Source of the DNA: Bacillota bacterium
GTDB lineage: Bacteria > Bacillota > JADQBR01
Reading direction: 5' to 3'
DNA length: 64,000 nt
Assembly (NCBI GenBank): GCA_016278515.1
Contig: JADQBR010000002.1
Location: 62,001 to 126,000, forward strand
Below, one piece after another: positions 1-64,000 of the stretch. The notes under the pieces were generated by a model. That model searched no databases. It was not told the origin of the DNA and saw only the letters and a program-made list of their open reading frames with translations. Position numbers and translations under genes: made by a program. How positions within the stretch are numbered: position 1 is the stretch's first letter; each line of letters opens with the position of its first letter.

Positions 1-527
1 ATGCCGCCAACATACCAGCCAACTAAAAGAAACAACCCTACCAACACCAGGTGCGATTCCACAATAGCACTTACTGTTTGTCCAGTCCCCGTCATAATAC
101 TAAAAGTTATTAATAATGCAAGAGAAATGCAGGCCATAATCAGAGCAGGCTTTTTACCCATAATCGTTGCAGTAACTATAATGGGAATTAGAAACAAGAC
201 TTCCGAATAATACTGAGCAACCCCGACAACATAAAAAACTAAGGAAACAAACATAAGTGAAAGGGATACATAGAGGAAATCTGTCAATACCTTAGAGTCA
301 TTGTCGTCGTAATTTCGTTTTCGATTTTGATAAAGCAATATTACCCCGCAGCCAATTACACTTATGATAATAACTAATCGAATAGTCATGTAAGGGTACA
401 TTTTAGAATTGATACTATCTGCCAGCAGCAGAATATACATAGTTAATAATAAGCAGAACATATGGGCCGACGTTATATATTCACTAATATGTTTCTGCCT
501 TAACAATTCTTTTTCCTCAATTTGCAC
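1..527 (-). CDS. Partial multi-pass membrane protein, N-terminal part (possible membrane sensor)
   Basis: An open frame runs from a GTG at 527 off the left edge of the window, giving about 175 residues without a stop. An AGGAGAG Shine-Dalgarno sequence sits 7-10 bases before the GTG. After about 20 polar residues (VQIEEKELLRQKHISEY) come five or six hydrophobic segments separated by a short basic/acidic loop (QNRKRNYDDND). This layout suits the membrane input domain of a sensor such as a histidine kinase or GGDEF protein, but the catalytic part lies outside the window, so the function is not established. The small plus-strand frame over 1-210 is its antisense shadow. Confidence 0.6.
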   Translation of the reverse strand, partial: MQIEEKELLRQKHISEYITSAHMFCLLLTMYILLLADSINSKMYPYMTIRLVIIISVIGCGVILLYQNRKRNYDDNDSKVLTDFLYVSLSLMFVSLVFYVVGVAQYYSEVLFLIPIIVTATIMGKKPALIMACISLALLITFSIMTGTGQTVSAIVESHLVLVGLFLLVGWYVGG

Positions 528-942
528 ATCATCACTCTCCTAGCCCAGATTTGACAGTTGCTATTATATTTTACAATAGTTGGCATAATTTATAAACCCA
601 ATCCTCTAAAACCTTCAAAAGAACAATAGGTAATAGAGAAATTAGACCACAATGTTAGATGGTGGTTGCAAGGCTTAGCTTAGATTCATTTAACCAGGAA
701 AGGGAGCAAATATTAAATTTAACAGGATTTAACATTTTTTTGTTGAAAACTATCAAGGCTTAGAAACATCATAATCGGATAATAGATGCCAAATTGAGCA
801 ACCGGAATTTACTTTGCAAGGGCCAGAAAAATTTTTGCCGCTTTTAAATAAAAGGAATTATCCTGGTACAATTAAGTAAAAGTTATTAAATCCGATATTA
901 ATTAACCTATAATACAGTTTTTTCATAAAGGGGTGCACGGTT
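528..942. other. Divergent intergenic region, no gene seen
   Basis: This AT-rich stretch separates the leftward membrane protein from the rightward sigma-54 activator. No open frame with a ribosome binding site was found. A TATAAT at about 910-915 could be the -10 box of the activator gene, but there is no convincing -35 box. No riboswitch-like or long hairpin structure was recognised. Confidence 0.4.
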
Positions 943-2742
943 ATGACCAAACTAAAAATGATTCAAAAATTTGCCCAGCAGGTGGCCACTGCTATGGCGG
1001 CGGTATTGGATTTGGAAGTGGCCATGATTGATGAGCGCCTTTGTCTGGTTGCAGCCACCAGGGCACATAATCAAGTGGGAGAGACTTACCAGAAGAACAC
1101 CATCAGCTACCAGGTGCTGTGTACGGGAAAAACTTTTGTTGTGCCAAACTCTAGATACCATGAGGCATGCCAGCTCTGCCCCCATCGGCCCAGCTGTATT
1201 GATGTGGCAGAAATATGCCTGCCAATTGTGGTTCAAGATAAGGTGATTGGTGTTTTTGCAATACTGGCATTGGATGAACAACAGAAGGATAGACTGCTTA
1301 ACAAGGAGCGTAAGTTGGTTGAGTTTGTTGCCAAGGTAACTGATTTAATCGGTTATGCAATAAATGCCCGGGAACTGACGGATCGGTTATCGCTATTAGC
1401 TAATGAGATGCAGGCCATAGCCAACTCAGTCACGGATGGGATTATCGCTGTGGAAAGCTCGGGGTTAATCAGGCAGGCCAATAAACCAGCTCAGCAGATG
1501 CTGCATTTGTCTGCAGAGCGGCTGGTGGGCAGAAGTGTCACCGATATTTTTAGGGACCCGGTAATTAAGGACGCTATTAAATCAGACAGCACAATAAACA
1601 ACCAGGGTATATATGCAGTAGTTGGGGGCAAGAAGCTTTCATTCTTAGGTAATTTGACACCTATTAGTACGGAAAAAAGGTGGGAAGGGAAAGGCCATGT
1701 GTTGGTAATCCGCAATATTTCCGAAGTAACCAAGATGTTTGGAAATTACTTCCTTAACGGAGGTAATTTTACCTTTGAAAATATTATTGGCACCAGTAAA
1801 GTGATAAAGGTAGCAAAAGAAAAAGCATTAACTGTGGCTAAAGGAGATTCTACTATTATTATTTTGGGGGAAAGCGGCACCGGTAAAGAACTTTTTGCCC
1901 GCTCCATACATTCTGCTAGTTTTAGGGGGGAAGGTCCTTTTGTAGCGGTGAATTGTGCCGCACTGCCCGATACCCTATTGGAAAGTGAATTGTTTGGGTA
2001 TGAAGACGGGGCTTTTTCCGGGGCTAAGAAAGGTGGTAAGTCCGGTCGTTTTGAAATGGCCAATAAAGGAACATTGTTTTTAGATGAAATAGGTGACATG
2101 CCTCTACATCTTCAAGTCAAGCTGCTTAGGGTGTTGGAAGAAAAAATGATCTATCGTCTAGGTGGTACTAACCCAATACCGGTGGATGTACGCATAATTG
2201 CTGCTACCCATAAGCATTTGGAAAAACAGGTACAGGTAGGGGAATTTCGGGAAGATCTGTATTATCGGCTGCAGGTGATACCGTTAACTATTCCACCATT
2301 AAGAGACCGCCAAGAGGACCTGCAGATGATGATGGATTACTTTCGTTCCAAGTTTAATGAGCTTTTGGGAAAAAATACTATGGGGTACAGCCCAAAAGTA
2401 AAAAAATTACTGCTGGATTATCATTGGCCCGGCAATGTTAGGGAGTTGGAAAATACCTTAGAATATGCAGTGAACATGGAAAAGACCGACTATATACAGC
2501 TATCCAGTATTCCCGACCGTATCCTTAATGCGGAACAAGAAGAGAAGAAACTATTGGGTACCATACCGGAAATGGAAAAAGATCTGATTGAGCATGCATT
2601 ACAGCGATATGGGACAACAACTGTCGGCAAAGAGAAAGCAGCTAAGGTTTTGGATATTGGCATTGCTACACTATATCGCAAAATGAAGAAATATAGTATT
2701 AATGGAAAAGTAGAAAGAGAAATCTATCAATATGATAATTAA
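943..2742 (+). CDS. Sigma-54-dependent transcriptional activator (GAF-like/PAS/AAA+/Fis HTH)
   Basis: Bacterial enhancer-binding protein of 599 residues that drives open-complex formation by sigma-54 RNA polymerase. The N-terminal part (about 1-140) is GAF-like and holds a cysteine cluster C76-x2-C79-x5-C85-x6-C92. A PAS-like segment follows (about 155-265). The AAA+ domain has Walker A GESGTGKE (309-316), the sigma-54 contact loop GAFSGA (356-361; usual form GAFTGA) and Walker B LFLDE (378-382). A Fis-type helix-turn-helix ends the protein (about 565-592). The start is an ATG behind AAGGGGTG. The gene stops inside a 38-bp palindrome, and a clean sigma-54 promoter follows, so its likely targets are the next two genes. 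The effector is unknown; the cysteines suggest a metal, Fe-S or redox input (inference). Confidence 0.93.
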
Positions 2743-2759
2743 TTATCATATTGATAGAT
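2722..2759. promoter_or_regulatory. 38-bp perfect palindrome, probable paired activator binding sites (UAS1/UAS2)
   Basis: Perfect inverted repeat with arms ATCTATCAATATGATAATT and its complement, centred between 2740 and 2741. It contains two copies of the smaller dyad TATCA-N3-TGATA, at 2725-2737 and 2744-2756. It overlaps the last codons and stop of the activator gene and lies about 175-210 bp upstream of the predicted sigma-54 transcription start, a normal distance for enhancer-binding protein sites. There is no T-tract on either side, so a terminator role is less likely. Confidence 0.75.
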
Positions 2760-2811
2760 AAGGGTGTGAACTAAGTACTTCACTAATCCTTGACGAAAGC
2801 TGTTCAACAAA

Positions 2812-2826
2812 TTATCAAAATGATAA
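2812..2826. promoter_or_regulatory. Third activator-site copy (UAS3)
   Basis: TTATCA-AAA-TGATAA is a perfect dyad with the same TATCA-N3-TGATA core as the two halves of the palindrome at 2722-2759. It lies about 105 bp upstream of the predicted transcription start. Three copies of one dyad between an enhancer-binding protein gene and a sigma-54 promoter strongly suggest its binding sites. Confidence 0.7.
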
Positions 2827-2903
2827 AAATCTGATGTATTTAGATTCATATGATTAAGCCTTTAGAGGTCAGCGATACTACTATTATGAGATATTTCTAA
2901 ATA

Positions 2904-2920
2904 TTGGCATAATTATTGCA
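2904..2920 (+). promoter_or_regulatory. Sigma-54 (-24/-12) promoter
   Basis: TTGGCATAATTATTGCA fits the consensus TGGCAYR-N4-TTGCW. The invariant GG (2906-2907) and GC (2918-2919) are separated by exactly 10 bases. Transcription would start near 2931, about 60 bp before the transporter start codon. The upstream gene encodes a sigma-54 activator. Confidence 0.88.
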
Positions 2921-2992
2921 ATTATGAATACTGTAGGAACAAGGCTTTAAGCTGCAGGAGACAGAGAATGGAAAATATTTAGGGGGTGTTAA

Positions 2993-4159
2993 ATGATGTC
3001 TGTTGAAAACAAAGGTTTCATGGAAGGTTGGTTCGGTAAGTATATGTTGCCGGGGATAGTTTTTCAATCCGTATTGATTGGTGGCGGTTACGCCACCGGC
3101 AGGGAAATAGTAGCTTTCGGCGCCAAATTTGGTGCTCTAGGGTGGTGGAGTATTTTTGCTATTTTCTTTGGTTTTTCTCTTGTTAGTGCATTAACCTATG
3201 AGTTTGCCAGGATTTATCGGGTTTATGATTACAAGAACTGGATTAAGCAGTTAATTGGTGGTTTTTGGCCTTTGTTCGATATCCTGTTTATGGTGATGGC
3301 AATACTGGTAATTGCCATTGTTGCTTCCGCAACTGGCGCTATAGTGCGAGATTTCTTAGGATGGCCCAATTGGTTGGGTGTACTCATTGTTATTGCTATA
3401 GTTGGAATGTTAAACTACTACGGCCGGCATATGATTGAAAAATTTAAGACTTATGGTACGGGTATTCTCTATCTGGGCTACATTGTATTTGCCGGTATAG
3501 TGCTGACTACTAAATGGGGAGCCATTCAGGAGGTGTTTGCCACAGGCAATACATCTTATATGGATTCTGTTAGTATTGGTGCTGTATTATGGGCCGGTAT
3601 ACTTTATGTAGCTTACAATTTGGTCTGCATGCCCGCCACTATGTTTACACTAGATAGGCAGACAGAAAGAAAACATGCAATTTGGGCAGGAATCATCACA
3701 GGTTTATTGGCCACAATACCTTTTATTCTTACCTATCTCGCTGTTATGGGTTTCTATCCCGATGAGACAGTGATGGGCGCAGAAGTTCCTTGGCTTCAGA
3801 TGCTGAAAACCAGCGGGGGTACTTGGGTCACTATATTGTTTACCTTAGTAGTGGGTTGGACATTAATTGAAACTTGTACAGGACTGATTCATGCTATTAC
3901 CGACCGAGTGGATGCTAACTTAAAGGAATTGGGCAAAGCCGGTCTAAGTCAGCAGCAAAATGTCTATTTATCCCTAGGAATTTTAATTGCTTCTTTGGTT
4001 CTTTCTAAGGTGGGTATTATCGACTTGGTGGCTAAGGGATATACGTATATGGCTTACGGTTTCTTAGTTCTATTCGTCTTGCCGCTTCTAACCATTGGTG
4101 TGGTGCGTATAGTTAATAAGGATAAATATATTTCCGGAGGTAAAGATGTAAGCAGTTAA
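2993..4159 (+). CDS. YkvI-family membrane transporter (APC/LeuT-like)
   Basis: Integral membrane protein of 388 residues with about 10 hydrophobic segments. It resembles the YkvI-family predicted transporters of Firmicutes, distantly related to the amino-acid/sodium symporter superfamily; the first segment has the glycine-rich stretch GGGYATGREI (about 25-34). The start is ATGATG behind AGGGGGTG. It is the first gene after the sigma-54 promoter and lies upstream of a class-III aminotransferase, so it probably imports the amino compound that enzyme uses (inference). The substrate cannot be read from sequence. Confidence 0.8.
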   Translation: MMSVENKGFMEGWFGKYMLPGIVFQSVLIGGGYATGREIVAFGAKFGALGWWSIFAIFFGFSLVSALTYEFARIYRVYDYKNWIKQLIGGFWPLFDILFMVMAILVIAIVASATGAIVRDFLGWPNWLGVLIVIAIVGMLNYYGRHMIEKFKTYGTGILYLGYIVFAGIVLTTKWGAIQEVFATGNTSYMDSVSIGAVLWAGILYVAYNLVCMPATMFTLDRQTERKHAIWAGIITGLLATIPFILTYLAVMGFYPDETVMGAEVPWLQMLKTSGGTWVTILFTLVVGWTLIETCTGLIHAITDRVDANLKELGKAGLSQQQNVYLSLGILIASLVLSKVGIIDLVAKGYTYMAYGFLVLFVLPLLTIGVVRIVNKDKYISGGKDVSS

Positions 4160-4303
4160 AATTTTAGAAGACACCTGAAGGGTAGCTGTCGATTAAAGAT
4201 TGCTGGATACTCTTTTTGATGCCTGTTTTTCATAGTGGGCCATTGGGGTTAAAAGGTTGTAAACGTCATAACCATGTTTAACTTTTGGAGGTGTAGGTTT
4301 TTT

Positions 4304-5635
4304 ATGGGGGATTATGTAAAAGAATATTTAGCTAGAACACCAGGATCTAAGAATCTATTTGAAAGAGCAGAAAAGGTTATTCCAGGAGGAGTGTGTCACG
4401 GGCCGCGTTATTTTGCTCCTCATCCATTGTATATCAATAAGACCAGGGGTTCCAAAATATATGACGTGGATGGTAATGAATATGTTGATCTGTGGATGGG
4501 GCACTACAGCCATATTATGGGACATCAACCTGAGCATATTGCTCGATTACTGGAGGAGAAGATTGGTGACGGTACTCATTGGGGAATAGTGAACCAATAT
4601 CAAGTGGATTTTGCCGAGGAGATCTGCCGCATCGTACCTTGTGCGGAAAGGGTGCGGTTTGGTGTATCCGGAACTGAGGCCACCATGTATGCGGTTCGCT
4701 TGGCTCGAGCTTACACCGGTCGAAATGTAATACTTAAAGTTCGGGGCGGCTGGCATGGGCCCAGCACGGATTTAAGTGTGGCAGTACACAGTCCCATGGA
4801 TGTACCGGAAAGCGCCGGATTGCCCCCGGGTGTTGCCGAGTATACTAAGACTATTTCCTACAATGAAACGGAGCAGACTTTAGAAATGATTGGTAAGTAT
4901 CAATCGGATTTAGCAGGTGTAATACTAGAAGGAGTAGGACAGTATTTTATTCCTCCCGAGGCGGGATATCTTGAAGCGGTTCAAAAAGCAGTGCAAAAAG
5001 CTGGTGGTCTTTTTATTTTAGATGAAGTAATAACCGGCTGCCGACTGGGCATCACCGGTGCTCAAGGACGGTACAATTTACAGCCGGACCTAACTACCAT
5101 GGGTAAGGTTTTGGGTGGCGGCATGAACCTAGGTCTAGTAGCGGGGCGCCGGGACATTATGGACCTGTCTAGTGCCACTTCCAAGTTGTCCAAGGATAAA
5201 AAAGTGCTAATGGGCGGGGGAACCTTTTCCTGTATGCCTCCCGCAATGATTACCGGCCGCACCATGCTTAAGTATTTGGACGACCACAAAGATGAAGTGT
5301 ATCCTGTATTAGAGGAAAAAGGGAAGAAAGTCCGAGAAGGGGTAGAACAAGCACTACGGTCCAACAATGTGCGGGCTAACTGTTTCGGCGTAGGCTCTCT
5401 GTTTACCACCTGTTTTCCTAATAGTGATGATAGCACTATTCGAAATTTTGAAGATGTGGAGATTAACTCTGACATGTTTAAGAGAGAACAGGAATTTAGG
5501 GTGGGCATGTTAAATAAAGGTGTGTATACCATGTATGGAGGCGGCGCAGTATCTTTGGCTCACACAGATGAAGATATTAAGCGTATTATTGATGCGGCTG
5601 AAGCAGTTGCTCACGAAATGGCCGATGACTTCTAG
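4304..5635 (+). CDS. Class-III PLP aminotransferase, glutamate-1-semialdehyde-aminomutase-like
   Basis: PLP enzyme of 443 residues in fold-type I, class III. The start is ATG 4304, 14 bases after GGAGGTG; an upstream in-frame ATG at 4274 has no ribosome binding site. Visible landmarks are the early motif EKVIPGGVCHGPRYF, the cofactor-phosphate region VSGTEATMYAVRLARAYTGR, the aspartate region LFILDEVITGCR and the Schiff-base lysine in TMGKVLGGG. It resembles GSA aminomutase and the related beta- or omega-transaminases. With no other tetrapyrrole genes nearby and a sigma-54-controlled transporter upstream, a catabolic amino-acid transaminase or mutase is more likely than HemL. The gap to the transporter is 144 bp. 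Confidence 0.85.
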   Translation: MGDYVKEYLARTPGSKNLFERAEKVIPGGVCHGPRYFAPHPLYINKTRGSKIYDVDGNEYVDLWMGHYSHIMGHQPEHIARLLEEKIGDGTHWGIVNQYQVDFAEEICRIVPCAERVRFGVSGTEATMYAVRLARAYTGRNVILKVRGGWHGPSTDLSVAVHSPMDVPESAGLPPGVAEYTKTISYNETEQTLEMIGKYQSDLAGVILEGVGQYFIPPEAGYLEAVQKAVQKAGGLFILDEVITGCRLGITGAQGRYNLQPDLTTMGKVLGGGMNLGLVAGRRDIMDLSSATSKLSKDKKVLMGGGTFSCMPPAMITGRTMLKYLDDHKDEVYPVLEEKGKKVREGVEQALRSNNVRANCFGVGSLFTTCFPNSDDSTIRNFEDVEINSDMFKREQEFRVGMLNKGVYTMYGGGAVSLAHTDEDIKRIIDAAEAVAHEMADDF

Positions 5636-5742
5636 ATGTCACAGCTAATAGAACATATTGCCAAGGACAATTATGTCAACGAAGTCTCTAAGTATCTTCA
5701 TTAATAAATAACTTAATACACAAAAAGCTTTCAAACTGAGTA

Positions 5743-6564
5743 ATGATCCTTCTTTGTTATTGGACGGCTACTGATTATTACGAGGATGTTCAAGGTGCTA
5801 CAGAAAAAAGAGCCCTGCGTAGAAGACAAAAGAAGGGATTATCAAAGAAGCAGACAACTTTTTTTTATAAAAAGAGAAAGATATCTGTTGGAAAAGCAGG
5901 AACTGGACCGTTGGCATTGTTGTGGAGAGCTCGGGTAGAATACAGCCGTACAGATTTGCATCAATACTTCAGTTTTCTGACAATAATTGCCTTGGTAGCA
6001 GGGGTTGTTATTGGCTACTTTATGAGTAAACCAGGGGCAAGCGTTTTCCCAGTTTATATTGTTAACGGTATTGTTGCTTATGTACTATTTATTTTTACCG
6101 CTAGCCAAAGCAGATTTAACGAGTGGAGTAAACCATATGTTTATCTGATACCAGGCAGTCCCCTGCAAAAGATTATCGCCGTGAACCTTTTGGACATTAT
6201 CCGTATGACCATTAATGTACTGGTACTAAATGCGGCTATTTATTTTTGGATACAAATTTCACCGTTAGTTTTTGTGGTGATGGTTTTATTTGTTATTAGT
6301 TTTTATATGCTTAACTTAAGTTCCGGGTTTATTATCCGAGTGTTGTTTCCAAATGCGGTTGACCATAAGACTCTGTTTCCCATATTTTTGATGCTGCAGA
6401 TTATATTGCTGCTGCTTCCCGGGATAATTAGTGGAGCCGTTCTAGCTTTTATTTTTCAGACACCTTTAGCATTTTTTCTTGGAGTAGTATTAGCTAACAT
6501 TGTGACAATCGTAGTTACACTTGCCATTGCTAATAAGCTTTTTGCATATTTGGAGTGGAAATAA
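5743..6564 (+). pseudogene. Probable truncated ABC exporter permease (C-terminal part)
   Basis: The frame encodes 273 residues. Residues from about position 11 (DYYEDVQGATEKRALRRRQKK...) through a basic linker into six C-terminal membrane segments resemble the second half of a putative ABC exporter (YthQ/ABC_export-like) permease, normally about 500 residues. The first half is missing. The assigned ATG has no good Shine-Dalgarno sequence, and the preceding 100 bases hold only a 22-codon frame directly after the aminotransferase stop. No ATPase gene is adjacent. This is best read as a 5'-deleted remnant; a genuine short membrane protein cannot be excluded. Confidence 0.5.
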
Positions 6565-6569
6565 AGAAA

Positions 6570-6594
6570 ATGCTTTTATCGATAAGAGTGCTTT
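6570..6594. terminator. Possible bidirectional terminator between convergent genes
   Basis: Imperfect dyad GCTTTTATCGATAAGAGTGC lies between the convergent ABC fragment and pepF, with weak A/T tracts at each side. Position supports a terminator, but the stem contains a wobble pair and a bulge. Confidence 0.35.
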
Positions 6595-8395
6595 ATAATA
6601 TCAGACTTTCAAATTCCTCAAGACGTTGCTGAAAGACTTTAAGCGCGTCATCGACAGCGTGCCCTTCTAAGAGGTCTACACCAGCTTCCTTCAGCGTTTC
6701 CAAAGGGTAGGATGAAGAACCACTCTTAAGGAATCCTAGGTATCTTTCCACGGCCGTCGAACCTTCATTTAAAATTATTTCTGCGATAGCTACGGCAGAA
6801 GAGAAGCCTGTAGCGTACTTATATACGTAGAAAGCAGAATAAAAGTGAGGGATTCTTGACCATTCGTATTTAATGTATTCATCAAGAGCTAAATTCGGGC
6901 CATAGTACTTTGATAGTAAGTGCACATAAATTTGATTTAGTTTATCAGGGGTAAGCGGTTGACCTGATTCTGCTAGTTCATGGGTTTCTTTTTCGAATTC
7001 GGCGAATAGAACTTGCCGAAATAATGTAGCTCGGAATTGTTCTAGATTTTTTTCCAGTAGTGCAACTCTGTTATTACCTTCCGCTCGTGATAGTAAATGA
7101 TTAAAAAGTAACGCTTCATTTACTGTGGATGCTACTTCAGCTAAGAAAATGGGATAATGGGTATAAGTATATGGCTGGTTTTTGTTTGTATAGTAGCTGT
7201 GAAGTGCGTGGCCCATTTCGTGGGCGATGGTAAAGACACTTTCCATATTTGGTTGATAGTTTAAAAGGATGTAAGGGTGTATCTCAATTACTCCCATTGA
7301 ATAAGCACCACTTCTTTTACCCTTTGTTTCGTAAACATCCAGCCACCGGTCATTAAATCCTGAGGCTAATAGGCCGGTATATTCATCTCCCATTACTGAA
7401 AGGCCTTCCAAAACTGCTTTTTGAGCCTCTTTTATGTTAGGCTTCCATTGGCTCTCTTTAGTTAAGGGAACATATAGGTCGTAGGGACTAAGACTATCCA
7501 ACTCTAGAACTTTTTTCTTTAGTTCAATATAACGGTGCAGCAGAGGCAAATGACGGTTTACATTATCTAGGAGTCCTTCATAAAGTGATACAGGAATATT
7601 ATCAGGGTCCATGGCGGATTCCAGACTTGAATCGTAATGACGCACTCGAGCTTGAAACAGGTCGCCTTTAACGCTGCTGCTGTAGGTTGCGCCAAGGGTG
7701 TTGGACTGGGCAGTATATGTTTTATAAAGGGCATTATGGGCAGTTTGCCTTACTTGGCGGTCTTCACTTTGTAGAAATTCTATAAAATTCCCTGGTGTCA
7801 AACGCACTTTTTCACCATTGGCTTCTATTTCGGGAAATTCCATGTCTGCATTTGTTAGGAGGCTAAAAATATTTTGAGGTGCTTGTGCCATTTCTCCGCT
7901 TAAAGCAATCAGTTCTTCTTGTTCCGGTGATCTAAAGTGTTCTTTTTGCCGCTGTAAGTCGTCAAGAAAGTGTTGATAGATGTTTAGTTGGTCATGTTCA
8001 TCTAAGAATGCTGCTTGTTGATCAGGGGTCAACTGTAAAATCTCAGGTTTAATAAACGAAAGCTTACTATCCACCTCAACACTCAGAGCAGTAACTCTGT
8101 TTGCCAGCCCCTGGTAGTGTTGGTCGACAGTATTTGTGTCTCGGTACAGCATTGTATAACCAGTGACCCTTTCAAATAGCGATAGCATTTTGTCCTTTAA
8201 TTTTAAGGTTTCGTACAAGTGATTGGCTGACTCAATGACATGTTCCTGAAACTTACCAATCTGGTTGAGGTATTCTGAGATTGATTTAAAGTCTTGCTCC
8301 CAAAGTTTCTCTGTGGGATAGATATCTTCCAGGTTCCAACGATATTGTTCCGGAATGTCCTTTCTGTTTTGGTAAACTTTCTTGGCTTGTTCCAT
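6593..8395 (-). CDS. pepF: Oligoendopeptidase F (M3 metallopeptidase)
   Basis: Cytoplasmic zinc oligopeptidase of 600 residues, the usual PepF length. The M3 zinc motif is at H392-E393-x2-H396 in IAHEMGHALHSYY. The third ligand region (LAEVASTVNEALL) and the substrate-binding C-terminal region HFYSAFYVYKYATGF are also present. It starts with ATG behind GGGGAGGG. It is a single-gene unit on the minus strand, convergent with the ABC fragment and divergent from the DUF1657 gene. It probably degrades peptides of roughly 6-20 residues, useful to an amino-acid fermenter; a signalling-peptide role is also possible. Confidence 0.94.
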   Translation of the reverse strand: MEQAKKVYQNRKDIPEQYRWNLEDIYPTEKLWEQDFKSISEYLNQIGKFQEHVIESANHLYETLKLKDKMLSLFERVTGYTMLYRDTNTVDQHYQGLANRVTALSVEVDSKLSFIKPEILQLTPDQQAAFLDEHDQLNIYQHFLDDLQRQKEHFRSPEQEELIALSGEMAQAPQNIFSLLTNADMEFPEIEANGEKVRLTPGNFIEFLQSEDRQVRQTAHNALYKTYTAQSNTLGATYSSSVKGDLFQARVRHYDSSLESAMDPDNIPVSLYEGLLDNVNRHLPLLHRYIELKKKVLELDSLSPYDLYVPLTKESQWKPNIKEAQKAVLEGLSVMGDEYTGLLASGFNDRWLDVYETKGKRSGAYSMGVIEIHPYILLNYQPNMESVFTIAHEMGHALHSYYTNKNQPYTYTHYPIFLAEVASTVNEALLFNHLLSRAEGNNRVALLEKNLEQFRATLFRQVLFAEFEKETHELAESGQPLTPDKLNQIYVHLLSKYYGPNLALDEYIKYEWSRIPHFYSAFYVYKYATGFSSAVAIAEIILNEGSTAVERYLGFLKSGSSSYPLETLKEAGVDLLEGHAVDDALKVFQQRLEEFESLIL

Positions 8396-8478
8396 TCTTT
8401 ACCCTCCCCGTTTAATTTCTCTTAATGTTTAGTATTTTCATAGAGATGGTTACACTACATAACGTTTAAAAAGCTCCA

Positions 8479-8508
8479 ATATATTCATGTGCGTCTTTTA
8501 ACATAAAT
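8479..8508 (+). promoter_or_regulatory. Weak sigma-G/F-like promoter candidate
   Basis: ATATA (8479-8483), 18 bases, then CATAAAT (8502-8508) resembles the GTATA-N18-CATAATA elements found at other spore genes in this window, but with a mismatch in each box. It lies about 40 bp upstream of a DUF1657 gene, a family associated with spores. Confidence 0.3.
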
Positions 8509-8548
8509 AACAAAGATATGAAAAATGATAGTGATGGAGGTGTTAATA

Positions 8549-8815
8549 ATGACAGTGGGTCAACAGCTACATCAGACGCTGGGAATGCTAAAAACTGCTA
8601 GTGGACAGTTAGAAACCTATTCACTACAAACCAACGACCCTCAGGCAAAACAATTCTATCACAGCTGCAGCCAACAATTAGGGCAAATGGTTAATGATTT
8701 AACCAATCGGGTTAACTATGTAGAGACACAAGAACCGACCTATAAGGTTAACGAAATGGCCGCCAAACAGGCTGAGCTGAGCCAAAACATGCAGCAATCA
8801 CAGCAAAAACCTTAA
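8549..8815 (+). CDS. DUF1657 protein, probable spore-associated small protein
   Basis: Encodes 88 residues starting MTVGQQLHQTLGMLKTASG. The start is ATG 8549, 7 bases after GGAGGTG; an in-frame ATG 24 bases earlier lacks a ribosome binding site and would add non-conserved residues. The first 70 residues match the DUF1657 pattern (MTVG-x2-L-x2-TL-x2-LK, ETYSLQTNDPQAKQ, EEPTYK-like end), followed by a Gln-rich tail. DUF1657 genes are typically found with spoVA-type and other spore-coat or inner-membrane genes, but here the gene stands alone. Precise function unknown. Confidence 0.75.
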   Translation: MTVGQQLHQTLGMLKTASGQLETYSLQTNDPQAKQFYHSCSQQLGQMVNDLTNRVNYVETQEPTYKVNEMAAKQAELSQNMQQSQQKP

Positions 8816-8821
8816 AGAGGA

Positions 8822-9122
8822 TGTTCGAAAAGTCACTCAAGCACCTGAAGTATAGGCATTCCTTTGAGGAGGCATAATGGCGACTACAGCTTAAACTCCG
8901 TAAACGTAAGCTAAGTCTTCATAAATTAAGCTGTGAATTCCGGCGTTGCTCGGCATTTTGCATGCTCGACGTACACTATCAGTACGCCTCTGCTGCTTAA
9001 AGGAAACTTGACTTGCGCCGAGCCGCAGGCAAGGTGGAAGTCTTAGTTGACTTAATGCCCTTGGGTGAAACCACCTCGCGGCCTTGGACTTCTTGCTTCT
9101 TGCATAAGCGCCTTTTCGAACA
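8822..9122. repeat. 301-bp MITE-like repeat element with 11-bp terminal inverted repeats
   Basis: The segment is bounded by TGTTCGAAAAG (8822-8832) and its exact reverse complement (9112-9122). It is more GC-rich than its surroundings and full of short dyads, for example CGTAC-N7-GTACG near 8971. The minus strand contains an open frame (8891-9127) with odd composition (many Arg, Ser, Lys) and no ribosome binding site, which is probably spurious. The sequence resembles a dispersed non-coding repeat that I recall from Peptococcaceae-type genomes; that recollection is unverified. No second copy was seen in this window. Confidence 0.6.
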
Positions 9123-9127
9123 AGCAA

Positions 9128-9592
9128 TTAAACAAAGCTTCCTCCATGAGAAGCAATCGTCTTGATTGCTTTTCTTTTTTTATTAGGATGACAGAAGAGT
9201 ATTAGGAGGGTGCTGGCGGTATAATCTTCTTTTATCGTCAGCAGCAATCCCCAAAGACTGGCGACAAGAGCGCCGACAGCGGCTCCTATACCACCACCCA
9301 TAACTGCGGCGGCATAAGGCCCGGACGCAGTTAACGGTAATAGCAAGGGAGGATTAATGACTCCCATTGCTATGCTAAGGAAATAGACGCTCCCTAGTAG
9401 GCTACCAATAATTGCCCCAGTTATAATCATTCTCAATTCGATTACTCTTAAAAACACTTCATGCTTTATTTCTTCCTCATATCTACTGGTTAAAGAACTT
9501 ATCATGCTGTCACTTATATCTTCTGCCGATAAATTCTTTACTGCTTCCAGTGCTTCCTGCTCGGTTTTGAAAATGGATACTATTTTAATCAA
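9128..9592 (-). CDS. Small membrane protein, stress-protein-17M-like fold
   Basis: Protein of 154 residues. The N-terminus (MIKIVSIFKTEQEALEAVKNLSAEDI) looks like the ferredoxin-like start of YflT / general stress protein 17M proteins. Two or three glycine-rich membrane segments follow (about 55-118: TGAIIGSLLGSV, MGGGIGAAVGALVASLWG). It ends with KKRKAIKTIASHGGSFV. It is downstream of two membrane proteins on the same strand, 23 bp from the nearer one, so it is probably in their operon. The function is not known. Confidence 0.55.
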   Translation of the reverse strand: MIKIVSIFKTEQEALEAVKNLSAEDISDSMISSLTSRYEEEIKHEVFLRVIELRMIITGAIIGSLLGSVYFLSIAMGVINPPLLLPLTASGPYAAAVMGGGIGAAVGALVASLWGLLLTIKEDYTASTLLILFCHPNKKRKAIKTIASHGGSFV

Positions 9593-9615
9593 TTAAATCA
9601 TCCTTTGCTGATTTG

Positions 9616-10821
9616 TTAATTCATTTTTATCTTTAACAAGTCACTAGTCTCTAATTGTACATCCCTTGAGATGAAATCTTGTCCGCCGATAATCCAGCCA
9701 AAGTTAAAGAGCTGCTCTTGGTTGGATAAGTAAAATGGCTGGAGTAATTTAAGGTATTTTTTTACTTCAGGGGATATAGAGTTTTTATCTATCCAGAGCA
9801 TGGGCCCATGTTTTCCTTTATGGGATAATACTGATGTAGCAATGGCATGCTGCCACTGAGACGGGTTAACTATTGTGACATTATGGCCAGCTTCTGAAAC
9901 TCCCCAGCCAAATGATCGACTGCTTTGCCAGAGCCAATATCCTTGATTGCGTCCAACATCTTTATAGCCGGCAAATCCTGTGGAGAAGGCGTAGGGGTTG
10001 TCACCGGGAATACGTTGAACATGTCCATATTGGGTCAACTGCTCTGCTATTTCTTTGGAAATAACGTTAGGTGGGCCAAATAAATACAGATATGCATCTA
10101 CAGGACGCTTTTCTAAGGCCTTAATTGTTGCTTGGGGAATTGCGTCAGATTCAACAAAGAAAATAGAATGGCCCATATGAGCAACCCACGGTCCTGCCAG
10201 TAAAGCGTATTCGGGGTGGTCAGCAGGTAATAAAACTATTTCATCTTGATGGTTTGCTTCAAGGGTAGCTTTATACTCATCGATTTTATAAGCTAATTCA
10301 TTATAATCTTCTTCCTTAAAGTGTCGATATTTAAGTTTTTTGTTTTTTAGTGTATCCAATACGGTCTGTGTCACGTTGCCAACCACATACACTTTTACAT
10401 TCCCATCTAGAAAATTCCCCTCCGGGTCCAATCTTTCAAGCTCGTTCAGAGTTGGTGCTGGAATATGGTCTTCCTCTATAAATAGTATTGGTGCATCGAT
10501 AGGGTGATGAATTAACCCGATTGCAGCCATAGCGGTTTGCCAGTGAGTTTTAGGGGTTAGTATTACTGCACCCGGTTTATTATCTTTAAAGGTCGCTGGG
10601 TAGACGGCTTGGGTGATGGCTGCAGCGGTTTCAAATACATTAGTGCCATATAACCTGGTCGTATTGGTTGTAACTAAAGGCTTGACAGTCTCTGCATTCT
10701 TGACGTTGATGCCGTAGAATGGAGAGGGTGTCAAGCTGACAACCACTGTTACTGCCAAAAGAAGACTTATAACTAGGTATAGCCAAATGCGCACATGGTT
10801 TTTTCTTCTACTGTAGTCCAT
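9616..10821 (-). CDS. Membrane-anchored protein with cell-wall-binding-repeat-2-like domains
   Basis: Protein of 401 residues with one N-terminal membrane anchor (about 12-32). The rest is extracellular and composed of repeats with the CW_binding_2 rhythm: RLYGTNVFETAAAI, then alanine-rich helices and VKVYVVG-like strands (VYVVGNVTQTVLDTL, AYLYLFGPPNVISKEI). The start is ATG. It follows the 597-residue gene by 11 bp and precedes the 154-residue gene by 23 bp. In clostridia CWB2 repeats anchor proteins to wall polymers; here they seem to form the whole ectodomain. Exact role unknown. Confidence 0.6.
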   Translation of the reverse strand: MDYSRRKNHVRIWLYLVISLLLAVTVVVSLTPSPFYGINVKNAETVKPLVTTNTTRLYGTNVFETAAAITQAVYPATFKDNKPGAVILTPKTHWQTAMAAIGLIHHPIDAPILFIEEDHIPAPTLNELERLDPEGNFLDGNVKVYVVGNVTQTVLDTLKNKKLKYRHFKEEDYNELAYKIDEYKATLEANHQDEIVLLPADHPEYALLAGPWVAHMGHSIFFVESDAIPQATIKALEKRPVDAYLYLFGPPNVISKEIAEQLTQYGHVQRIPGDNPYAFSTGFAGYKDVGRNQGYWLWQSSRSFGWGVSEAGHNVTIVNPSQWQHAIATSVLSHKGKHGPMLWIDKNSISPEVKKYLKLLQPFYLSNQEQLFNFGWIIGGQDFISRDVQLETSDLLKIKMN

Positions 10822-10832
10822 AACTGTTCACC

Positions 10833-12626
10833 TCACATATCGCCTTTTTTTCGTCCATGAGCAACTAATGGCCAATTAAAGATAAGCCCTGTAAAGGCTC
10901 CTAAAATGGTAGAGGCAGACATGACACCCCACCATAATAAGTTGCTTTCTTCAGCCATCATCGGAAGGTACTCCATCATTAGCCACCACATCCCTGCTAA
11001 CATTCCGATTGAGATACCTGTCATTGAAACAAAGACTACCAACAGGTTATCGTGCACAGTATCCAAGTAACTGGACTGTTCATTAGTCATAAGCATTAGT
11101 GGAACGAACAAAAATGCCAGTACAACATAACCGGCCACATAGGAAGCAACCATGCTTAACACCATGGGATTACCTATTATAAACAGGGGATTATCCAGTT
11201 GGACCAGTGGAAGCCCATTTATGCTAAGGATAAAACCAGTTAGAATCATTGTTGGTGCTCCATAGGCCAGAGTGCTCAATGTGGCTGCAACTGCTTGCAC
11301 CCAAAATGGGCGTATATATTGAGTTTGACTGACCTGATGGGTATAGCCTCGATAGGCCAAATAATAAGAATATATAGCCAATGGCCCAAGGGTCAGGCTG
11401 AGTAAAGTCCAGCCATATTTCATATATGGAGACAGATTGCTTTTACGGGTGGTTATGTGACACCATAGCCAAATGGCAGACGCAACGGACAGGGTCAACC
11501 ATACCAATACAATACCATCTAAGGCACTAACACCTTGGTCACCCTGCATCATATAGGGATTTATTTCTTCGATAAAATCTAACCGTGCTTGCACGGGGAA
11601 GCTTATTTGTTCTGTGCTTCCAAAAATAAAAGTATGATTATACGGGCCTTCCGTAGGTGTGACAAACCATTCGCTTTTTGTTTGCCAGAAATAGTTTTCC
11701 AATGAAGCAGGGAGAGACAGTGCATCTGTTAATAGTACCGGGCCAAACCTGCCATCTAGGGCCGGTACAGCTGCCAGGATTGCGCCCTGCCAGTTATCGT
11801 TATTCACTAAGAAGAAGTTCTTTCCTCCCTCAGGTGTTTGTTGACTAGCCCACCAACCAAAACCTGTTTCCCGATCATAGTATTTAGCAAAAGACCCAGA
11901 CAGGTCAGATGCATTATTATCTGTAATTATGTGTGTGCTTGGTATGCCTAAGTCACCGGCAACATTACTGGTGAATTCTTTATTTCCCAATAAATAGATG
12001 TTAACGGATGGTGAAGAAGATAGTTGGGCCAGTTGAGAAGTATCAGTAGGATTAATTACTAAAATCTTATCACCGGTAAGGGCAGACCAGGTCGCTGCCG
12101 GCATAGCATAAGATGGATCTTTATCTGATACTATGATAATATTTTTTGTAAATTGGCTATGCGAAACTAACTTGGTAGGTACGTTAAGTTCCTGTTCTAT
12201 TGATAGTTGGTACTGTTTAAATTTTTCAGGTAATAGAATATCTTTTATGTTTAGTAAGGGCGTAATACTGCCTAATTGACGTTTTAATTCCCGAGGATTC
12301 TTTAAGGTGTTTTCATTTACTAAATACGGAAATATGTTTTCGGTATAACTTACTTCACTGAGTAATTGTAGACTATTTTTCCAATCATCAGCTGGAAGCA
12401 TCAATAATTGTAAGTCTTCCCTGAGAGGTATCATTTCCCAAACTGCTCGCTGTTGTTCTACCCAATCAGCACCGCTGATACGCGTACTATTTCCAGTATT
12501 CCAATGCAATCGGTGTCCAACTTTTTCGGTGTTGCCCTTTCCAATATATTCTTTTAGAATATAAAGCGGGCCGAGAACCATTAGTGTGAGCAATAAAATA
12601 ATTAATACTAATGAAACCTTTTTCAA
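10833..12626 (-). CDS. CWB2-like ectodomain fused to a polytopic membrane domain
   Basis: Protein of 597 residues starting at TTG 12626 behind GGAGGGG. It has an N-terminal membrane helix (about 5-25) and an extracellular region of about 340 residues with strand patterns like the neighbouring CWB2-type protein (NIIIVSDKDPSYAMPAATW, VNIYLLGNKEFTSNVAGDL, HTFIFGSTEQISFPV). About seven C-terminal membrane helices follow (about 370-585). The C-terminal part vaguely recalls DUF4396, but this is weak. It is the first gene of a three-gene minus-strand operon. The fusion suggests a wall-sensing or wall-anchored transport role, which is inference only. Confidence 0.55.
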   Translation of the reverse strand: MKKVSLVLIILLLTLMVLGPLYILKEYIGKGNTEKVGHRLHWNTGNSTRISGADWVEQQRAVWEMIPLREDLQLLMLPADDWKNSLQLLSEVSYTENIFPYLVNENTLKNPRELKRQLGSITPLLNIKDILLPEKFKQYQLSIEQELNVPTKLVSHSQFTKNIIIVSDKDPSYAMPAATWSALTGDKILVINPTDTSQLAQLSSSPSVNIYLLGNKEFTSNVAGDLGIPSTHIITDNNASDLSGSFAKYYDRETGFGWWASQQTPEGGKNFFLVNNDNWQGAILAAVPALDGRFGPVLLTDALSLPASLENYFWQTKSEWFVTPTEGPYNHTFIFGSTEQISFPVQARLDFIEEINPYMMQGDQGVSALDGIVLVWLTLSVASAIWLWCHITTRKSNLSPYMKYGWTLLSLTLGPLAIYSYYLAYRGYTHQVSQTQYIRPFWVQAVAATLSTLAYGAPTMILTGFILSINGLPLVQLDNPLFIIGNPMVLSMVASYVAGYVVLAFLFVPLMLMTNEQSSYLDTVHDNLLVVFVSMTGISIGMLAGMWWLMMEYLPMMAEESNLLWWGVMSASTILGAFTGLIFNWPLVAHGRKKGDM

Positions 12627-12826
12627 AAAAACCCCTCCGTAGAAATTTCTTATGACTAAGCCTAGTATTAAGAAAAATGTGTTTCTTTATTCAAAATGCC
12701 AGTTGCTTGTAGTGGTTTTCCTTAGGATTTAAAAAGATCTAGCAAGATTAATTAAAAGAGTCATACAGTGATTAGACCAACACCATAGAAGACTTGTTTG
12801 AATAAAAATATAAAGGGTGAGATGAA

Positions 12827-13351
12827 TTGGGTTCTAGTATGGATTCTAATAATACCGGTATTGTTCTTTGGGATATAAAGAAGTTATATGCAAAGTATCA
12901 AACTTTTAACGATAGATACTTTAATAACAGATTACCACAAGGACAGGATATAATAATTGAATGGTCAACAAGATTGACTTCAGCTGCCGGCAACTGCCGC
13001 GTGTTACGTAATACCTATAAAAAAAGTCCTGCAAAGGTAGAAATTAGGCTGTCAGTCCACTATCACCAAAATCATCCAGAAGAAATAGAAGTTACCTTAC
13101 TACATGAAATGATACATATCTTAGTTCCCGGACATGGACCGGAATTTAAAAAATGGATAAATCAGATAAACGAGCAGGGTGGAACAGTTGTGAGGCATTC
13201 CAAGGAACCGGCAGCACCGCCCAAGTGGGAGTATCAATGTTTAAACTGTGGTACAAAAATTTACCGCAGACGCAGATTTAAAAGATTAGCAACCAATGCT
13301 TTTGAATGTAAGCACTGTGGCGGACTATGGAATGAAAAGAAGCTGAGATGA
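12827..13351 (+). CDS. SprT-like metallopeptidase-fold protein with zinc ribbon
   Basis: Protein of 174 residues. The SprT-like domain carries the zinc motif H93-E94-x2-H97 (LLHEMIHILVPGHGPEF) with a probable third ligand at H103. A C-terminal zinc ribbon uses C138-x2-C141 and C161-x2-C164. The start is TTG 12827, 6-7 bases after GGGTGAG; ATG 12839 is an alternative. The family includes the DNA-protein-crosslink protease Spartan and bacterial SprT proteins of unclear function. It is a single-gene unit between divergent and convergent neighbours. Confidence 0.8.
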   Translation: MGSSMDSNNTGIVLWDIKKLYAKYQTFNDRYFNNRLPQGQDIIIEWSTRLTSAAGNCRVLRNTYKKSPAKVEIRLSVHYHQNHPEEIEVTLLHEMIHILVPGHGPEFKKWINQINEQGGTVVRHSKEPAAPPKWEYQCLNCGTKIYRRRRFKRLATNAFECKHCGGLWNEKKLR

Positions 13352-13382
13352 ATAATATTAGTGTAATTGGATTCAGGCTGAA

Positions 13383-15035
13383 TTAGTCTGGTAACAACAG
13401 TTTATGCAGTTTTAAACCGATTTGCAGGTTAAATACATGATCCGATTGTTGAAGATTAACACCGGCAATTTCTTCTATCCTTTTCAATCGGTAACGAAGA
13501 GTATGGCGATGAATGAAAAGCTTATCAGCAGTAGATTGGGTATTTTGGCTGCACTCTAGATATACTTCCAGAGTATATTTCAAGTGGCTGCCTTTTTTTT
13601 TGTCATAATCGACTAATGTACCTATTGTTTCCTCATAGAAGGTGTTCATTTCCGATTCGTTTCTTTGCAACAGTAAACGGTAAAAACCTAGTTCTTCAAA
13701 TACAATAATTGAGTTGGTTTCTTTTAGTTTTTTTGTGTATTCTAAAGCTTGTTCTGCTTCGGAAAAACTTTTGGATAAGTCATGGATGGTATTATAAAAT
13801 CTGCCAATGCCAATGGAGAAGGATAACTTAGAATAAGAAAACCTGATGCATTTTCTGATATTGTCGGCAAGCTGCTTTTGCCACTGGATATTCTTTGCAT
13901 CCGGTGATAAGACAAGAATGATGATTATGTTGCTACGCAGCCGGATTATGAACTGGTAACGTGTGAAACTTTTGACAGATGTTTCAACTAAATGAAGCAG
14001 CCTATTTTTCAATTTGACAATGGATATTTCATTGTCTTCTTTTATATAGTTATCAAGATCACCTATGCTGCATACGAAGATCATGCCAGCTTTGTTTAAA
14101 TCGTACCCCAAGAACTTAGCCCTTTTTCGGATCTGTTCGAGAGAAGAAAAGTTACCTGCCAAAAGATCATCTAAGAAATCTCCATGAAGACGGTTTTCTG
14201 TTTCTTTAATAGTTATCTCTTGAAGGAATAGCAGAGCACAGATTATGGCTGACTGGTTGAGGATAGTAAGCTGTTTATCATTAAGTCTCTCAGTAATACC
14301 TATGACGGAGATATAACCTAGCGTTTGATTGTTTGCAGAAATGACCGGCAGCAGATGTTGACGGGGAATGGAAGTGGTGGGTTCATTTAAGTAAATAATA
14401 TTTTGTTTGCGCGCAGATTGTTTGAAATAGCCGTTAGCATGCAGATAAACTAGTTCTTGAGTTTGGCTATCCGGCTGGGTCGCCTCAGAATTACTGCAAA
14501 TTGGAGTAAATAAATGATCCAGAATTCTTATAGGATATTGCAAGTGATAACTTATAACTTGCAATAGGTCGTTAAAACCACCGTTTTCCAACAGTACCTG
14601 CAGTAGTTCATGGCGTATTCTGTCTCTAAAATTAAGCAAATCGAATTGTTGGTTGACAATCCGGGTGAGAATATCAGTAGTAATATGCGAGAAAAAACTA
14701 TCCTGAGGGAGTTCCACAAGAGGCAGTTGTAACACTTGAGCATCTGTAATGATCTTTTGGGGGACTTCTTTTATATAATACCCGGTTTGAATTGCCAAGC
14801 AAGAAAGCTGTTTCTTTACAAGCAGGGGGATAAGTTTCTGTTGTAATTCCTGGTCGTGGTTGAGGCCAAATGCTGTGGTAATTAGTAATTCATGGGGTTG
14901 AACAGAATTGAAATCATCCAAAATCTCCAGTATGTTTACCCAGCGAATAGGCTTATGAAGGCCTTCTATGCCACTTAATAATGTTGCTTTTTGAAATGTA
15001 TCTAAGTTTAAAACGTCAGCAACAGTGTATACCAT
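13383..15035 (-). CDS. PucR-family transcriptional regulator
   Basis: Regulator of 550 residues. An N-terminal PucR ligand domain (VYTVADVLNLDTFQKATLLSG... to about 140) is followed by a central GGDEF-like CdaR region (about 300-440) and a C-terminal PucR helix-turn-helix with the signature HRHTLRYRLKRIEEI (about 508-522). The start is ATG 15035 (MVYTVADV), 9 bases from a GGGGGGG tract; an earlier in-frame ATG has no such site. The gene is divergent from the lysine-fermentation cluster by about 320 bp, so it very probably controls that cluster in response to a pathway compound (inference). Confidence 0.88.
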   Translation of the reverse strand: MVYTVADVLNLDTFQKATLLSGIEGLHKPIRWVNILEILDDFNSVQPHELLITTAFGLNHDQELQQKLIPLLVKKQLSCLAIQTGYYIKEVPQKIITDAQVLQLPLVELPQDSFFSHITTDILTRIVNQQFDLLNFRDRIRHELLQVLLENGGFNDLLQVISYHLQYPIRILDHLFTPICSNSEATQPDSQTQELVYLHANGYFKQSARKQNIIYLNEPTTSIPRQHLLPVISANNQTLGYISVIGITERLNDKQLTILNQSAIICALLFLQEITIKETENRLHGDFLDDLLAGNFSSLEQIRKRAKFLGYDLNKAGMIFVCSIGDLDNYIKEDNEISIVKLKNRLLHLVETSVKSFTRYQFIIRLRSNIIIILVLSPDAKNIQWQKQLADNIRKCIRFSYSKLSFSIGIGRFYNTIHDLSKSFSEAEQALEYTKKLKETNSIIVFEELGFYRLLLQRNESEMNTFYEETIGTLVDYDKKKGSHLKYTLEVYLECSQNTQSTADKLFIHRHTLRYRLKRIEEIAGVNLQQSDHVFNLQIGLKLHKLLLPD

Positions 15036-15346
15036 GCAAAATACCCCCCCTAAAGGCTCACAGTCATTAAATTCTATGTTTTCCAAAAGTTTTCAGTACT
15101 TACTTATAATGTTTCTGTGGATCAAGCTATAAACCTCTGCTTTAAATTCTTTCTATTATACGGACGGTATAAGTCATAGCGGGGTTATTTGTACATCGTA
15201 AACATAGATTACATTATAATAGTTTGCTATTATTTGTGTACATAATTAAGAAGATTAAGAAAGTTAAACAATGTAACGAATTGAATTGTACGTTAAGTAT
15301 AAAACTGTATGCATTTTTTCTTACAATTTAACCGAAGTGGGGGAAG
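15036..15346. promoter_or_regulatory. Divergent control region between the PucR gene and the kam cluster
   Basis: AT-rich region of about 310 bp with no open frame. Three similar elements are visible: TTGTACAT at 15189-15196, TTGTGTACAT at about 15234-15243 and TTGTACGT at about 15287-15294, each followed within 2-5 bases by TAA or TAAT. They may be regulator-binding repeats. A TATAAT at 15215-15220 is a possible -10 box without a clear -35 box. The PucR-type protein encoded at the left edge is the obvious candidate ligand. Confidence 0.4.
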
Positions 15347-15358
15347 GTGTTAGTTGTT

Positions 15359-16942
15359 ATGATTAAGGAAAAGCAAAGGGTGGGGAGGATGGGCAGCACA
15401 ATATGGGACACAGGCATAATCTCGGCGAGCATCTTAACAATGAACGTTAAACAACCGCAAGCGCAAGCTATTGGAATTAAGGGCGACAAAATAATGGTGG
15501 TAGGTAAGAACAAGGACGTAGAGCCTGGAATTGGGCCTCAGACTCGGGTGTTTAACTTAAGAGGAGCAACAGTGTTGCCGGGATTTATCGATAATCACAC
15601 TCATTTTTTGCATACTGGACTGTCCCTTATCAGCTTAAACTTAACTGATACGGAAGAAATACCCCAAATATTGGGGAGGGTTAAAGAAGCCGCTAATTTC
15701 CAGCCTGTTGGCACCTTAATTAGGGGGTATGGTTACGATGAACAGATGTTATCCGTAAAAAGACCCCCAACAAGAGTAGAACTTGATGCCGTGGCGCCGG
15801 ATCACCTTGTTTGGCTCAACAGGGTTGATTATCACTCATCGGTTGTTAATACGAAAATGTTGGATTTGTTGGAGCTTCCTGAGAACACGGCGGGCTTGGA
15901 GAGGGATGAAAAGAATGTTACCACCGGTGTTTTAAGACAAGAGGCGGACTTGGCGGTCAGGAGCTTGATAGCGAAACGGCTGGATGGAGCAGCGAGACTG
16001 AAAGCATTGGAAAAAGCATCCTTGTTTGCAATCAGTGAGGGAATTACAACGGTAGCGGCCCTTGAAGGAGGCGAAGACTTTGGTGCCGAGGAGGTAAAAC
16101 TTCTATACAGGGAAAAGCAGAAGTTGGATTTGAGAATAGAAGTTTTCTATCAAACAACCGATGTGGATGAGGTACTGGAATTAGGTTTAAGTAGAATTGG
16201 TGGATGTATTTTATTGGACGGTTCATTTGGTTCCAGAACCGCTGCCCTTTCCAAATCCTATGCAGACGACTCTGGCAATAGCGGCGTTTTATATTTTAGT
16301 CAACAGGAGCTAAATGAATTCATCGCCCGTGCACACCGAGAAGGATTACAGATTGCTGTCCACGCAATCGGGGAACGGGCAATTGAACAAATATTAAGAG
16401 CTCATGAAATGGCACAAAAGCAATTTCCCAGGTTAAATCTACGTCATAGGATTGAACATTTTGAACTCCCAACCAAGAATCAAATTAATCGTGCAAAAAA
16501 ACTTAAGCTTATTGCTTCGATGCAGCCATCTTTTGAATTTTATTGGGGAGGCATAGAGCAGCTTTACGGCAAACGATTAGGTGAGGAAAGGGTTAACAGA
16601 ACTAATCCCTTAAGAAAGATTTTAGATAAAGGGATGGTAATTGCGGGTGGTTCAGATGCTTCGGTTACGCCTATGAACCCGATGTATGGCATCCATAGTG
16701 CAGTCAATCACCATAATCCAATGCAACAGACGTCATTGGTTGAGGCTTTACATATGTTTACTATAAACGGAGCATATGCGTTAGGCATTGAGAAAGAAAG
16801 AGGAAGTATAGAGGTTGGTAAATTAGCGGATTTGGTAGCGCTTGAAGAGAACCCTATGCGTGTTGCGCCGCAACGCATTAAAGACATAGAGGTTAAAATG
16901 ACTATCATTGCTGGGCGCTTGGTCTATCCCAATCAACCCTAA
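15359..16942 (+). CDS. YtcJ-type metal-dependent amidohydrolase
   Basis: Amidohydrolase-superfamily enzyme of the YtcJ / Amidohydro_3 type, about 527 residues from ATG 15359. GTG 15347 and ATG 15389 are alternative starts with comparable ribosome binding sites. Metal-site motifs are visible in order: PGFIDNHTHF, LLDGSFGSRTAAL, IAVHAIGERA, LRHRIEHFE and IAGGSDASVTPMNP. It is the first gene of the cluster, 17 bp before kamD, so it is probably co-regulated with beta-lysine breakdown. It might release lysine or beta-lysine from an amide or acyl derivative (inference). Such a gene is not part of the classical kam operon. Confidence 0.85.
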   Translation: MIKEKQRVGRMGSTIWDTGIISASILTMNVKQPQAQAIGIKGDKIMVVGKNKDVEPGIGPQTRVFNLRGATVLPGFIDNHTHFLHTGLSLISLNLTDTEEIPQILGRVKEAANFQPVGTLIRGYGYDEQMLSVKRPPTRVELDAVAPDHLVWLNRVDYHSSVVNTKMLDLLELPENTAGLERDEKNVTTGVLRQEADLAVRSLIAKRLDGAARLKALEKASLFAISEGITTVAALEGGEDFGAEEVKLLYREKQKLDLRIEVFYQTTDVDEVLELGLSRIGGCILLDGSFGSRTAALSKSYADDSGNSGVLYFSQQELNEFIARAHREGLQIAVHAIGERAIEQILRAHEMAQKQFPRLNLRHRIEHFELPTKNQINRAKKLKLIASMQPSFEFYWGGIEQLYGKRLGEERVNRTNPLRKILDKGMVIAGGSDASVTPMNPMYGIHSAVNHHNPMQQTSLVEALHMFTINGAYALGIEKERGSIEVGKLADLVALEENPMRVAPQRIKDIEVKMTIIAGRLVYPNQP

Positions 16943-16959
16943 GAAAAGGGGTGATTTTG

Positions 16960-18519
16960 TTGGCGGAAGTATTTTTAGATGACAAAATTGTTTCTAAAGC
17001 ACGTGAAGCAGCATTACAGATTGCTAAAGATGTAGTCAAAGAGATCAACAGCAAAACTACAATAGCTGTTGAAAGGGCGGTGGTGCGTCTGTTAGGCATT
17101 GAGGGGGAAACTTCAGACGGTGTACCCTGGGTAAATGTGATTACGGATAAGATGTTGGCGCACAAGTTATTAGATAGAGGTGCGGCCTACTGGCTAGTAA
17201 ATGCTGCCATTATGACAGAAAGAAGTTTGCAGGAAGTGGCGGAAGATGTTATTTTCGGTAAACTTGATTTAACTAAGGTGCCCAAATCTAACCGGCAACA
17301 GCTTAACAGGATGATGGACTTATTGGCCGAAGAGGGGCTTGAAAAAATAACGACAGTAAGAAGTCAACGTGCGGCATTGCGGGCTCAACTGGGAAAGGGT
17401 GAAGAACCTTTAAAGTATGTTATTGTGGCGACGGGCAACATTTATGAAGATGTAGTGCAGGCTAAAGCAGCAGTAAGCCAAGGAGCAGACATTATTGCCG
17501 TGATTAGGCACACAGCACAAAGTTTACTGGATTATGTGCCTTCTGGTACCGAAACTGAGGGTGTGGGCGGTACATTGGCAACCAAAGAAAATTTCCAGGT
17601 TATGCGCCAAGCCCTCGATAAAGCAGGCAGGGAAGCAGGCCGATATATATATTTAACAAATTATTGTTCAGGTTTATGCATGCCGGAAATGGCAATATTA
17701 GGTGCCATAGAAGGTCTGGACATCATGCTTAATGATTCAATGTATGGAGTAATATTTAGAGACATTAATATGTCAAGAACATTTATTGATCAACACTTTT
17801 CTCGTGCAATCTTAGGTTTTGCTGATGTAAATATTAATACCGGAGAAGATAATTATTTAACAACTGCTGATGCATATGATAAGGCCCACACGGTAACAGC
17901 CAGCCAATTTATCAATGAACAATTTGCGATTTTAAGTGGTATGGTACCTGAGCAAATCGGACTAGGGCACGCTTTTGAAATTTGTCCTGACAAAGCAGAT
18001 AGTTTTTTATACGAACTCGCTCAAGCCCAAATGGTAAGGCAGCTATTCCCTAAATCACCGGTTAAATATATGCCGCCTACCAAGTATATGACGGGAAATA
18101 TCTTTCAGGGAAACGTACAAAATGCGTTGTTTAATGCCGCGTCTGCAATTACCCATCAAAGTGTCCATCTGCTAGGTATGCCCACAGAAGCCATCCACAC
18201 ACCACATCTGCAGGACCGATACTTAAGTATCGCTAATACTAACTACGTTTTTCACGCATTAAAACATTTTGGTGATGAAATAGAATTTGCCGCTGACGGA
18301 ATAATCCAGAGGCGAGCTGCTGAGGTTTTGGCTAACGCACTCGACATGCTGGAGGAAGTGGCCAATATTGGTTTGATGACCGCTATTTCCAAAGGAATGT
18401 TTGCTGATATCGCCCGCCAAGTTGACGGTGGTAAGGGTCTTGATGGTGTTGTGGAAAAGGCCGATGATTATCTAAATCCGTTCGAAAATATGCTGAAAGA
18501 AAAAGGAGGTAAAGGATAA
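16960..18519 (+). CDS. kamD: Lysine 5,6-aminomutase alpha subunit
   Basis: Large PLP- and adenosylcobalamin-dependent mutase subunit, about 519 residues, matching the family length. KamDE moves the terminal amino group of L-beta-lysine (or D-lysine) from C6 to C5, giving 3,5-diaminohexanoate. Recognisable regions are SKAREAALQIAKDVVKEI, NYCSGLCMPEMA, MSRTFIDQHFSRA and HQSVHLLGMPTEAIHTPH. The start is TTG 16960, 7 bases from AAGGGGTG. It overlaps kamE by one base at the stop (TAATGG junction). The identification rests on overall sequence and on the unmistakable KamE partner. Confidence 0.93.
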   Translation: MAEVFLDDKIVSKAREAALQIAKDVVKEINSKTTIAVERAVVRLLGIEGETSDGVPWVNVITDKMLAHKLLDRGAAYWLVNAAIMTERSLQEVAEDVIFGKLDLTKVPKSNRQQLNRMMDLLAEEGLEKITTVRSQRAALRAQLGKGEEPLKYVIVATGNIYEDVVQAKAAVSQGADIIAVIRHTAQSLLDYVPSGTETEGVGGTLATKENFQVMRQALDKAGREAGRYIYLTNYCSGLCMPEMAILGAIEGLDIMLNDSMYGVIFRDINMSRTFIDQHFSRAILGFADVNINTGEDNYLTTADAYDKAHTVTASQFINEQFAILSGMVPEQIGLGHAFEICPDKADSFLYELAQAQMVRQLFPKSPVKYMPPTKYMTGNIFQGNVQNALFNAASAITHQSVHLLGMPTEAIHTPHLQDRYLSIANTNYVFHALKHFGDEIEFAADGIIQRRAAEVLANALDMLEEVANIGLMTAISKGMFADIARQVDGGKGLDGVVEKADDYLNPFENMLKEKGGKG

Positions 18520-19250
18520 TGGATCTGACCAGGTTAAAGCCATACGGCGACACGCCGGGAGATGGCATGGTGCAAGTTTCCTTTACTCTCCCGATTCCTG
18601 TTGGAGATGAAGCACGCCATGCTGCATTAATATTGGCATCGAGAATGATGCTTAAGGATTCTAAAGTCGTTCTAATGCAGCCGCTAGATGATAGTTTCAC
18701 ATATTTTATACTATATGGTCATTGTGACCAAACTGTAGACTATACTTCCATTCATGTTGCAAAACTTGATTATCAACCCATGACTCCTAGTGACATTAAC
18801 AGTTTTATCGCTGAAAAGTTGGGCCGGAAGATTACTGTGATTGGTGCTTGTGTCGAGAGTGATGCCCATACGGTCGGAATAGACGCAATTATGAATATGA
18901 AGGGCTATAACATGCATAAAGGGCTTGAAAGTTACCCCCAAATTAATGCCATCAATTTAGGAGCACAAGTTCCATCAGAAGAACTTCTGGCAAAAGCCAT
19001 GGAAGAAAATGCGGATGCACTGTTAATTTCGCAAGTAGTTACTCAGCGTAACATTCATGTAAAAAATCTTACTAGATTAATAGAAATTCTGGAAGCGGAA
19101 GAATTGCGAGAGCAGATGGTAGTGATTGTCGGGGGCCCCCATATTACGCCTGAGCTTGCAAAGGAACTGGGTTATGATGCGGGGTTTGGCCCGGGTACCT
19201 ATCCTGAAGATGTGGCTTCCTTTTTAGTTCAGTTCTTAAATAAAGATTAA
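18519..19250 (+). CDS. kamE: Lysine 5,6-aminomutase beta subunit (B12- and PLP-binding)
   Basis: Protein of 243 residues containing the base-off cobalamin motif D-x-H-x2-G (D115-A-H117-T-V-G120). The PLP Schiff-base lysine is at K128 in MNMKGY, exactly 11 residues after the cobalt-ligating His, as H133/K144 are spaced in the characterised enzyme. The Rossmann domain continues with ADALLISQVVTQ and VVIVGGPHITPELAKELGYDAGFGPGT. The start overlaps the kamD stop, ensuring coupled 1:1 translation. A 91-bp gap follows before kal. Confidence 0.96.
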   Translation: MDLTRLKPYGDTPGDGMVQVSFTLPIPVGDEARHAALILASRMMLKDSKVVLMQPLDDSFTYFILYGHCDQTVDYTSIHVAKLDYQPMTPSDINSFIAEKLGRKITVIGACVESDAHTVGIDAIMNMKGYNMHKGLESYPQINAINLGAQVPSEELLAKAMEENADALLISQVVTQRNIHVKNLTRLIEILEAEELREQMVVIVGGPHITPELAKELGYDAGFGPGTYPEDVASFLVQFLNKD

Positions 19251-19344
19251 GGTAAACTTAGCTTACTTAATATTTTAGTTACAAATCAAGTATAAGTATG
19301 TTGCCTAAGAATTAACCTATCAGTTATCACGAGGAGGTGGTGTG

Positions 19345-19731
19345 ATGGAAACAATTATTAGAGTAAGAATGAGTGCACATGATGCCCATTATGCAGGAGA
19401 GTTAGTGGATGGAGCCCGTATTTTGCAGCTATTTGGCGATGTGGCTACCGAGCTCCTCATTCGTAACGATGGGGACGAAGGACTATTTGTTGCTTACGAT
19501 AATATAGAATTTTTGGCGCCCGTATATGCGGGAGACTATATTGAAGCCACTGGAAAAATAACTGCTCAAGGGCGAACTTCACGAAAGATTATTTTTGAGG
19601 CGAAAAAAGTTATTCAACTGTTACGTGACCCCGATGCCCAGCCTTCGGCGGCTAAAGTAGTAGTGGAACCCATCACTGTTGTTAGAGCGAGCGGTACCTG
19701 TATGGTGCCAAAAGATTTTCAGCGTGATTAG
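19345..19731 (+). CDS. kal: 3-aminobutyryl-CoA ammonia-lyase
   Basis: Hotdog-fold enzyme of 128 residues that removes ammonia from L-3-aminobutyryl-CoA to give crotonyl-CoA. The start is ATG 19345, or GTG 19342 directly before it, behind GAGGAGG. The sequence [39 protein letters not shown] and [17 protein letters not shown] fits the Kal family in length and content. The order kal-kce is retained from classical lysine-fermentation operons; the gap to kce is 10 bp. Confidence 0.92.
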
Positions 19732-19741
19732 AGGTGTTAAT

Positions 19742-20554
19742 GTGGAAAAATTAATTATTTCAGCTGCAGTAGTAGGTGCTGAGCTGACTAAAGAAGATAC
19801 TCCGTATCTTCCTTTGACTCCGAGTGATATAGCGGAAGAAGCATGTCGCTGCTATGAAGCCGGTGCGGCTATTATTCACCTCCACGCGAGGGATAGAGAG
19901 GGGCAACCAACTCAGGATGCAGCTGTATATAAGGAGATCATTTCCTTAATTAAAGAACGCTGTAATCCTATTATTCAGATTTCAACCGGCGGGGCAATCG
20001 GCATGACTACTGAGGAACGACTGGAACCGTTGAAACTGAAGCCGGACATGGCAAGTTTGACTGTTGGTACAATAAATTTTGGAGACGACGTGTTTTATAA
20101 CCCACCAAAGATGATAGAGCAGTTTGCGGCGGCCATGAAGAAAGCGACAATCAAGCCTGAGTTTGAAATTTTTGATGCGGCAATGGTGACAAACGTTCGA
20201 AGATTGGCTAAGCAGGGCCTCATAACAGCGCCGTTTCATTTTGATTTCGTTCTTGGCGTCCCTGGTGGTATTCCTGCAACAATAAAAAATCTTTTATTCC
20301 TTCAGGAATCTTTGCCAGAAGGATCCACTTGGTCAGTCGCCGGCATCGGCAGACATCAGTTACCTATGGTCTGCAGTGCGATTTTACTGGGAGGGCATCC
20401 GCGAGTAGGACTGGAGGATAATATTTACTACAGGAGGGGCCAGCTGGCCGAAGGGAATGCGCCCTTGGTGAAACGTGTAGTTAGATTGGCTGCTGAACTT
20501 AATAGAGAGGTGGCCAATGTAAACGAAGCAAGAAGGATTTTGGGGTTATTATGA
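19742..20554 (+). CDS. kce: 3-keto-5-aminohexanoate cleavage enzyme
   Basis: BKACE-family zinc enzyme of 270 residues. It condenses 3-keto-5-aminohexanoate with acetyl-CoA, releasing acetoacetate and 3-aminobutyryl-CoA. The zinc-binding strand IIHLHARDREGQPT and downstream QISTGGAIGMTTEERL and AGIGRHQLPM are family hallmarks. The start is GTG 19742, 4 bases after GAGGTG at 19732-19737. An in-frame start 60 bases earlier would overlap kal and has no ribosome binding site. It overlaps the next gene by 4 bases (ATGA). Confidence 0.94.
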   Translation: MEKLIISAAVVGAELTKEDTPYLPLTPSDIAEEACRCYEAGAAIIHLHARDREGQPTQDAAVYKEIISLIKERCNPIIQISTGGAIGMTTEERLEPLKLKPDMASLTVGTINFGDDVFYNPPKMIEQFAAAMKKATIKPEFEIFDAAMVTNVRRLAKQGLITAPFHFDFVLGVPGGIPATIKNLLFLQESLPEGSTWSVAGIGRHQLPMVCSAILLGGHPRVGLEDNIYYRRGQLAEGNAPLVKRVVRLAAELNREVANVNEARRILGLL

Positions 20555-21576
20555 GATCCTTGTGGGATCGGGTGAGACAGAGACAATGCATTAGTGTAGC
20601 GGTTGGCGGCATGGCTAAAAATACAGGGAAGACTGTTGTTTTAAATTATTTTATAAAAGCAGCTCAAGCAGACAGGTTTGCAATTGGTCTTACTTCTATT
20701 GGACGTGACGGTGAAACATGGGATATTCTTAATTTTAAACGTAAGCCGTCAATTAAAGTGCTGCCAGGTGCAATTATAGCCACATCAGAACAGGTGTTAC
20801 CCAAAGCAACTGCCGGTTTAAGAGTTCTAGAAAGAACAGGTTTTGATGGGCCATTAGGGGAAATAGTCTTGGCGGAGGTCGTAAGTTCTGGTGCCGTCGA
20901 GTTGGCAGGGCCATCTAGAAGAACCCAATTAGTTGAGGTAATAAAGCAGCTTGGCGCCGCTGGCGCAGAAATTATTTTTATTGATGGTGCATTAGACCGA
21001 CAATTTTCTACTGCTCCCAATGTTTCTGATTGCTGCATACTAGCCACAGGTGCGGAGGTGGCGGAAGCAATGGACGAAGTAGTAAATATAACACGAGATC
21101 GAGTTAGACAATTTTTGCTGCCTGTCTCATCAAAGGCAATGGCGCGTCATTCCCTGCCGGGACACGTAGTTGTAATTAATAACGGAGAACCAAAAGTTTT
21201 TCCCAACCATGTGACAATAAATACGGGTGATAGTTTTTGGCGTAAATTAAATGACGCATCGGCAATTATATTTAGTGGTTCGTTACTGAATAACACATTA
21301 AAAAGTATCCTTTTGTCAGGCATTAATATTAGCAATTTAACCATTGTGGTAAAAGACGTGACACGGCTTTTTGTGGACGCTTCTACAATTACCAAGCTCT
21401 TTGCATCAGGTGGAAAGTTACAAATAATTAGGCCTGTAAATCTTTTAGCAATAACTATTAACCCCACTTCTTCCGAAGGTCAGGATTTCAATTCCTTGGA
21501 GTTTCATAAGATAATTCGCCAAGCTATTCCCGAAGTGCCTATTTATGATTTAGTGAAAGGCTTAGGACCTGTTTAA
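20551..21576 (+). CDS. KamB-like P-loop protein, probable lysine 5,6-aminomutase reactivase subunit
   Basis: Protein of 341 residues with an early P-loop-like motif GGMAKNTGKT (19-28), then alternating alpha/beta segments and a long C-terminal domain. Length and position inside the kam operon fit KamB, which together with the MutS-like ATPase KamC is thought to reactivate the inactivated B12 mutase. The assignment as KamB is by position and P-loop type, not by alignment. Translation is coupled to kce by a 4-base overlap. No MutS-like KamC gene occurs nearby, so the partner is absent, located elsewhere or not needed. Confidence 0.65.
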   Translation: MRSLWDRVRQRQCISVAVGGMAKNTGKTVVLNYFIKAAQADRFAIGLTSIGRDGETWDILNFKRKPSIKVLPGAIIATSEQVLPKATAGLRVLERTGFDGPLGEIVLAEVVSSGAVELAGPSRRTQLVEVIKQLGAAGAEIIFIDGALDRQFSTAPNVSDCCILATGAEVAEAMDEVVNITRDRVRQFLLPVSSKAMARHSLPGHVVVINNGEPKVFPNHVTINTGDSFWRKLNDASAIIFSGSLLNNTLKSILLSGINISNLTIVVKDVTRLFVDASTITKLFASGGKLQIIRPVNLLAITINPTSSEGQDFNSLEFHKIIRQAIPEVPIYDLVKGLGPV

Positions 21577-21613
21577 AGTAGTGAATTTATTAATTTTTTG
21601 GAGGTGACTAAAA

Positions 21614-22627
21614 ATGAAAATCGGATGTCCTTATGGTACCCATCGGGTAATTGCACCGATTGGCGTATTGCCGCAAGCTGCTTGGAAAATAGACAACAAT
21701 ATGGAACCGTTTGACAATGAAGTATTGGTGGATGTATCCGTTTTAAATATTGATGCGGCAAGTTTTCGCCAGATGGAGGAGCAGGCCGGAGGCACAAAGG
21801 AAAGAATAGCTGAAATAATCTTAGAAACAGTTGCTGATAGAGGGAAACAACATAATCCCGTTACCGGGTCGGGAGGGATGCTAACAGGTACAGTAATGGA
21901 GAAGGGAAGTGCTTTCCCGGGCGATATACAGCCTGGGGATAAAATAGCTACGTTGGTATCCCTATCATTAACTCCCTTAAGAGTAGATAAGGTGCATCAT
22001 GTAAATGTAGAGAAGGATCAGGTAACAATTTCCGGGCAGGCGATAATATTTGCCAGTGGAATTTATGCAAAACTGCCAGCGGATTTGCCTGAGGATTTTG
22101 CATTGGCCATGTTAGACGTTGCTGGGGCTCCGGCTCAGACTGCTAAACTGGTAAAACCGGGTGATACAGTCTTAGTCGTTGGTGGCGGTGGTAAGTCCGG
22201 TTTATTGTGTCTATATGAATCTCAAAAACGAGCAGGAATCACCGGTACAGTTATTGGACTTTCTCATAGTGATAATGGATGTGAGCGTATTGGAGCAAGC
22301 GGCTTAGCGGATATAGTATTACAAGGTGATGCTACCAATGGAATTGAAATCTTAGACAAGGTAAAGTCTGTAACAAAGGGCGGGTTAGCAGATATTACGA
22401 TAAATTGTGTAAATGTTCCCGGGACAGAAATGGCTTCAATTTTGGCAACCAAGAATGGAGGTATTGTTTATTTTTTCAGTATGGCTACCAGTTTTACTGC
22501 TGCAGCGCTTGGGGCAGAAGGAGTTGGTAAGGATGTGCAGCTATTGATTGGAAACGGTTATACTAAAGGGCATGCGGAAATTGTGCTGGATGCGGCAAGG
22601 GATTTGATAACTAAGGGTATATTATAA
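21614..22627 (+). CDS. kdd: L-erythro-3,5-diaminohexanoate dehydrogenase
   Basis: Pyridine-nucleotide dehydrogenase of 337 residues that oxidatively deaminates 3,5-diaminohexanoate to 3-keto-5-aminohexanoate, the substrate of Kce. The start is ATG 21614 behind TTGGAGGTGAC. It begins MKIGCPYGTHRVIAPIGVLPQAAWKI, typical of Kdd. The dinucleotide-binding motif is VLVVGGGGKSGLL (about 192-204). It is the last gene of the island; the two genes after it are unrelated. Its presence means the pathway here goes through beta-lysine, although no beta-lysine-forming KamA is encoded in the window. Confidence 0.94.
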   Translation: MKIGCPYGTHRVIAPIGVLPQAAWKIDNNMEPFDNEVLVDVSVLNIDAASFRQMEEQAGGTKERIAEIILETVADRGKQHNPVTGSGGMLTGTVMEKGSAFPGDIQPGDKIATLVSLSLTPLRVDKVHHVNVEKDQVTISGQAIIFASGIYAKLPADLPEDFALAMLDVAGAPAQTAKLVKPGDTVLVVGGGGKSGLLCLYESQKRAGITGTVIGLSHSDNGCERIGASGLADIVLQGDATNGIEILDKVKSVTKGGLADITINCVNVPGTEMASILATKNGGIVYFFSMATSFTAAALGAEGVGKDVQLLIGNGYTKGHAEIVLDAARDLITKGIL

Positions 22628-22717
22628 GACCCTTTGATTAATCAATAGAATTCCATTATTGACCAATGATCATTAAAATAGTAAACTACTAACAAATAAC
22701 TTAATGGGGTTGTCATA

Positions 22718-23116
22718 ATGGAAACGGTTTTAAAAGCTATAGCGTTAATTATTAATTTATTACATGAATTTATAGGGCAAGCGGTGCATATACTCGGGCT
22801 AAATTTAACGGACAAGGATTTACATTTTTGGCTGATAGGGTTACTTGGGATAGTAATATTTATCTTAACCGACCAGATATTTCGCCACTTATCGAAGTTA
22901 AGCATATCAATTGTATCTTTTGCCTATACTTTCACTCTCTTAATAGTAATAGTTTTTGCTCTGGAAATTGAACAGAGGATTACTGGCGGCGGCATCATGG
23001 AATTTGCAGATGCTGTAGCCGGTTTGAAGGGATTTATTGTTCTGTTCTTCTTTTACTCAATATTGAAAGCTATCGTGCGGTATTTCACGAATCTGTTAGA
23101 CAAACGTTCAAATTAG
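22718..23116 (+). CDS. Small membrane protein of unknown function
   Basis: Protein of 132 residues with three hydrophobic segments (about 38-55, 66-84 and 101-118) and the motif TGGGIMEFADAVAGLKGF between the second and third. The start is ATG behind GGGGTTG. It follows kdd by 90 bp and converges on the methylenetetrahydrofolate reductase gene. I do not recognise a family. Confidence 0.55.
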   Translation: METVLKAIALIINLLHEFIGQAVHILGLNLTDKDLHFWLIGLLGIVIFILTDQIFRHLSKLSISIVSFAYTFTLLIVIVFALEIEQRITGGGIMEFADAVAGLKGFIVLFFFYSILKAIVRYFTNLLDKRSN

Positions 23117-23129
23117 GCGCAGCCCTAGC

Positions 23130-24686
23130 TTAAACCAAGTTTTTCTTCTCTTTAATTTCAGCAGCAGAAACAGCAGAATGATCCCTTCCCAGGTAGAAGT
23201 TTTTCCAACCGGAAGTTTGGTATAAGTCCCAATTGCATGCCGGGATATGCGAGCCGCGTAATTGTTCTTCTTCACCAAATTTCTTCAATCTGGAATATGA
23301 CCTTACGTAGATGCAGCGTTTATCGGGATTAACCTCACAAAAGCCGTTATAACTGCCGCCGCAGGGGCCGTTTCGTTGGTTTTTTGGACACTGTGACATG
23401 GGGCAGACATACCCTAAATCGGGAAGTGCGCAATCGCCGCAGTCTTTACAATCATAGAGTCCCACTTTAAGAAGAAGCTCCAGCTTGTGAAAGGGCTTTT
23501 CCAAACTAGAACCATCAAATTTCTTTGACAGGGATTGCATCACTTTATAAAGAGGTTTATCGGGTAAAAAAATTAAACTATGCATTAGTCTGGACATTCG
23601 GTATGTGCCGCCAACAGGCGCATCTAGAGGCAGTTTATCTCTTTTAACCGGCTTATCGGTGTTCAAACCGGTATTTTTGTCTTTTTCAAAGTAATAAAAC
23701 CCCCTAGGAATAGGGTAATTGAACTCAGACACAAACTCCATCCAATTTACACTCAGTTCTTCACCCTTGTCAATTATATACTTCACCTGCTCATACGCTA
23801 CATTGTGGCCGCCGATGTGCACGCCACTATACCCCATACCTTTTAAAATTGCATATAGCTTAGCTGTTCGCAAAAGTCTCTTCTCTGTGCCTTTATCCGG
23901 TTCACTTTTCTCGGTCTCGATTTGTCTGAGCAATTTATCGGTCACTACACAACCTGGAATCTGGTTTTGGTTCATCACTTTGGCTGCTCCAAAGGTTAGA
24001 ATATAAAGGCTGGCAATCAGCGGAACGTCAAAATTGTTTATTCTAAAATATTGAAGGACCTCATGGAATTTCCGTACATCATAACCAAGTTGGGTAACAA
24101 TAAATTGGGCACCGGCGGCAATCTTTTTTTCTAATTTATAATATTGAGTAACTTGTTCAGCCTCAGTAGCCTTGAAAGGAGTTACAGCAGCTCCGGCAAA
24201 AAAGCTGGTCGGCTGAAACTTAACAGGCCCTTGTCTTCCCTTTATTTCAAGACCTTTATTCATTTTTGAAATGTATTCTAAGGTATGGATGGAGTCCATA
24301 TCAAAAACGGGTTTTGGACGTCGTTCGTCATCTTGAATTTCGGGGTAATCACCGGTTAAAACTAATAGATTATTAATTTCAGACCTGTCCAAAGCATAAA
24401 GTTGACTTTCCATCTGATGTTTGTTTTTATCTTTGCAGCTGAAATGAACAATTGGTTCAATGCCAAGTTTAAGGATTTCCGTACCTAAGTAATCAGCAAG
24501 AATTGCTGGGTTTCCACCGGGATTATCAGTTATTGTGACTGCATGAATCTTGTTATCCTTGGCAGCTTTCTCTGCGGAAGTCAGCACGCGATCCTGACTT
24601 TTTTCCCGGGCCCCTTTGCCGGGTACCAATTCCCAGGCGACCGTCATTGTATTTTGATTTTTAAGTGAATCCTGAAATAAGCTCAT
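23130..24686 (-). CDS. Methylenetetrahydrofolate reductase, MetF domain fused to MetV-like Cys-rich domain
   Basis: Protein of 518 residues. The N-terminal part (about 15-330) is a MetF-type TIM barrel with WELVPGKGAR, ITDNPGGNPA, LVLTGDYP and FIVTQLGYDV. The C-terminal part is an MTHFR_C/MetV-like domain with eight cysteines at 413, 416, 419, 428, 433, 442, 450 and 458, likely to bind Fe-S or zinc. It interconverts methylene- and methyl-tetrahydrofolate in C1 metabolism. In many acetogens MetF and MetV are separate subunits; here they are one chain. Transcribed alone, divergent from a small winged-helix gene. No other Wood-Ljungdahl gene is in the window. Confidence 0.88.
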   Translation of the reverse strand: MSLFQDSLKNQNTMTVAWELVPGKGAREKSQDRVLTSAEKAAKDNKIHAVTITDNPGGNPAILADYLGTEILKLGIEPIVHFSCKDKNKHQMESQLYALDRSEINNLLVLTGDYPEIQDDERRPKPVFDMDSIHTLEYISKMNKGLEIKGRQGPVKFQPTSFFAGAAVTPFKATEAEQVTQYYKLEKKIAAGAQFIVTQLGYDVRKFHEVLQYFRINNFDVPLIASLYILTFGAAKVMNQNQIPGCVVTDKLLRQIETEKSEPDKGTEKRLLRTAKLYAILKGMGYSGVHIGGHNVAYEQVKYIIDKGEELSVNWMEFVSEFNYPIPRGFYYFEKDKNTGLNTDKPVKRDKLPLDAPVGGTYRMSRLMHSLIFLPDKPLYKVMQSLSKKFDGSSLEKPFHKLELLLKVGLYDCKDCGDCALPDLGYVCPMSQCPKNQRNGPCGGSYNGFCEVNPDKRCIYVRSYSRLKKFGEEEQLRGSHIPACNWDLYQTSGWKNFYLGRDHSAVSAAEIKEKKNLV

Positions 24687-24825
24687 TCGAACAACCCCTC
24701 TTAAGTAATGCTTACTAATAATATTACCAACTTAAATACTATTAGTAAATTAATCAATACACTAATTTCTATTTTGAATTAAATCGTATACTGTTGAATA
24801 AGGATAGTGGTAGGGGGTGATTTAG

Positions 24826-25071
24826 GTGACGGAAACGCAGATTCACCTTTTGCTCTTGTTGCATTTTCGGGAAAAAGGTGAGAGGGTTTCTCCAATGGAT
24901 CGACGAACGGCTCACTCGGCACTTAATGTTTCCAGTAAAAATCCCGCTAGTCTTGCAGAATTCAACGAATTATTACTGGATAAAAAATATATCCACGAAA
25001 TTGATGTGGATCAGTATTTATTAACAGACGAAGGTAAGGAATATATAAAGAGGTTAAAACAAGTCCCTTGA
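24826..25071 (+). CDS. Small winged-helix-like protein
   Basis: Protein of 81 residues starting at GTG 24826, shortly after GGGGGTGAT. The predicted pattern of three helices followed by a beta-wing (KKYIHEIDVDQYLLTDEGKEYIKRL) is typical of small winged-helix DNA-binding proteins. It is divergent from the MetF-MetV gene with a 139-bp shared upstream region and could regulate it (inference). Confidence 0.55.
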   Translation: MTETQIHLLLLLHFREKGERVSPMDRRTAHSALNVSSKNPASLAEFNELLLDKKYIHEIDVDQYLLTDEGKEYIKRLKQVP

Positions 25072-25084
25072 TGTTGATTAGGGG

Positions 25085-25621
25085 CTATTTCTTTAGGGGC
25101 ATTCCGTACAAGCCTGTTGGGCCGTCTTTAAATATTGGAATTTTAGGAGGATTAAAGGTAGCATAAACGAATAGAAGAACTATTATAAAATCTGCCGCCA
25201 AGGCAAGTGTTGTTAACTTAGTATAATGTTTTGAAGAAATTAACAAACCATAACTGACAAGTTGGCCGGCAGCTATTGCTATTAGAAATACCAATAAATC
25301 AAGTGTCAGGTTATGACTACCTATTAATTGCTTATAAAAATAGTGCATTCCTGTAATTAAAATTGGTACTAAATAGATACTACAGGTTTTGGCTAATATG
25401 AAGTTGTTGACTTCAGGTATAAAGAAGCTTTCAATTAGGCTAAATAATAATATGGCTGTAACTGCCATTTTTAGATGTTCCCAAACGCTTTCATTAACTG
25501 GAGCAAATAGGGCTACAATGTTATTATATCCTGATAACCGGTAAGCTTCGTGAATAATTGCTCCTAAAAAAAATATTATAAATATGCCTAACAGTTCCCA
25601 CTTATAAATTAGGCTTGACAT
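25085..25621 (-). CDS. DUF6512-like membrane protein
   Basis: Protein of 178 residues with about six hydrophobic segments. The motif FAPVNESVWEHLKM near residue 40 is characteristic of the DUF6512 family of Firmicute membrane proteins. The start is ATG behind a GGGGG tract. It ends convergent with the small winged-helix gene. The function is unknown. Confidence 0.65.
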   Translation of the reverse strand: MSSLIYKWELLGIFIIFFLGAIIHEAYRLSGYNNIVALFAPVNESVWEHLKMAVTAILLFSLIESFFIPEVNNFILAKTCSIYLVPILITGMHYFYKQLIGSHNLTLDLLVFLIAIAAGQLVSYGLLISSKHYTKLTTLALAADFIIVLLFVYATFNPPKIPIFKDGPTGLYGMPLKK

Positions 25622-25786
25622 GGATATTACCCCCTTTTTTAAATTATAGTATTACCGGATAATAAAAGTATTAACAAAAAATGTAAAATAATAAGATAAG
25701 GATACAATATAAAAATAGATAAATTTGTAGTAAGTAATTTTTGAGATAAGGTACTTTATTTTTGATTGAAAAAAGGAGGACTGTAG

Positions 25787-27106
25787 TTGCAAAATCTAAC
25801 GGCTGCTTTAAATATTAAGCCCAAAGAAATAATTTCGTTTATGGGCGGGGGTGGTAAAACTACCACAATGTTTCTTTTGGCAAAAGAACTGGCTCAAAAA
25901 AAAAAGGTGCTAATAACAACCACAACTAAGATAGAGTACCCAACTGAATACATGACTATTGTTGCAGAGAATTTGGAAGAAGCGCTTGCTAAGATAGATG
26001 GAATGGACAGTGCAATAATCGTGCTGGGTAGAAAAACCGAAGGAAATAAGCTGCACGGTATTCCCAAAAGCTGGCTAAATAATCTGAAGGAGCATTTTGA
26101 CTACATTCTTATAGAGGCTGATGGAGCTGCGCACAAAGCTTTAAAGGGATATGCAGATTATGAGCCCGTAATTCCTGGCGATTCTTCACTGGTAGTTGCT
26201 TTAGTAGGAATGAGTGTGGCGGGCAAAGCATTGGATAATACTTATGTTCACCGCGCCGAACTGCTGTCTCAAACCATTGGTGTCAGTACTAATGCTATAA
26301 TTGCACCATGGATGATCGCAAGAGTTTGCGAGGAAATGGCGAAATCAATTATCAAACAAGCCCCAGGTGCCCGAAAAGTCATATTTCTTAATCAGGTGGA
26401 ACCGGCTAATCATAGTCAATACTTGCGGTTGGTAGAGTGCTTGATTGGGGATTATTATGACAATGCACTAATTGGCAGATTATTACCTAGTATTGAAATA
26501 GAAAGAATAGATAATGGTATAAAAGTTCCGGTAATAGCAATTGTTCTTGCTGCAGGTATGTCAGCTAGGATGGGCAGCGAAAATAAATTGTTGCTGCCGT
26601 GGCGGAACACAACTGTTGTTAGACAAGTGGTAGAAACGACAGTTAAGGTTTTCGGAAACGATTTGTTAGTGGTGGTGGGCCATCAATATAAACGATTGAC
26701 CGATCATTTGAGTGACCTTACAAATAAGATAACTTATAATGAGGCTTATAGGTCCGGTCAATCAACCAGCGTTAAGAAAGGACTAGCGGAGGTAAATAAT
26801 GGTTACTTTGGGGCGATGTTTGTGTTGGGAGATCAGCCATTAATCCGACCGGAAATACTGGCATCGCTGCTTACAGCCTTTAAAATAAACCAGGCGCCCG
26901 TCGTTTATCCAACTTACAATAATAAGAGGGGTAATCCAACTATTTTTCATAGAACGCTGTTTTCACGTTTAATAAAAATTGAAGGCGATAGGGGCGGTCG
27001 TCTAATACTTGAAGAGGAAAGTGCAGAGGCCTTGGCGGTACCCGTAAATAACAGTTCAGTAGTGAAAGACATCGATACCAAAGAAGATTGGCAACAGTTA
27101 CGGTAA
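25787..27106 (+). CDS. YqeC-MocA fusion: selenium-hydroxylase accessory protein plus molybdopterin nucleotidyltransferase
   Basis: Protein of 439 residues. Residues 1-245 form a YqeC-type P-loop domain (GGGGKTT at 20-26; LITTTTKIEYPT; YILIEADGAAHKALKGY). Residues 250-439 form a MocA-type transferase with LAAGMSARMG (about 254-263), the metal-binding LGDQPLI and YNNKRGNPTIF. The domains act in maturation of selenium-dependent molybdenum hydroxylases: cofactor cytidylation or adenylation plus YqeC function. The start is TTG 25787 behind AAAGGAGGAC. No hydroxylase or selenium gene lies nearby. A rho-independent terminator follows. Confidence 0.85.
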   Translation: MQNLTAALNIKPKEIISFMGGGGKTTTMFLLAKELAQKKKVLITTTTKIEYPTEYMTIVAENLEEALAKIDGMDSAIIVLGRKTEGNKLHGIPKSWLNNLKEHFDYILIEADGAAHKALKGYADYEPVIPGDSSLVVALVGMSVAGKALDNTYVHRAELLSQTIGVSTNAIIAPWMIARVCEEMAKSIIKQAPGARKVIFLNQVEPANHSQYLRLVECLIGDYYDNALIGRLLPSIEIERIDNGIKVPVIAIVLAAGMSARMGSENKLLLPWRNTTVVRQVVETTVKVFGNDLLVVVGHQYKRLTDHLSDLTNKITYNEAYRSGQSTSVKKGLAEVNNGYFGAMFVLGDQPLIRPEILASLLTAFKINQAPVVYPTYNNKRGNPTIFHRTLFSRLIKIEGDRGGRLILEEESAEALAVPVNNSSVVKDIDTKEDWQQLR

Positions 27107-27113
27107 CATTTGA

Positions 27114-27148
27114 CGGCATACACTAGTAATTAGGTATGCCGCTTTTTT
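27114..27148 (+). terminator. Rho-independent terminator
   Basis: Stem CGGCATAC / GTATGCCG (8 bp perfect, 12-base loop) followed by C and six T, eight bases after the YqeC-MocA stop codon. Confidence 0.85.
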
Positions 27149-27492
27149 GATGAACTCATGCTAATGATTTATTCAAGCTTTGTTTATCTCTGGGACACCT
27201 ATTACCGAAATCTTAGGTGGAAGTTGATTAATTTTTCTTGCCCTTGTCAAGTGGGTGTTTTATAATAAATATTCAGGGGAAGAAAGATAAAGCGAAAACT
27301 TACATCAGGTGGGATTTTGTTTCCATCTGATGTTTAGTTAAGCATATCCAGGAGCTTAGCGCCACTTATTGGGTTATTTGTGGCGGTTAGCTATTGGATA
27401 AAGTGAGACTGCAATTGAACATTAAGCAGCTATTTCGATCATATATAATAAAATCATTTAGCCTGTTTTGGGGTTAATTAGGAGGCATTCTA
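27149..27492 (+). ncRNA. Candidate structured RNA or leader of unknown identity
   Basis: A good vegetative-type promoter, TTGCCC (27238-27243), 17 bases, TATAAT (27261-27266), faces right in this gene-free stretch. The transcript would contain two strong hairpins. The first is ACATCAG...CTGATGT extended by TGGGA/TTCCA (27302-27333). The second is a long interrupted stem TATCCA..GCTTAGCGCCAC / GTGGCGGTTAGC..TGGATA (27345-27400). No T-tract follows; the DUF2318 gene begins about 90 bases later. It could be a 5' leader, a riboswitch-like element or a dispersed repeat. I could not match it to a known class. Confidence 0.45.
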
Positions 27493-28083
27493 TTGTCTAA
27501 ACGAAAACAAAAAAGAGAAGAGTTTATCGGTGGGAAACAAAGATACCGGGGTCCCAATAGGGTAGTGATTGCAGTTTTTGCTTTGATAGCTGTGGTTGGG
27601 GTATCTTGGTTTGTCTATCTGACACGTGATACTGCTGCCTTGCCCGAACGATATGAAGGCGGAAATTATAATGTAGGGAACACACCTAATTATAAAGGTA
27701 AATCGATCAGTATGACAGATATCGAAAATATTATTCAAAACGGGCAAATTGTTTTATCTTTAGATAAGATAAAAGAAAGTAACATTATCTTTACGGAATA
27801 CAAAAATGGCGGGGAAAGAAAAGGCATTACCGCATTTGTTACCCCTGCGGGGCGTTTGAGGGTTTCAATGGCTATGTGTGAACCATGTCGATCGGAACGT
27901 TTCCACATTGAAGGGGTGGAGTTAGTATGCGAGACCTGCGGCACAAGGTGGTTGCTGAATGATTTAAAGGGTGTTTCAGGCGGATGCGTCAAATATCCTC
28001 CAGAAGAACTGCCTTACGAAGTGCATGATGGCAGTGTTTATGTACCAGAGAATATCGTCAACAATTGGCAAGCGCGGATTTGA
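27493..28083 (+). CDS. DUF2318 membrane-anchored metal/Fe-S protein
   Basis: Protein of 196 residues with one N-terminal membrane anchor (about 23-45). A periplasm-facing or outer-face domain holds cysteine pairs MCEPCRSERFHIEGVEL and LVCETCGTRWLLNDL, and SGGC-x2-YPPEEL near the end, the signature of DUF2318 (FtrD-like) proteins. The start is TTG behind TAGGAGGC. It precedes a TRASH-like small protein by 25 bp, so the pair is likely an operon with a metal or redox role. Confidence 0.8.
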   Translation: MSKRKQKREEFIGGKQRYRGPNRVVIAVFALIAVVGVSWFVYLTRDTAALPERYEGGNYNVGNTPNYKGKSISMTDIENIIQNGQIVLSLDKIKESNIIFTEYKNGGERKGITAFVTPAGRLRVSMAMCEPCRSERFHIEGVELVCETCGTRWLLNDLKGVSGGCVKYPPEELPYEVHDGSVYVPENIVNNWQARI

Positions 28084-28108
28084 TAAAGGTAGGTAGGTGT
28101 AAGTTATA

Positions 28109-28357
28109 ATGGAACATTTTTTAGATTTTATTTTATTTTTTGTAATATGGTCAATTCTTCTTCGGGTCATACAATCAATGAGAAGGCCAAGACAAGGAAA
28201 AACGGAGAAACTACAAAACAGTTCAGTTTGTGGCAACTGCGGTAAGGCCATCACTGATTCCGCGGTTAAACAAAATCTTGACGGGACTGCACACTACTTT
28301 TGCAGCTTTCAATGTAGAGAGGGTTATGTGCGAAAGAAATGGCATTCGGTTAAATAA
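28109..28357 (+). CDS. Small membrane-anchored TRASH/YHS-like metal-binding protein
   Basis: Protein of 82 residues with an N-terminal membrane helix (about 5-20) and a C-terminal cysteine module C-x2-C...F-C-x3-C (VCGNCGKAI, YFCSFQCREGYVRKKW) as in TRASH and YHS metal-binding domains. The start is ATG behind GGTAGGTG. It is downstream of the DUF2318 gene, and a terminator directly follows it. It probably has a metal chaperone or sensing role. Confidence 0.7.
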   Translation: MEHFLDFILFFVIWSILLRVIQSMRRPRQGKTEKLQNSSVCGNCGKAITDSAVKQNLDGTAHYFCSFQCREGYVRKKWHSVK

Positions 28358-28387
28358 AACCTATTTTTCTTGGGTTTTATTTTTTTA
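28353..28387 (+). terminator. Rho-independent terminator
   Basis: Stem AATAAAACC / GGTTTTATT followed by seven T, starting at the stop codon of the TRASH-like gene. Confidence 0.75.
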
Positions 28388-28613
28388 GGAAGGTTTTATT
28401 ATTTGTCAAATAATGTCGAAACTTTTCTAAAGGGATTTGGTATGAAAAAGTTGAATTTGGAAGTATATGTAACATTTCAGTTATTTAGGGGACTGCTGCT
28501 ACTCTATTAAAGCATTAAAGAGTTGCACTTTAGAAATACTTGAATAATGTTAACTTGTCAGCAGTTTTATAGCCAATACCTAAGTTGGATATCTAGCGAT
28601 GGAGGTGATACTG

Positions 28614-28787
28614 TTGTATAAACAGCGGGTAGAGATTATTCTTAAACTAATTACCTCTTTAAGGGCAGAGGTGGAATTGTTGGCAGAGGAATCTCTGCAT
28701 TTTGCCAAAAATGAATTCGCAGAAAAAAGCAAACAACTTACAACTTTGCTATCGGAATACGAAAAAATGCTGAATAAAGAGAATTGA
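28614..28787 (+). CDS. Small helical protein of unknown function
   Basis: Short frame of 57 residues (YKQRVEIILKLITSLRAEVELLAEESLHFAK...), predicted as two amphipathic helices. The start is TTG 28614, 8 bases after GGAGG at 28601-28605; the upstream in-frame ATG at 28599 overlaps that Shine-Dalgarno sequence and is not a plausible start. The stop codon lies inside a long perfect palindrome that serves as terminator. No family recognised. Confidence 0.55.
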   Translation: MYKQRVEIILKLITSLRAEVELLAEESLHFAKNEFAEKSKQLTTLLSEYEKMLNKEN

Positions 28788-28822
28788 CGGATTAATTAAT
28801 CCGTCAATTCTCTTTATTTTAT
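28773..28822. terminator. 46-bp perfect palindrome, bidirectional terminator
   Basis: Perfect inverted repeat at 28773-28818, centred between 28795 and 28796, with arms ending GAATTGACGGATTAA and complement, flanked by A-rich and T-rich tracts. It contains the last codons and stop of the small helical gene and could terminate transcription from both sides. Confidence 0.7.
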
Positions 28823-28917
28823 TTTATGGTAAGTTTTGCTTAATATTTTTTCGTATTAATGCAGGAACATAGACAACTAAATACGAAATAATTAGAAAAG
28901 GTTTGGAGTAATGTGGT

Positions 28918-29529
28918 ATGAGAAAAAGTTCACAAATACTAAGTATTATTTTAATTTTATTAATAATTAGTGGGGTTGCTTTGGGTGCATATTTTTATCA
29001 AAAGAACCTTCCTTTGTTGTGGGTATTTGGAATAGCGATTGGTTTTGTTTTTTATCGATCAGGAATTTGCTTTTCAACAGCTTTCTCGGATATTGTGATA
29101 TTTAGAAATTTTCGCATGTTTCGTACTTCTCTAATTTTATTATTAGTATCATTTTTAGGTTTTAATATTGTTCAATTGTATTCAAATATATCTAATGGGT
29201 CTATTCCAGGATATATTTTTCCTGTTGGGCTTCATACAGCAATTGGCGGCATACTTTTTGGCATGGGCATGGTCCTTGCTGGCGCTTGTGTTTGCGGCAC
29301 GCTTCAAAAGTTGAGCGAGGGGTTTCTGCTTTTTTGGTTTGTGTTGAGTGGAGTTGTTATCGGATCCCTCCTAGGGGCTTATCACTATCCATGGTGGGAA
29401 GTTTCATATCTAAGCTGGGAACCAGTATTTCTGCCTAATATTTTTGGTTGGCGTGTGAGCTGGTTATTGACTGTAATTATATTAGTTGGTGTTTTTGGTG
29501 GCACTTTTTTATTAGAAAGAAGGAAATGA
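28918..29529 (+). CDS. YeeE/YedE-type sulfur transport protein, first half
   Basis: Membrane protein of 203 residues with about five or six helices. It carries the YeeE/YedE motifs FYRSGICFSTAFSD (Cys in helix) and GMGMVLAGACVCGTLQKLSEG. The full TsuA/YeeE protein is about 350 residues; here it is split, with a second half-protein at 29793-30341. The likely role is uptake of thiosulfate or a related sulfur or selenium species. The genes flank a TusA-like carrier in one operon. Confidence 0.82.
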   Translation: MRKSSQILSIILILLIISGVALGAYFYQKNLPLLWVFGIAIGFVFYRSGICFSTAFSDIVIFRNFRMFRTSLILLLVSFLGFNIVQLYSNISNGSIPGYIFPVGLHTAIGGILFGMGMVLAGACVCGTLQKLSEGFLLFWFVLSGVVIGSLLGAYHYPWWEVSYLSWEPVFLPNIFGWRVSWLLTVIILVGVFGGTFLLERRK

Positions 29530-29538
29530 GGTGCAGCT

Positions 29539-29763
29539 ATGGCTAAAGAACGGTTAGATGTGCTTGGCGAAGTTTGTCCCATACCTTTATTAATGACTCA
29601 GGGGGTACTGGCAAAATTAAAAAACATAGATGTTTTAATCGTCGAAACTGACAGTAATCAAGCCGCCAGAAACATTTTTAACTGGTGTGAGAGCTGTGGC
29701 TTTAAATTTGAAATCGATGATTTGGAGAACGGCATTTGGGAAATCACCATCAAAAAGGAATAA
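29539..29763 (+). CDS. TusA/TsuB-family sulfur carrier protein
   Basis: Protein of 74 residues with the sulfur-carrier motif C-P-x-P in GEVCPIPLLMT (Cys near position 12) and the beta-alpha-beta-alpha-beta pattern of TusA. The start is ATG behind GAGGTG, 9 bp after the first YeeE half. It probably accepts sulfur from the transported compound. An extra WCESCGF motif occurs in the second half. Confidence 0.88.
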   Translation: MAKERLDVLGEVCPIPLLMTQGVLAKLKNIDVLIVETDSNQAARNIFNWCESCGFKFEIDDLENGIWEITIKKE

Positions 29764-29792
29764 ATATATCTTCTAGAGGCAGGGTGACATAA

Positions 29793-30341
29793 TTGAAACA
29801 GGGACAAGGAAAAACCATTAATAAGCATGTTCTGATTGGCCCATGGCCTTACTGGGCAGGGGCCTTAATTTTAGGTTTGTTAAATGTATTGCTATTTGTA
29901 ATATTTAAGAAACCATGGGGAGTTACTTCAGGAATTGCAAAATGGGGATTTGACCTTTGGGAAGGTCTAGGTGGCCACCCTGAAAGTTGGGCTTACTTTA
30001 GAGAAATTAATAGTGATATACTATCTTCCCATATATTTTTTAACCAGGCTAATATTCTTAACATGGGATTGGTGTTCGGAGTTATGTTGGCCGTTCTTTT
30101 GTCCTCTCATTTTCGCATTAAACGCCTTAAGACTAGGTCGCAGCTAATATCGGCAATCGCCGGCGGAATTATGATGGGCTATGGCGCCAGGTTGGCTTTT
30201 GGCTGCAATATTGGTGCACTAATAGGTGGGATAGCCTCCCAGTCATTGCATGGTTGGGTGTTCGGTGTTTTCTTATTTATTGGTGCTAGTTTGGGAACCT
30301 TATTTGTTAGGTACTATGTTTTAAAGAAAAGATTACCTTAG
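29793..30341 (+). CDS. YeeE/YedE-type sulfur transport protein, second half
   Basis: Membrane protein of 182 residues. The conserved stretch MMGYGARLAFGCNIGALIGGIASQSLHGWVF (GCN cysteine motif) is the YeeE/YedE hallmark. It starts at TTG 29793 behind AGGGTGAC. With the first half and TusA it forms a three-gene sulfur uptake unit in which each half provides the conserved cysteine loops. It converges on the LysR-type regulator gene. Confidence 0.85.
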   Translation: MKQGQGKTINKHVLIGPWPYWAGALILGLLNVLLFVIFKKPWGVTSGIAKWGFDLWEGLGGHPESWAYFREINSDILSSHIFFNQANILNMGLVFGVMLAVLLSSHFRIKRLKTRSQLISAIAGGIMMGYGARLAFGCNIGALIGGIASQSLHGWVFGVFLFIGASLGTLFVRYYVLKKRLP

Positions 30342-30376
30342 AAGGTTAATAAGTGCAACTGGCGTCCTCATAGCAT

Positions 30377-31294
30377 TTAGCAAAAAGGATCACTTCCGGG
30401 GCCCGCTATAAAACGTACAAATCTTCTAGCAGTAGCGTTTAATTGTTTTTCATCTTTGTATACTAATAAATAATCTACCTTTAATTCTATATCTTTAATT
30501 TTTAGTGGGTGAATGGAACCGGATCTAACTTCTTTCCTAATTGCCAGGTTACTGCAGATTGAGAGGCCTAAGCCAGCTTCAACCGTTGATTTAATCGCCT
30601 CTAAACTACCCATTTCTGTTTCAATGTTAAAGTCGGATAAGCTGAGGCTGTGAGAGGAGATAACGTTTTCAAACATACAGCGAACTCCTGACCCTTCTTC
30701 GCGAATTATTAATGGAGCTTTTTTTAATTCTTCTAGTGTAATAAAGCGCATATTTATCCAGGGAGGCTTTGGAGGGGCTATTATTACTAATTCGTCATGT
30801 AAGACAGTTTTTTCAACAAACTTATGTTTATAGTATTGTTCAGGCAAAGGATCTTCCAGCATAGCCAGATGGATTGTATTTTCTTCTAGCAGGGAGAGGA
30901 TATTTTCAGTATTTCTTATTTCTAATTTTACTTGAGTATTAGGATATTTTTCTTTAAATGTCCAAATACTGCAAGGAATTGCATAGTTGCCAATTGCTGA
31001 ACTGGCGCCAATCACTAGTTTCTGATTTGTTTCATTCAACAAATGATCAATGGATTTTTCTAATTCATCATGTTGTTTGAGAATTTCTTTAGCGAATTGG
31101 TAAACAAGCTGACCGGTTGAAGTGAGAGTAACGCCGCTTGTGCTTCGTTCAAACAGCCTTGTCCCATAGAAATCTTCTATTGATTGTATTTGTGAACTTA
31201 CTGCAGGTTGGCTTAAGTGATGAAGCTTAGCCGCTTTGGAAAAACTTTTCACTCGAGCTACTTCACATAAAAGTTCAAACTGAGAGAGATTCAT
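30377..31294 (-). CDS. LysR-type transcriptional regulator, CysL-like
   Basis: Protein of 305 residues, standard LTTR length. The N-terminal helix-turn-helix (FSKAAKLHHLSQPAVSSQIQSIEDFYG, about 18-44) is followed by a periplasmic-binding-protein-like effector domain. The length and the sulfur genes next door suggest a CysL-type role. It is convergent with the sulfur-uptake operon and divergent from tatA, so either may be its target. A dyad TTATA-N4-TATAA lies about 50 bp upstream of its start. Confidence 0.88.
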   Translation of the reverse strand: MNLSQFELLCEVARVKSFSKAAKLHHLSQPAVSSQIQSIEDFYGTRLFERSTSGVTLTSTGQLVYQFAKEILKQHDELEKSIDHLLNETNQKLVIGASSAIGNYAIPCSIWTFKEKYPNTQVKLEIRNTENILSLLEENTIHLAMLEDPLPEQYYKHKFVEKTVLHDELVIIAPPKPPWINMRFITLEELKKAPLIIREEGSGVRCMFENVISSHSLSLSDFNIETEMGSLEAIKSTVEAGLGLSICSNLAIRKEVRSGSIHPLKIKDIELKVDYLLVYKDEKQLNATARRFVRFIAGPGSDPFC

Positions 31295-31671
31295 GATATA
31301 GATCTCCTTTCATTAAATAAAGACAGGCTATAACCTCTACTTATACCGATATAATTATTTACAGACAGGACAAAGACTATATTTGAGAAATATGTAGAGT
31401 AGCCATTACCATCAGGTTGTTTATTATTATATCAGGAAAGGATATTCAATTGAAGAGGCATTAAGCCTTATTTTGTGAAATCTATCCCATGCCTAAGATA
31501 CGGAAGGAGAGAGAAGAAGTTATTTTTGAAAGTAATCGGAAACGAATTGATCTTTGAGTAGTCAAATAGTTCTTGACGAAAGCACCTAGCGATATAGTAT
31601 TATATAAATATAGAATGTAAATGATTTGTAAAAGTAGAAAGTAAAAACTTGATTTTGGGAGGTATTTAATT
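31295..31671. promoter_or_regulatory. Divergent control region between the LysR regulator and the tat genes
   Basis: No gene was found in this 377-bp stretch. The dyad TTATA-CCGA-TATAA at 31341-31354 (TTA-N8-TAA) has the form of an LTTR binding site and is 47 bp from the regulator start, suiting autoregulation. Toward tatA there is TTGACG at about 31573 with AT-rich -10 candidates (TATTAT) 19 bases downstream, a plausible but imperfect promoter. Confidence 0.4.
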
Positions 31672-31839
31672 ATGCTCGGAGGAATTGGTTTACCTGAGTT
31701 GCTAATAGTACTTGTCTTGGCGTTAGTCGTTTTCGGTGCCGGTAAATTATCAGGAGTAGGTAAGGCATTGGGACAGAGTATCCGTGAATTTAAAACTGCG
31801 GTTGAAAAGCCTAAGGAAGAAGAAACTAAACAAGAATAG
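31672..31839 (+). CDS. tatA: TatA-type twin-arginine translocase subunit (short)
   Basis: Protein of 55 residues: [22 protein letters not shown] membrane helix, an amphipathic hinge ([20 protein letters not shown]) and a short acidic-basic tail. This is the canonical TatA layout with the FG hinge and no extended C-terminus. The start is ATG behind GGGAGG. It is the first of three tat genes, 20 bp from the next, and is too short for routine gene-length cut-offs. Confidence 0.92.
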
Positions 31840-31859
31840 TAAATTGGGAGGACGAGGAC

Positions 31860-32096
31860 ATGTTTAATATCGGTTTTCCGGAATTGATCATAATTCTGGT
31901 GTTGGCACTTGTTATTTTTGGACCCAAAAAATTGCCGGAGGTTGGTAAAGCTATCGGGAGTGGACTAAAAGAATTTAAAAAAGCCACCAGTGATCTTCAG
32001 AAAGCGATAGAATTTGATGACGATGAACCCAAATCCCAAGCGACCGCTCAAGAGGATAAACCGAAGAATACTAAGGATAAAGACGACAACAAGTAG
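31860..32096 (+). CDS. Second TatA/TatB-type subunit
   Basis: Protein of 78 residues with membrane helix ([28 protein letters not shown]), FGP hinge, amphipathic helix and a longer, charged tail. The GPKKLPEVG motif is shared by TatA and TatB; Firmicutes often use two TatA-type proteins with TatC. The start is ATG, preceded by GGGAGG. It probably acts in the receptor complex with TatC or in pore formation. Confidence 0.88.
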
Positions 32097-32121
32097 CTAC
32101 TGATAGAAAGGTGATAGGGAC

Positions 32122-32865
32122 ATGAAGGATAATGTCAACCTTTCTCTATCTGAACATTTAACTGATTTGAGAAAGGTATTTACTATAAGTATAATTGCAA
32201 TCGTACTCTGTTCCGCAGTTACTTATTTTGTGTTTGGTAACCAGCTTTACAATTTAATTACTGATCCTTTAAAAAGTCTAGATGTCAAACTCGTGTATAT
32301 TGGTATGGCAGAAGCCTTCATTACCAAAATTAAAATTGCTGTATTAGCCGGTGTTATAGTGGCTATGCCTATAATTATGTTTCAGATATGGAGATTTCTC
32401 GCCCCTGCGTTGTTTCCAAAAGAACGACGATTAGTATTACTTGTTTTACCGCTTTCAATTATTTTGTTTGCAATGGGTGTGTCCTTTGCATATCTAGTAG
32501 TTTTTGAATTTGCTGCCCGATTTTTACTGGTAGTGGTTAGCGGAGATTTAGAACCCATGTTATCTGTTGGGCCTTATGTATCATTCCTTATAAGCTTTTT
32601 AATACCATTTGGGATAGTCTTTGAACTACCCATGGTAGTATTTTTTCTTGCTAGGTTCGGGATTGTAAATCACCGCTGGTTGTCCAAGAATCGAAAGTTT
32701 GCTGTGTTGATCTTTTTCGTCATTGGTGCGGTTTTAACACCTCCTGATGTGGTATCTCAAGTTTTATTAGCTGGTCCGATGATGCTATTGTTTGAGATAA
32801 GTGTTTTAATTGCACGATTTGTCAAACCTAAACCGAAGACAACTGAGGTAATTGAAGAGGATTGA
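32122..32865 (+). CDS. tatC: Sec-independent protein translocase TatC
   Basis: Protein of 247 residues with six membrane helices. It begins NLSLSEHLTDLRK, and the family-defining LFPKERRLVL and late FVIGAVLTPPDVVSQVLLAGPMMLLFEISV are present. TatC recognises twin-arginine signal peptides. The start is ATG behind AAAGGTGAT, 25 bp after the second TatA. A rho-independent terminator follows. No obvious Tat substrate gene is in the window. Confidence 0.95.
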   Translation: MKDNVNLSLSEHLTDLRKVFTISIIAIVLCSAVTYFVFGNQLYNLITDPLKSLDVKLVYIGMAEAFITKIKIAVLAGVIVAMPIIMFQIWRFLAPALFPKERRLVLLVLPLSIILFAMGVSFAYLVVFEFAARFLLVVVSGDLEPMLSVGPYVSFLISFLIPFGIVFELPMVVFFLARFGIVNHRWLSKNRKFAVLIFFVIGAVLTPPDVVSQVLLAGPMMLLFEISVLIARFVKPKPKTTEVIEED

Positions 32866-32877
32866 TATGTCACCTTA

Positions 32878-32910
32878 AGGCACCCAAAGACAGTACTAGG
32901 GTGCTTTTTT
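32878..32910 (+). terminator. Rho-independent terminator after tatC
   Basis: Stem GCACCC (32880-32885) / GGGTGC (32899-32904) with six T directly after, 15 bases past the tatC stop. Confidence 0.8.
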
Positions 32911-32979
32911 ATAGTATGAAATTATGGGTAAAGAAGACATAAGTCAAGCCAAGTTGTATTAACTTAGAATAAATTAATG

Positions 32980-33014
32980 GTCGCAATTTCCTTAATAAAA
33001 GAGGAAATTGCGAC
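32980..33014. promoter_or_regulatory. 13-bp perfect hairpin/operator before the chemoreceptor gene
   Basis: GTCGCAATTTCCT / AGGAAATTGCGAC with a 9-base loop, ending 51 bases before the chemoreceptor start codon. There is no T-tract, so it is more likely an operator or leader hairpin than a terminator. Confidence 0.45.
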
Positions 33015-33065
33015 AAAAGTGAGAATTTATAACACAAATAAATAATATGTCGGTGGGGTGTTTAA

Positions 33066-34838
33066 ATGCGACTGCGCTTGAATCTGTATATAATATTCAT
33101 ATCGTTAGTGTCGCCTGCTGTTTGGGCCTTGATGATGCTATTAACTCGTTTTGTTACTCTAACAGTTGTTTTAGAGATTATGCGGGCACCGCTTACTTTG
33201 GCATACATGGGAATAAGCATTATCGCCGCCCTATTATGGCTGAATAAGCAGGTTATCCCTAAAGTATTGGATCAAACTCAAGGAAAAATTAAGGAAGCAC
33301 AGCGAATAACGATTCTATTTCCCATTCAATTTCTAGCTGGTATCATCTTGTATGCATTAGTGGGCAGTCTGATAAGTATCAAATTTTTTGGACAGCAAGG
33401 TGCCCTCATTCAAGTAATGGCCATAGTTTTTGCATTAACTGAAACTTTTTGTATCTCTTTACCTTTTTATGTGCTGTCAATAAATGAAATTGAGCGACAT
33501 CTTGGGGAACGGAGCTTTCAAGGAAATGGGCGCCATTTTCCTTTTGCTATTCGAATTGGCTCAGGTTTGATAGGATTAGTAATTAGCATATTGGTATCTA
33601 TGACTGTTCTCTATTTCGTCTGGATATTGCGTTTATCAGAACAGTATGGAGTAGCAGGCTTGGATGTTTCGCAGGCTACTACATCACTAGTTGCTTTGTT
33701 TGTTATTCTTTTAATATCTTCAATAGCATATATCGCCAGCATACTAAGAACCATGACTGCGGCTTTTGGTGCAATGCTGGAAGAGTTGAAAAGAGGTGTA
33801 GAGAGCGGAGCAGATTTAACTGTTCGCTTACCCGTCGTTGCGACTGATGAATCTGGAAAAGTAGCTTATTTCTTTAATCAATGGTTGGAAAAATTAGCTG
33901 GCATCATACAAAAGATTAAAGATGGCGGAGAAGAATTGGCATCTTATAGTAAAGACTTAAAAGTCTCGGCTTATGAATCCGGAAATACTAGCGATGAGGT
34001 TGCTGAGGCAGTACAGCAAATTGCTGCAGGGGCTGAGAATCAAGCACATAATTTGGAAAACCTCAATAAAAGTTTTCATTTGGTAAACGATACAGTAACT
34101 TTGTTAAAGGAAGAAGCAGAGAGTATATCTGCTCAAGCAAAGGAAACTGCCGGTGTTGGGCTCCAAGGCAGCGAGACAGTACTTGCTGCTAACCAAAATA
34201 TGCAAAGTTTAGGTATGGAAATTGCTACTATGGCTGAAAGTGTGGTAGAGATGGCAACTGCTGCCCATTCAATTTCTCAAGTTACGGAAGTAATAGAAGA
34301 AATTGCTGGTCAGACACGATTGCTCGCTCTTAACGCTGCTATTGAAGCGGCGCGAGCAGGTGAATCTGGCAAAGGATTCGCGGTTGTCTCAGAAGAAATT
34401 AGAAAATTGGCGGATAATTCAATGCGTTCAACCGAAGAAATAAGTAATTTGATTGTAACCGTACAAGAAAAAGCTGATTCCGTTCGTTTTCAGGTTGAGA
34501 AAAGTCAAAATGAAGTAAAGAAAAGTGTTGATACCGTATCTGCATCTGGTAATGCTTTTGCTAAAGTGAGTGAGAGTGCTGATCAAACTAATAGTTCTGT
34601 TCAACGGATTGTAAGCCAACTAGAAACATTGGCGCAGAATATCCAAGAAGAGACCGAAAAAGTTGGTGAAATCGCTGCTATTTCGGAAGAAACAGCGGCT
34701 GCTTCTCAGCAGGGGGCTGCTTCCATGCAAAAACAAGCAGCATCTTCCCAGGAAGTAGCTAGACTTGCGGAACAATTAGATAACTTATCAAAAGAGATTC
34801 TAGATAAGGTAAGTTCTTTTAAAATGAATCGTCATTAA
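33066..34838 (+). CDS. Methyl-accepting chemotaxis protein
   Basis: Protein of 590 residues. The N-terminal third has about six hydrophobic segments (about 5-235) with little extracellular sequence, unlike the common two-helix receptors, so it may sense a membrane or intracellular signal. A HAMP-like stretch follows. The signalling domain (about 290-590) contains the highly conserved tip [23 protein letters not shown]. The start is ATG behind GGTGGGGTG. It stands alone between two terminators, with no che genes nearby. Confidence 0.93.
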
Positions 34839-34869
34839 AAATAAAGGCTTCATACTGAAGCCTTTATTT
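34839..34869. terminator. Bidirectional rho-independent terminator
   Basis: AAATAAAGGCTTCA, 3-base loop, TGAAGCCTTTATTT, with A and T tracts in both directions. It lies between the chemoreceptor and the convergent small zinc-ribbon gene. Confidence 0.85.
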
Positions 34870-34891
34870 TTGTTTGGAGAGCGTTTATTTC

Positions 34892-35026
34892 TTATTTACA
34901 GTCAGTTATTTTGGTGCCACACTCAGTACATTGATATTCAGCTTGGTCGCTACGTCCGATAGGCTCAAATTTACTACAGTCATCATTTCCGCAATTATTA
35001 CAGACTAAGTTTTTCCCACATGCCAT
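34892..35026 (-). CDS. Mini zinc-ribbon protein
   Basis: Frame of 44 residues: MACGKNLVCNNCGNDDCSKF...QCTECGTKITDCK. It has four cysteine pairs or near-pairs (CNNCG, QCTECG), consistent with one or two zinc sites. The start is ATG behind GGGAGTGAT, and a shared terminator ends it. The coding potential is supported by the ribosome binding site and regular cysteine spacing. Function unknown. It is too short for standard gene-length cut-offs. Confidence 0.7.
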   Translation of the reverse strand: MACGKNLVCNNCGNDDCSKFEPIGRSDQAEYQCTECGTKITDCK

Positions 35027-35203
35027 TTCAATCACTCCCATTGGCTCTCCTATTTGATATAATTAACTAAAAGGGATAATACCATTCCGCTAAGTTGATG
35101 AAAATATTTTCCTTCCTAGATTTTAGCAAAAATAAACAATATCTTTCTCGGACTATTTTTTTTTGTTATAATTTAATGGATCAAGCGTTTAAGGAGGAAT
35201 ATC

Positions 35204-37672
35204 TTGAATAAATACGCAGAAGTTTATGTAGACATAAAGACTAGACGTCTTGACAAGACATTTTACTATGCTATTCCAAAGAAATATCAGGATAAAATAA
35301 AGGTTGGTCTAAGGGTGTTAGTGCCTTTTGGGTCAAACTATTATCAAGGATACGTTGTGGATGTCAAGGAACAGGTTAGCATGACAGATGTTAAAAGCAT
35401 AGATAGATTGCTGGATGAGGAACAGTTATTTACTTCGAAAGAGATTCAACTCGCTCATTGGATGGCCAGACAGTATATGTGTCCTTTTGTGGGGGCTTTA
35501 GAAGCCATGCTTCCTGCAGGTGCAAAGTATGAACGAAAGAATGTTATAAAATTAAAAGCGGATTTAGACGAAGCGTCTCAGTTAATGAATAGTTTTATAT
35601 TTTTAAACCCTGACGCAGCTAAACTATTATCTCGTTTAATGGATAAAGGGCAGGTGCCGGTAGATTCTTTAGAGAATATTTTATCTAAAGAAAGTTTGGC
35701 TAAGGTTATTCAAGAGTTACAGGAATTTGGGCTGATTGAACAAATTATTGACTATAGCCTATCGGGAATTGGTCGGGAATCGGTTGTTGAAATTCCAGAT
35801 AATATGAAACAACAAGCGATCAAAGAAATAGTAGAAATTAGAATTAAAGCCCCAAAACAGGCGCTTCTTTTAGAAACATTGTTGGAGGAAAAGAAAGTAA
35901 CTATCTCCAAGATTTTAAAAGATACAAATACTTCCAGAAGTTCTTTGAACAGTTTAATAAATAAAGAGTTGGTGGTGGTTAATAAAGAAGTTCATGGTAC
36001 GTATAATAACACTAACCGTCAAAAACCAACAGGAAATGTGAAAACGTTTAAGTTGACCCATGAACAGCAGGAAGTATGCAGCACCATATATTCTGCACTT
36101 TCTAAAGAACAGTTCCAAACATATTTGCTGCATGGTGTAACCGGCAGCGGTAAAACCGAGGTTTTTTTACAGGCGGTGGATCGTACTCTCCAACATGGCG
36201 GCCAAGCGTTAGTTCTTGTACCAGAAATTGCGTTAACCCCCCAAATGACAGACCAGTTTGTCAGCAAATTTGGAGATCAAGTTGCTGTACTCCATAGTGG
36301 CTTAACCCAACGCAAAAAGATAGAGCAATGGATGAGAATTCAAAAAGGTTTTGCTAATGTGGTGCTTGGTGCAAGATCGGCCGTGTTTGCACCATTAAAA
36401 AATATTGGAATTATTATTATAGACGAGGAACATGAGACTAGTTATAAGCAAGATCGAACGCCAAAATACCATGCCAAGGAAGTTGCTGAATTTCGTAGCA
36501 AACAACATAATGCTGTTTTTTTAGTGAGTAGCGCAACGCCATCTCTGGAAAGTTATAAAAAAGCTAGAGAGGGACACTATAAATTATTAACTATGAAAAG
36601 CCGAGTTAGTCAAAAGCCATTGCCTCCGGTTGCAGTTGTAGATATGAGGGAGGAAAGAAGACAAGGAAATAAAAGTATCTTCAGTAATGCTTTATACCAG
36701 TCTTTGGAAAAGTGTATTAATCAAGGAGAGCAGGCTATAGTGTTTCTGAATAGACGAGGCTATTCAAGTTTCTTCATTTGCTCTAAATGCGGCTATTCCG
36801 TAAGGTGTCCTCATTGCGACATTTCTTTAACTTATCATAGCTCTTTGAATAAGTTAATGTGCCATTACTGTGGCCATAAGCAGCCGGCTGTCAACAAATG
36901 CCCGCGTTGTGGTACCAACAGCTTAGGCGGTGTAGGGTGCGGAACTCAGCAAGTTGAGCAGGAATTGAAAGAACGGCTTTCTAACCCGTCTGTAATTAGG
37001 GTGGATGTGGATACTACTAAAACACAGGGGTCCCTTGAACGATTGCTGGGAGATTTCAGGAAGGGTAAAAGTCAAGTGTTGGTGGGTACTCAGATGGTAG
37101 CCAAAGGATTGGATTTTCCTAAAGTAACCTTGGTGGGTGTGGTATCCGCAGATACGGGTTTGAATTTACCAGATTTTAGAGCTTGGGAAAGAACATTTCA
37201 ACTTTTGACCCAAGTAGCCGGCAGGGCCGGCAGAGCTGAACTTCTCGGTCGAGTTATTGTCCAAACCTATGACCCTGATAACGTAGCAGTTAGAAAGGCA
37301 AAGGATCATGATTATGTTGGTTTTTATAAACAAGAAATCATAAGACGAAGAAATTTTGGCTATCCCCCATTTTGTCACTTGCTGAGAATTATTATAGTTG
37401 GCAAAGAACAGAAAAAGGTCATTGGCAGTGCGGAGGCAATAGCACACTGTTTGAAGAAAGGTATTAATTCTATTGCAGGCGATGTACTGGGGCCTGCGCC
37501 AGCACCGGTCTCAAAAATCAAAGATATGTATCGCTGGCACTTAATTGTAAAGAGTCCGGAATTGACTGCTTTGAAGGATATTGTCAGAGACGCCCTGAAG
37601 GTTTATACTGAACAATATACTTTTGCAAAAACATATATAAATATAGATGTAAATCCTGTTGGTATAATATAG
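35204..37672 (+). CDS. priA: Primosomal protein N' (replication restart helicase)
   Basis: Superfamily 2 helicase of 822 residues that reloads the replisome at stalled forks. It starts at TTG 35204 behind AAGGAGG. An N-terminal 3'-DNA-binding domain (KTRRLDKTFYYAIP) is followed by Walker A LLHGVTGSGKTEVFL, DEEH box IIIIDEEHETSYKQD, and zinc-binding cysteines (CSKCGYSVRCPHCDISL...CHYCGHKQPAVNKCPRCG). The helicase C-terminal motifs include VGTQMVAKGLDFPKVTLVGVVSADTGLNLPD and QVAGRAGR. It heads an operon-like run that continues to rpe. Confidence 0.97.
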   Translation: MNKYAEVYVDIKTRRLDKTFYYAIPKKYQDKIKVGLRVLVPFGSNYYQGYVVDVKEQVSMTDVKSIDRLLDEEQLFTSKEIQLAHWMARQYMCPFVGALEAMLPAGAKYERKNVIKLKADLDEASQLMNSFIFLNPDAAKLLSRLMDKGQVPVDSLENILSKESLAKVIQELQEFGLIEQIIDYSLSGIGRESVVEIPDNMKQQAIKEIVEIRIKAPKQALLLETLLEEKKVTISKILKDTNTSRSSLNSLINKELVVVNKEVHGTYNNTNRQKPTGNVKTFKLTHEQQEVCSTIYSALSKEQFQTYLLHGVTGSGKTEVFLQAVDRTLQHGGQALVLVPEIALTPQMTDQFVSKFGDQVAVLHSGLTQRKKIEQWMRIQKGFANVVLGARSAVFAPLKNIGIIIIDEEHETSYKQDRTPKYHAKEVAEFRSKQHNAVFLVSSATPSLESYKKAREGHYKLLTMKSRVSQKPLPPVAVVDMREERRQGNKSIFSNALYQSLEKCINQGEQAIVFLNRRGYSSFFICSKCGYSVRCPHCDISLTYHSSLNKLMCHYCGHKQPAVNKCPRCGTNSLGGVGCGTQQVEQELKERLSNPSVIRVDVDTTKTQGSLERLLGDFRKGKSQVLVGTQMVAKGLDFPKVTLVGVVSADTGLNLPDFRAWERTFQLLTQVAGRAGRAELLGRVIVQTYDPDNVAVRKAKDHDYVGFYKQEIIRRRNFGYPPFCHLLRIIIVGKEQKKVIGSAEAIAHCLKKGINSIAGDVLGPAPAPVSKIKDMYRWHLIVKSPELTALKDIVRDALKVYTEQYTFAKTYINIDVNPVGII

Positions 37673-37743
37673 GAGGATATTTTTGAATCTTACTGCCAGT
37701 TGTACGAAACAGATATAGGCAGAAACTAGAGGAGTGATTGGTG

Positions 37744-38193
37744 ATGGCTGTCTATCAGATTGTTAAAAAGGGCAATCGTGTACTGAGGGAAAAGGCACGT
37801 CCGGTAAAGAAGGTTAATGATACAGTGCTAAAGTTACTAGATAATCTTGCAGATACATTGTACGATGCAGAGGGGGTAGGTCTGGCTGCTCCGCAGATCG
37901 GAATAAGTAAAAGGGTTATAGTTGTGGATATTGGTGAAGGTATCATAGAGCTAATTAACCCTGAAGTCATTGCGGGTGAGGGTGAAGCGACTGATCTAGA
38001 AGGATGTTTAAGTATTCCCAGTGTTCAAGGTTTGGTATCAAGACATGCTAAAATAAAAGTGCGCGGTATCAATAGAGAAGGAGATATTATAGAGATCGAG
38101 GCTACTGGATTACTTGCCCGGGCACTACAGCATGAGATAGACCATTTAGAGGGAATACTATTTACGGATAAAGTAACGGAGTATGTTAAGTGA
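37744..38193 (+). CDS. def: Peptide deformylase
   Basis: Metalloenzyme of 149 residues that removes the formyl group from nascent proteins. All three motifs are present: [17 protein letters not shown] and QHEIDHLEG (metal ligands Cys and two His). The start is ATG 37744 ([10 protein letters not shown]), about 10 bases after GAGGAG. It lies between priA and fmt, the usual context. Confidence 0.97.
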
Positions 38194-38205
38194 GAGGTGA
38201 AAACG

Positions 38206-39153
38206 TTGAAAATAGTTTTTATGGGTACCCCTGATTTTGCAGTGCCTACGTTAGGTGCACTTTTGAAGGCGGGCCATGAAGTAGTTAGCGTAGTTACACA
38301 ACCGGATAGAAAGCGCGGACGAGGGAAAAGTATCAGGCCTAGTCCGGTCAAAAGTTATGCATTGAAACATGGCCTTAACATAATTCAACCGGAATGTTTC
38401 GAGGCAGGATCTATTTCACAATTAACAGAGCTAGAATTTGAGGTAATTGTGGTCGTGGCATATGGTAAAATACTGCCTGAAGAGATTTTAAACATACCTA
38501 AATACGGCTGTATAAATGTTCATGCTTCAGTGCTGCCTAAATATCGGGGGGCGGCACCAATCCATAGGGCTATCATAAATGGGGAAACAGAAAGTGGCGT
38601 TACTATTATGCAGTTGGACAAGGGTATGGATACGGGACCAATGCTAAACCAAGAAAAGGTATCTATTTCCGATACTATGACTGCAGGAGAGTTGCATGAC
38701 CATCTTGCTCAAATAGGTGCAGAGTTATTGGTGAAAACTTTAGAATGTCTCCCGGACTTAGTTCCAAAGGTACAAGTCAGCTCTTTAGCTACATATGCAG
38801 CAATGCTCACTAAAGAAGATGAATGTTTAGACTGGGAACAGAAGGCCAATAATGTAGTTAACAGAATAAGGGGCATGAACCCTTGGCCTGGTGCGTACAC
38901 TATACTTGATAATAAAAGAATTAAAATACACCAAGCCCAAGTTTTTCCTTTTACCATTAGAAATTCCTGTCCAGGCACGATTGTAGAGACGAATAATAGA
39001 GGCTTTGTTGTGGCAGCTGGTGATGAAAAAGGTGTTTTAGTCACTATGTTGCAACCGGAAGGTAAACAGAAAATGTCTGCTGCAGACTTTTTGCGTGGTT
39101 ACGTATTATCCCCAGGTACGAAATTTAAATCTGGGGGTGAAAAGCATGCCTAG
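38206..39153 (+). CDS. fmt: Methionyl-tRNA formyltransferase
   Basis: Protein of 315 residues, formylating initiator Met-tRNA with 10-formyl-THF. It starts at TTG 38206 giving MKIVFMGTPDFAVPTL, the standard Fmt N-terminus, 6-7 bases after AGAGGTG; GTG 38197 would add three residues. HASVLPKYRGAAPI carries the catalytic Asn/His region. The C-terminal domain ends near the DUF116 gene, whose start overlaps the fmt stop by 8 bases. Confidence 0.96.
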   Translation: MKIVFMGTPDFAVPTLGALLKAGHEVVSVVTQPDRKRGRGKSIRPSPVKSYALKHGLNIIQPECFEAGSISQLTELEFEVIVVVAYGKILPEEILNIPKYGCINVHASVLPKYRGAAPIHRAIINGETESGVTIMQLDKGMDTGPMLNQEKVSISDTMTAGELHDHLAQIGAELLVKTLECLPDLVPKVQVSSLATYAAMLTKEDECLDWEQKANNVVNRIRGMNPWPGAYTILDNKRIKIHQAQVFPFTIRNSCPGTIVETNNRGFVVAAGDEKGVLVTMLQPEGKQKMSAADFLRGYVLSPGTKFKSGGEKHA

Positions 39154-39937
39154 CAGAAAAAGGGTTTTTATAGCACTTATAACAATTACCATCTTAGCGT
39201 TAGGAGTTTTATTAGTTGGAGGATGGCTTTTATATTTTAATCCCACTAATATAGTAAATCGAGTTGTACTAGCGGTTATTGGCAGTCTGGTCTTATTGGC
39301 ATTGGCTGTGGCAAGTATTGGCGTAATAGTTTTGGTTGTTAGCCTATGGAGTCATAGGTCCTTTCCGTTACTGCAAAACATGATGTCTACTGCGGCCAAT
39401 ATTCTTTTCCCTGTTGCGGTAGTAGTCGGTAAAATACTGAGGATTGATAAGGAAGTGATTGAGAGCTCGTTCATAGCTGTTAATAACCAATTAGTTGACA
39501 CAAGAGATATTAAGGTCCGCTCGGATCAAGTGATGATATTGGCGCCTCATTGCTTACAAGATACTAAATGTCAGTACAAAATAACAATTGACATAGAAAA
39601 CTGCAGACGTTGCGGCGGTTGTCCTGTCCATGATTTGCATGAGCTTAAAGATAAGTATGGTATCCGCTTTGTTGTAGCGACGGGTGGGACACTGGCGCGC
39701 CGCTTCGTCAAAGAATATAGACCCAGGGCAATTGTCGCGATTGCTTGCGAACGGGATTTAAGTAGTGGTGTACAGGACGTGAATCCTTTACCGGTTATAG
39801 GGGTGTTAAACATTAGGCCTGAAGGTCCGTGCTTTAACACAAAGGTTAATTTGGACCAGGTTGAAACGGCGGTAAAACATTTTATTGAAAAACAAAGTCC
39901 CGCATTTCGTGGGGCAGAACATATAACAGAATTTTAA
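39146..39937 (+). CDS. DUF116 membrane protein with Cys-rich cytoplasmic domain
   Basis: Protein of 263 residues starting at ATG 39146 (MPSRKRVFIALI) behind GGGGGTGA. It has two N-terminal membrane segments (about 7-30 and 42-70) and then a soluble domain with the cysteine motif CRRCGGCPVHDL and a conserved VATGGTLARRFVKEYRPRAIVAIACERDL. This is the DUF116 family, commonly located beside fmt in Clostridia. Function unknown; metal or Fe-S binding is likely from the cysteines. Confidence 0.82.
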   Translation: MPSRKRVFIALITITILALGVLLVGGWLLYFNPTNIVNRVVLAVIGSLVLLALAVASIGVIVLVVSLWSHRSFPLLQNMMSTAANILFPVAVVVGKILRIDKEVIESSFIAVNNQLVDTRDIKVRSDQVMILAPHCLQDTKCQYKITIDIENCRRCGGCPVHDLHELKDKYGIRFVVATGGTLARRFVKEYRPRAIVAIACERDLSSGVQDVNPLPVIGVLNIRPEGPCFNTKVNLDQVETAVKHFIEKQSPAFRGAEHITEF

Positions 39938-39951
39938 GGGGGGTGTTTTTA

Positions 39952-40659
39952 ATGTTTCTACCATTCTTTTTTGATCCGACTTTTATTTTGTTAATTCCAG
40001 GAATTATTTTAGCTGGTTATGCCCAAGCAAAAGTTAAAAGCACATTTAACAAATACCTAAAGGTGCGGTCTGAAAAGGGTTATACGGGGGCCCAAGTCGC
40101 CCGAGAAATTTTAAATCGCGCAGGGCTTCATGATGTTAAAGTTGAACAAATTCCGGGAAAACTGTCTGACCATTATGATCCTCGTCAAAGGGTATTGAGA
40201 TTGTCTCCACAGGTGTATCAAAGTAATTCATTGGCTAGTATCGGTGTAGCGGCTCATGAAACTGGCCATGCTTTGCAGCATGATCAAGGTTATTTGCCAT
40301 TACAGTTGCGTGCAAACCTGGTGCCTTTTGCACGATTTGGTTCGTCCTTGGCTTTTCCTCTGATAATATTAGGACTTTTTATGGGTTCATCTGGTTTAGC
40401 AGTAGCAAGAATTGGAGTATTACTTTTTAGTGCTGCTGTACTTTTTCAAGTAGTTACCCTACCGGTTGAATTTAATGCCAGCAATAGAGCTGTGACAGTT
40501 CTAGAAAGGGAAGGCTTCATAGGTCGTAGCGAAGTGGGACCGGTAAAGAAGGTGCTAAATGCAGCGGCGTTGACATACTTAGCGGCAGCATTGGTGGCTT
40601 TACTAAATTTAATGAGACTACTTATTCTTACCGGAATGCTGGGTGGTCGCGATGATTAA
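39952..40659 (+). CDS. Zinc metallopeptidase of the YugP family
   Basis: Membrane protease-like protein of 235 residues with H-E-x2-H in AAHETGHALQHDQGY, framed by hydrophobic segments at the N-terminus and in the second half. The start is ATG 39952 (MFLPFFFDPTFILL), about 6-9 bases after AAGGGGGGTG. The family is common next to fmt and rsmB in Clostridia. Substrates unknown. Confidence 0.88.
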   Translation: MFLPFFFDPTFILLIPGIILAGYAQAKVKSTFNKYLKVRSEKGYTGAQVAREILNRAGLHDVKVEQIPGKLSDHYDPRQRVLRLSPQVYQSNSLASIGVAAHETGHALQHDQGYLPLQLRANLVPFARFGSSLAFPLIILGLFMGSSGLAVARIGVLLFSAAVLFQVVTLPVEFNASNRAVTVLEREGFIGRSEVGPVKKVLNAAALTYLAAALVALLNLMRLLILTGMLGGRDD

Positions 40660-40686
40660 ATTCAGTAGTTGAAAAGAGGGTTATTA

Positions 40687-42054
40687 ATGGTAATAAAAAG
40701 GTCTGCTCGGCAGATTGCTTTGGAAGTATTGGACCGTATCGAATACCATGGAGCTTATGCTAATCTAGAAATTCAGAAAGTATTGCAAGGCGCGGTGACA
40801 AAACAAGACCGCGCCTTTATTACAGAATTGGTTTATGGTAGTGTCCGAATGAAATTGACATTAAAATGGGTAATCTCTCAATTCGTTTCAATTCGATGGA
40901 AAAAGATTGATGAGAATATTCGTTTAGTCTTGATGTTGGGAGTCTATCAGCTTTTGTTTATGGACAAAGTACCTGCTCGTGCAGTCTGTAATGAAATGGT
41001 AGATTTGACTAAAGCTATCAGTAATAAAGGCGCAGCTGGTTTTGTTAATGGAGTATTGAGAAATATTGTGCGTAATTACAATCGGATATCCTGGCCGGAT
41101 AAGGAAGCGGATCCAGTAAAATACTTGTCAATAACATATTCTCACCCCCAATGGATTATAGAAAAATGGTTAGAACGGTTCGGTACGGCCGATACGGAAG
41201 CTCTGTGCAAATATAATAACCTACCGGCAACTTTAACGGCTAGAACTAACACTCTAAAAACAACAGTTTCACAGGTGAAGAGTACATTGGAGATGGAGCA
41301 TGTAACAGTAACACATGGGAAATTGTTGCCGGAAGCTCTGTATATCAAGCCCCAAAAACCTATTAATGAATTAGATGCATTTAAGACCGGTAAGTTTATT
41401 TTGCAAGATGAGTCTTCAATGTTGCCAGCTAGGATTTTATGTCCTGAGCCTGGCAGCTTTGTGATTGACGGGTGCGCTGCCCCTGGCGGAAAAACAACCC
41501 AATTAGCTGAAATTATGGGTGATAGTGGGAAAGTATTGGCCTGTGATATACACCAACATAAACTCAAATTAGTAGAGATTAATAAAGAACGGTTGGGTTG
41601 TCATATTGTGGAAGAGAGGTTGCTGGATGCTAGAAAATTAGGCGAATTATTTCCTAACCAGGTGGATTATTTGCTGCTTGACGTACCTTGCTCCGGTTTG
41701 GGAGTTTTATCACGGCGGGCCGATGCCAGATGGCGTAAGAGCCCAGACGATATCCTAAATATGGTTGAACTGCAGTGGCAGATTTTAATCAATGCTTCTC
41801 GGTGTCTTAAACAGGACGGTGTGCTAGTTTATAGTACATGCACAATTGAAACTGACGAAAATGAAAACATGATTAATAGGTTTTTAACTAATTTCAAGGA
41901 CTTTAGGGCTGTAGACATAACACCCTATATACCTTTTGCTTTGACCAATGCTGATGCCGAAACCGCTCGGAATGGTTATTTGCAGATGTTGCCACAGCAT
42001 TATGGCGCAGACGGTTTTTTTGTCGCTAAAATTAGAAGGCTAGGAGATTGTTAA
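40687..42054 (+). CDS. rsmB: 16S rRNA m5C967 methyltransferase
   Basis: Protein of 455 residues. An N-terminal NusB-like RNA-binding domain (about 1-130: ALEVLDRIEYHGAYANLEIQ) is followed by a Rossmann methyltransferase domain with DGCAAPGGKTTQLAE (SAM), LLLDVPCSGLGVLSRR and the catalytic Cys in VYSTCTIETDENE. The start is ATG 40687, 6 bases after AGAGGG; an in-frame TTG 18 bases earlier lacks a site. One base separates it from rlmN. Confidence 0.95.
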   Translation: MVIKRSARQIALEVLDRIEYHGAYANLEIQKVLQGAVTKQDRAFITELVYGSVRMKLTLKWVISQFVSIRWKKIDENIRLVLMLGVYQLLFMDKVPARAVCNEMVDLTKAISNKGAAGFVNGVLRNIVRNYNRISWPDKEADPVKYLSITYSHPQWIIEKWLERFGTADTEALCKYNNLPATLTARTNTLKTTVSQVKSTLEMEHVTVTHGKLLPEALYIKPQKPINELDAFKTGKFILQDESSMLPARILCPEPGSFVIDGCAAPGGKTTQLAEIMGDSGKVLACDIHQHKLKLVEINKERLGCHIVEERLLDARKLGELFPNQVDYLLLDVPCSGLGVLSRRADARWRKSPDDILNMVELQWQILINASRCLKQDGVLVYSTCTIETDENENMINRFLTNFKDFRAVDITPYIPFALTNADAETARNGYLQMLPQHYGADGFFVAKIRRLGDC

Positions 42055-42055
42055 C

Positions 42056-43102
42056 GTGGTACAGGACCTAAGAAGTCTTAATATGGAAGAAATGGGAATA
42101 ATATCAGACAAGCTTGGTGTACCAAGATATCGGGCTCAGCAGCTCTTTCATTGGGTTTTCTACAAAGCTGTATCTGATATAGACCAAATGACGAATTTAC
42201 CAAAATTATTTAGAATGTCGTTAAAAGAAAGTTATTACATAAGTAACATTTTAGTTAAGAATAAGCAAGTTGCCTCTCAAGATAATACGACTAAATTACT
42301 GTTACAGTTGGAAGACGGAGAAACCATAGAAACTGTTCTTATGAATTACGAAAACAGAAATCATCAACGGGATAGGGCAACAGTTTGCATCTCATCCCAG
42401 GTAGGCTGCAAAATGGGATGTGTTTTCTGTGCCACAGGCTTGTCAGGATGGAAACGGAATTTAACAGTCGGAGAAATAATCGGACAAATAATGGCCGCAC
42501 AATCAATCTCACAAATAGCGGTAAGGAATGTGGTATTAATGGGAATGGGCGAACCATTGCTTAATTTCGACAATGTGGTGAAAGCAGTTCGCTTAATGAA
42601 TCATGAAGACGGGTTAGATATTGGCGGCAGAAGAATTACAATATCTACCTGTGGGTTGGTGCCACAGATTATGAAATTGGCAGAGGAAGGTTTATCTCTT
42701 GTCTTGGCAATTTCTCTCCATGGAGCTACGGATTCTGTAAGGGGAGAATTGATGCCCATAAATGCTAAGTACCCTTTGAAAGAATTGATAAAGGCATGTA
42801 AATATTATGTCGAAAAAACTGGGCGAAGAGTTACTTTCGAATATGCGCTCATGAAGAACATAAACTCTTCCGTGAAAGATGCGGAACATTTAGGCAGGTT
42901 ACTAGCAGCAGTTAATTGCAATGTGAACTTAATTCCCATTAATCCGGTTGTGGAAGCCGGTTTTATCCGCCCTTCAGTTCAGGAAATAGATAGGTTTAAG
43001 AAAGTGCTTGAGGTAATGGGGGTTAATGTTAATATTCGTGAGGAAAAAGGGACGGATATTGATGCGGCATGCGGCCAGCTTCGCAGTCGTAGTTTAAAAT
43101 AA
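42056..43102 (+). CDS. rlmN: Dual-specificity 23S rRNA/tRNA adenine-C2 methyltransferase (radical SAM)
   Basis: Protein of 348 residues with the radical-SAM cluster motif C-x3-C-x2-C in GCKMGCVFCATGLSG and the SAM-binding GMGEPLLNFDNVVKA. The catalytic Cys is in the C-terminal EKGTDIDAACGQL. GTG start behind AGGAG. It follows rsmB with almost no gap and is succeeded by the phosphatase/kinase pair. Confidence 0.97.
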   Translation: MVQDLRSLNMEEMGIISDKLGVPRYRAQQLFHWVFYKAVSDIDQMTNLPKLFRMSLKESYYISNILVKNKQVASQDNTTKLLLQLEDGETIETVLMNYENRNHQRDRATVCISSQVGCKMGCVFCATGLSGWKRNLTVGEIIGQIMAAQSISQIAVRNVVLMGMGEPLLNFDNVVKAVRLMNHEDGLDIGGRRITISTCGLVPQIMKLAEEGLSLVLAISLHGATDSVRGELMPINAKYPLKELIKACKYYVEKTGRRVTFEYALMKNINSSVKDAEHLGRLLAAVNCNVNLIPINPVVEAGFIRPSVQEIDRFKKVLEVMGVNVNIREEKGTDIDAACGQLRSRSLK

Positions 43103-43171
43103 ATAAAGGAAAAAAGTCGTTTAAAGCGAAATTTATTACAGGTGTATTTCGGAGTGTTTGGGAGTGAGACT

Positions 43172-43885
43172 ATGTTAGTAAAAGCTATTTCCCATACTGG
43201 ATTGGTTAGACAAAATAACGAAGATGCTTATATTATTTTACCGGAGTTAAAACTTTTTGCTGTTGCCGATGGTATGGGGGGACATGCTGCCGGAGAAGTA
43301 GCCAGTGAGATGGCGGTAAGCAGAATTGCAAACTATGTTAGCAATTCTGTTTCCATGAACGAACCGGGTGCCTTGCTGGTCGAGGCGATTAATCAAGCAA
43401 ATAGGGAAATATACTTGGGTGCAAAGAAAGATATTGCCTGTACTGGCATGGGTACAACGTTATCTACAGTATGGGTGCGTAAAGATATTGCATATTTAGC
43501 ACATGTAGGAGATAGCCGAATTTATCTTTTTAGAGATCAGATACTTAAACAACTTACAAAAGATCACTCTTTTATAGGAGAGATGTTGCGAAACGGAAAC
43601 ATCACCCCTGAAGAAGCTGAGCATCACCCACAACGAAACATGTTGACTAGGGCTTTAGGGGTAGAGAGTGAAGTATCAATAGATAGTATTGTTCTTCCCT
43701 TGCACTCCAATGATATTCTGTTGTTTTGCACTGACGGTTTGAGTAGTTATGTCTCTTCAGAAGAAATATCCAATGTGCTAGTTAAAGATATTGAGATGCC
43801 GACAAAGCTGGAGCAGTTGCTTAATCATGCGTTAACCCAAGGCGGACATGATAATGTTACCGTATTGCTGATGCAAAATAATTAA
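43172..43885 (+). CDS. prpC: PP2C-type Ser/Thr phosphatase
   Basis: Metal-dependent phosphatase of 237 residues with AVADGMGGHAAGEVAS (metal aspartate), GMGTTLSTVWV, AHVGDSRIYLF, FCTDGLSSYVSSEE and GGHDNVTVLLM. The start is ATG 43172, 5 bases from GGGAGTGAG. It is directly upstream of the PASTA kinase, whose phosphorylations it reverses. Confidence 0.95.
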   Translation: MLVKAISHTGLVRQNNEDAYIILPELKLFAVADGMGGHAAGEVASEMAVSRIANYVSNSVSMNEPGALLVEAINQANREIYLGAKKDIACTGMGTTLSTVWVRKDIAYLAHVGDSRIYLFRDQILKQLTKDHSFIGEMLRNGNITPEEAEHHPQRNMLTRALGVESEVSIDSIVLPLHSNDILLFCTDGLSSYVSSEEISNVLVKDIEMPTKLEQLLNHALTQGGHDNVTVLLMQNN

Positions 43886-43931
43886 AAGGTGTTAGAAAAT
43901 CCGATTGATACAATAGTAAGAGGTGAATCCA

Positions 43932-45761
43932 GTGATTGGTAAAGAACTGGCAGGACGTTACGAGATAATTGAACAAATTGGTGGAGGCGGAATGGCAGTA
44001 GTTTATAAGGGGAGAGATACTCTGCTAAACCGAATTGTTACTGTTAAAGTGCTCAGGGAACAGTTTGCAAGTGATGATGAATTTGTCCGCCGTTTTAAGA
44101 GAGAAGCTCAGGCAGTTGCCAGTTTGTCCCATCCGAATATAGTAAGCATTTATGACGTAGGGCAGCAGGACGGATTGCATTATTTGGTAATAGAGTTTGT
44201 AGAAGGACAAACATTAAAAAAATACATTCGTGATCATGGACCGCTGAAATTGGAAGAGACTGTAGATATTGCTATTCAAATCTGTGATGCATTAGAACAT
44301 GCTCATGAGAATAATATTATTCATAGAGATATAAAGCCGCAAAACATTTTGCTAACGTCGGCAGGTAGAGTGAAGGTGACCGACTTCGGAATCGCCCGTG
44401 CCGCTTCTTCGGCAACAGTAACTTATACCGGTAGTATAGTTGGGTCAGTTCATTACCTGTCTCCCGAGCAAGCTAAAGGCGAAACCGCTGACGAGAGAAC
44501 TGATATCTATGCGGCGGGCGTTGTCCTTTATGAAATGCTGACCGGTGAAATGCCATATAGTGGCGATACACCGATCACCATTGCATTAAAGCATATTCAG
44601 GATACGCCAGTACCGCCCCGCGAACTTCGAAAGGATATAATTCCGCCGATGCTTGAGGAAATAGTTTTTAGGGCTATGGAAAAGAACTATGATTTACGCT
44701 ATAGCAATGCTGCAGAAATGCGTAGTGACTTGCGTAAGGTTAAAAATATTCTCTGGTCCGACGATGAGCCTACCCAGGTGTTTTCGCCGGACGATACAAA
44801 GACACCGGCAAAAAACAAAAAGAGGAGATTGAAGCCCGTGGGGTACATTCTGCTGCTGTTAATATTGGCGGGATTAGGCTATGGAGCTTTCTTAGGATTA
44901 CAGTCATATGTGCATGTAGCAGAAGTAGAAGTTCCTGATGTTGCCGGACGAAGCTTGGTGGATGCTCAACAAATGTTAGCGAAAGTGGGCCTAGTCACTG
45001 AAGTCAGTGCCAAGGTACCGGACAAAGACATCCCTGAAAATGCTGTTATAGACCAAAAACCTGAAGCAGGCGAGCTAGTGAAAAAGGGTCGTGCTATTGA
45101 ACTTAAGGTAAGCTTGGGCCCACCAATGGTTACCGTGCCGGATGTTGTTGGCGCTACAGAACGAGAGGCTAGAATAACTATCGCCAATAAAGGTTTGAAG
45201 ATTGTCTCAGAGGTTCAGCGGGTCTACAATGATAGTTTTGAAACGGGACAGGTGGTTAGTCAAAAGCCGTCGTCCGGGACAAAACAACCTGAGGGTACGG
45301 AGGTGGAATTAGTAATCAGCAGGGGGCCTGAACCTCAATATATTTCCATGCCTGATTTGAGAGGGTTAACTTTAGAAGAAGCCAAACAAAAATTGTTAGA
45401 AATTCGCTTAGAATTAGGAGTGGTTACCTTTCAACGAAGCAGTGAATATTTCTCCGGTCAAATAGTTAGTCAAGACGTTGCTACGGGAGACAGCATTTTA
45501 CAGGGACATACTGTCAATTTAGTAATAAGCAGTGGCCCCGGTCCTAAGCCTAAACAAGCACATGTTACGGTTCCGGTGCCTGATGATGGAGAACAGCACA
45601 GGGTAAAGATAACTGTTGTAGATCTTAAAGGTACTCATGTCGAGTATAATAATGTCCATCTCAGTGGGTCTTATGTACAGGAATATATACCATATTACAA
45701 AAGTGGCAAGGTTCAGATTTACTTGGACGATGAAATTGTAAAAGAGCAAAAGTTACCTTAA
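43932..45761 (+). CDS. prkC: PASTA-domain Ser/Thr protein kinase
   Basis: Protein of 609 residues starting at GTG 43932 (MIGKELAGRYEIIEQIGGGG), 6 bases after AGAGGTG. The cytoplasmic Hanks-type kinase has ATP-lysine K39, catalytic HRD 131-133 (IIHRDIKPQNILL) and DFG (VTDFGIAR). One membrane helix (about 302-325) is followed by three extracellular PASTA domains binding muropeptides. An additional C-terminal segment of about 75 residues is beta-rich and resembles no PASTA repeat. It links cell-wall fragments to germination, growth and division control. Confidence 0.96.
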   Translation: MIGKELAGRYEIIEQIGGGGMAVVYKGRDTLLNRIVTVKVLREQFASDDEFVRRFKREAQAVASLSHPNIVSIYDVGQQDGLHYLVIEFVEGQTLKKYIRDHGPLKLEETVDIAIQICDALEHAHENNIIHRDIKPQNILLTSAGRVKVTDFGIARAASSATVTYTGSIVGSVHYLSPEQAKGETADERTDIYAAGVVLYEMLTGEMPYSGDTPITIALKHIQDTPVPPRELRKDIIPPMLEEIVFRAMEKNYDLRYSNAAEMRSDLRKVKNILWSDDEPTQVFSPDDTKTPAKNKKRRLKPVGYILLLLILAGLGYGAFLGLQSYVHVAEVEVPDVAGRSLVDAQQMLAKVGLVTEVSAKVPDKDIPENAVIDQKPEAGELVKKGRAIELKVSLGPPMVTVPDVVGATEREARITIANKGLKIVSEVQRVYNDSFETGQVVSQKPSSGTKQPEGTEVELVISRGPEPQYISMPDLRGLTLEEAKQKLLEIRLELGVVTFQRSSEYFSGQIVSQDVATGDSILQGHTVNLVISSGPGPKPKQAHVTVPVPDDGEQHRVKITVVDLKGTHVEYNNVHLSGSYVQEYIPYYKSGKVQIYLDDEIVKEQKLP

Positions 45762-45774
45762 GGAGGTAATGTGT

Positions 45775-46647
45775 TTGTTAGAGGGGATAGTCCTCAAAGC
45801 ATATAGTGGCTTTTATTACGTAAGCATAAAAACGGGTCAGTTGGTCGAATGTTCTTTGCGGGGGCGCTTTCGTAAAGAGAAGGCTAAGGTATTGCCAGGC
45901 GATTACGTTAAAATATCCATAATTAATGATGAACAAGGGGTGGTGGAAGAACTGCTGCCCCGTGAAACTGAATTATTGCGTCCTCCCATTGCAAACGTAG
46001 ATCAAGCTCTTGTTGTGGTTTCTTTATGTGATCCAGTACCGGACCTGGTTTTCTTGGATCGCTTAGTGGTTTATCTGGAGCGAACGTTGGTGACACCTGT
46101 AATTATTTTTAATAAAATTGATCTAGCCATGGATGAAGCCGAGGAATTAATTAATATTTATCGAGACATTGGTTATTCTGTGATTAGTTTTAGTGCAAAA
46201 ACCGGACAAGGCATAGAAGAACTATATAGTTTTCTCCCAAACCATATTTCTGTATTTGCAGGTCCTTCTGGAGTTGGCAAATCCAGCATTTTAAACGCAT
46301 TAAATCCCGGGTTAAAACTAAAAACAGGTGATGTCTCTATAAAATCTCGGAGAGGCAAGCATACTACAAGATATACCGAATTATTGCAGCTAAACCAAGG
46401 CCTGGTTGCTGATACCCCTGGATTTAGCCGAATTGATCTCCCGGAGATAACTCGGGAAGAATTAAGTAGCCTTTTTGCGGAAATGGAATTGGTTGAAGAG
46501 AGATGTCGTTTTAATACTTGTTTGCATCGGAAAGAACCTGATTGTGCAGTAAAGATAGCAGTTCAGCAGAAACGCATTAGTGCCCATCGATACCAAAATT
46601 ATTTACGATTTCTTGAGGAAGTAATTGACCTGGAAAGGAGTTTCTGA
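45775..46647 (+). CDS. rsgA: Ribosome small subunit-dependent GTPase A
   Basis: Circularly permuted GTPase of 290 residues that matures the 30S subunit. An N-terminal OB domain is followed by NKID (G4), then [12 protein letters not shown] (G1), DTPGF (G3) and the zinc knuckle [14 protein letters not shown]. The start is TTG 45775, 8 bases after AGGAGG; an in-frame ATG at 45769 is only two bases from the site. It shares one base with the rpe start. Confidence 0.95.
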
Positions 46648-47303
46648 TGCTTAAAATAGCACCGTCAATATTATCAGCAGATTTCTCGAGTTTAAAAGAT
46701 GATATAAACGAAATTGAGGCCGCCGGAGCTCATTATTTACATTTGGATGTTATGGACGGATCGTTTGTACCTAATATTACTTTTGGCCCACCCATTATAA
46801 AAGCAATTAGAAAATATTCTTCATTAATTTTCGACGTTCATTTAATGATTGATCAACCGGACAGATATATTAAGGATTTCTATGATGCTGGTGCTGATAT
46901 AATAACAGTACATGTTGAGGCCTGCACTCACTTGCATCGCAGTATTCAAAACATCAAACAATATGGAGTGAAGGCTGGGGTGGCACTAAACCCGGCAACT
47001 CCACTGAGTGTGTTGGAATATGTTTTAGAAGAAGTAGATATGGTTTTATTGATGAGCGTTAACCCGGGCTTTGGTGGGCAAAGGTTTATCTCTAATGTGC
47101 TTCCAAAAATAGAGAAATTACGTCATTTAATTAATGGCATTGAAAAAGAAATAGATATCGAAGTTGACGGGGGGATTAATGATGTTACGGCTCGCAGTGT
47201 AGTTGGCGCAGGAGCGAGTGTGTTGGTGGCCGGCTCTTATATATTTAAAGCGGCTAAGGTAAAGGATGCGGTTACTAAACTGAGGAGGTGTAATATCGAT
47301 TAG
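46647..47303 (+). CDS. rpe: Ribulose-phosphate 3-epimerase
   Basis: TIM-barrel pentose-phosphate enzyme of 218 residues with the signatures [29 protein letters not shown] and [25 protein letters not shown]. The ATG start overlaps the rsgA stop by one base, giving translational coupling. It is the last gene of the priA-to-rpe run. Confidence 0.97.
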
Positions 47304-47380
47304 CTATGTTAGTGACCCATGAAATTGCGACAGCCTGGTGGAAGCCTAGCTGCATTTATGTGATTACTTTTATTGTGTAA

Positions 47381-47408
47381 AAAAAGAGACTGATTGAAAA
47401 TCAGTCTC
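47381..47408 (-). terminator. Terminator of rpmB
   Basis: GAGACTGATT / AATCAGTCTC with a 3-base loop (47386-47408), followed in minus-strand sense by seven T. It overlaps the stop codon of rpmB by one base. Confidence 0.88.
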
Positions 47409-47596
47409 TAGACGGCTCTTTTTACCTTTCCAGAGCGAAGACAACGAGTACATACGTGAATTCTTTTTGGGGACCCGTCAACCATGGCTTTAACTCTTTG
47501 TAAGTTAGGAACCCACTCGCGCTTGGTTTTAATATTTGAGTGACTTACTTTGTTTCCTACTACAACACCCTTACCACATACTTCACATTTTGCCAT
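47408..47596 (-). CDS. rpmB: Ribosomal protein L28 (zinc-binding form)
   Basis: Protein of 62 residues: [20 protein letters not shown]... with CEVCG and CTRCL metal-binding pairs, the C+ form of L28. The start is ATG 47596 behind GGAGGTG. It is a lone minus-strand gene divergent from the Asp23-like gene, the usual Firmicute arrangement. Confidence 0.96.
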
Positions 47597-47853
47597 AATA
47601 GTGCACCTCCTTAGGCTGTATATAAACACCTTTTTATATTCTATCAAAAAGAAATTTTCTAGGCAAGTCCTGCCATGAATTTTTTTCTTTAAGAACAGCA
47701 TTACAGTAATAGAACTTTTCTAAATATAATGTTATAATCCTTAAATATAAAGATGTTATTTAGAAAAAATCGCTGGAAAAGTACTGAAGACTATTTTTTA
47801 ATTATGTAATATGTTCCATATCAAAGACTCTTTGTAGAGAGAGGAGGCTTTTC

Positions 47854-48216
47854 ATGGTTAATACTCATGAAATTAAAAACGTTAACGGAAAAATTTTTGT
47901 AAGCAATGATGTTATTGCTTCTGTAGCCGGTTTGTCGGCAATAGAATGCTATGGTTTAGTTGGTATGGCATCTCAAAAGATTAAGGATGGTATTGTAGAA
48001 TTGCTGCGTGGCGAGGCTTTAAATAAAGGGGTAGAGGTAAGTAATTTTCAAAATGGTGTAGAAATAGACCTATTTATTATAGTTAGCTATGGGACTAAAA
48101 TATCGGAAGTTGCTCAAAATATTATGAACAAGGTTCAATATACGGTAGAGAAAACACTAGGTATTTCGGTTGAAAGAGTAAACATAAACGTACAAGGCGT
48201 ACGAGTTAAAGAATAG
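47854..48216 (+). CDS. Asp23/Gls24-family envelope stress protein (YloU-like)
   Basis: Protein of 120 residues with the Asp23 fold pattern: GKIFVSNDVIASVAGLSAIECYGLVGMA and the C-terminal ERVNINVQGVRV. The start is ATG behind GAGAGGAGG. It sits upstream of the DAK-domain gene and recG, as yloU does in Bacillus. Confidence 0.9.
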   Translation: MVNTHEIKNVNGKIFVSNDVIASVAGLSAIECYGLVGMASQKIKDGIVELLRGEALNKGVEVSNFQNGVEIDLFIIVSYGTKISEVAQNIMNKVQYTVEKTLGISVERVNINVQGVRVKE

Positions 48217-48237
48217 ATTGGGCGAGGGGTTGACAAC

Positions 48238-49833
48238 ATGAATGCAGAACAACTGGTAAAATTTTTTCATGGTGGAAATAATTACTTGATGGAAAACAGA
48301 TCCGCCGTGGATGCACTAAATGTTTTTCCAGTCCCCGACGGTGACACCGGCACCAATATGTCTTTAACTTTACAAGCGGCGGTTAAGGAACTAAGATTGG
48401 ACGAAACGGACATGGGCAAAATCGCTGATATTGTAGCAAAAGGTTCATTAATGGGTGCGCGTGGTAATTCAGGGGTTATTTTGTCGCAGCTTTTTCGTGG
48501 TTTTGCTCAGGGGTTAAGTGGTACTGAAGTGACAGCTGACCAGTTGTCTGCTGCATTACAAAAAGCTGTAAATATGGCGTATAAGGCTGTTATGAGACCT
48601 GTTGAAGGTACTATTTTGACTGTTGCAACAGCTTGTGCCGAAGGTGCTAAAAAGGCGGCAAAAGAAGGAAGCAACAGTTTGGGAGTTATGGAGAAAGCAG
48701 TGCAATATGGGGAAACTGCTCTTGCTAAAACACCTGAACAGTTGCCGATATTAAAAGAAGCAGGTGTGGTAGATGCTGGTGGACAAGGATTGTTGGTTAT
48801 TTTTAAGGGCGGTATCAAAGCCATAAAAGGTGAAGAAATGTTAAAATTGGAAATACAACAGCCAGTAGTTGATGCTCAACCTAAATTGGAAGTAGAAGTA
48901 TCTAATGCAGATTTAGAGTTTAAGTATTGTACAGAATTTATAATTAAAGGTCAGCAACTAGATGGCGCAACTTTTCGCAGTTCATTAGAGCCATTGGGCG
49001 ACAGTTTGATGGCTGTAGGCACGGATGCAATGCTAAAAGTTCACATACATACAAATAAACCTGGCGGGGTTCTTCAATTGGCGGTGGCACTAGGAACACT
49101 TCATGATATTAAAATTGATAACATGGAAGAACAGCACCGAGGTTACTTGGGGCAAGAGTTAAATGAAAGAGACAATAAGAATTTAGGAATAGTAGCTGTA
49201 GCAGTAGGCGAAGGCTTATCAGATTTACTAATTAATTTGGGAGTTGATAAGGTAGTTTCGGGTGGCCAAACAATGAATCCTAGCACAGAAGATTTAATAG
49301 AGGCAATAAATGGCGTTCCATCAGAGATTGTTATTGTTCTCCCAAATAATAGCAATATAATACTTGCAGCGCAACAAGCAAAAAAGATAGCAGGCAAACG
49401 GGTAGAAGTAATTCCGACAAAGACTTATCCACAAGGGGTAGCTGCACTATTAGCACTTAACCCGGAAGCAGACATTGAAGAAAACTGTCAAGCTATGGGT
49501 GAGGCTGTTGACCTGATTATATCCGGGGAAGTAACTTATGCAGTAAGAGAGACTTCGTTTAATGGTTTTAAAATCAATCAAGGGGATATATTAGGAATAA
49601 AAGATGGAGAGATAGAAATTGTTGGCTCATCTGTTAACCAAGTAATATTAGAGCTGCTTGATAAAATAGTTGATGAAGAATCGGAACTGCTGACACTTTA
49701 CTATGGTCAGGAGATTGATGAAATTGAGGCTGAGCAGTTGAAAGGAATTATAGAAAATAGGTTTTCGCAGCTAGAAACAGAGCTTTTCAACGGCGGACAA
49801 CCCATATATTATTATTTAATATCTCTGGAATAA
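48238..49833 (+). CDS. DAK2-domain protein, FakA-like fatty acid kinase subunit (YloV)
   Basis: Protein of 531 residues. The N-terminal DhaL/DAK2 domain has the nucleotide-binding NVFPVPDGDTGTNMSLTL and GARGNSGVILSQLFRG. The rest is the characteristic FakA middle and C-terminal regions. It phosphorylates fatty acids presented by a DegV/FakB partner, linking exogenous fatty acids to phospholipid synthesis. The start is ATG. It is 21 bp downstream of the Asp23-like gene. No degV gene is in the window. Confidence 0.92.
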   Translation: MNAEQLVKFFHGGNNYLMENRSAVDALNVFPVPDGDTGTNMSLTLQAAVKELRLDETDMGKIADIVAKGSLMGARGNSGVILSQLFRGFAQGLSGTEVTADQLSAALQKAVNMAYKAVMRPVEGTILTVATACAEGAKKAAKEGSNSLGVMEKAVQYGETALAKTPEQLPILKEAGVVDAGGQGLLVIFKGGIKAIKGEEMLKLEIQQPVVDAQPKLEVEVSNADLEFKYCTEFIIKGQQLDGATFRSSLEPLGDSLMAVGTDAMLKVHIHTNKPGGVLQLAVALGTLHDIKIDNMEEQHRGYLGQELNERDNKNLGIVAVAVGEGLSDLLINLGVDKVVSGGQTMNPSTEDLIEAINGVPSEIVIVLPNNSNIILAAQQAKKIAGKRVEVIPTKTYPQGVAALLALNPEADIEENCQAMGEAVDLIISGEVTYAVRETSFNGFKINQGDILGIKDGEIEIVGSSVNQVILELLDKIVDEESELLTLYYGQEIDEIEAEQLKGIIENRFSQLETELFNGGQPIYYYLISLE

Positions 49834-49889
49834 TTTAAGTTATCAATAATATGCACATTTTTTAATTTATTACAGGGAAGTGAGTAGGC

Positions 49890-52217
49890 ATGCACTCCTT
49901 TATAGAATTACGAAAAGCGTTGGTTAGTGAAGAAAAGATGAATTTTACAGGTGCCGGTGTTCTAGGCGGCTTTGTTTCCTATTCGAAAAAGCAAATTGAA
50001 TGGTTAAAGGAAAATGGCGATTGGTCCCCGGCAGAAGAGGATATTTTGCAGCGGCTGCAGGAATTAGTAGACCAATATCAACACCAATCTTATCCTGGTA
50101 GAAGGGATTTAATCCAAGAAATCAAGCAAATTGTAGACAGCCTTAATATACCTGATGTAAAGAAATCTACAGAAAAAAATAGATACGTAAGTTTTTTGGG
50201 GCAAAAGGTGGGAGAAGCTAAAGGTATTGGAAAAAAACGTAATGAATTATTTAACCGATTGGGGATTAATAATCTGTTTGATTTATTGTATCATATCCCC
50301 AAAAGATATGAGGATCGGACCCAACTGAAAAATTTTTCTCAGTTATCCGTAGGTACAGAGGAAACTCTAAAGGGACAAATTGTTTCGACGCAAGTAATAA
50401 GGCCCAGAAAAGGTTTGACAATCTTAAAGGCCTTAATTTGCGATGGGCTTAATTATGGGTTTGGAACATGGTTTAACCAAGTTTTCTTAGAAAGACAGTT
50501 AAAACCTGGAACAGAGATTATTCTAACAGGAAAAGTAAAGTTTATTACTGGCCATTACGAATTGAATGTTTCAGATTATGAAATAATAGGGAAAACCCAT
50601 AAACCGTTGGGGATAGTTCCTGTTTATGCAACAACTTCCGGCTTAAATCAAAGAATTATTAGGAGTTTAATAAAGGATGTATTAACTTATATTCCGGAAT
50701 GTATGGAGTTTTTACCGATAGAAGTTATCAAAAAACGTGATTTAATGAGACTTGATGAAGCCTTAAAACAGATTCATTTTCCTAGGGATTGGTCAAATTT
50801 AAAAAAAGCCCGCCTTCGCTTGGCTTACGAAGAGTTATTTCTATTACAATATGCGCTTGCCAGTAATAAGGTCAATTTAAAAAATAAAAAAGGAATAAGT
50901 TTTTCAAAAGAGGGTGATATTTGGGGACGTTTTTTTGAAAATCTACCCTTCACATTAACTAAGGCACAACGAAGAGTTATCAACCAAATTAGGCAAGATA
51001 TGAATTTGGATATTCCCATGACCAGATTACTACAGGGTGACGTTGGGTCAGGTAAGACCGTGGTAGCCGCTGCTGCAGCCATTAAAGCTGTCGAAAATGG
51101 CTATCAGGTTGCATTGATGGCACCGACGGAAATACTGGCTGAACAACACTATAACTCCTTCGGTACTTTTTGTACACCGTTGGGAGTTAGGGTCACCTTG
51201 ATAACAGGAGGCTTGTCTGTTAAATCAAAAACCAAAGTCAATGAAGAAATAGCTGGAGGAAATGCGGATATTATTGTGGGAACCCATGCCGTCATTCAAG
51301 ATCAGGTGAATTTTAAACGGTTGGGTCTGGCAATAGTGGATGAACAGCATCGTTTTGGGGTGATGCAAAGAAGTAGACTTATGGTGAAGGGCAATAATCC
51401 TGACCTATTAGTGACAACAGCCACTCCGATACCCAGAACCCTTAGTTTAGTGCTTTATGGAGATTTGCAAGTGTCTTTATTGGATGAACTACCGCCTGGG
51501 CGTCAAATAATAACTACACGCTGGGTAGGAGAAGAACGAAGGGCTAATGTGTATAAGTTTATGGTTCAAGAAATGAGAGAAGGACGGCAAGTTTTTGTAG
51601 TTTGTCCTTTGGTTGCAGAATCTGAGAATTTGGATTTAAAGGCAGCAGAAGAAATGGCAGAACAGTTGAGAGACTTGTTTAAAGAGTTTTCGGTGGGATT
51701 ATTACATGGAAAGATGAAACATCAAGATAAAGAAAATATTATGCAGGGGTTCTACCAGAGAGATATTAGTCTATTAGTTTCAACAACTGTAATAGAAGTT
51801 GGCGTGGATGTTCCAAATGCAACGGTTATGTTAATTGAGGGGGCGGAGAGATTTGGACTTGCTCAATTACATCAACTGAGAGGTCGGATAGGTAGAGGAA
51901 ACCATCGTTCTTATTGCATATTGATGGGTCAACCTAAAACTGAAATAGGTAGAGAGCGGTTGCAAATAATGGAGAAAACTAATGATGGTTTTGTTATTGC
52001 GGAGGAAGACTTGCGTTTGAGAGGGCCGGGGGAAATATTCGGTGTGAGACAACACGGCCTGCCGGAATTCAAAGTTGCTGATCTTATCCAGGACAATATT
52101 TTAGTCCAAAGGACTGTGCATGACATTAGTAATCTTGCAGCTAAGAGTATTTACATAAGTAGTAATTTATTTAATGACATAACTGCTTTCAGATTTGGCG
52201 AAGTTAAAATATCGTAG
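49890..52217 (+). CDS. recG: ATP-dependent DNA helicase RecG
   Basis: Protein of 775 residues. The N-terminal wedge domain is followed by Walker A in LLQGDVGSGKTVVAAAAA, the DEQH box (VDEQHRFGVMQR), TATPIPRTLSLVLYGDL and the helicase C-terminal QLRGRIGRGNHRSYCILM. It is slightly longer than usual owing to about 90 extra N-terminal residues. The start is ATG behind GGGAAGTGAG. A terminator follows the gene. Confidence 0.97.
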   Translation: MHSFIELRKALVSEEKMNFTGAGVLGGFVSYSKKQIEWLKENGDWSPAEEDILQRLQELVDQYQHQSYPGRRDLIQEIKQIVDSLNIPDVKKSTEKNRYVSFLGQKVGEAKGIGKKRNELFNRLGINNLFDLLYHIPKRYEDRTQLKNFSQLSVGTEETLKGQIVSTQVIRPRKGLTILKALICDGLNYGFGTWFNQVFLERQLKPGTEIILTGKVKFITGHYELNVSDYEIIGKTHKPLGIVPVYATTSGLNQRIIRSLIKDVLTYIPECMEFLPIEVIKKRDLMRLDEALKQIHFPRDWSNLKKARLRLAYEELFLLQYALASNKVNLKNKKGISFSKEGDIWGRFFENLPFTLTKAQRRVINQIRQDMNLDIPMTRLLQGDVGSGKTVVAAAAAIKAVENGYQVALMAPTEILAEQHYNSFGTFCTPLGVRVTLITGGLSVKSKTKVNEEIAGGNADIIVGTHAVIQDQVNFKRLGLAIVDEQHRFGVMQRSRLMVKGNNPDLLVTTATPIPRTLSLVLYGDLQVSLLDELPPGRQIITTRWVGEERRANVYKFMVQEMREGRQVFVVCPLVAESENLDLKAAEEMAEQLRDLFKEFSVGLLHGKMKHQDKENIMQGFYQRDISLLVSTTVIEVGVDVPNATVMLIEGAERFGLAQLHQLRGRIGRGNHRSYCILMGQPKTEIGRERLQIMEKTNDGFVIAEEDLRLRGPGEIFGVRQHGLPEFKVADLIQDNILVQRTVHDISNLAAKSIYISSNLFNDITAFRFGEVKIS

Positions 52218-52241
52218 ATCTCTTTGAAGAAAGAAAAAAAG

Positions 52242-52275
52242 AAGCAATTCCGCTTTAGGGAATTGCTTCTTTTAT
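52242..52275 (+). terminator. Rho-independent terminator after recG
   Basis: GAAGCAATTCC / GGAATTGCTTC with a 7-base loop and TTTTATTT after it. An A-rich tract precedes it. Confidence 0.85.
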
Positions 52276-52359
52276 TTAAGGAAACAAATACTCAAGCATG
52301 ATGTTTCCAGCATAATTCATTGTTTTTGGTGCACAATATTGATGAGGTGAAGAATAAAA

Positions 52360-52485
52360 ATGAATAAAGAAAAGACAGATACAACTGCTCATAAAATGGA
52401 GAAATACAAATACGAAATAGCACAGGAGATGGGTTTTTTTCACCGTTCCAAAAAGCAAACCTCAAGGCAAGATAAGACTTGCTAA
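52360..52485 (+). CDS. Truncated SASP-like small protein
   Basis: Frame of 41 residues, MNKEKTDTTAHKMEKYKYEIAQEMGFFHRSKKQTSRQDKTC (shown only by parts: KYEIAQEMG matches the alpha/beta SASP protease-site region). It lacks the glycine-rich second half of SASPs (GWGG..GGxMVKxMI). The start is ATG with GAGGTGA 12 bases before it. It stands beside two full SASP genes and gpr. It may be a minimal SASP, a remnant or another spore peptide. Confidence 0.5.
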   Translation: MNKEKTDTTAHKMEKYKYEIAQEMGFFHRSKKQTSRQDKTC

Positions 52486-52514
52486 TCTAGACAAATACTT
52501 CTAGGATATGCTCA

Positions 52515-52544
52515 GTATAAAAAAATCTGGCTGAGCCAATACTA
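52515..52544 (+). promoter_or_regulatory. Sigma-G/F-like promoter of the SASP genes
   Basis: GTATA (52515-52519), 18-base spacer, AATACTA (52538-52544), 30 bp before the first SASP start codon. The -10 box differs from CATANTA at the first base. The same arrangement occurs before gpr and the csfG-like RNA. Confidence 0.6.
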
Positions 52545-52573
52545 ACATTACAAGCCGAAAAGGAGGTGAGAAA

Positions 52574-52789
52574 ATGGCAGCTGGACAAAAGACTAACCAA
52601 TTAGTAGTTCCTCAAGCAAAGCAAGCTTTAGAACAATTAAAACAAGAAACTGCAGCTGAAATTGGTATTCAAAACTATCAAGGTTACCTTGGTGATGTTC
52701 CTTCCAGGCTCAATGGTGCAGTAGGTGGTAATATGGTGAAAAAGATGATTCAAGCTTATGAACAAAGCGTTTCTCAACAACAACAATAA
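52574..52789 (+). CDS. Alpha/beta-type small acid-soluble spore protein
   Basis: DNA-coating spore protein of 71 residues: VPQAKQALEQLKQETAAEIGI, then the glycine-rich half GYLGDVPSRLNGAVGGNMVKKMIQAYE. This is the SASP pattern of DNA-protecting proteins, degraded by Gpr on germination. The protease-site residue after Glu is Thr rather than the usual Ile/Val/Phe. The start is ATG behind AAAAGGAGGTGAG. It forms a tandem pair with the next gene. Confidence 0.93.
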   Translation: MAAGQKTNQLVVPQAKQALEQLKQETAAEIGIQNYQGYLGDVPSRLNGAVGGNMVKKMIQAYEQSVSQQQQ

Positions 52790-52826
52790 AAATTATATAT
52801 AAGATTTTTATAGGGAGGTGAATAAA

Positions 52827-53066
52827 ATGGCAGCTGGACAAAAAACAAATCAATTGGTAGTTCCCCAAGCTCAAAAAGCTATGGAACAATTCAAGTATGA
52901 AACCGCTTCTGAAGTTGGTTTAAATTGGACCGGCGGGTATGGTGGTGATATTCCAGCCAGACAATGGGGTCACGTTGGTGGTCAAATGGTGAAAAAAATG
53001 ATTCAATCTTACCAGCAACAAGCTGCAAACACCACTCAAGCTACCCAACCGGGTCCGTTACAATAG
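52827..53066 (+). CDS. Alpha/beta-type small acid-soluble spore protein, tandem paralogue
   Basis: Protein of 79 residues whose first 15 residues are identical to those of the preceding SASP (MAAGQKTNQLVVPQA). It carries KYETASEVGL and a Trp- and Gly-rich second half (NWTGGYGGDIPARQWGHVGGQMVKKMIQSY), plus a Gln/Thr tail. The start is ATG 52827 behind GGGAGGTG. It is 37 bp from its paralogue and probably co-transcribed. A terminator follows. Confidence 0.93.
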   Translation: MAAGQKTNQLVVPQAQKAMEQFKYETASEVGLNWTGGYGGDIPARQWGHVGGQMVKKMIQSYQQQAANTTQATQPGPLQ

Positions 53067-53075
53067 TTAGTAATT

Positions 53076-53110
53076 GAAAAGCGGGTTTTTTAGGAACCCG
53101 CTTTTCTATT
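53076..53110 (+). terminator. Rho-independent terminator after the SASP pair
   Basis: GAAAAGCGGGTT / AACCCGCTTTTC with a 7-base loop, followed by a short T-rich tract. Confidence 0.8.
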
Positions 53111-53197
53111 TAACTATCTTACTGTTATAATGCACAATCTCAGACCTAAATATTCTTTTTGATTGTAAAAAAACTAGAATAAAGAGGAGGGACAGTA

Positions 53198-53344
53198 ATG
53201 AAAAAGAAGAACGAACAACTAAAAAAGAACGAACAACAGAAAAAGGCTAAAGATTTTGAGTTTGCAAAAGAATTAGTAACTCCACAGGATGAAAAATTTA
53301 GTAAAACTGTTAGACCTGAATATGAAGTGTATCCGGGAGAATAA
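53198..53344 (+). CDS. Small basic protein, possibly spore-associated
   Basis: Frame of 48 residues starting MKKKNEQLKKNEQQKKAKDF, then EFAKELVTPQDEKFSKTVRPEYEVYPGE. A strong AAGAGGAGGGA site precedes the ATG and two stop codons end it. Lys/Gln-rich composition and location between SASP genes and gpr suggest a minor spore protein; no family recognised. Confidence 0.55.
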   Translation: MKKKNEQLKKNEQQKKAKDFEFAKELVTPQDEKFSKTVRPEYEVYPGE

Positions 53345-53390
53345 TAATAAATATTGTAAAAAATATTAAAACCAAATTGTGGGAATTAAT

Positions 53391-53429
53391 AAAAAAGGGA
53401 AAAGACCTTTTAGGTTTTTTTCCCTTTTT
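53391..53429. terminator. Bidirectional terminator
   Basis: AAAAAGGGAAAA-ACCT / AGGT-TTTTTTTCCCTTTTT hairpin with A and T tracts on each side, between the small basic protein gene and the convergent gpr. Confidence 0.75.
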
Positions 53430-53437
53430 CAAGATAT

Positions 53438-54415
53438 TTAATGAAGAAAAGCAAGAGCTTCTTCCCAACCTACTCCAGGATGCAAACCTTGGTTTATTCC
53501 TAAAGCCACTGTTTTGGAAGTTCTATCGATTAAGTCATCTATTTCTTTGGGAGTGACAGTTAAGGTGCCCTCAAATGGTTTTAAAATTTCTTTTACCCCA
53601 TTTTCGACCATTTCTTGGGTTAAATGGTTTCTTAAGTTGGGATTGGTTGCTATTACATTAGTAAAAGTCTCATAGGCGAAAACAGCAGCATGAACTACGG
53701 TAGGCACTCCAATTGCGATTACAGGTACACCTAAGGTTTCTTGGTTTATACCTTTTCGTTGGTTTCCTATTCCTGACCCTGGATTAATCCCAGTATCTGC
53801 CAATTGAACAGTTGTGCTAATCCTTTCTACTGCTCTTGCTGCTAATGCATCAATTGCAATTACAAGGCTGGGCTTCACCCTTTCGACTACGCCTCTGATG
53901 ATTTCTGCAGTTTCTATTCCTGTAATTCCCAGTACTCCGGGAGCTAACCCGGCAACAGAGCGCAAGCCCCCTTGAACTGCATCAGGAGCGTACTTATGCA
54001 AGTGACGCGTTACCAAACTACTGTTAATTACTCTTGGACCTAATGCGTCTGGTGTTGCGTCCCAATTCCCCAACCCAACTAGTAATATAGGAGCTTCTTC
54101 ATTTAATTTAAAATTCTTTAACATAGCTTCAAGTTTTTCGCTGATGACATTGCTGACGTCTTGCTGTACGCGGCTATCGTTAAATCGAAGTTCGGGAGCT
54201 TCAATGGTGATGTAGTTACCTTGGGGCTTATTTAATGCAGCTTCACCTTGGGGATTCAAAATACTGATAGTAGTTACCGAACAAAAATCGTGATTTTCTT
54301 TTTTTTCTTTTACCCCTGCTACTTCTCTTTGTGCATCTCCTCTTAACAACTCGTGAGCTTCAACTGCCAGGTCAAGGTTTACACCCATATTATTAAAGTA
54401 GTTTTGTGCTTTCAC
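53438..54415 (-). CDS. gpr: GPR endopeptidase (spore SASP protease)
   Basis: Aspartic-type protease of 325 residues that cleaves SASPs at germination. It begins with a zymogen propeptide region (LDLAVEAHELLRGD) and contains family landmarks LVGLGNWDATPDALGPRVI, GVLGITGIETAEIIRGVVE and VIAIDALAARAVERISTTVQLADTGINPGSGIGN. The start is GTG behind GAGGAGGA. It adjoins its substrates, the SASP genes, and is preceded by a sigma-F/G-type promoter. Confidence 0.97.
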   Translation of the reverse strand: MKAQNYFNNMGVNLDLAVEAHELLRGDAQREVAGVKEKKENHDFCSVTTISILNPQGEAALNKPQGNYITIEAPELRFNDSRVQQDVSNVISEKLEAMLKNFKLNEEAPILLVGLGNWDATPDALGPRVINSSLVTRHLHKYAPDAVQGGLRSVAGLAPGVLGITGIETAEIIRGVVERVKPSLVIAIDALAARAVERISTTVQLADTGINPGSGIGNQRKGINQETLGVPVIAIGVPTVVHAAVFAYETFTNVIATNPNLRNHLTQEMVENGVKEILKPFEGTLTVTPKEIDDLIDRTSKTVALGINQGLHPGVGWEEALAFLH

Positions 54416-54446
54416 ATCTATATCCTCCTCGTTAATAGTCTAGTGT

Positions 54447-54476
54447 TAGTATAAGATAACTTAAAAATTCTTATAC
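54447..54476 (-). promoter_or_regulatory. Sigma-F/G promoter of gpr
   Basis: On the minus strand: GTATA (54476-54472), 18 bases, TATACTA (54453-54447), 32 bp before the gpr start. It fits the forespore consensus GHATR-N18-CATNHTA with one mismatch. Bacillus gpr is known to be controlled by sigma-F and sigma-G. Confidence 0.72.
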
Positions 54477-54497
54477 AATAAAAATGTGGAGGAAAAA

Positions 54498-54707
54498 ATG
54501 TTAAGTCGTAGAAAAGAAACTAAAGAGGAGGAGTTGCAGGTGGAGATAAAATGTATCGTTTGCAATAAAAGAATAGAGATAACCAAAGTGCACAAAGATT
54601 TTCAAAAATTAAGAAAAGACCCATCATTGCCGTTTGTTTGTGACGATTGCAATAATAGATTACGGCACCAGGCTAGAGAGGAACAAAAGCCAAAGCAACC
54701 AATTTAG
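54498..54707 (+). CDS. YlaI-like (DUF2197) zinc-ribbon protein
   Basis: Small protein with IKCIVCNKRIEITKV and FVCDDCNNRLRHQ, a C-x2-C...C-x2-C zinc ribbon of the YlaI type. Two starts are possible: ATG 54498 behind GGAGGA (69 residues), or GTG 54540 behind AGAGGAGG (55 residues, closest to the usual family start). It is divergent from gpr. The csfG-like RNA lies antisense just downstream. Function unknown. Confidence 0.7.
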   Translation: MLSRRKETKEEELQVEIKCIVCNKRIEITKVHKDFQKLRKDPSLPFVCDDCNNRLRHQAREEQKPKQPI

Positions 54708-54708
54708 G

Positions 54709-54826
54709 CATTAAATAAAACGAAGGCGGCTAAGCCGCCTTCGTTGGGAGAGGAGAAACCGGAGGAAGAGCTCATGGGGGAGGGTTATTTTGATAAATAA
54801 CCTCTAAGCTCTTCATTTGGTTTTCA
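54709..54826 (-). ncRNA. csfG: Probable CsfG sporulation-specific small RNA
   Basis: Minus-strand transcript of about 115 nt. A 5' hairpin GAAGAGCT..GGTTATTT / AAATAACC..AGCTCTTC (54765-54814) is followed by a C-rich single-stranded stretch (CCTCCGGTTTCTCCTCTCCC). It ends in a strong terminator hairpin AACGAAGGCGGC / GCCGCCTTCGTT (54719-54745) followed by TTTTATTT. A GTATA-N18-CATAATA forespore promoter sits just upstream. Location upstream of rsmD (ylbH) matches Bacillus csfG, described as a sigma-F/G-dependent RNA in the ylbG-ylbH interval conserved in endospore formers. Identified by position, promoter and structure, not alignment. Confidence 0.75.
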
Positions 54827-54830
54827 CTAA

Positions 54831-54860
54831 TATTATGGACTGCAATTTATAACAATATAC
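54831..54860 (-). promoter_or_regulatory. Sigma-F/G promoter of the csfG-like RNA
   Basis: On the minus strand: GTATA (54860-54856), exactly 18 bases, CATAATA (54837-54831). It is a full match to the forespore consensus GHATR-N18-CATNHTA. Transcription would begin near 54825, directly ahead of the first hairpin. Confidence 0.75.
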
Positions 54861-54963
54861 ATAGGCACCGAATTTTTTTATCCAATAGCTAATCGCTAGT
54901 ACAAAATAAACGGTCGAGTTTTATTCCAAAATGTGCTATAATGCTTTTGATGAGGTGGCATTT

Positions 54964-55503
54964 TTGAGGGTTATTTCTGGTATAGCTAAAGGCAGAAGAT
55001 TGCAGGCACCTAAGGGTCTAAAGACTAGGCCAACTGCTGATAGAGTTAAAGAAGCTGTTTTTAACATAATCTCTCCTTTTATTGGACAAGCCAGATTTCT
55101 GGACTTATTTGCTGGTAGTGGCGGAATGGGTATTGAGGCTTTAAGCAGGGGTGCTAAGTCTGTAACTTTTATAGAGCAAGATTTGGCTGCATTGAAAGTT
55201 ATTAAGGCAAATTTAGACGCCACGGGCCTTGGTAGTCAGGCAACTGTAATTAAGGGTGATGTTTTTTCTGTACTTGCAAATTTAAAAGATGAAGAGTTTG
55301 ATTTAATTTATATAGATCCCCCATATAACCTTAAGCTAGGGGAACGAATATTATCAGAGTTGAAAACGCGTAATTTACCATCTGCGAATTCAATGGTTAT
55401 GCTTGAGGCTATGAGAAAAGAAGAGATCAAGGTTGACAACTTGGAAAAAATCTCAGTTCGCCAATATGGTGATACGGCAGTTTTCTTTTTCAAAAACAGT
55501 TAA
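54964..55503 (+). CDS. rsmD: 16S rRNA m2G966 methyltransferase
   Basis: Protein of 179 residues starting at TTG 54964 (MRVISGIAKGRRLQAP) behind GAGGTGG. It has the SAM-binding FLDLFAGSGGMGIEALSRGA and the catalytic N-P-P-Y-type motif as DPPYNL (YIDPPYNLKL). The usual downstream coaD gene is absent; a coiled-coil gene follows instead. Confidence 0.95.
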   Translation: MRVISGIAKGRRLQAPKGLKTRPTADRVKEAVFNIISPFIGQARFLDLFAGSGGMGIEALSRGAKSVTFIEQDLAALKVIKANLDATGLGSQATVIKGDVFSVLANLKDEEFDLIYIDPPYNLKLGERILSELKTRNLPSANSMVMLEAMRKEEIKVDNLEKISVRQYGDTAVFFFKNS

Positions 55504-55518
55504 TTTGGAGGGGTTAGT

Positions 55519-55992
55519 GTGGAGCAATTGGAGGGTGCGCTTAAGTTAATCGACGACTTGGAAGAATTTGTTATCAATGGAACAAAAGTTCCAATAACAT
55601 CAAAAGTAATTATCGACCAGGATGTAATATTGGAAATAGTTGATAAAATAAGAGGGCTGTTGCCCAGTGAGCTTCATAAGGCACAACAAATAAATAAAGA
55701 AAGAAAGCAGGTACTTCATGAGGCAAAACAAGAGGCGGAAAGAATATTAAATGAGGCACGTTCCCACATTGATAAAATGGTTTCAGAAGAAGAAATTGTG
55801 AAGAGAGCAGAATCCAGAAAAAAAGAAATTATTAGCCAAGCGGAAAAAACAACTCAACAGATAAAAGAAGGATCGACCGTTTATGCTGATGATGTGCTAA
55901 ATAATTTAGAAATTAGTTTAGAAAAGACTTTATCTGTTGTCAGAAAGGGCCGCCAAGAACTCCAGGTTACCAAATCTAGACATGTCAGCTAA
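55519..55992 (+). CDS. Coiled-coil protein (ATPase-subunit-b-like)
   Basis: Protein of 157 residues that is almost entirely predicted coiled coil from about residue 55 onward (SELHKAQQINKERKQVLHEAKQEAERILNEA). Such proteins are often annotated as ATPase or DivIVA-like because of composition. The start is GTG behind GGAGGGG. It lies between rsmD and ylbJ, as similar proteins do in Clostridia. Function unknown. Confidence 0.65.
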   Translation: MEQLEGALKLIDDLEEFVINGTKVPITSKVIIDQDVILEIVDKIRGLLPSELHKAQQINKERKQVLHEAKQEAERILNEARSHIDKMVSEEEIVKRAESRKKEIISQAEKTTQQIKEGSTVYADDVLNNLEISLEKTLSVVRKGRQELQVTKSRHVS

Positions 55993-55996
55993 AGAT

Positions 55997-57226
55997 CTAT
56001 ACTTTAAATCCAAATACACTTTTATACAAAATAGTAAGCACCACAGTTAGGATTAATAACAGTATAAAAACAATACTTAAAAAAAGCGGGATTGCTACAG
56101 CAGCTAGCAAAGTATAGTGATCGCTTGTTATTGTGTTTGGCTGGGGAAAGTACCTAAAAACTGGCTGAGCTGGACCTATCAGGAGAGAAATGAAACATGC
56201 TGCAAGTATACCGTGAGCTAGACGACTTATTATGAACGGCCAGAGACGCAAGTCTGTCTGACCGATGAAACTGGCAATCTGAGCATGGACTGATAAACCA
56301 CTCCAACCTAAGATGACGCTAACTATTATCAACTGCTGATATAAGGGAGCATTAATTTCACTTGCGCTTTTCGCACCTATAGTAACTTCAAACAGTCCTG
56401 CAGCTAAAGACTGAGCTAATTGCTCATTGAATCTGAACCCAAGCAGTATTTGCCCAAACGCGTTACTAATTATAGGAATTATCCCCAACTGTAACAATAC
56501 TTCCAGTATTACGGAAAAGAGGATAATGAACCCACCTATTATACTTAGTGTTTGAACGCCCTTCTTGACAGCATCCCCCAATTGTTGACCGAGAGGTGTA
56601 TTATTTTTGCGTTGTGCATTTAATAGTGCATCGATACTTCTGGAAATAAGGCGGTGAGTTGAGACTCGATGGTTGGTCTGCTCAGGGTCATTATAGCCAT
56701 GGAAACGCAACAATACGCCGATGCAGAGATTAGCAGTATAATGGGAGATTGCAATAATTGTTCCCAACTGAGGATTTTGAAACATTCCAATGGCAACAGC
56801 CCCAAACATGAATAAGGGACTTGCGTTGTTGGTAAAACACGCTAGTCTTTCGCCTTCATTTCTTGTGCATAGGGATTTTTTTCTCAAGTCAGTCGTAAGA
56901 ACGGCTCCAATTGGGAATCCTGAAGTATATCCCATGGCCATGACAAATGCTCCGTTGCCAGGGACGTTGAAAATAGGGCGCATAATAGGTTCAAGCAAAA
57001 CACTTAAAAAATGAACAATTCCAAAGGACATCATTAAATTAGACACTATAAAAAAAGGCAATAATGCAGGGAAAACTATGTTCCACCAAGTATTGAGACC
57101 TCTTAAAGATGCTTCGAAAACTTCTTTGGGAAACACCATTAAAGAAATGAATACTCCAATTAGGATTAATGATTTTATTATTCCTGTTAATGATTTAGAA
57201 GAACGATTATTGATAATTGCTCTCAT
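55997..57226 (-). CDS. ylbJ: Sporulation integral membrane protein YlbJ
   Basis: Membrane protein of 409 residues with about eight helices of the nucleoside-transporter/gate type. GYTSGFPIGAVLTTDLRKK, CFTNNASPLFMFGAVAIGMF and LGWSGLSVHAQIASFI are diagnostic for YlbJ. In Bacillus it is sigma-E-controlled and needed for heat-resistant spores. It is convergent with the coiled-coil gene and divergent from the patatin-like gene. Confidence 0.93.
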   Translation of the reverse strand: MRAIINNRSSKSLTGIIKSLILIGVFISLMVFPKEVFEASLRGLNTWWNIVFPALLPFFIVSNLMMSFGIVHFLSVLLEPIMRPIFNVPGNGAFVMAMGYTSGFPIGAVLTTDLRKKSLCTRNEGERLACFTNNASPLFMFGAVAIGMFQNPQLGTIIAISHYTANLCIGVLLRFHGYNDPEQTNHRVSTHRLISRSIDALLNAQRKNNTPLGQQLGDAVKKGVQTLSIIGGFIILFSVILEVLLQLGIIPIISNAFGQILLGFRFNEQLAQSLAAGLFEVTIGAKSASEINAPLYQQLIIVSVILGWSGLSVHAQIASFIGQTDLRLWPFIISRLAHGILAACFISLLIGPAQPVFRYFPQPNTITSDHYTLLAAVAIPLFLSIVFILLLILTVVLTILYKSVFGFKV

Positions 57227-57392
57227 ACTTCTCGATCACCCTTAAATTCTGTCTCTTAGCATTTTCTGAAAGTTAAGTCTGAAATGTTGGTAAGGTTTAA
57301 GTTTCTTTTTAATATATTAGAACTAAGACCTGGCTAGAACTAGTGTAATTTTATGTTATGCCGGTTAAAATATGATAGAGAGGTGAGACGAG

Positions 57393-58184
57393 TTGCCCAA
57401 ACGGAAACCCAAAGTTGGATTGGCCTTAGGTGCTGGTGCCGCAAAAGGGTTAGCTCACATAGGGGTAATACAAGAGTTACTTAAGGCAAAGGTCCCTATT
57501 GATTTAATTGCAGGCAGTAGTATTGGCAGTGTTTTCGGGGCCCTTTTAGCATGTGGTCATGATTTTGAAAGGTTAGAACGGTTGGCACTGGAATTGAAAC
57601 AAAAGCTATTAGTTGATTTGACCGTACCAAGGATGGGTATTATTAAGGGGAACAAAATCGAAGAACTTTTGCGTTTATTAACCCAGAATAAAAACTTTGA
57701 TCAGTTAAATATCCCTTTTTATGTAGTAGCTGTTGATTTGATTGAAGGTGAGAAGGTAGTTTTGGACTCTGGAAATGTTGCCAAAGCCCTTAGAGCTAGT
57801 GTGGCTATACCAGGTATATTTCAACCCGTAGTTATGGGTGAGAAAGTTTTGGTGGATGGTGCTGTGTTAGACAGGGTACCAATAAGTGTTGTGAGGGAAA
57901 AAGGCGCAGACATAGTAATAGCAGTGGATGTTAAATTTGGCGGAAGCGACCATAAGAGAAATAAAGTTAGTAGTATCATGGATGTTATTATATTAAGTTT
58001 AGACATTATCGACAGGGAGACAGTAAACAAAACTATCTTAGGAGCAGATATTTTAATACAACCCGATTTAAGTGATCTAAATCCAAATAATTTTGACCAA
58101 GCGCATCAAGGAGTTGTTCGTGGCAAGACAGCAACTCGACAAGCAATTGACACAATTTTTCAGGTTATAGACCAATATGAATAA
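57393..58184 (+). CDS. Patatin-like phospholipase (RssA/YlbK type)
   Basis: Protein of 263 residues with an oxyanion-hole glycine motif LALGAGAAKGLAHIGVI, nucleophile elbow G-S-S-I-G (AGSSIGSVFG) and catalytic Asp in VDGAVLDRVPI. The start is TTG behind GAGAGGTGAG. It occupies the ylbK position next to ylbJ. Likely a lipid esterase. Confidence 0.9.
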   Translation: MPKRKPKVGLALGAGAAKGLAHIGVIQELLKAKVPIDLIAGSSIGSVFGALLACGHDFERLERLALELKQKLLVDLTVPRMGIIKGNKIEELLRLLTQNKNFDQLNIPFYVVAVDLIEGEKVVLDSGNVAKALRASVAIPGIFQPVVMGEKVLVDGAVLDRVPISVVREKGADIVIAVDVKFGGSDHKRNKVSSIMDVIILSLDIIDRETVNKTILGADILIQPDLSDLNPNNFDQAHQGVVRGKTATRQAIDTIFQVIDQYE

Positions 58185-58208
58185 ATGATGTTGGAAAGAG
58201 GGGTTTGC

Positions 58209-59417
58209 ATGAAGGTACTAGTAATTAACTGTGGCAGTTCTTCGTTAAAGTATCAGTTATTTGATATGGAACAAGAGGTAGTTATGGCAAAAGGTCTAAT
58301 AGAGCGTATAGGCTTAGAAGGTGCGCAACTAAATCATCAGCCGAAAGGAAAGGAAAAGCATGTTCAGGCGGCAGATATTAGTGATCATAAAAAGGCAATT
58401 GAATTAGTTATTGAGGTCTTATTGAGCTCTGAACATGGTGTTTTGCATGATATTGAAGAGATAGAGGCCGTCGGTCATCGTGTTGCTCACGGAGGTGCTA
58501 TTTTTTCTGCATCAATATTAGTGGATTCTCAGGTAAAAGAAGAAATTAGAAAACTTATTGAATTAGCCCCTTTACATAATCCACCTAACTTGCTCGGTAT
58601 TGAAGCAGCGGAGAAACTGTTGCCCGACGCACCACAAGTAGCAGTTTTTGATACTGCTTTCCACCAAACTATCCCGGCGAAAGCCTATATGTATAGTCTT
58701 CCGTATGAACTCTTTGAAAAATATGGCATAAGAAAATACGGCTTTCATGGCACATCTCATTTGTACGTTGGACAACGTGCGGCAGAAATGTTGGGTAAGG
58801 ATTTCTCTGAATTAAAAATAATTACATGCCATTTGGGGAATGGGGCAAGTGTAACAGCTATTGGGAATGGACAATCTCAAGAAACCAGCATGGGTTTTAC
58901 ACCATTGGAAGGCCTAACTATGGGTACTAGATGTGGCGATTTGGATCCTGCTATTGTGCCTTTCATAATGGAGAAGGAAAAGATGGGTACTGAGGAAATA
59001 AATCAGATGCTAAATAAAAAAAGTGGTGTATTAGGTCTATCAGGAATAAGTAGTGATTTTCGAGACATTGAAGATTCGGCAGCTCAAGGTAACGATAGAG
59101 CCAAATTAGCCTTGGATGTATTTGTTCAAGATGTTAAAAAGTACATTGGGGCTTACATTGCAACATTAAACGGGTTAGATGCCCTAGTATTTACAGCAGG
59201 TCTTGGAGAGAACTCCAAAGAAATTCGTGCAGCAATTTGCCAAGATATGGATTGTCTGGGTATTAAAATAGACTCGGATAAAAATCATGTTCGCGGTCAG
59301 GAAGCTGATGTTTCCACTGAAGATAGTTCGGTAAAGGTTCTTGTCGTTCCCACTAATGAGGAATTAGTAATTGCACGAGATACAAAAAAACTTATTCGCT
59401 TGACACCTAATGAATAA
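58209..59417 (+). CDS. ackA: Acetate kinase
   Basis: Protein of 402 residues starting at ATG 58209 (MKVLVINCGSSSLKYQLFD) behind GAAAGAGGGG. ASKHA-fold motifs visible: VGHRVAHGG, FDTAFHQTIP, YGFHGTSHLYV, CHLGNGAS and VFTAGLGENS. It makes ATP from acetyl-phosphate, the final step of acetate-forming fermentation. The partner pta is not within the window. Confidence 0.97.
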   Translation: MKVLVINCGSSSLKYQLFDMEQEVVMAKGLIERIGLEGAQLNHQPKGKEKHVQAADISDHKKAIELVIEVLLSSEHGVLHDIEEIEAVGHRVAHGGAIFSASILVDSQVKEEIRKLIELAPLHNPPNLLGIEAAEKLLPDAPQVAVFDTAFHQTIPAKAYMYSLPYELFEKYGIRKYGFHGTSHLYVGQRAAEMLGKDFSELKIITCHLGNGASVTAIGNGQSQETSMGFTPLEGLTMGTRCGDLDPAIVPFIMEKEKMGTEEINQMLNKKSGVLGLSGISSDFRDIEDSAAQGNDRAKLALDVFVQDVKKYIGAYIATLNGLDALVFTAGLGENSKEIRAAICQDMDCLGIKIDSDKNHVRGQEADVSTEDSSVKVLVVPTNEELVIARDTKKLIRLTPNE

Positions 59418-59479
59418 TTTATGTATAATACTGGTTGTATCTGTTTTTCTGAACGCTCGTTTGAAATGGGGTGTTGGAT

Positions 59480-59992
59480 TTGAAGCTTGAAGTTAAAGAT
59501 TTATCAAAGAACGTAAGCGCAGCCAAGAACTTTTCTTTCGAAGAGAACTGGGAAAGTCTAGAGTCATCTAAGGATAAGAGGGATAAAATTGTATTTATTA
59601 AGCCGCTAACTTTTAAAGGCACAGCCTCTAACATCGGGACTACAATTTTAGTGAGCGGGGATATTAATACTGCGGTTCAACTTAGTTGTTCAAGATGTTT
59701 AAAACCTTTTGACTTACCCATAGATGCAGGCTACAACCAAGAATTTTGCCATGAAAAAGATAAGAGTATAAATGAGGAATGTAGGCTTTTTGACGGTGGT
59801 ATAATTGATTTTACTCAAACTGTCACAGAAGAACTTATCTTATCCTTACCAATGAAATGGTTGTGTCAGGAAGAATGCCAGGGTTTATGTCCGTATTGTG
59901 GCAAAGATCGTAATGAAAATAGTTGCAATTGCAAAGAAGAGGATGTGGACCCAAGGTTAGAGGTATTAAAAAAGTTTTTTGATAAGGAGTAA
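59480..59992 (+). CDS. yceD: YceD-family protein (DUF177)
   Basis: Protein of about 170 residues with the YceD core [18 protein letters not shown] motif ([16 protein letters not shown]) and a C-terminal cysteine cluster [23 protein letters not shown]. The start is taken as TTG 59480, 6 bases after GGGGTG; GTG 59471 and TTG 59474 are possible. It precedes rpmF by 17 bp, the near-universal pairing. It is thought to act in 23S rRNA metabolism. Confidence 0.92.
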
Positions 59993-60009
59993 GGAAGGAG
60001 GGGAGTACT

Positions 60010-60204
60010 ATGGCTGTTCCAAAGAGAAGACAATCGAAGGCTAGAAGCAATAAAAGGAGAAGTCAGTGGTTGAAGAGTACCGGGCCTCAACTAGTTGAAT
60101 GTCCACAATGTCATGAATTAAAGTTACCTCATCGTGCTTGTAAGGAATGCGGTTACTATAAAGGCAAAGAGGTAATTGAAGAAAAAAAAGTAGCAGCTGA
60201 ATAA
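60010..60204 (+). CDS. rpmF: Ribosomal protein L32 (zinc-binding form)
   Basis: Protein of 64 residues beginning [20 protein letters not shown], with [20 protein letters not shown] giving a C-x2-C...C-x2-C zinc site. The start is ATG behind AAGGAGGGGAG. It follows yceD, and a terminator follows it. Confidence 0.97.
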
Positions 60205-60215
60205 TAATTTGTATT

Positions 60216-60240
60216 AAAGGGTCTTTTGACCCTTTTTTTT
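60216..60240 (+). terminator. Rho-independent terminator after rpmF
   Basis: AAAGGGTC / GACCCTTT with a TTTT loop and a run of T, 12 bases after the stop codon. Confidence 0.88.
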
Positions 60241-60350
60241 ACTATTTAGGACGTATAGATTTTGGGCCACATCAGTGCACCTATGGTCTCGTATGCTAAT
60301 GCACAAAAAGCGTATTGTATGCTGCAAACTATGTTTTTTATATTTTAGGA

Positions 60351-60422
60351 TTGAAATATTTTGGTACATCCATTATAATTAATATTGTTTATAACTAGGT
60401 AATAGTACTAGGTGATTACATA
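60351..60422 (+). promoter_or_regulatory. Promoter and probable FapR operator of the fap/fab operon
   Basis: TTGAAA (60351-60356), 17 bases, TATAAT (60374-60379) is a strong sigma-A promoter starting near 60386. Just downstream lie two copies of ACTAGGT (60393-60399 and 60408-60414), in ACTAGGTAATAGTACTAGGT. They resemble the TAGTACYWG-type half-sites of FapR. FapR, encoded next, normally binds overlapping or downstream of the start and is released by malonyl-CoA. The operator reading is tentative. Confidence 0.55.
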
Positions 60423-60439
60423 AAAGGTGGGTTTTCGAC

Positions 60440-61000
60440 ATGAACGATAGAATTTTGACCCGGCAAGAACGTCAAGTACGGCTGGGAATATATATTAAAC
60501 AAAACCCATTTGCAACAGATGAGGAATTAGCAAAGCGATTTAATGTCAGCATCCCCACTATTCGCTTAGACCGCGCAGCATTGAAAATTCCCGAATTAAG
60601 AAAAAGAGTTAAGCAAGTTGCTGAGGAAGTCTACATAGAAATTAAGTCAATGCATGAGACGGAATTGGTTGGAGAATTGGTGGATATTGAGCTTGATAAA
60701 CAAGCTATTTCTATTCTTCAGATTACAGAAGAACTTGTTCTAGAAAAAACAAAAATCGTTCGGGGTCATCATTTGTTTGCTCAAGCTAATTCCCTTGCAG
60801 CAGCTGTCCTCGATGCAAATGTAGTATTAACTGGGAGTTGCCGTCTGCGTTTTAAGCGTCCGGTCTATTTTAATGAAAAAGTTGTTGCGAAAGCAGTAGT
60901 TAAGGTTAAGAAGAAAAATTCAGCATTAGTATCTGTTTATTCTAAAGTAAATGACGAAATGGTGTTTAAGGCTCAGTTTATATTACTAATGCAGTATTAA
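60440..61000 (+). CDS. fapR: Malonyl-CoA-responsive repressor FapR
   Basis: Protein of 186 residues: N-terminal DeoR-type helix-turn-helix (ERQVRLGIYIKQNPFATDEELAKRFNVSIPTIRLDR) and C-terminal hotdog domain (GHHLFAQANSLAAAVLDANVVLTGSCRLRFKRPVYFNEKV) that senses malonyl-CoA. It represses lipid synthesis genes. The start is ATG behind AAAGGTGG. It leads the plsX-fabH-fabK-fabD run. Confidence 0.95.
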   Translation: MNDRILTRQERQVRLGIYIKQNPFATDEELAKRFNVSIPTIRLDRAALKIPELRKRVKQVAEEVYIEIKSMHETELVGELVDIELDKQAISILQITEELVLEKTKIVRGHHLFAQANSLAAAVLDANVVLTGSCRLRFKRPVYFNEKVVAKAVVKVKKKNSALVSVYSKVNDEMVFKAQFILLMQY

Positions 61001-61017
61001 TGGAGGCGTGATGCTAT

Positions 61018-62001
61018 ATGAAAATTGCGGTGGATGCTATGGGCGGCGATTTCGCGCCGGAAGAAATAGTTAAGGGAGCGCTACAGGCTCAAAGAGAGTA
61101 TAACTATCATGTGGTGTTAGTTGGGGATAAGGAAAAGATCTCCCAATTTTCGGGCTCCGAAGAAATAGAGGTTGTACATACTTCCCAAATCATACATATG
61201 GACGAAAGCCCCGTTAGTGCAGTTCGTAAGAAAAAGGACGCTTCAATCGTTGTTGCTACTAAACTTGTTAAAGACCAAAAGGTAGATGCCGTTGTCTCCG
61301 CTGGCAGCACAGGTGCGCAAATGACGGCTGCACTGTTTGGACTAGGTCGGATTTCTGGAATTAAAAGGCCTGCAATTTCTACTGTTTTGCCCACTGATAG
61401 AGGTGTAAAAGTCTTACTGGATAGTGGCGCAAACACTGATTGTAAGCCGGAGAATTTGGTCCAGTTTGCTTATATGGGTAGTATCTATGCAGAGAGTATA
61501 TTAGGCATGAAAAACCCTACTATTGCTTTATTGAATATTGGTGCAGAAGAAAATAAAGGTAATGAATTAACGGTTAAGACTTATCAATTATTGAAAGAGT
61601 GTTCACAACTTAATTTTATCGGGAACATTGAGCCGAGAGATATACCAAAGGGCCTTGCTGACGTAATTGTATGCGACGGTTTTGTAGGTAATACCGTGCT
61701 CAAACTTGCTGAAGGCATGAGTGGGTTCTTAATGGAAAATATAAAAGCACAGCTTATGAGCTCTTTCAGGTCAAAGATCGGTGCTGCAATGGTAGCACCA
61801 AGCCTAAAAGAAATCAAAAAGATTTTTGACTATAGTGAATACGGGGGAGCACCGCTTTTAGGGGTGGATGGTATCAGTGTCATATGCCACGGAAGCTCAA
61901 ATGCTAAGGCAATAAAAAACGCGGTTAGGGCAGCTGCAGTTTGCAGTGAAAATGCTTTTGTAGCCAAGATTAAAAATATTGTGCAAGGAGTAGATGCTTA
62001 G
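61018..62001 (+). CDS. plsX: Phosphate acyltransferase PlsX
   Basis: Protein of 327 residues starting MKIAVDAMGGDFAPEEIVKGA, with SAGSTGAQMTAALFGLGR and LLNIGAEENKGNE. It converts acyl-ACP to acyl-phosphate for phospholipid synthesis. The start is ATG behind GGAGGCGTGAT. Its stop codon shares one base with the fabH start. Confidence 0.97.
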   Translation: MKIAVDAMGGDFAPEEIVKGALQAQREYNYHVVLVGDKEKISQFSGSEEIEVVHTSQIIHMDESPVSAVRKKKDASIVVATKLVKDQKVDAVVSAGSTGAQMTAALFGLGRISGIKRPAISTVLPTDRGVKVLLDSGANTDCKPENLVQFAYMGSIYAESILGMKNPTIALLNIGAEENKGNELTVKTYQLLKECSQLNFIGNIEPRDIPKGLADVIVCDGFVGNTVLKLAEGMSGFLMENIKAQLMSSFRSKIGAAMVAPSLKEIKKIFDYSEYGGAPLLGVDGISVICHGSSNAKAIKNAVRAAAVCSENAFVAKIKNIVQGVDA

Positions 62002-62990
62002 TGTTTTCTACCAGAGGGGTCGGTATTTTAGGGACCGGTTCATATCTACCTGAAGAAATAATTACTAATAAAAATCTGGAGAAAATTATTGATACTAGTG
62101 ATGAATGGATTAGGTCCAGAACAGGTATAAAAGAAAGAAGAAAGGTTGCCAGCGGGGAAACTACTTCAGATTTATGTTTCTATGCGGCAAAACATGCGAT
62201 GACTGCGGCGGAAATTAGTCCTGAAGAATTGGACTTAATTATAGTGGCGACGGTGACACCAGATATGATCTTCCCTGCAACAGCTTGTTTGTTACAAGAT
62301 AGGCTTGGTGCTAAAAAAGCCGCTGCATTTGACCTTTCAGCAGCCTGTACTGGTTTTATTTACGGTTTAGCAGTTGGAAGTCAATTTATCTCTACCGGTA
62401 TGTATGATAAAGTCTTAGTTGTTGGAGCAGACGCTTTAAGTACAGTAGTTAATCCGGAAGATAGGAATACAAGTATTCTTTTTGGTGATGGAGCTGGGGC
62501 CTGCGTATTAGGACCAGTTGAAACAGGGCAAGGCATTTTGTCATTATACTTGGGATCAGATGGCGGTGGAGGAGATTTGCTTTATGTGCCTGCCGGAGGT
62601 TCTCGAAAACCAGCCACCAAGGAAACACTAGCTCAAAAGGAGCATTATATTAGAATGTCCGGCAATGAGGTATTTAAATTTGCTGTTAGAATTATGGATG
62701 ACGCTTCCATGAAAGTATTGGATCAAGCTGGTCTAAGCAAGGACGATATTGATTTTTTAGTTCCTCATCAGGCAAATATTCGGATTGTAGAAGCTGCAGT
62801 TAAAAGGTTGGAACTACCGAAGGATCAAGTGTACATAAATCTTGATAAGTATGGTAATATGTCAGGGGCGTCTATTCCTGTTGCCCTTGATGAAGCAGTT
62901 CGGGCAGGCAGGTTTAATAAAGGAGATGTTGTGCTGCTTGTCGGGTTCGGCGCGGGTTTAACTTGGGGATCGACTTTGCTGCGTTGGTAA
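62001..62990 (+). CDS. fabH: 3-oxoacyl-ACP synthase III
   Basis: Thiolase-fold enzyme of 329 residues initiating fatty-acid synthesis. The catalytic triad is visible: Cys116 (DLSAACTGF), His in VPHQANIRI (about 252) and Asn in DKYGNMSGAS (about 286). GTG start overlaps the plsX stop by one base, behind AAGGAG. 29 bases separate it from fabK. Confidence 0.97.
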   Translation: MFSTRGVGILGTGSYLPEEIITNKNLEKIIDTSDEWIRSRTGIKERRKVASGETTSDLCFYAAKHAMTAAEISPEELDLIIVATVTPDMIFPATACLLQDRLGAKKAAAFDLSAACTGFIYGLAVGSQFISTGMYDKVLVVGADALSTVVNPEDRNTSILFGDGAGACVLGPVETGQGILSLYLGSDGGGGDLLYVPAGGSRKPATKETLAQKEHYIRMSGNEVFKFAVRIMDDASMKVLDQAGLSKDDIDFLVPHQANIRIVEAAVKRLELPKDQVYINLDKYGNMSGASIPVALDEAVRAGRFNKGDVVLLVGFGAGLTWGSTLLRW

Positions 62991-63019
62991 TGGTATTATA
63001 CAAGGGGGATAATATAATA

Positions 63020-63961
63020 ATGAAAACTCCAATATGTGATTTATTAGGTATTGAATATCCTATCTTTCAAGGAGGCATGGCTTGGGCTGCTACGGCTGAA
63101 TTGGCAGTTGCAGTGTCTAAAGCCGGGGGATTAGGAATTATTGGTGCAGGCAACGCGCCAGCAGATATTGTAAGAGAACAGATTAAAAAGGTGAAAAAGG
63201 AAACAGACAGACCTTTTGGCGTAAATGTATATTATCTTTCGCCTTTTGTAGAGGAAGTTATAGAAGTAGTGATTGAAGAAAAAGTTCCAGTAATAACAAC
63301 CGGTGCTGGGAATCCCGGAAAACATATATCGAAATTGAAAAATTCCGGTGTCAAGATTTTCCCTGTGGTTGCCTCAGTAGCATTGGCTAAGAGGTTAGCC
63401 CGGATAGGGGTAGATGGATTAATTGCTGAAGGAATGGAATGCGGCGGCCATGTCGGTGGCATTACCACCATGGCTTTATTACCTCAAATAGTGGATGTAG
63501 TGGACCTGCCTGTAATAGCAGCCGGTGGAATTGCTGATGGGCGTGGTATTGTAGCAGCCCTGGCTTTGGGTGCTCAAGGGGTGCAGATGGGTACTAGATT
63601 TGTCTGTGCTGATGAATGTACGGCTCATATTAAATATAAGGAAGCCATACTTAAAGCGAAGGATAGAGATACCGTCGTTACAGGCCCGCCGGCCCATGGA
63701 GTCAGGGTACTAAAAAATAAGCTTACGCGTGAATTTGACAAGTTGATTGCCGAAAATGCTCTGGCAGAGGAATTTGAACAGTTGGGTGCCGGAAAACTTA
63801 GAGCTGCGGTTGTTGATGGAGATGATCAATTTGGTTCTATCATGGCTGGGCAAATAGCGGGAATGATAAGTGATATAAAGCCTGCAGCGGAAATAATTCA
63901 AGACTTAGTAAAAGAGGCAAATAGCGTAACCGATAGCGTGGCTAATTTCATTAAGAGGTGA
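63020..63961 (+). CDS. fabK: Enoyl-ACP reductase II (FMN-dependent)
   Basis: Nitronate-monooxygenase-like TIM-barrel enzyme of 313 residues. It starts at ATG 63020 (MKTPICDLLGIEYPIFQGGMAW) behind AAGGGGG; an in-frame start inside fabH is not used. Visible features: GGLGIIGAGNAP, the His-containing EGMECGGHVGG and AAGGIADGRGI (FMN phosphate). Operon context distinguishes FabK from nitronate monooxygenases; it replaces FabI. Confidence 0.92.
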   Translation: MKTPICDLLGIEYPIFQGGMAWAATAELAVAVSKAGGLGIIGAGNAPADIVREQIKKVKKETDRPFGVNVYYLSPFVEEVIEVVIEEKVPVITTGAGNPGKHISKLKNSGVKIFPVVASVALAKRLARIGVDGLIAEGMECGGHVGGITTMALLPQIVDVVDLPVIAAGGIADGRGIVAALALGAQGVQMGTRFVCADECTAHIKYKEAILKAKDRDTVVTGPPAHGVRVLKNKLTREFDKLIAENALAEEFEQLGAGKLRAAVVDGDDQFGSIMAGQIAGMISDIKPAAEIIQDLVKEANSVTDSVANFIKR

Positions 63962-63970
63962 AGAAAATCT

Positions 63971-64000
63971 ATGAGTAAAATTGCGTTTCTATTCCCGGGC
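63971..64000 (+). CDS. fabD: Malonyl-CoA ACP transacylase, partial
   Basis: Only the first ten codons are present: ATG at 63971 behind GAGGTGA, giving MSKIAFLFPG, the typical FabD N-terminus, then the right edge. The operon order fabH-fabK-fabD supports this call. Confidence 0.8.
   Translation, partial: MSKIAFLFPG

Follow-up and report, generated by a model that had tools for sequence, protein, structure and literature searches.

A probable CsfG orthologue divergent from rsmD in a Bacillota genome and its conserved core among spore formers

Introduction

CsfG is an sRNA of Bacillus subtilis, reportedly described by Marchais et al. in 2011 (RNA Biol 8:358). In the window, by which we mean the whole 64,000-nucleotide stretch of Bacillota DNA analyzed here, an initial annotation had placed a clostridial csfG on the minus strand ahead of rsmD, whereas Rfam describes the same DNA element on the opposite strand. 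The locus raises the questions of which strand would be expressed, whether the element encodes a CsfG orthologue, and what such an RNA would act on. The features that bear on these questions are as follows, in window coordinates.

54486-54707, plus strand: gene for a DUF2197 (YlaI-like) protein, convergent with the element (Pfam PF09963, E 7e-6)
54709-54718, minus strand: terminator tail TTATTTAATG
54719-54745, minus strand: intrinsic terminator with a 12-bp stem
54745-54771, minus strand: nearly invariant 27-nt core GCUCUUCCUCCGGUUUCUCCUCUCCCA, containing C-rich regions 2 and 3 (pattern in 126/299 genomes)
54765-54814, minus strand: 5' hairpin, with an outer helix (54814-54805 with 54774-54765) and a nested inner stem
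54714-54824, minus strand: predicted CsfG transcript of ~110 nt, its start placed by inference 6 to 8 nt past the -10 element
54831-54860, minus strand: sigma-G-type promoter GTATA-N18-CATAATA predicted to drive csfG, an exact fit to GHATR-N18-CATWHTA
54964-55503, plus strand: rsmD (ylbH), divergent from the element (Pfam PF03602, E 8e-55)

Results

The element occupies the intergenic space 54708-54963. Pfam bore out both neighbors named in the initial annotation, the YlaI-like gene and rsmD. The element had also been described as antisense, which is correct for its orientation but not in the sense of overlap, as it lies between the genes. The rsmD N terminus, MRVISG, begins at TTG 54964 with the Shine-Dalgarno (SD) sequence GAGGTGG ahead of it; this codon is most likely the start, rather than the ATG at 54931 where the automatic open reading frame begins. 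The surrounding region (52574-57226) holds a spore gene cluster comprising two tandem alpha/beta-type SASP genes, gpr (germination protease), csfG, and rsmD, and it also encodes a Gate-domain protein resembling YlbJ.

The promoter had been noted previously and was recovered at 54860-54831 as an exact consensus match, one of 3 in the window, where chance alone would give 0.52. Sigma-F promoters carry a GG motif, and this motif was not found in the csfG promoter of the window. The forespore-type promoter of the initial annotation fits the sigma-G consensus, and its use by sigma-F would be conjectural. A second exact match, GAATA-N18-CATTATA (53155-53126, minus strand; region 53155-53076), is directed at the SASP gene at 52818-53066 from its 3' side, with a hairpin ~25 nt downstream of the match, probably the SASP terminator read in reverse; the chance expectation for such a match is 0.5 per window.

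Downstream of the promoter, the hairpin, unpaired C-rich stretch, and terminator of the initial annotation were all reproduced, and no convincing open reading frame crosses the minus-strand element, as had also been claimed. The predicted RNA (54824-54710, minus strand) folds at -46 kcal/mol (z = -9.4), more stably than 200 of 200 shuffled sequences. In this fold, the inner stem of the 5' hairpin is GGUUAUU/AAUAACC with an asymmetric C-rich loop, CCUCCCCC, at 54783-54776, and the C/U-rich stretch at 54764-54746 is mostly unpaired. The clade to which the window belongs has hairpin arms GAAGAGCUUA and UGAGCUCUUC, which enclose this inner stem and leave CCUCCCCC looped out. The terminator stem (54745-54719) is followed by a T-rich tail on the minus strand only.

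When the upstream half alone was shuffled, the fold worsened in the window (p ~0.005) and in 48 of the 79 homologues examined (p <= 0.05), so the 5' pairing appears to be under selection in many lineages but not all. No compensatory changes were counted in the outer helix (alignment A3, in which MAFFT misplaced Bacillus-type arms), because its 3' arm hardly varies; the case for the hairpin therefore rests on the shuffling test and on the polarity of G-U pairs described below. In one family of copies (L044, L045, and L048-L052), the 5' region instead bears GUCUUCAUGGGGAGG or a near variant; its complementarity to CCUCCCCCAUGAGC suggests that the C-rich loop is sequestered there by a lid unlike that of the window.

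To survey the phylum, a lightly degenerate 27-nt core pattern was matched with up to 3 mismatches against 299 genomes. The core was present in 126 of these, representing 83 of 210 genera, while a control pattern read backward matched in only 1 genome of the same set. All 126 core-bearing genomes belong to the 257 with spoIVA, and the core was absent from all 42 that lack this gene (Fisher p = 1e-11, phylogeny ignored). A covariance model of the minus strand, R1, added copies adjoining rsmD that the pattern had missed in spoIVA-positive genomes G005, G011, G029, G047, and G140. Many spoIVA-positive genomes yielded no copy, suggesting that csfG was lost or has diverged past detection in them. 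The conservation in endospore formers stated in the initial annotation holds as a restriction (0/42 spoIVA-negative), with the core matched in 126/257 spoIVA-positive genomes. The core is identical or almost so across the phylum; within it, the 13-nt UUUCUCCUCUCCC is nearly constant, and the 5' half varies freely. The exact form found in the window recurs in Moorella thermoacetica, M. mulderi, M. stamsii, Thermanaeromonas, and a Desulfitobacteriaceae bin, among others. Two cores per genome were seen for L032 (G050:C18) with G050:C4, for G106:C122 with C147, and for L075 with L092 (one MAG); both cores were exact in one case, and the L092 copy has no adjoining rsmD but lies at a contig end.

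Gene order and promoter were conserved along with the core. In most homologous loci, rsmD lies divergent and 81 to 289 nt upstream of the core, and it was within the same fetched stretch in 38 of 43 named contigs; its proximity in related spore formers, on which the initial annotation had partly staked its identification, is upheld. Exceptions include the copy in G044, which adjoins recG instead. Of 78 loci, 33 have a strict forespore promoter ahead of the core (0.24 expected), and 50 have one when the -10 element is defined more loosely (0.58 expected). Promoter and core are separated by ~59 to 71 nt in most copies with a 5' hairpin but by 27 to 34 nt in some short copies (L007, L016, L027, and L028), where the long hairpin cannot fit. 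These short forms apparently contain little beyond the core and terminator, which together look like the minimal csfG unit.

Rfam gave a single significant match, to the plus strand, with RF00516, the "ylbH leader" (E 5e-5); its 32.8 bits fall short of the gathering threshold, which is 50 bits. A family by the name of CsfG, with which the initial annotation had proposed a covariance search, did not turn up in Rfam; RF00516 matched instead. A covariance hit was obtained with R1, built from 18 homologues with the window held out, which scored 88.1 bits (E ~1e-23) at 54814-54745 on the minus strand and 14 bits on the plus strand, although this gap alone cannot settle the strand because R1 was trained on the minus strand. 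RF00516 scored 133 bits on a Bacillus-type copy (L036), over the gathering threshold, which was also reached by a copy of inferred Paenibacillus-like lineage and by 0 of 10 further clostridial copies tested.

If Rfam's typing of RF00516 were correct, the element would be a plus-strand leader acting in cis on rsmD. The RF00516 match itself argues for this, and over 77 loci the plus-strand fold is slightly more stable on average, a measure that does not pick the strand. Against it, a leader would be transcribed with rsmD, and the opposite strand is the one that carries the predicted promoter and terminator. Of the 77 loci, 29 show a T-rich tail after the terminator stem when read on the minus strand and 2 when read on the plus strand, and helix wobble polarity across homologous loci (24 G-U versus 1 A-C) likewise favors the minus strand. 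In B. subtilis, Northern blotting detected the csfG strand alone, the reverse complement of the RF00516 element (PMC3574147), and the ylbH plus-strand leader was undetected by dRNA-seq in B. amyloliquefaciens (PMC4634765). In addition, the copies at L044 (beside a ribonucleotide reductase gene), L045, and L052 have no rsmD next to them. We therefore regard an rsmD leader as highly improbable. Even less credible is a functionless coincidence of a chance hairpin with a chance promoter, for which we found nothing of weight and which is at odds with the conservation of sequence, synteny, and promoter across the phylum.

The window element shares with B. subtilis CsfG its position upstream of and divergent from rsmD/ylbH, a forespore-type promoter, a hairpin, a conserved C/U-rich core, and a terminator. 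It differs in the gene on the other side, which is ylbG in B. subtilis and the DUF2197 gene here. A further point of difference is the promoter, which fits sigma-G and whose use by sigma-F would be conjectural. Bacillus-type copies (L036 and L037) have the same outer hairpin with a short GUUUCCCCA loop and no inner stem, whereas the stem inserted in the window leaves the asymmetric CCUCCCCC loop. Taking together the conserved core, with its C/U-rich single-stranded and loop segments, the location immediately upstream of rsmD (from 54964), a forespore promoter matching sigma-G in the window and enriched across homologues, a terminator on the same strand, restriction to spoIVA-positive genomes, and the R1 match, these data strongly suggest that minus-strand 54824-54714 is a CsfG orthologue, as the initial annotation had concluded; judged from sequence, we hold this identification to be almost certain.

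Discussion

How the RNA would act is a separate matter. Together with RoxS and FsrA, CsfG is classed as an sRNA with C-rich regions, and pairing of these segments with target mRNAs has been proposed for Bacillus CsfG (PMC4409812, PMC8216469). RoxS/RsaE and FsrA resemble CsfG in having C-rich regions in predicted single-stranded parts, and a common mechanism has been suggested (PMC4409812, PMC8216469); the likeness is one of description, and RoxS and FsrA have an unrelated locus and promoter and, unlike CsfG, known targets. For CsfG, no target is known in any organism in the literature consulted (PMC8216469), in agreement with the initial annotation, and csfG disruption caused no obvious sporulation defect (PMC9147052). 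B. subtilis CsfG coimmunoprecipitates with Hfq (PMC3574147), and an hfq gene is present in the genome of the window.

We propose that sigma-G RNA polymerase transcribes csfG in the forespore and stops at the terminator of the gene itself, so that the RNA would be ~110 nt long. CsfG would then act in trans through three C/U-rich regions, namely, CCUCCCCC in the loop, CUCUUCCUCC, which is partly paired, and UUUCUCCUCUCCC, which is single stranded, pairing with G-rich SD leaders of forespore mRNAs and reducing their translation or stability, possibly with the assistance of Hfq. The 5' hairpin would keep the GCUCUUC segment closed while displaying the C-rich loop. Taken as a whole, the proposal of a CsfG orthologue made in the forespore and pairing with SD sequences through its C-rich regions has a probability of about 70% in our estimation. 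The pairing mechanism by itself stands at roughly even odds and is the likeliest one by analogy with this class of sRNA.

The SD pairing put forward in the initial annotation thus accords with published proposals but found no target in our own screens. The target prediction against SD leaders that it had suggested was negative: GGAGAGGAGAAA-N0-9-ATG was not enriched in csfG-positive genomes (28/87, versus 32/112 csfG-negative genomes; p = 0.64). A duplex ranking of 60 window genes did not single out spore genes, with the two SASP genes ranking 3rd and 10th. In the genome of the window, GGGAGAGGAGAAA occurs exactly at one site besides csfG, before a gene for a DUF3267-like membrane protein (L110); there, positions 1501-1516 (G000:C156:44917) are exactly complementary over 13 nt to the 3' part of the csfG core and abut the start codon. 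The site was rejected as target evidence, since across 199 genomes such complementarity was unrelated to whether csfG is present.

SD pairing is weakened by conservation of the 27-nt core far beyond the need of a 7- to 9-nt SD-blocking seed, and the outer helix without covariation in the counted alignment also weighs against it. The near constancy of UUUCUCCUCUCCC makes a protein or ribosome partner conceivable: a CsfG with the same locus and promoter might bind a conserved protein or the ribosome through its core and act by titration. Such a partner would accord with UUUCUCCUCUCCC staying almost constant phylum-wide while the 5' half is free to vary, with mRNA target screens that all came up empty, and with short forms that seem little more than core and terminator. 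However, the sole known partner protein is Hfq, in B. subtilis, and the related C-rich-region RNA RoxS has proven mRNA targets (PMC4409812), and we consider titration unlikely. Similarly doubtful, in our judgment, is a broader view in which CsfG is an ancient regulator of spore formers whose UUUCUCCUCUCCC recognizes one invariant forespore partner, a protein or the translation machinery, and whose 5' half is a dispensable, lineage-specific lid. SD pairing remains the mechanism we favor.

The CsfG family itself is already known. What we consider new are the members described here; the clostridial hairpin variant, which contains an inner stem; the phylum-wide quantitative association with spoIVA; the forms apparently reduced to core and terminator; and, for RF00516, both the error of strand and type and the gap in sensitivity for the clostridial copies tested. 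The newness of the clostridial members is judged apart from the listing in Marchais et al. 2011. As it stands, RF00516 is assigned to the wrong strand and the wrong type in Rfam and fails to recover those copies. CsfG is among the few sRNAs common to spore formers so distant from one another, and its target and phenotype are still sought. Now that it has been recovered from Clostridia that branch deeply (Moorella, Thermanaeromonas, Desulfitobacteriaceae, and others), the part that matters for function can be narrowed to the core, and the 27-nt core together with the lineage-specific 5' hairpins provides comparative material for the search for the partner of CsfG.
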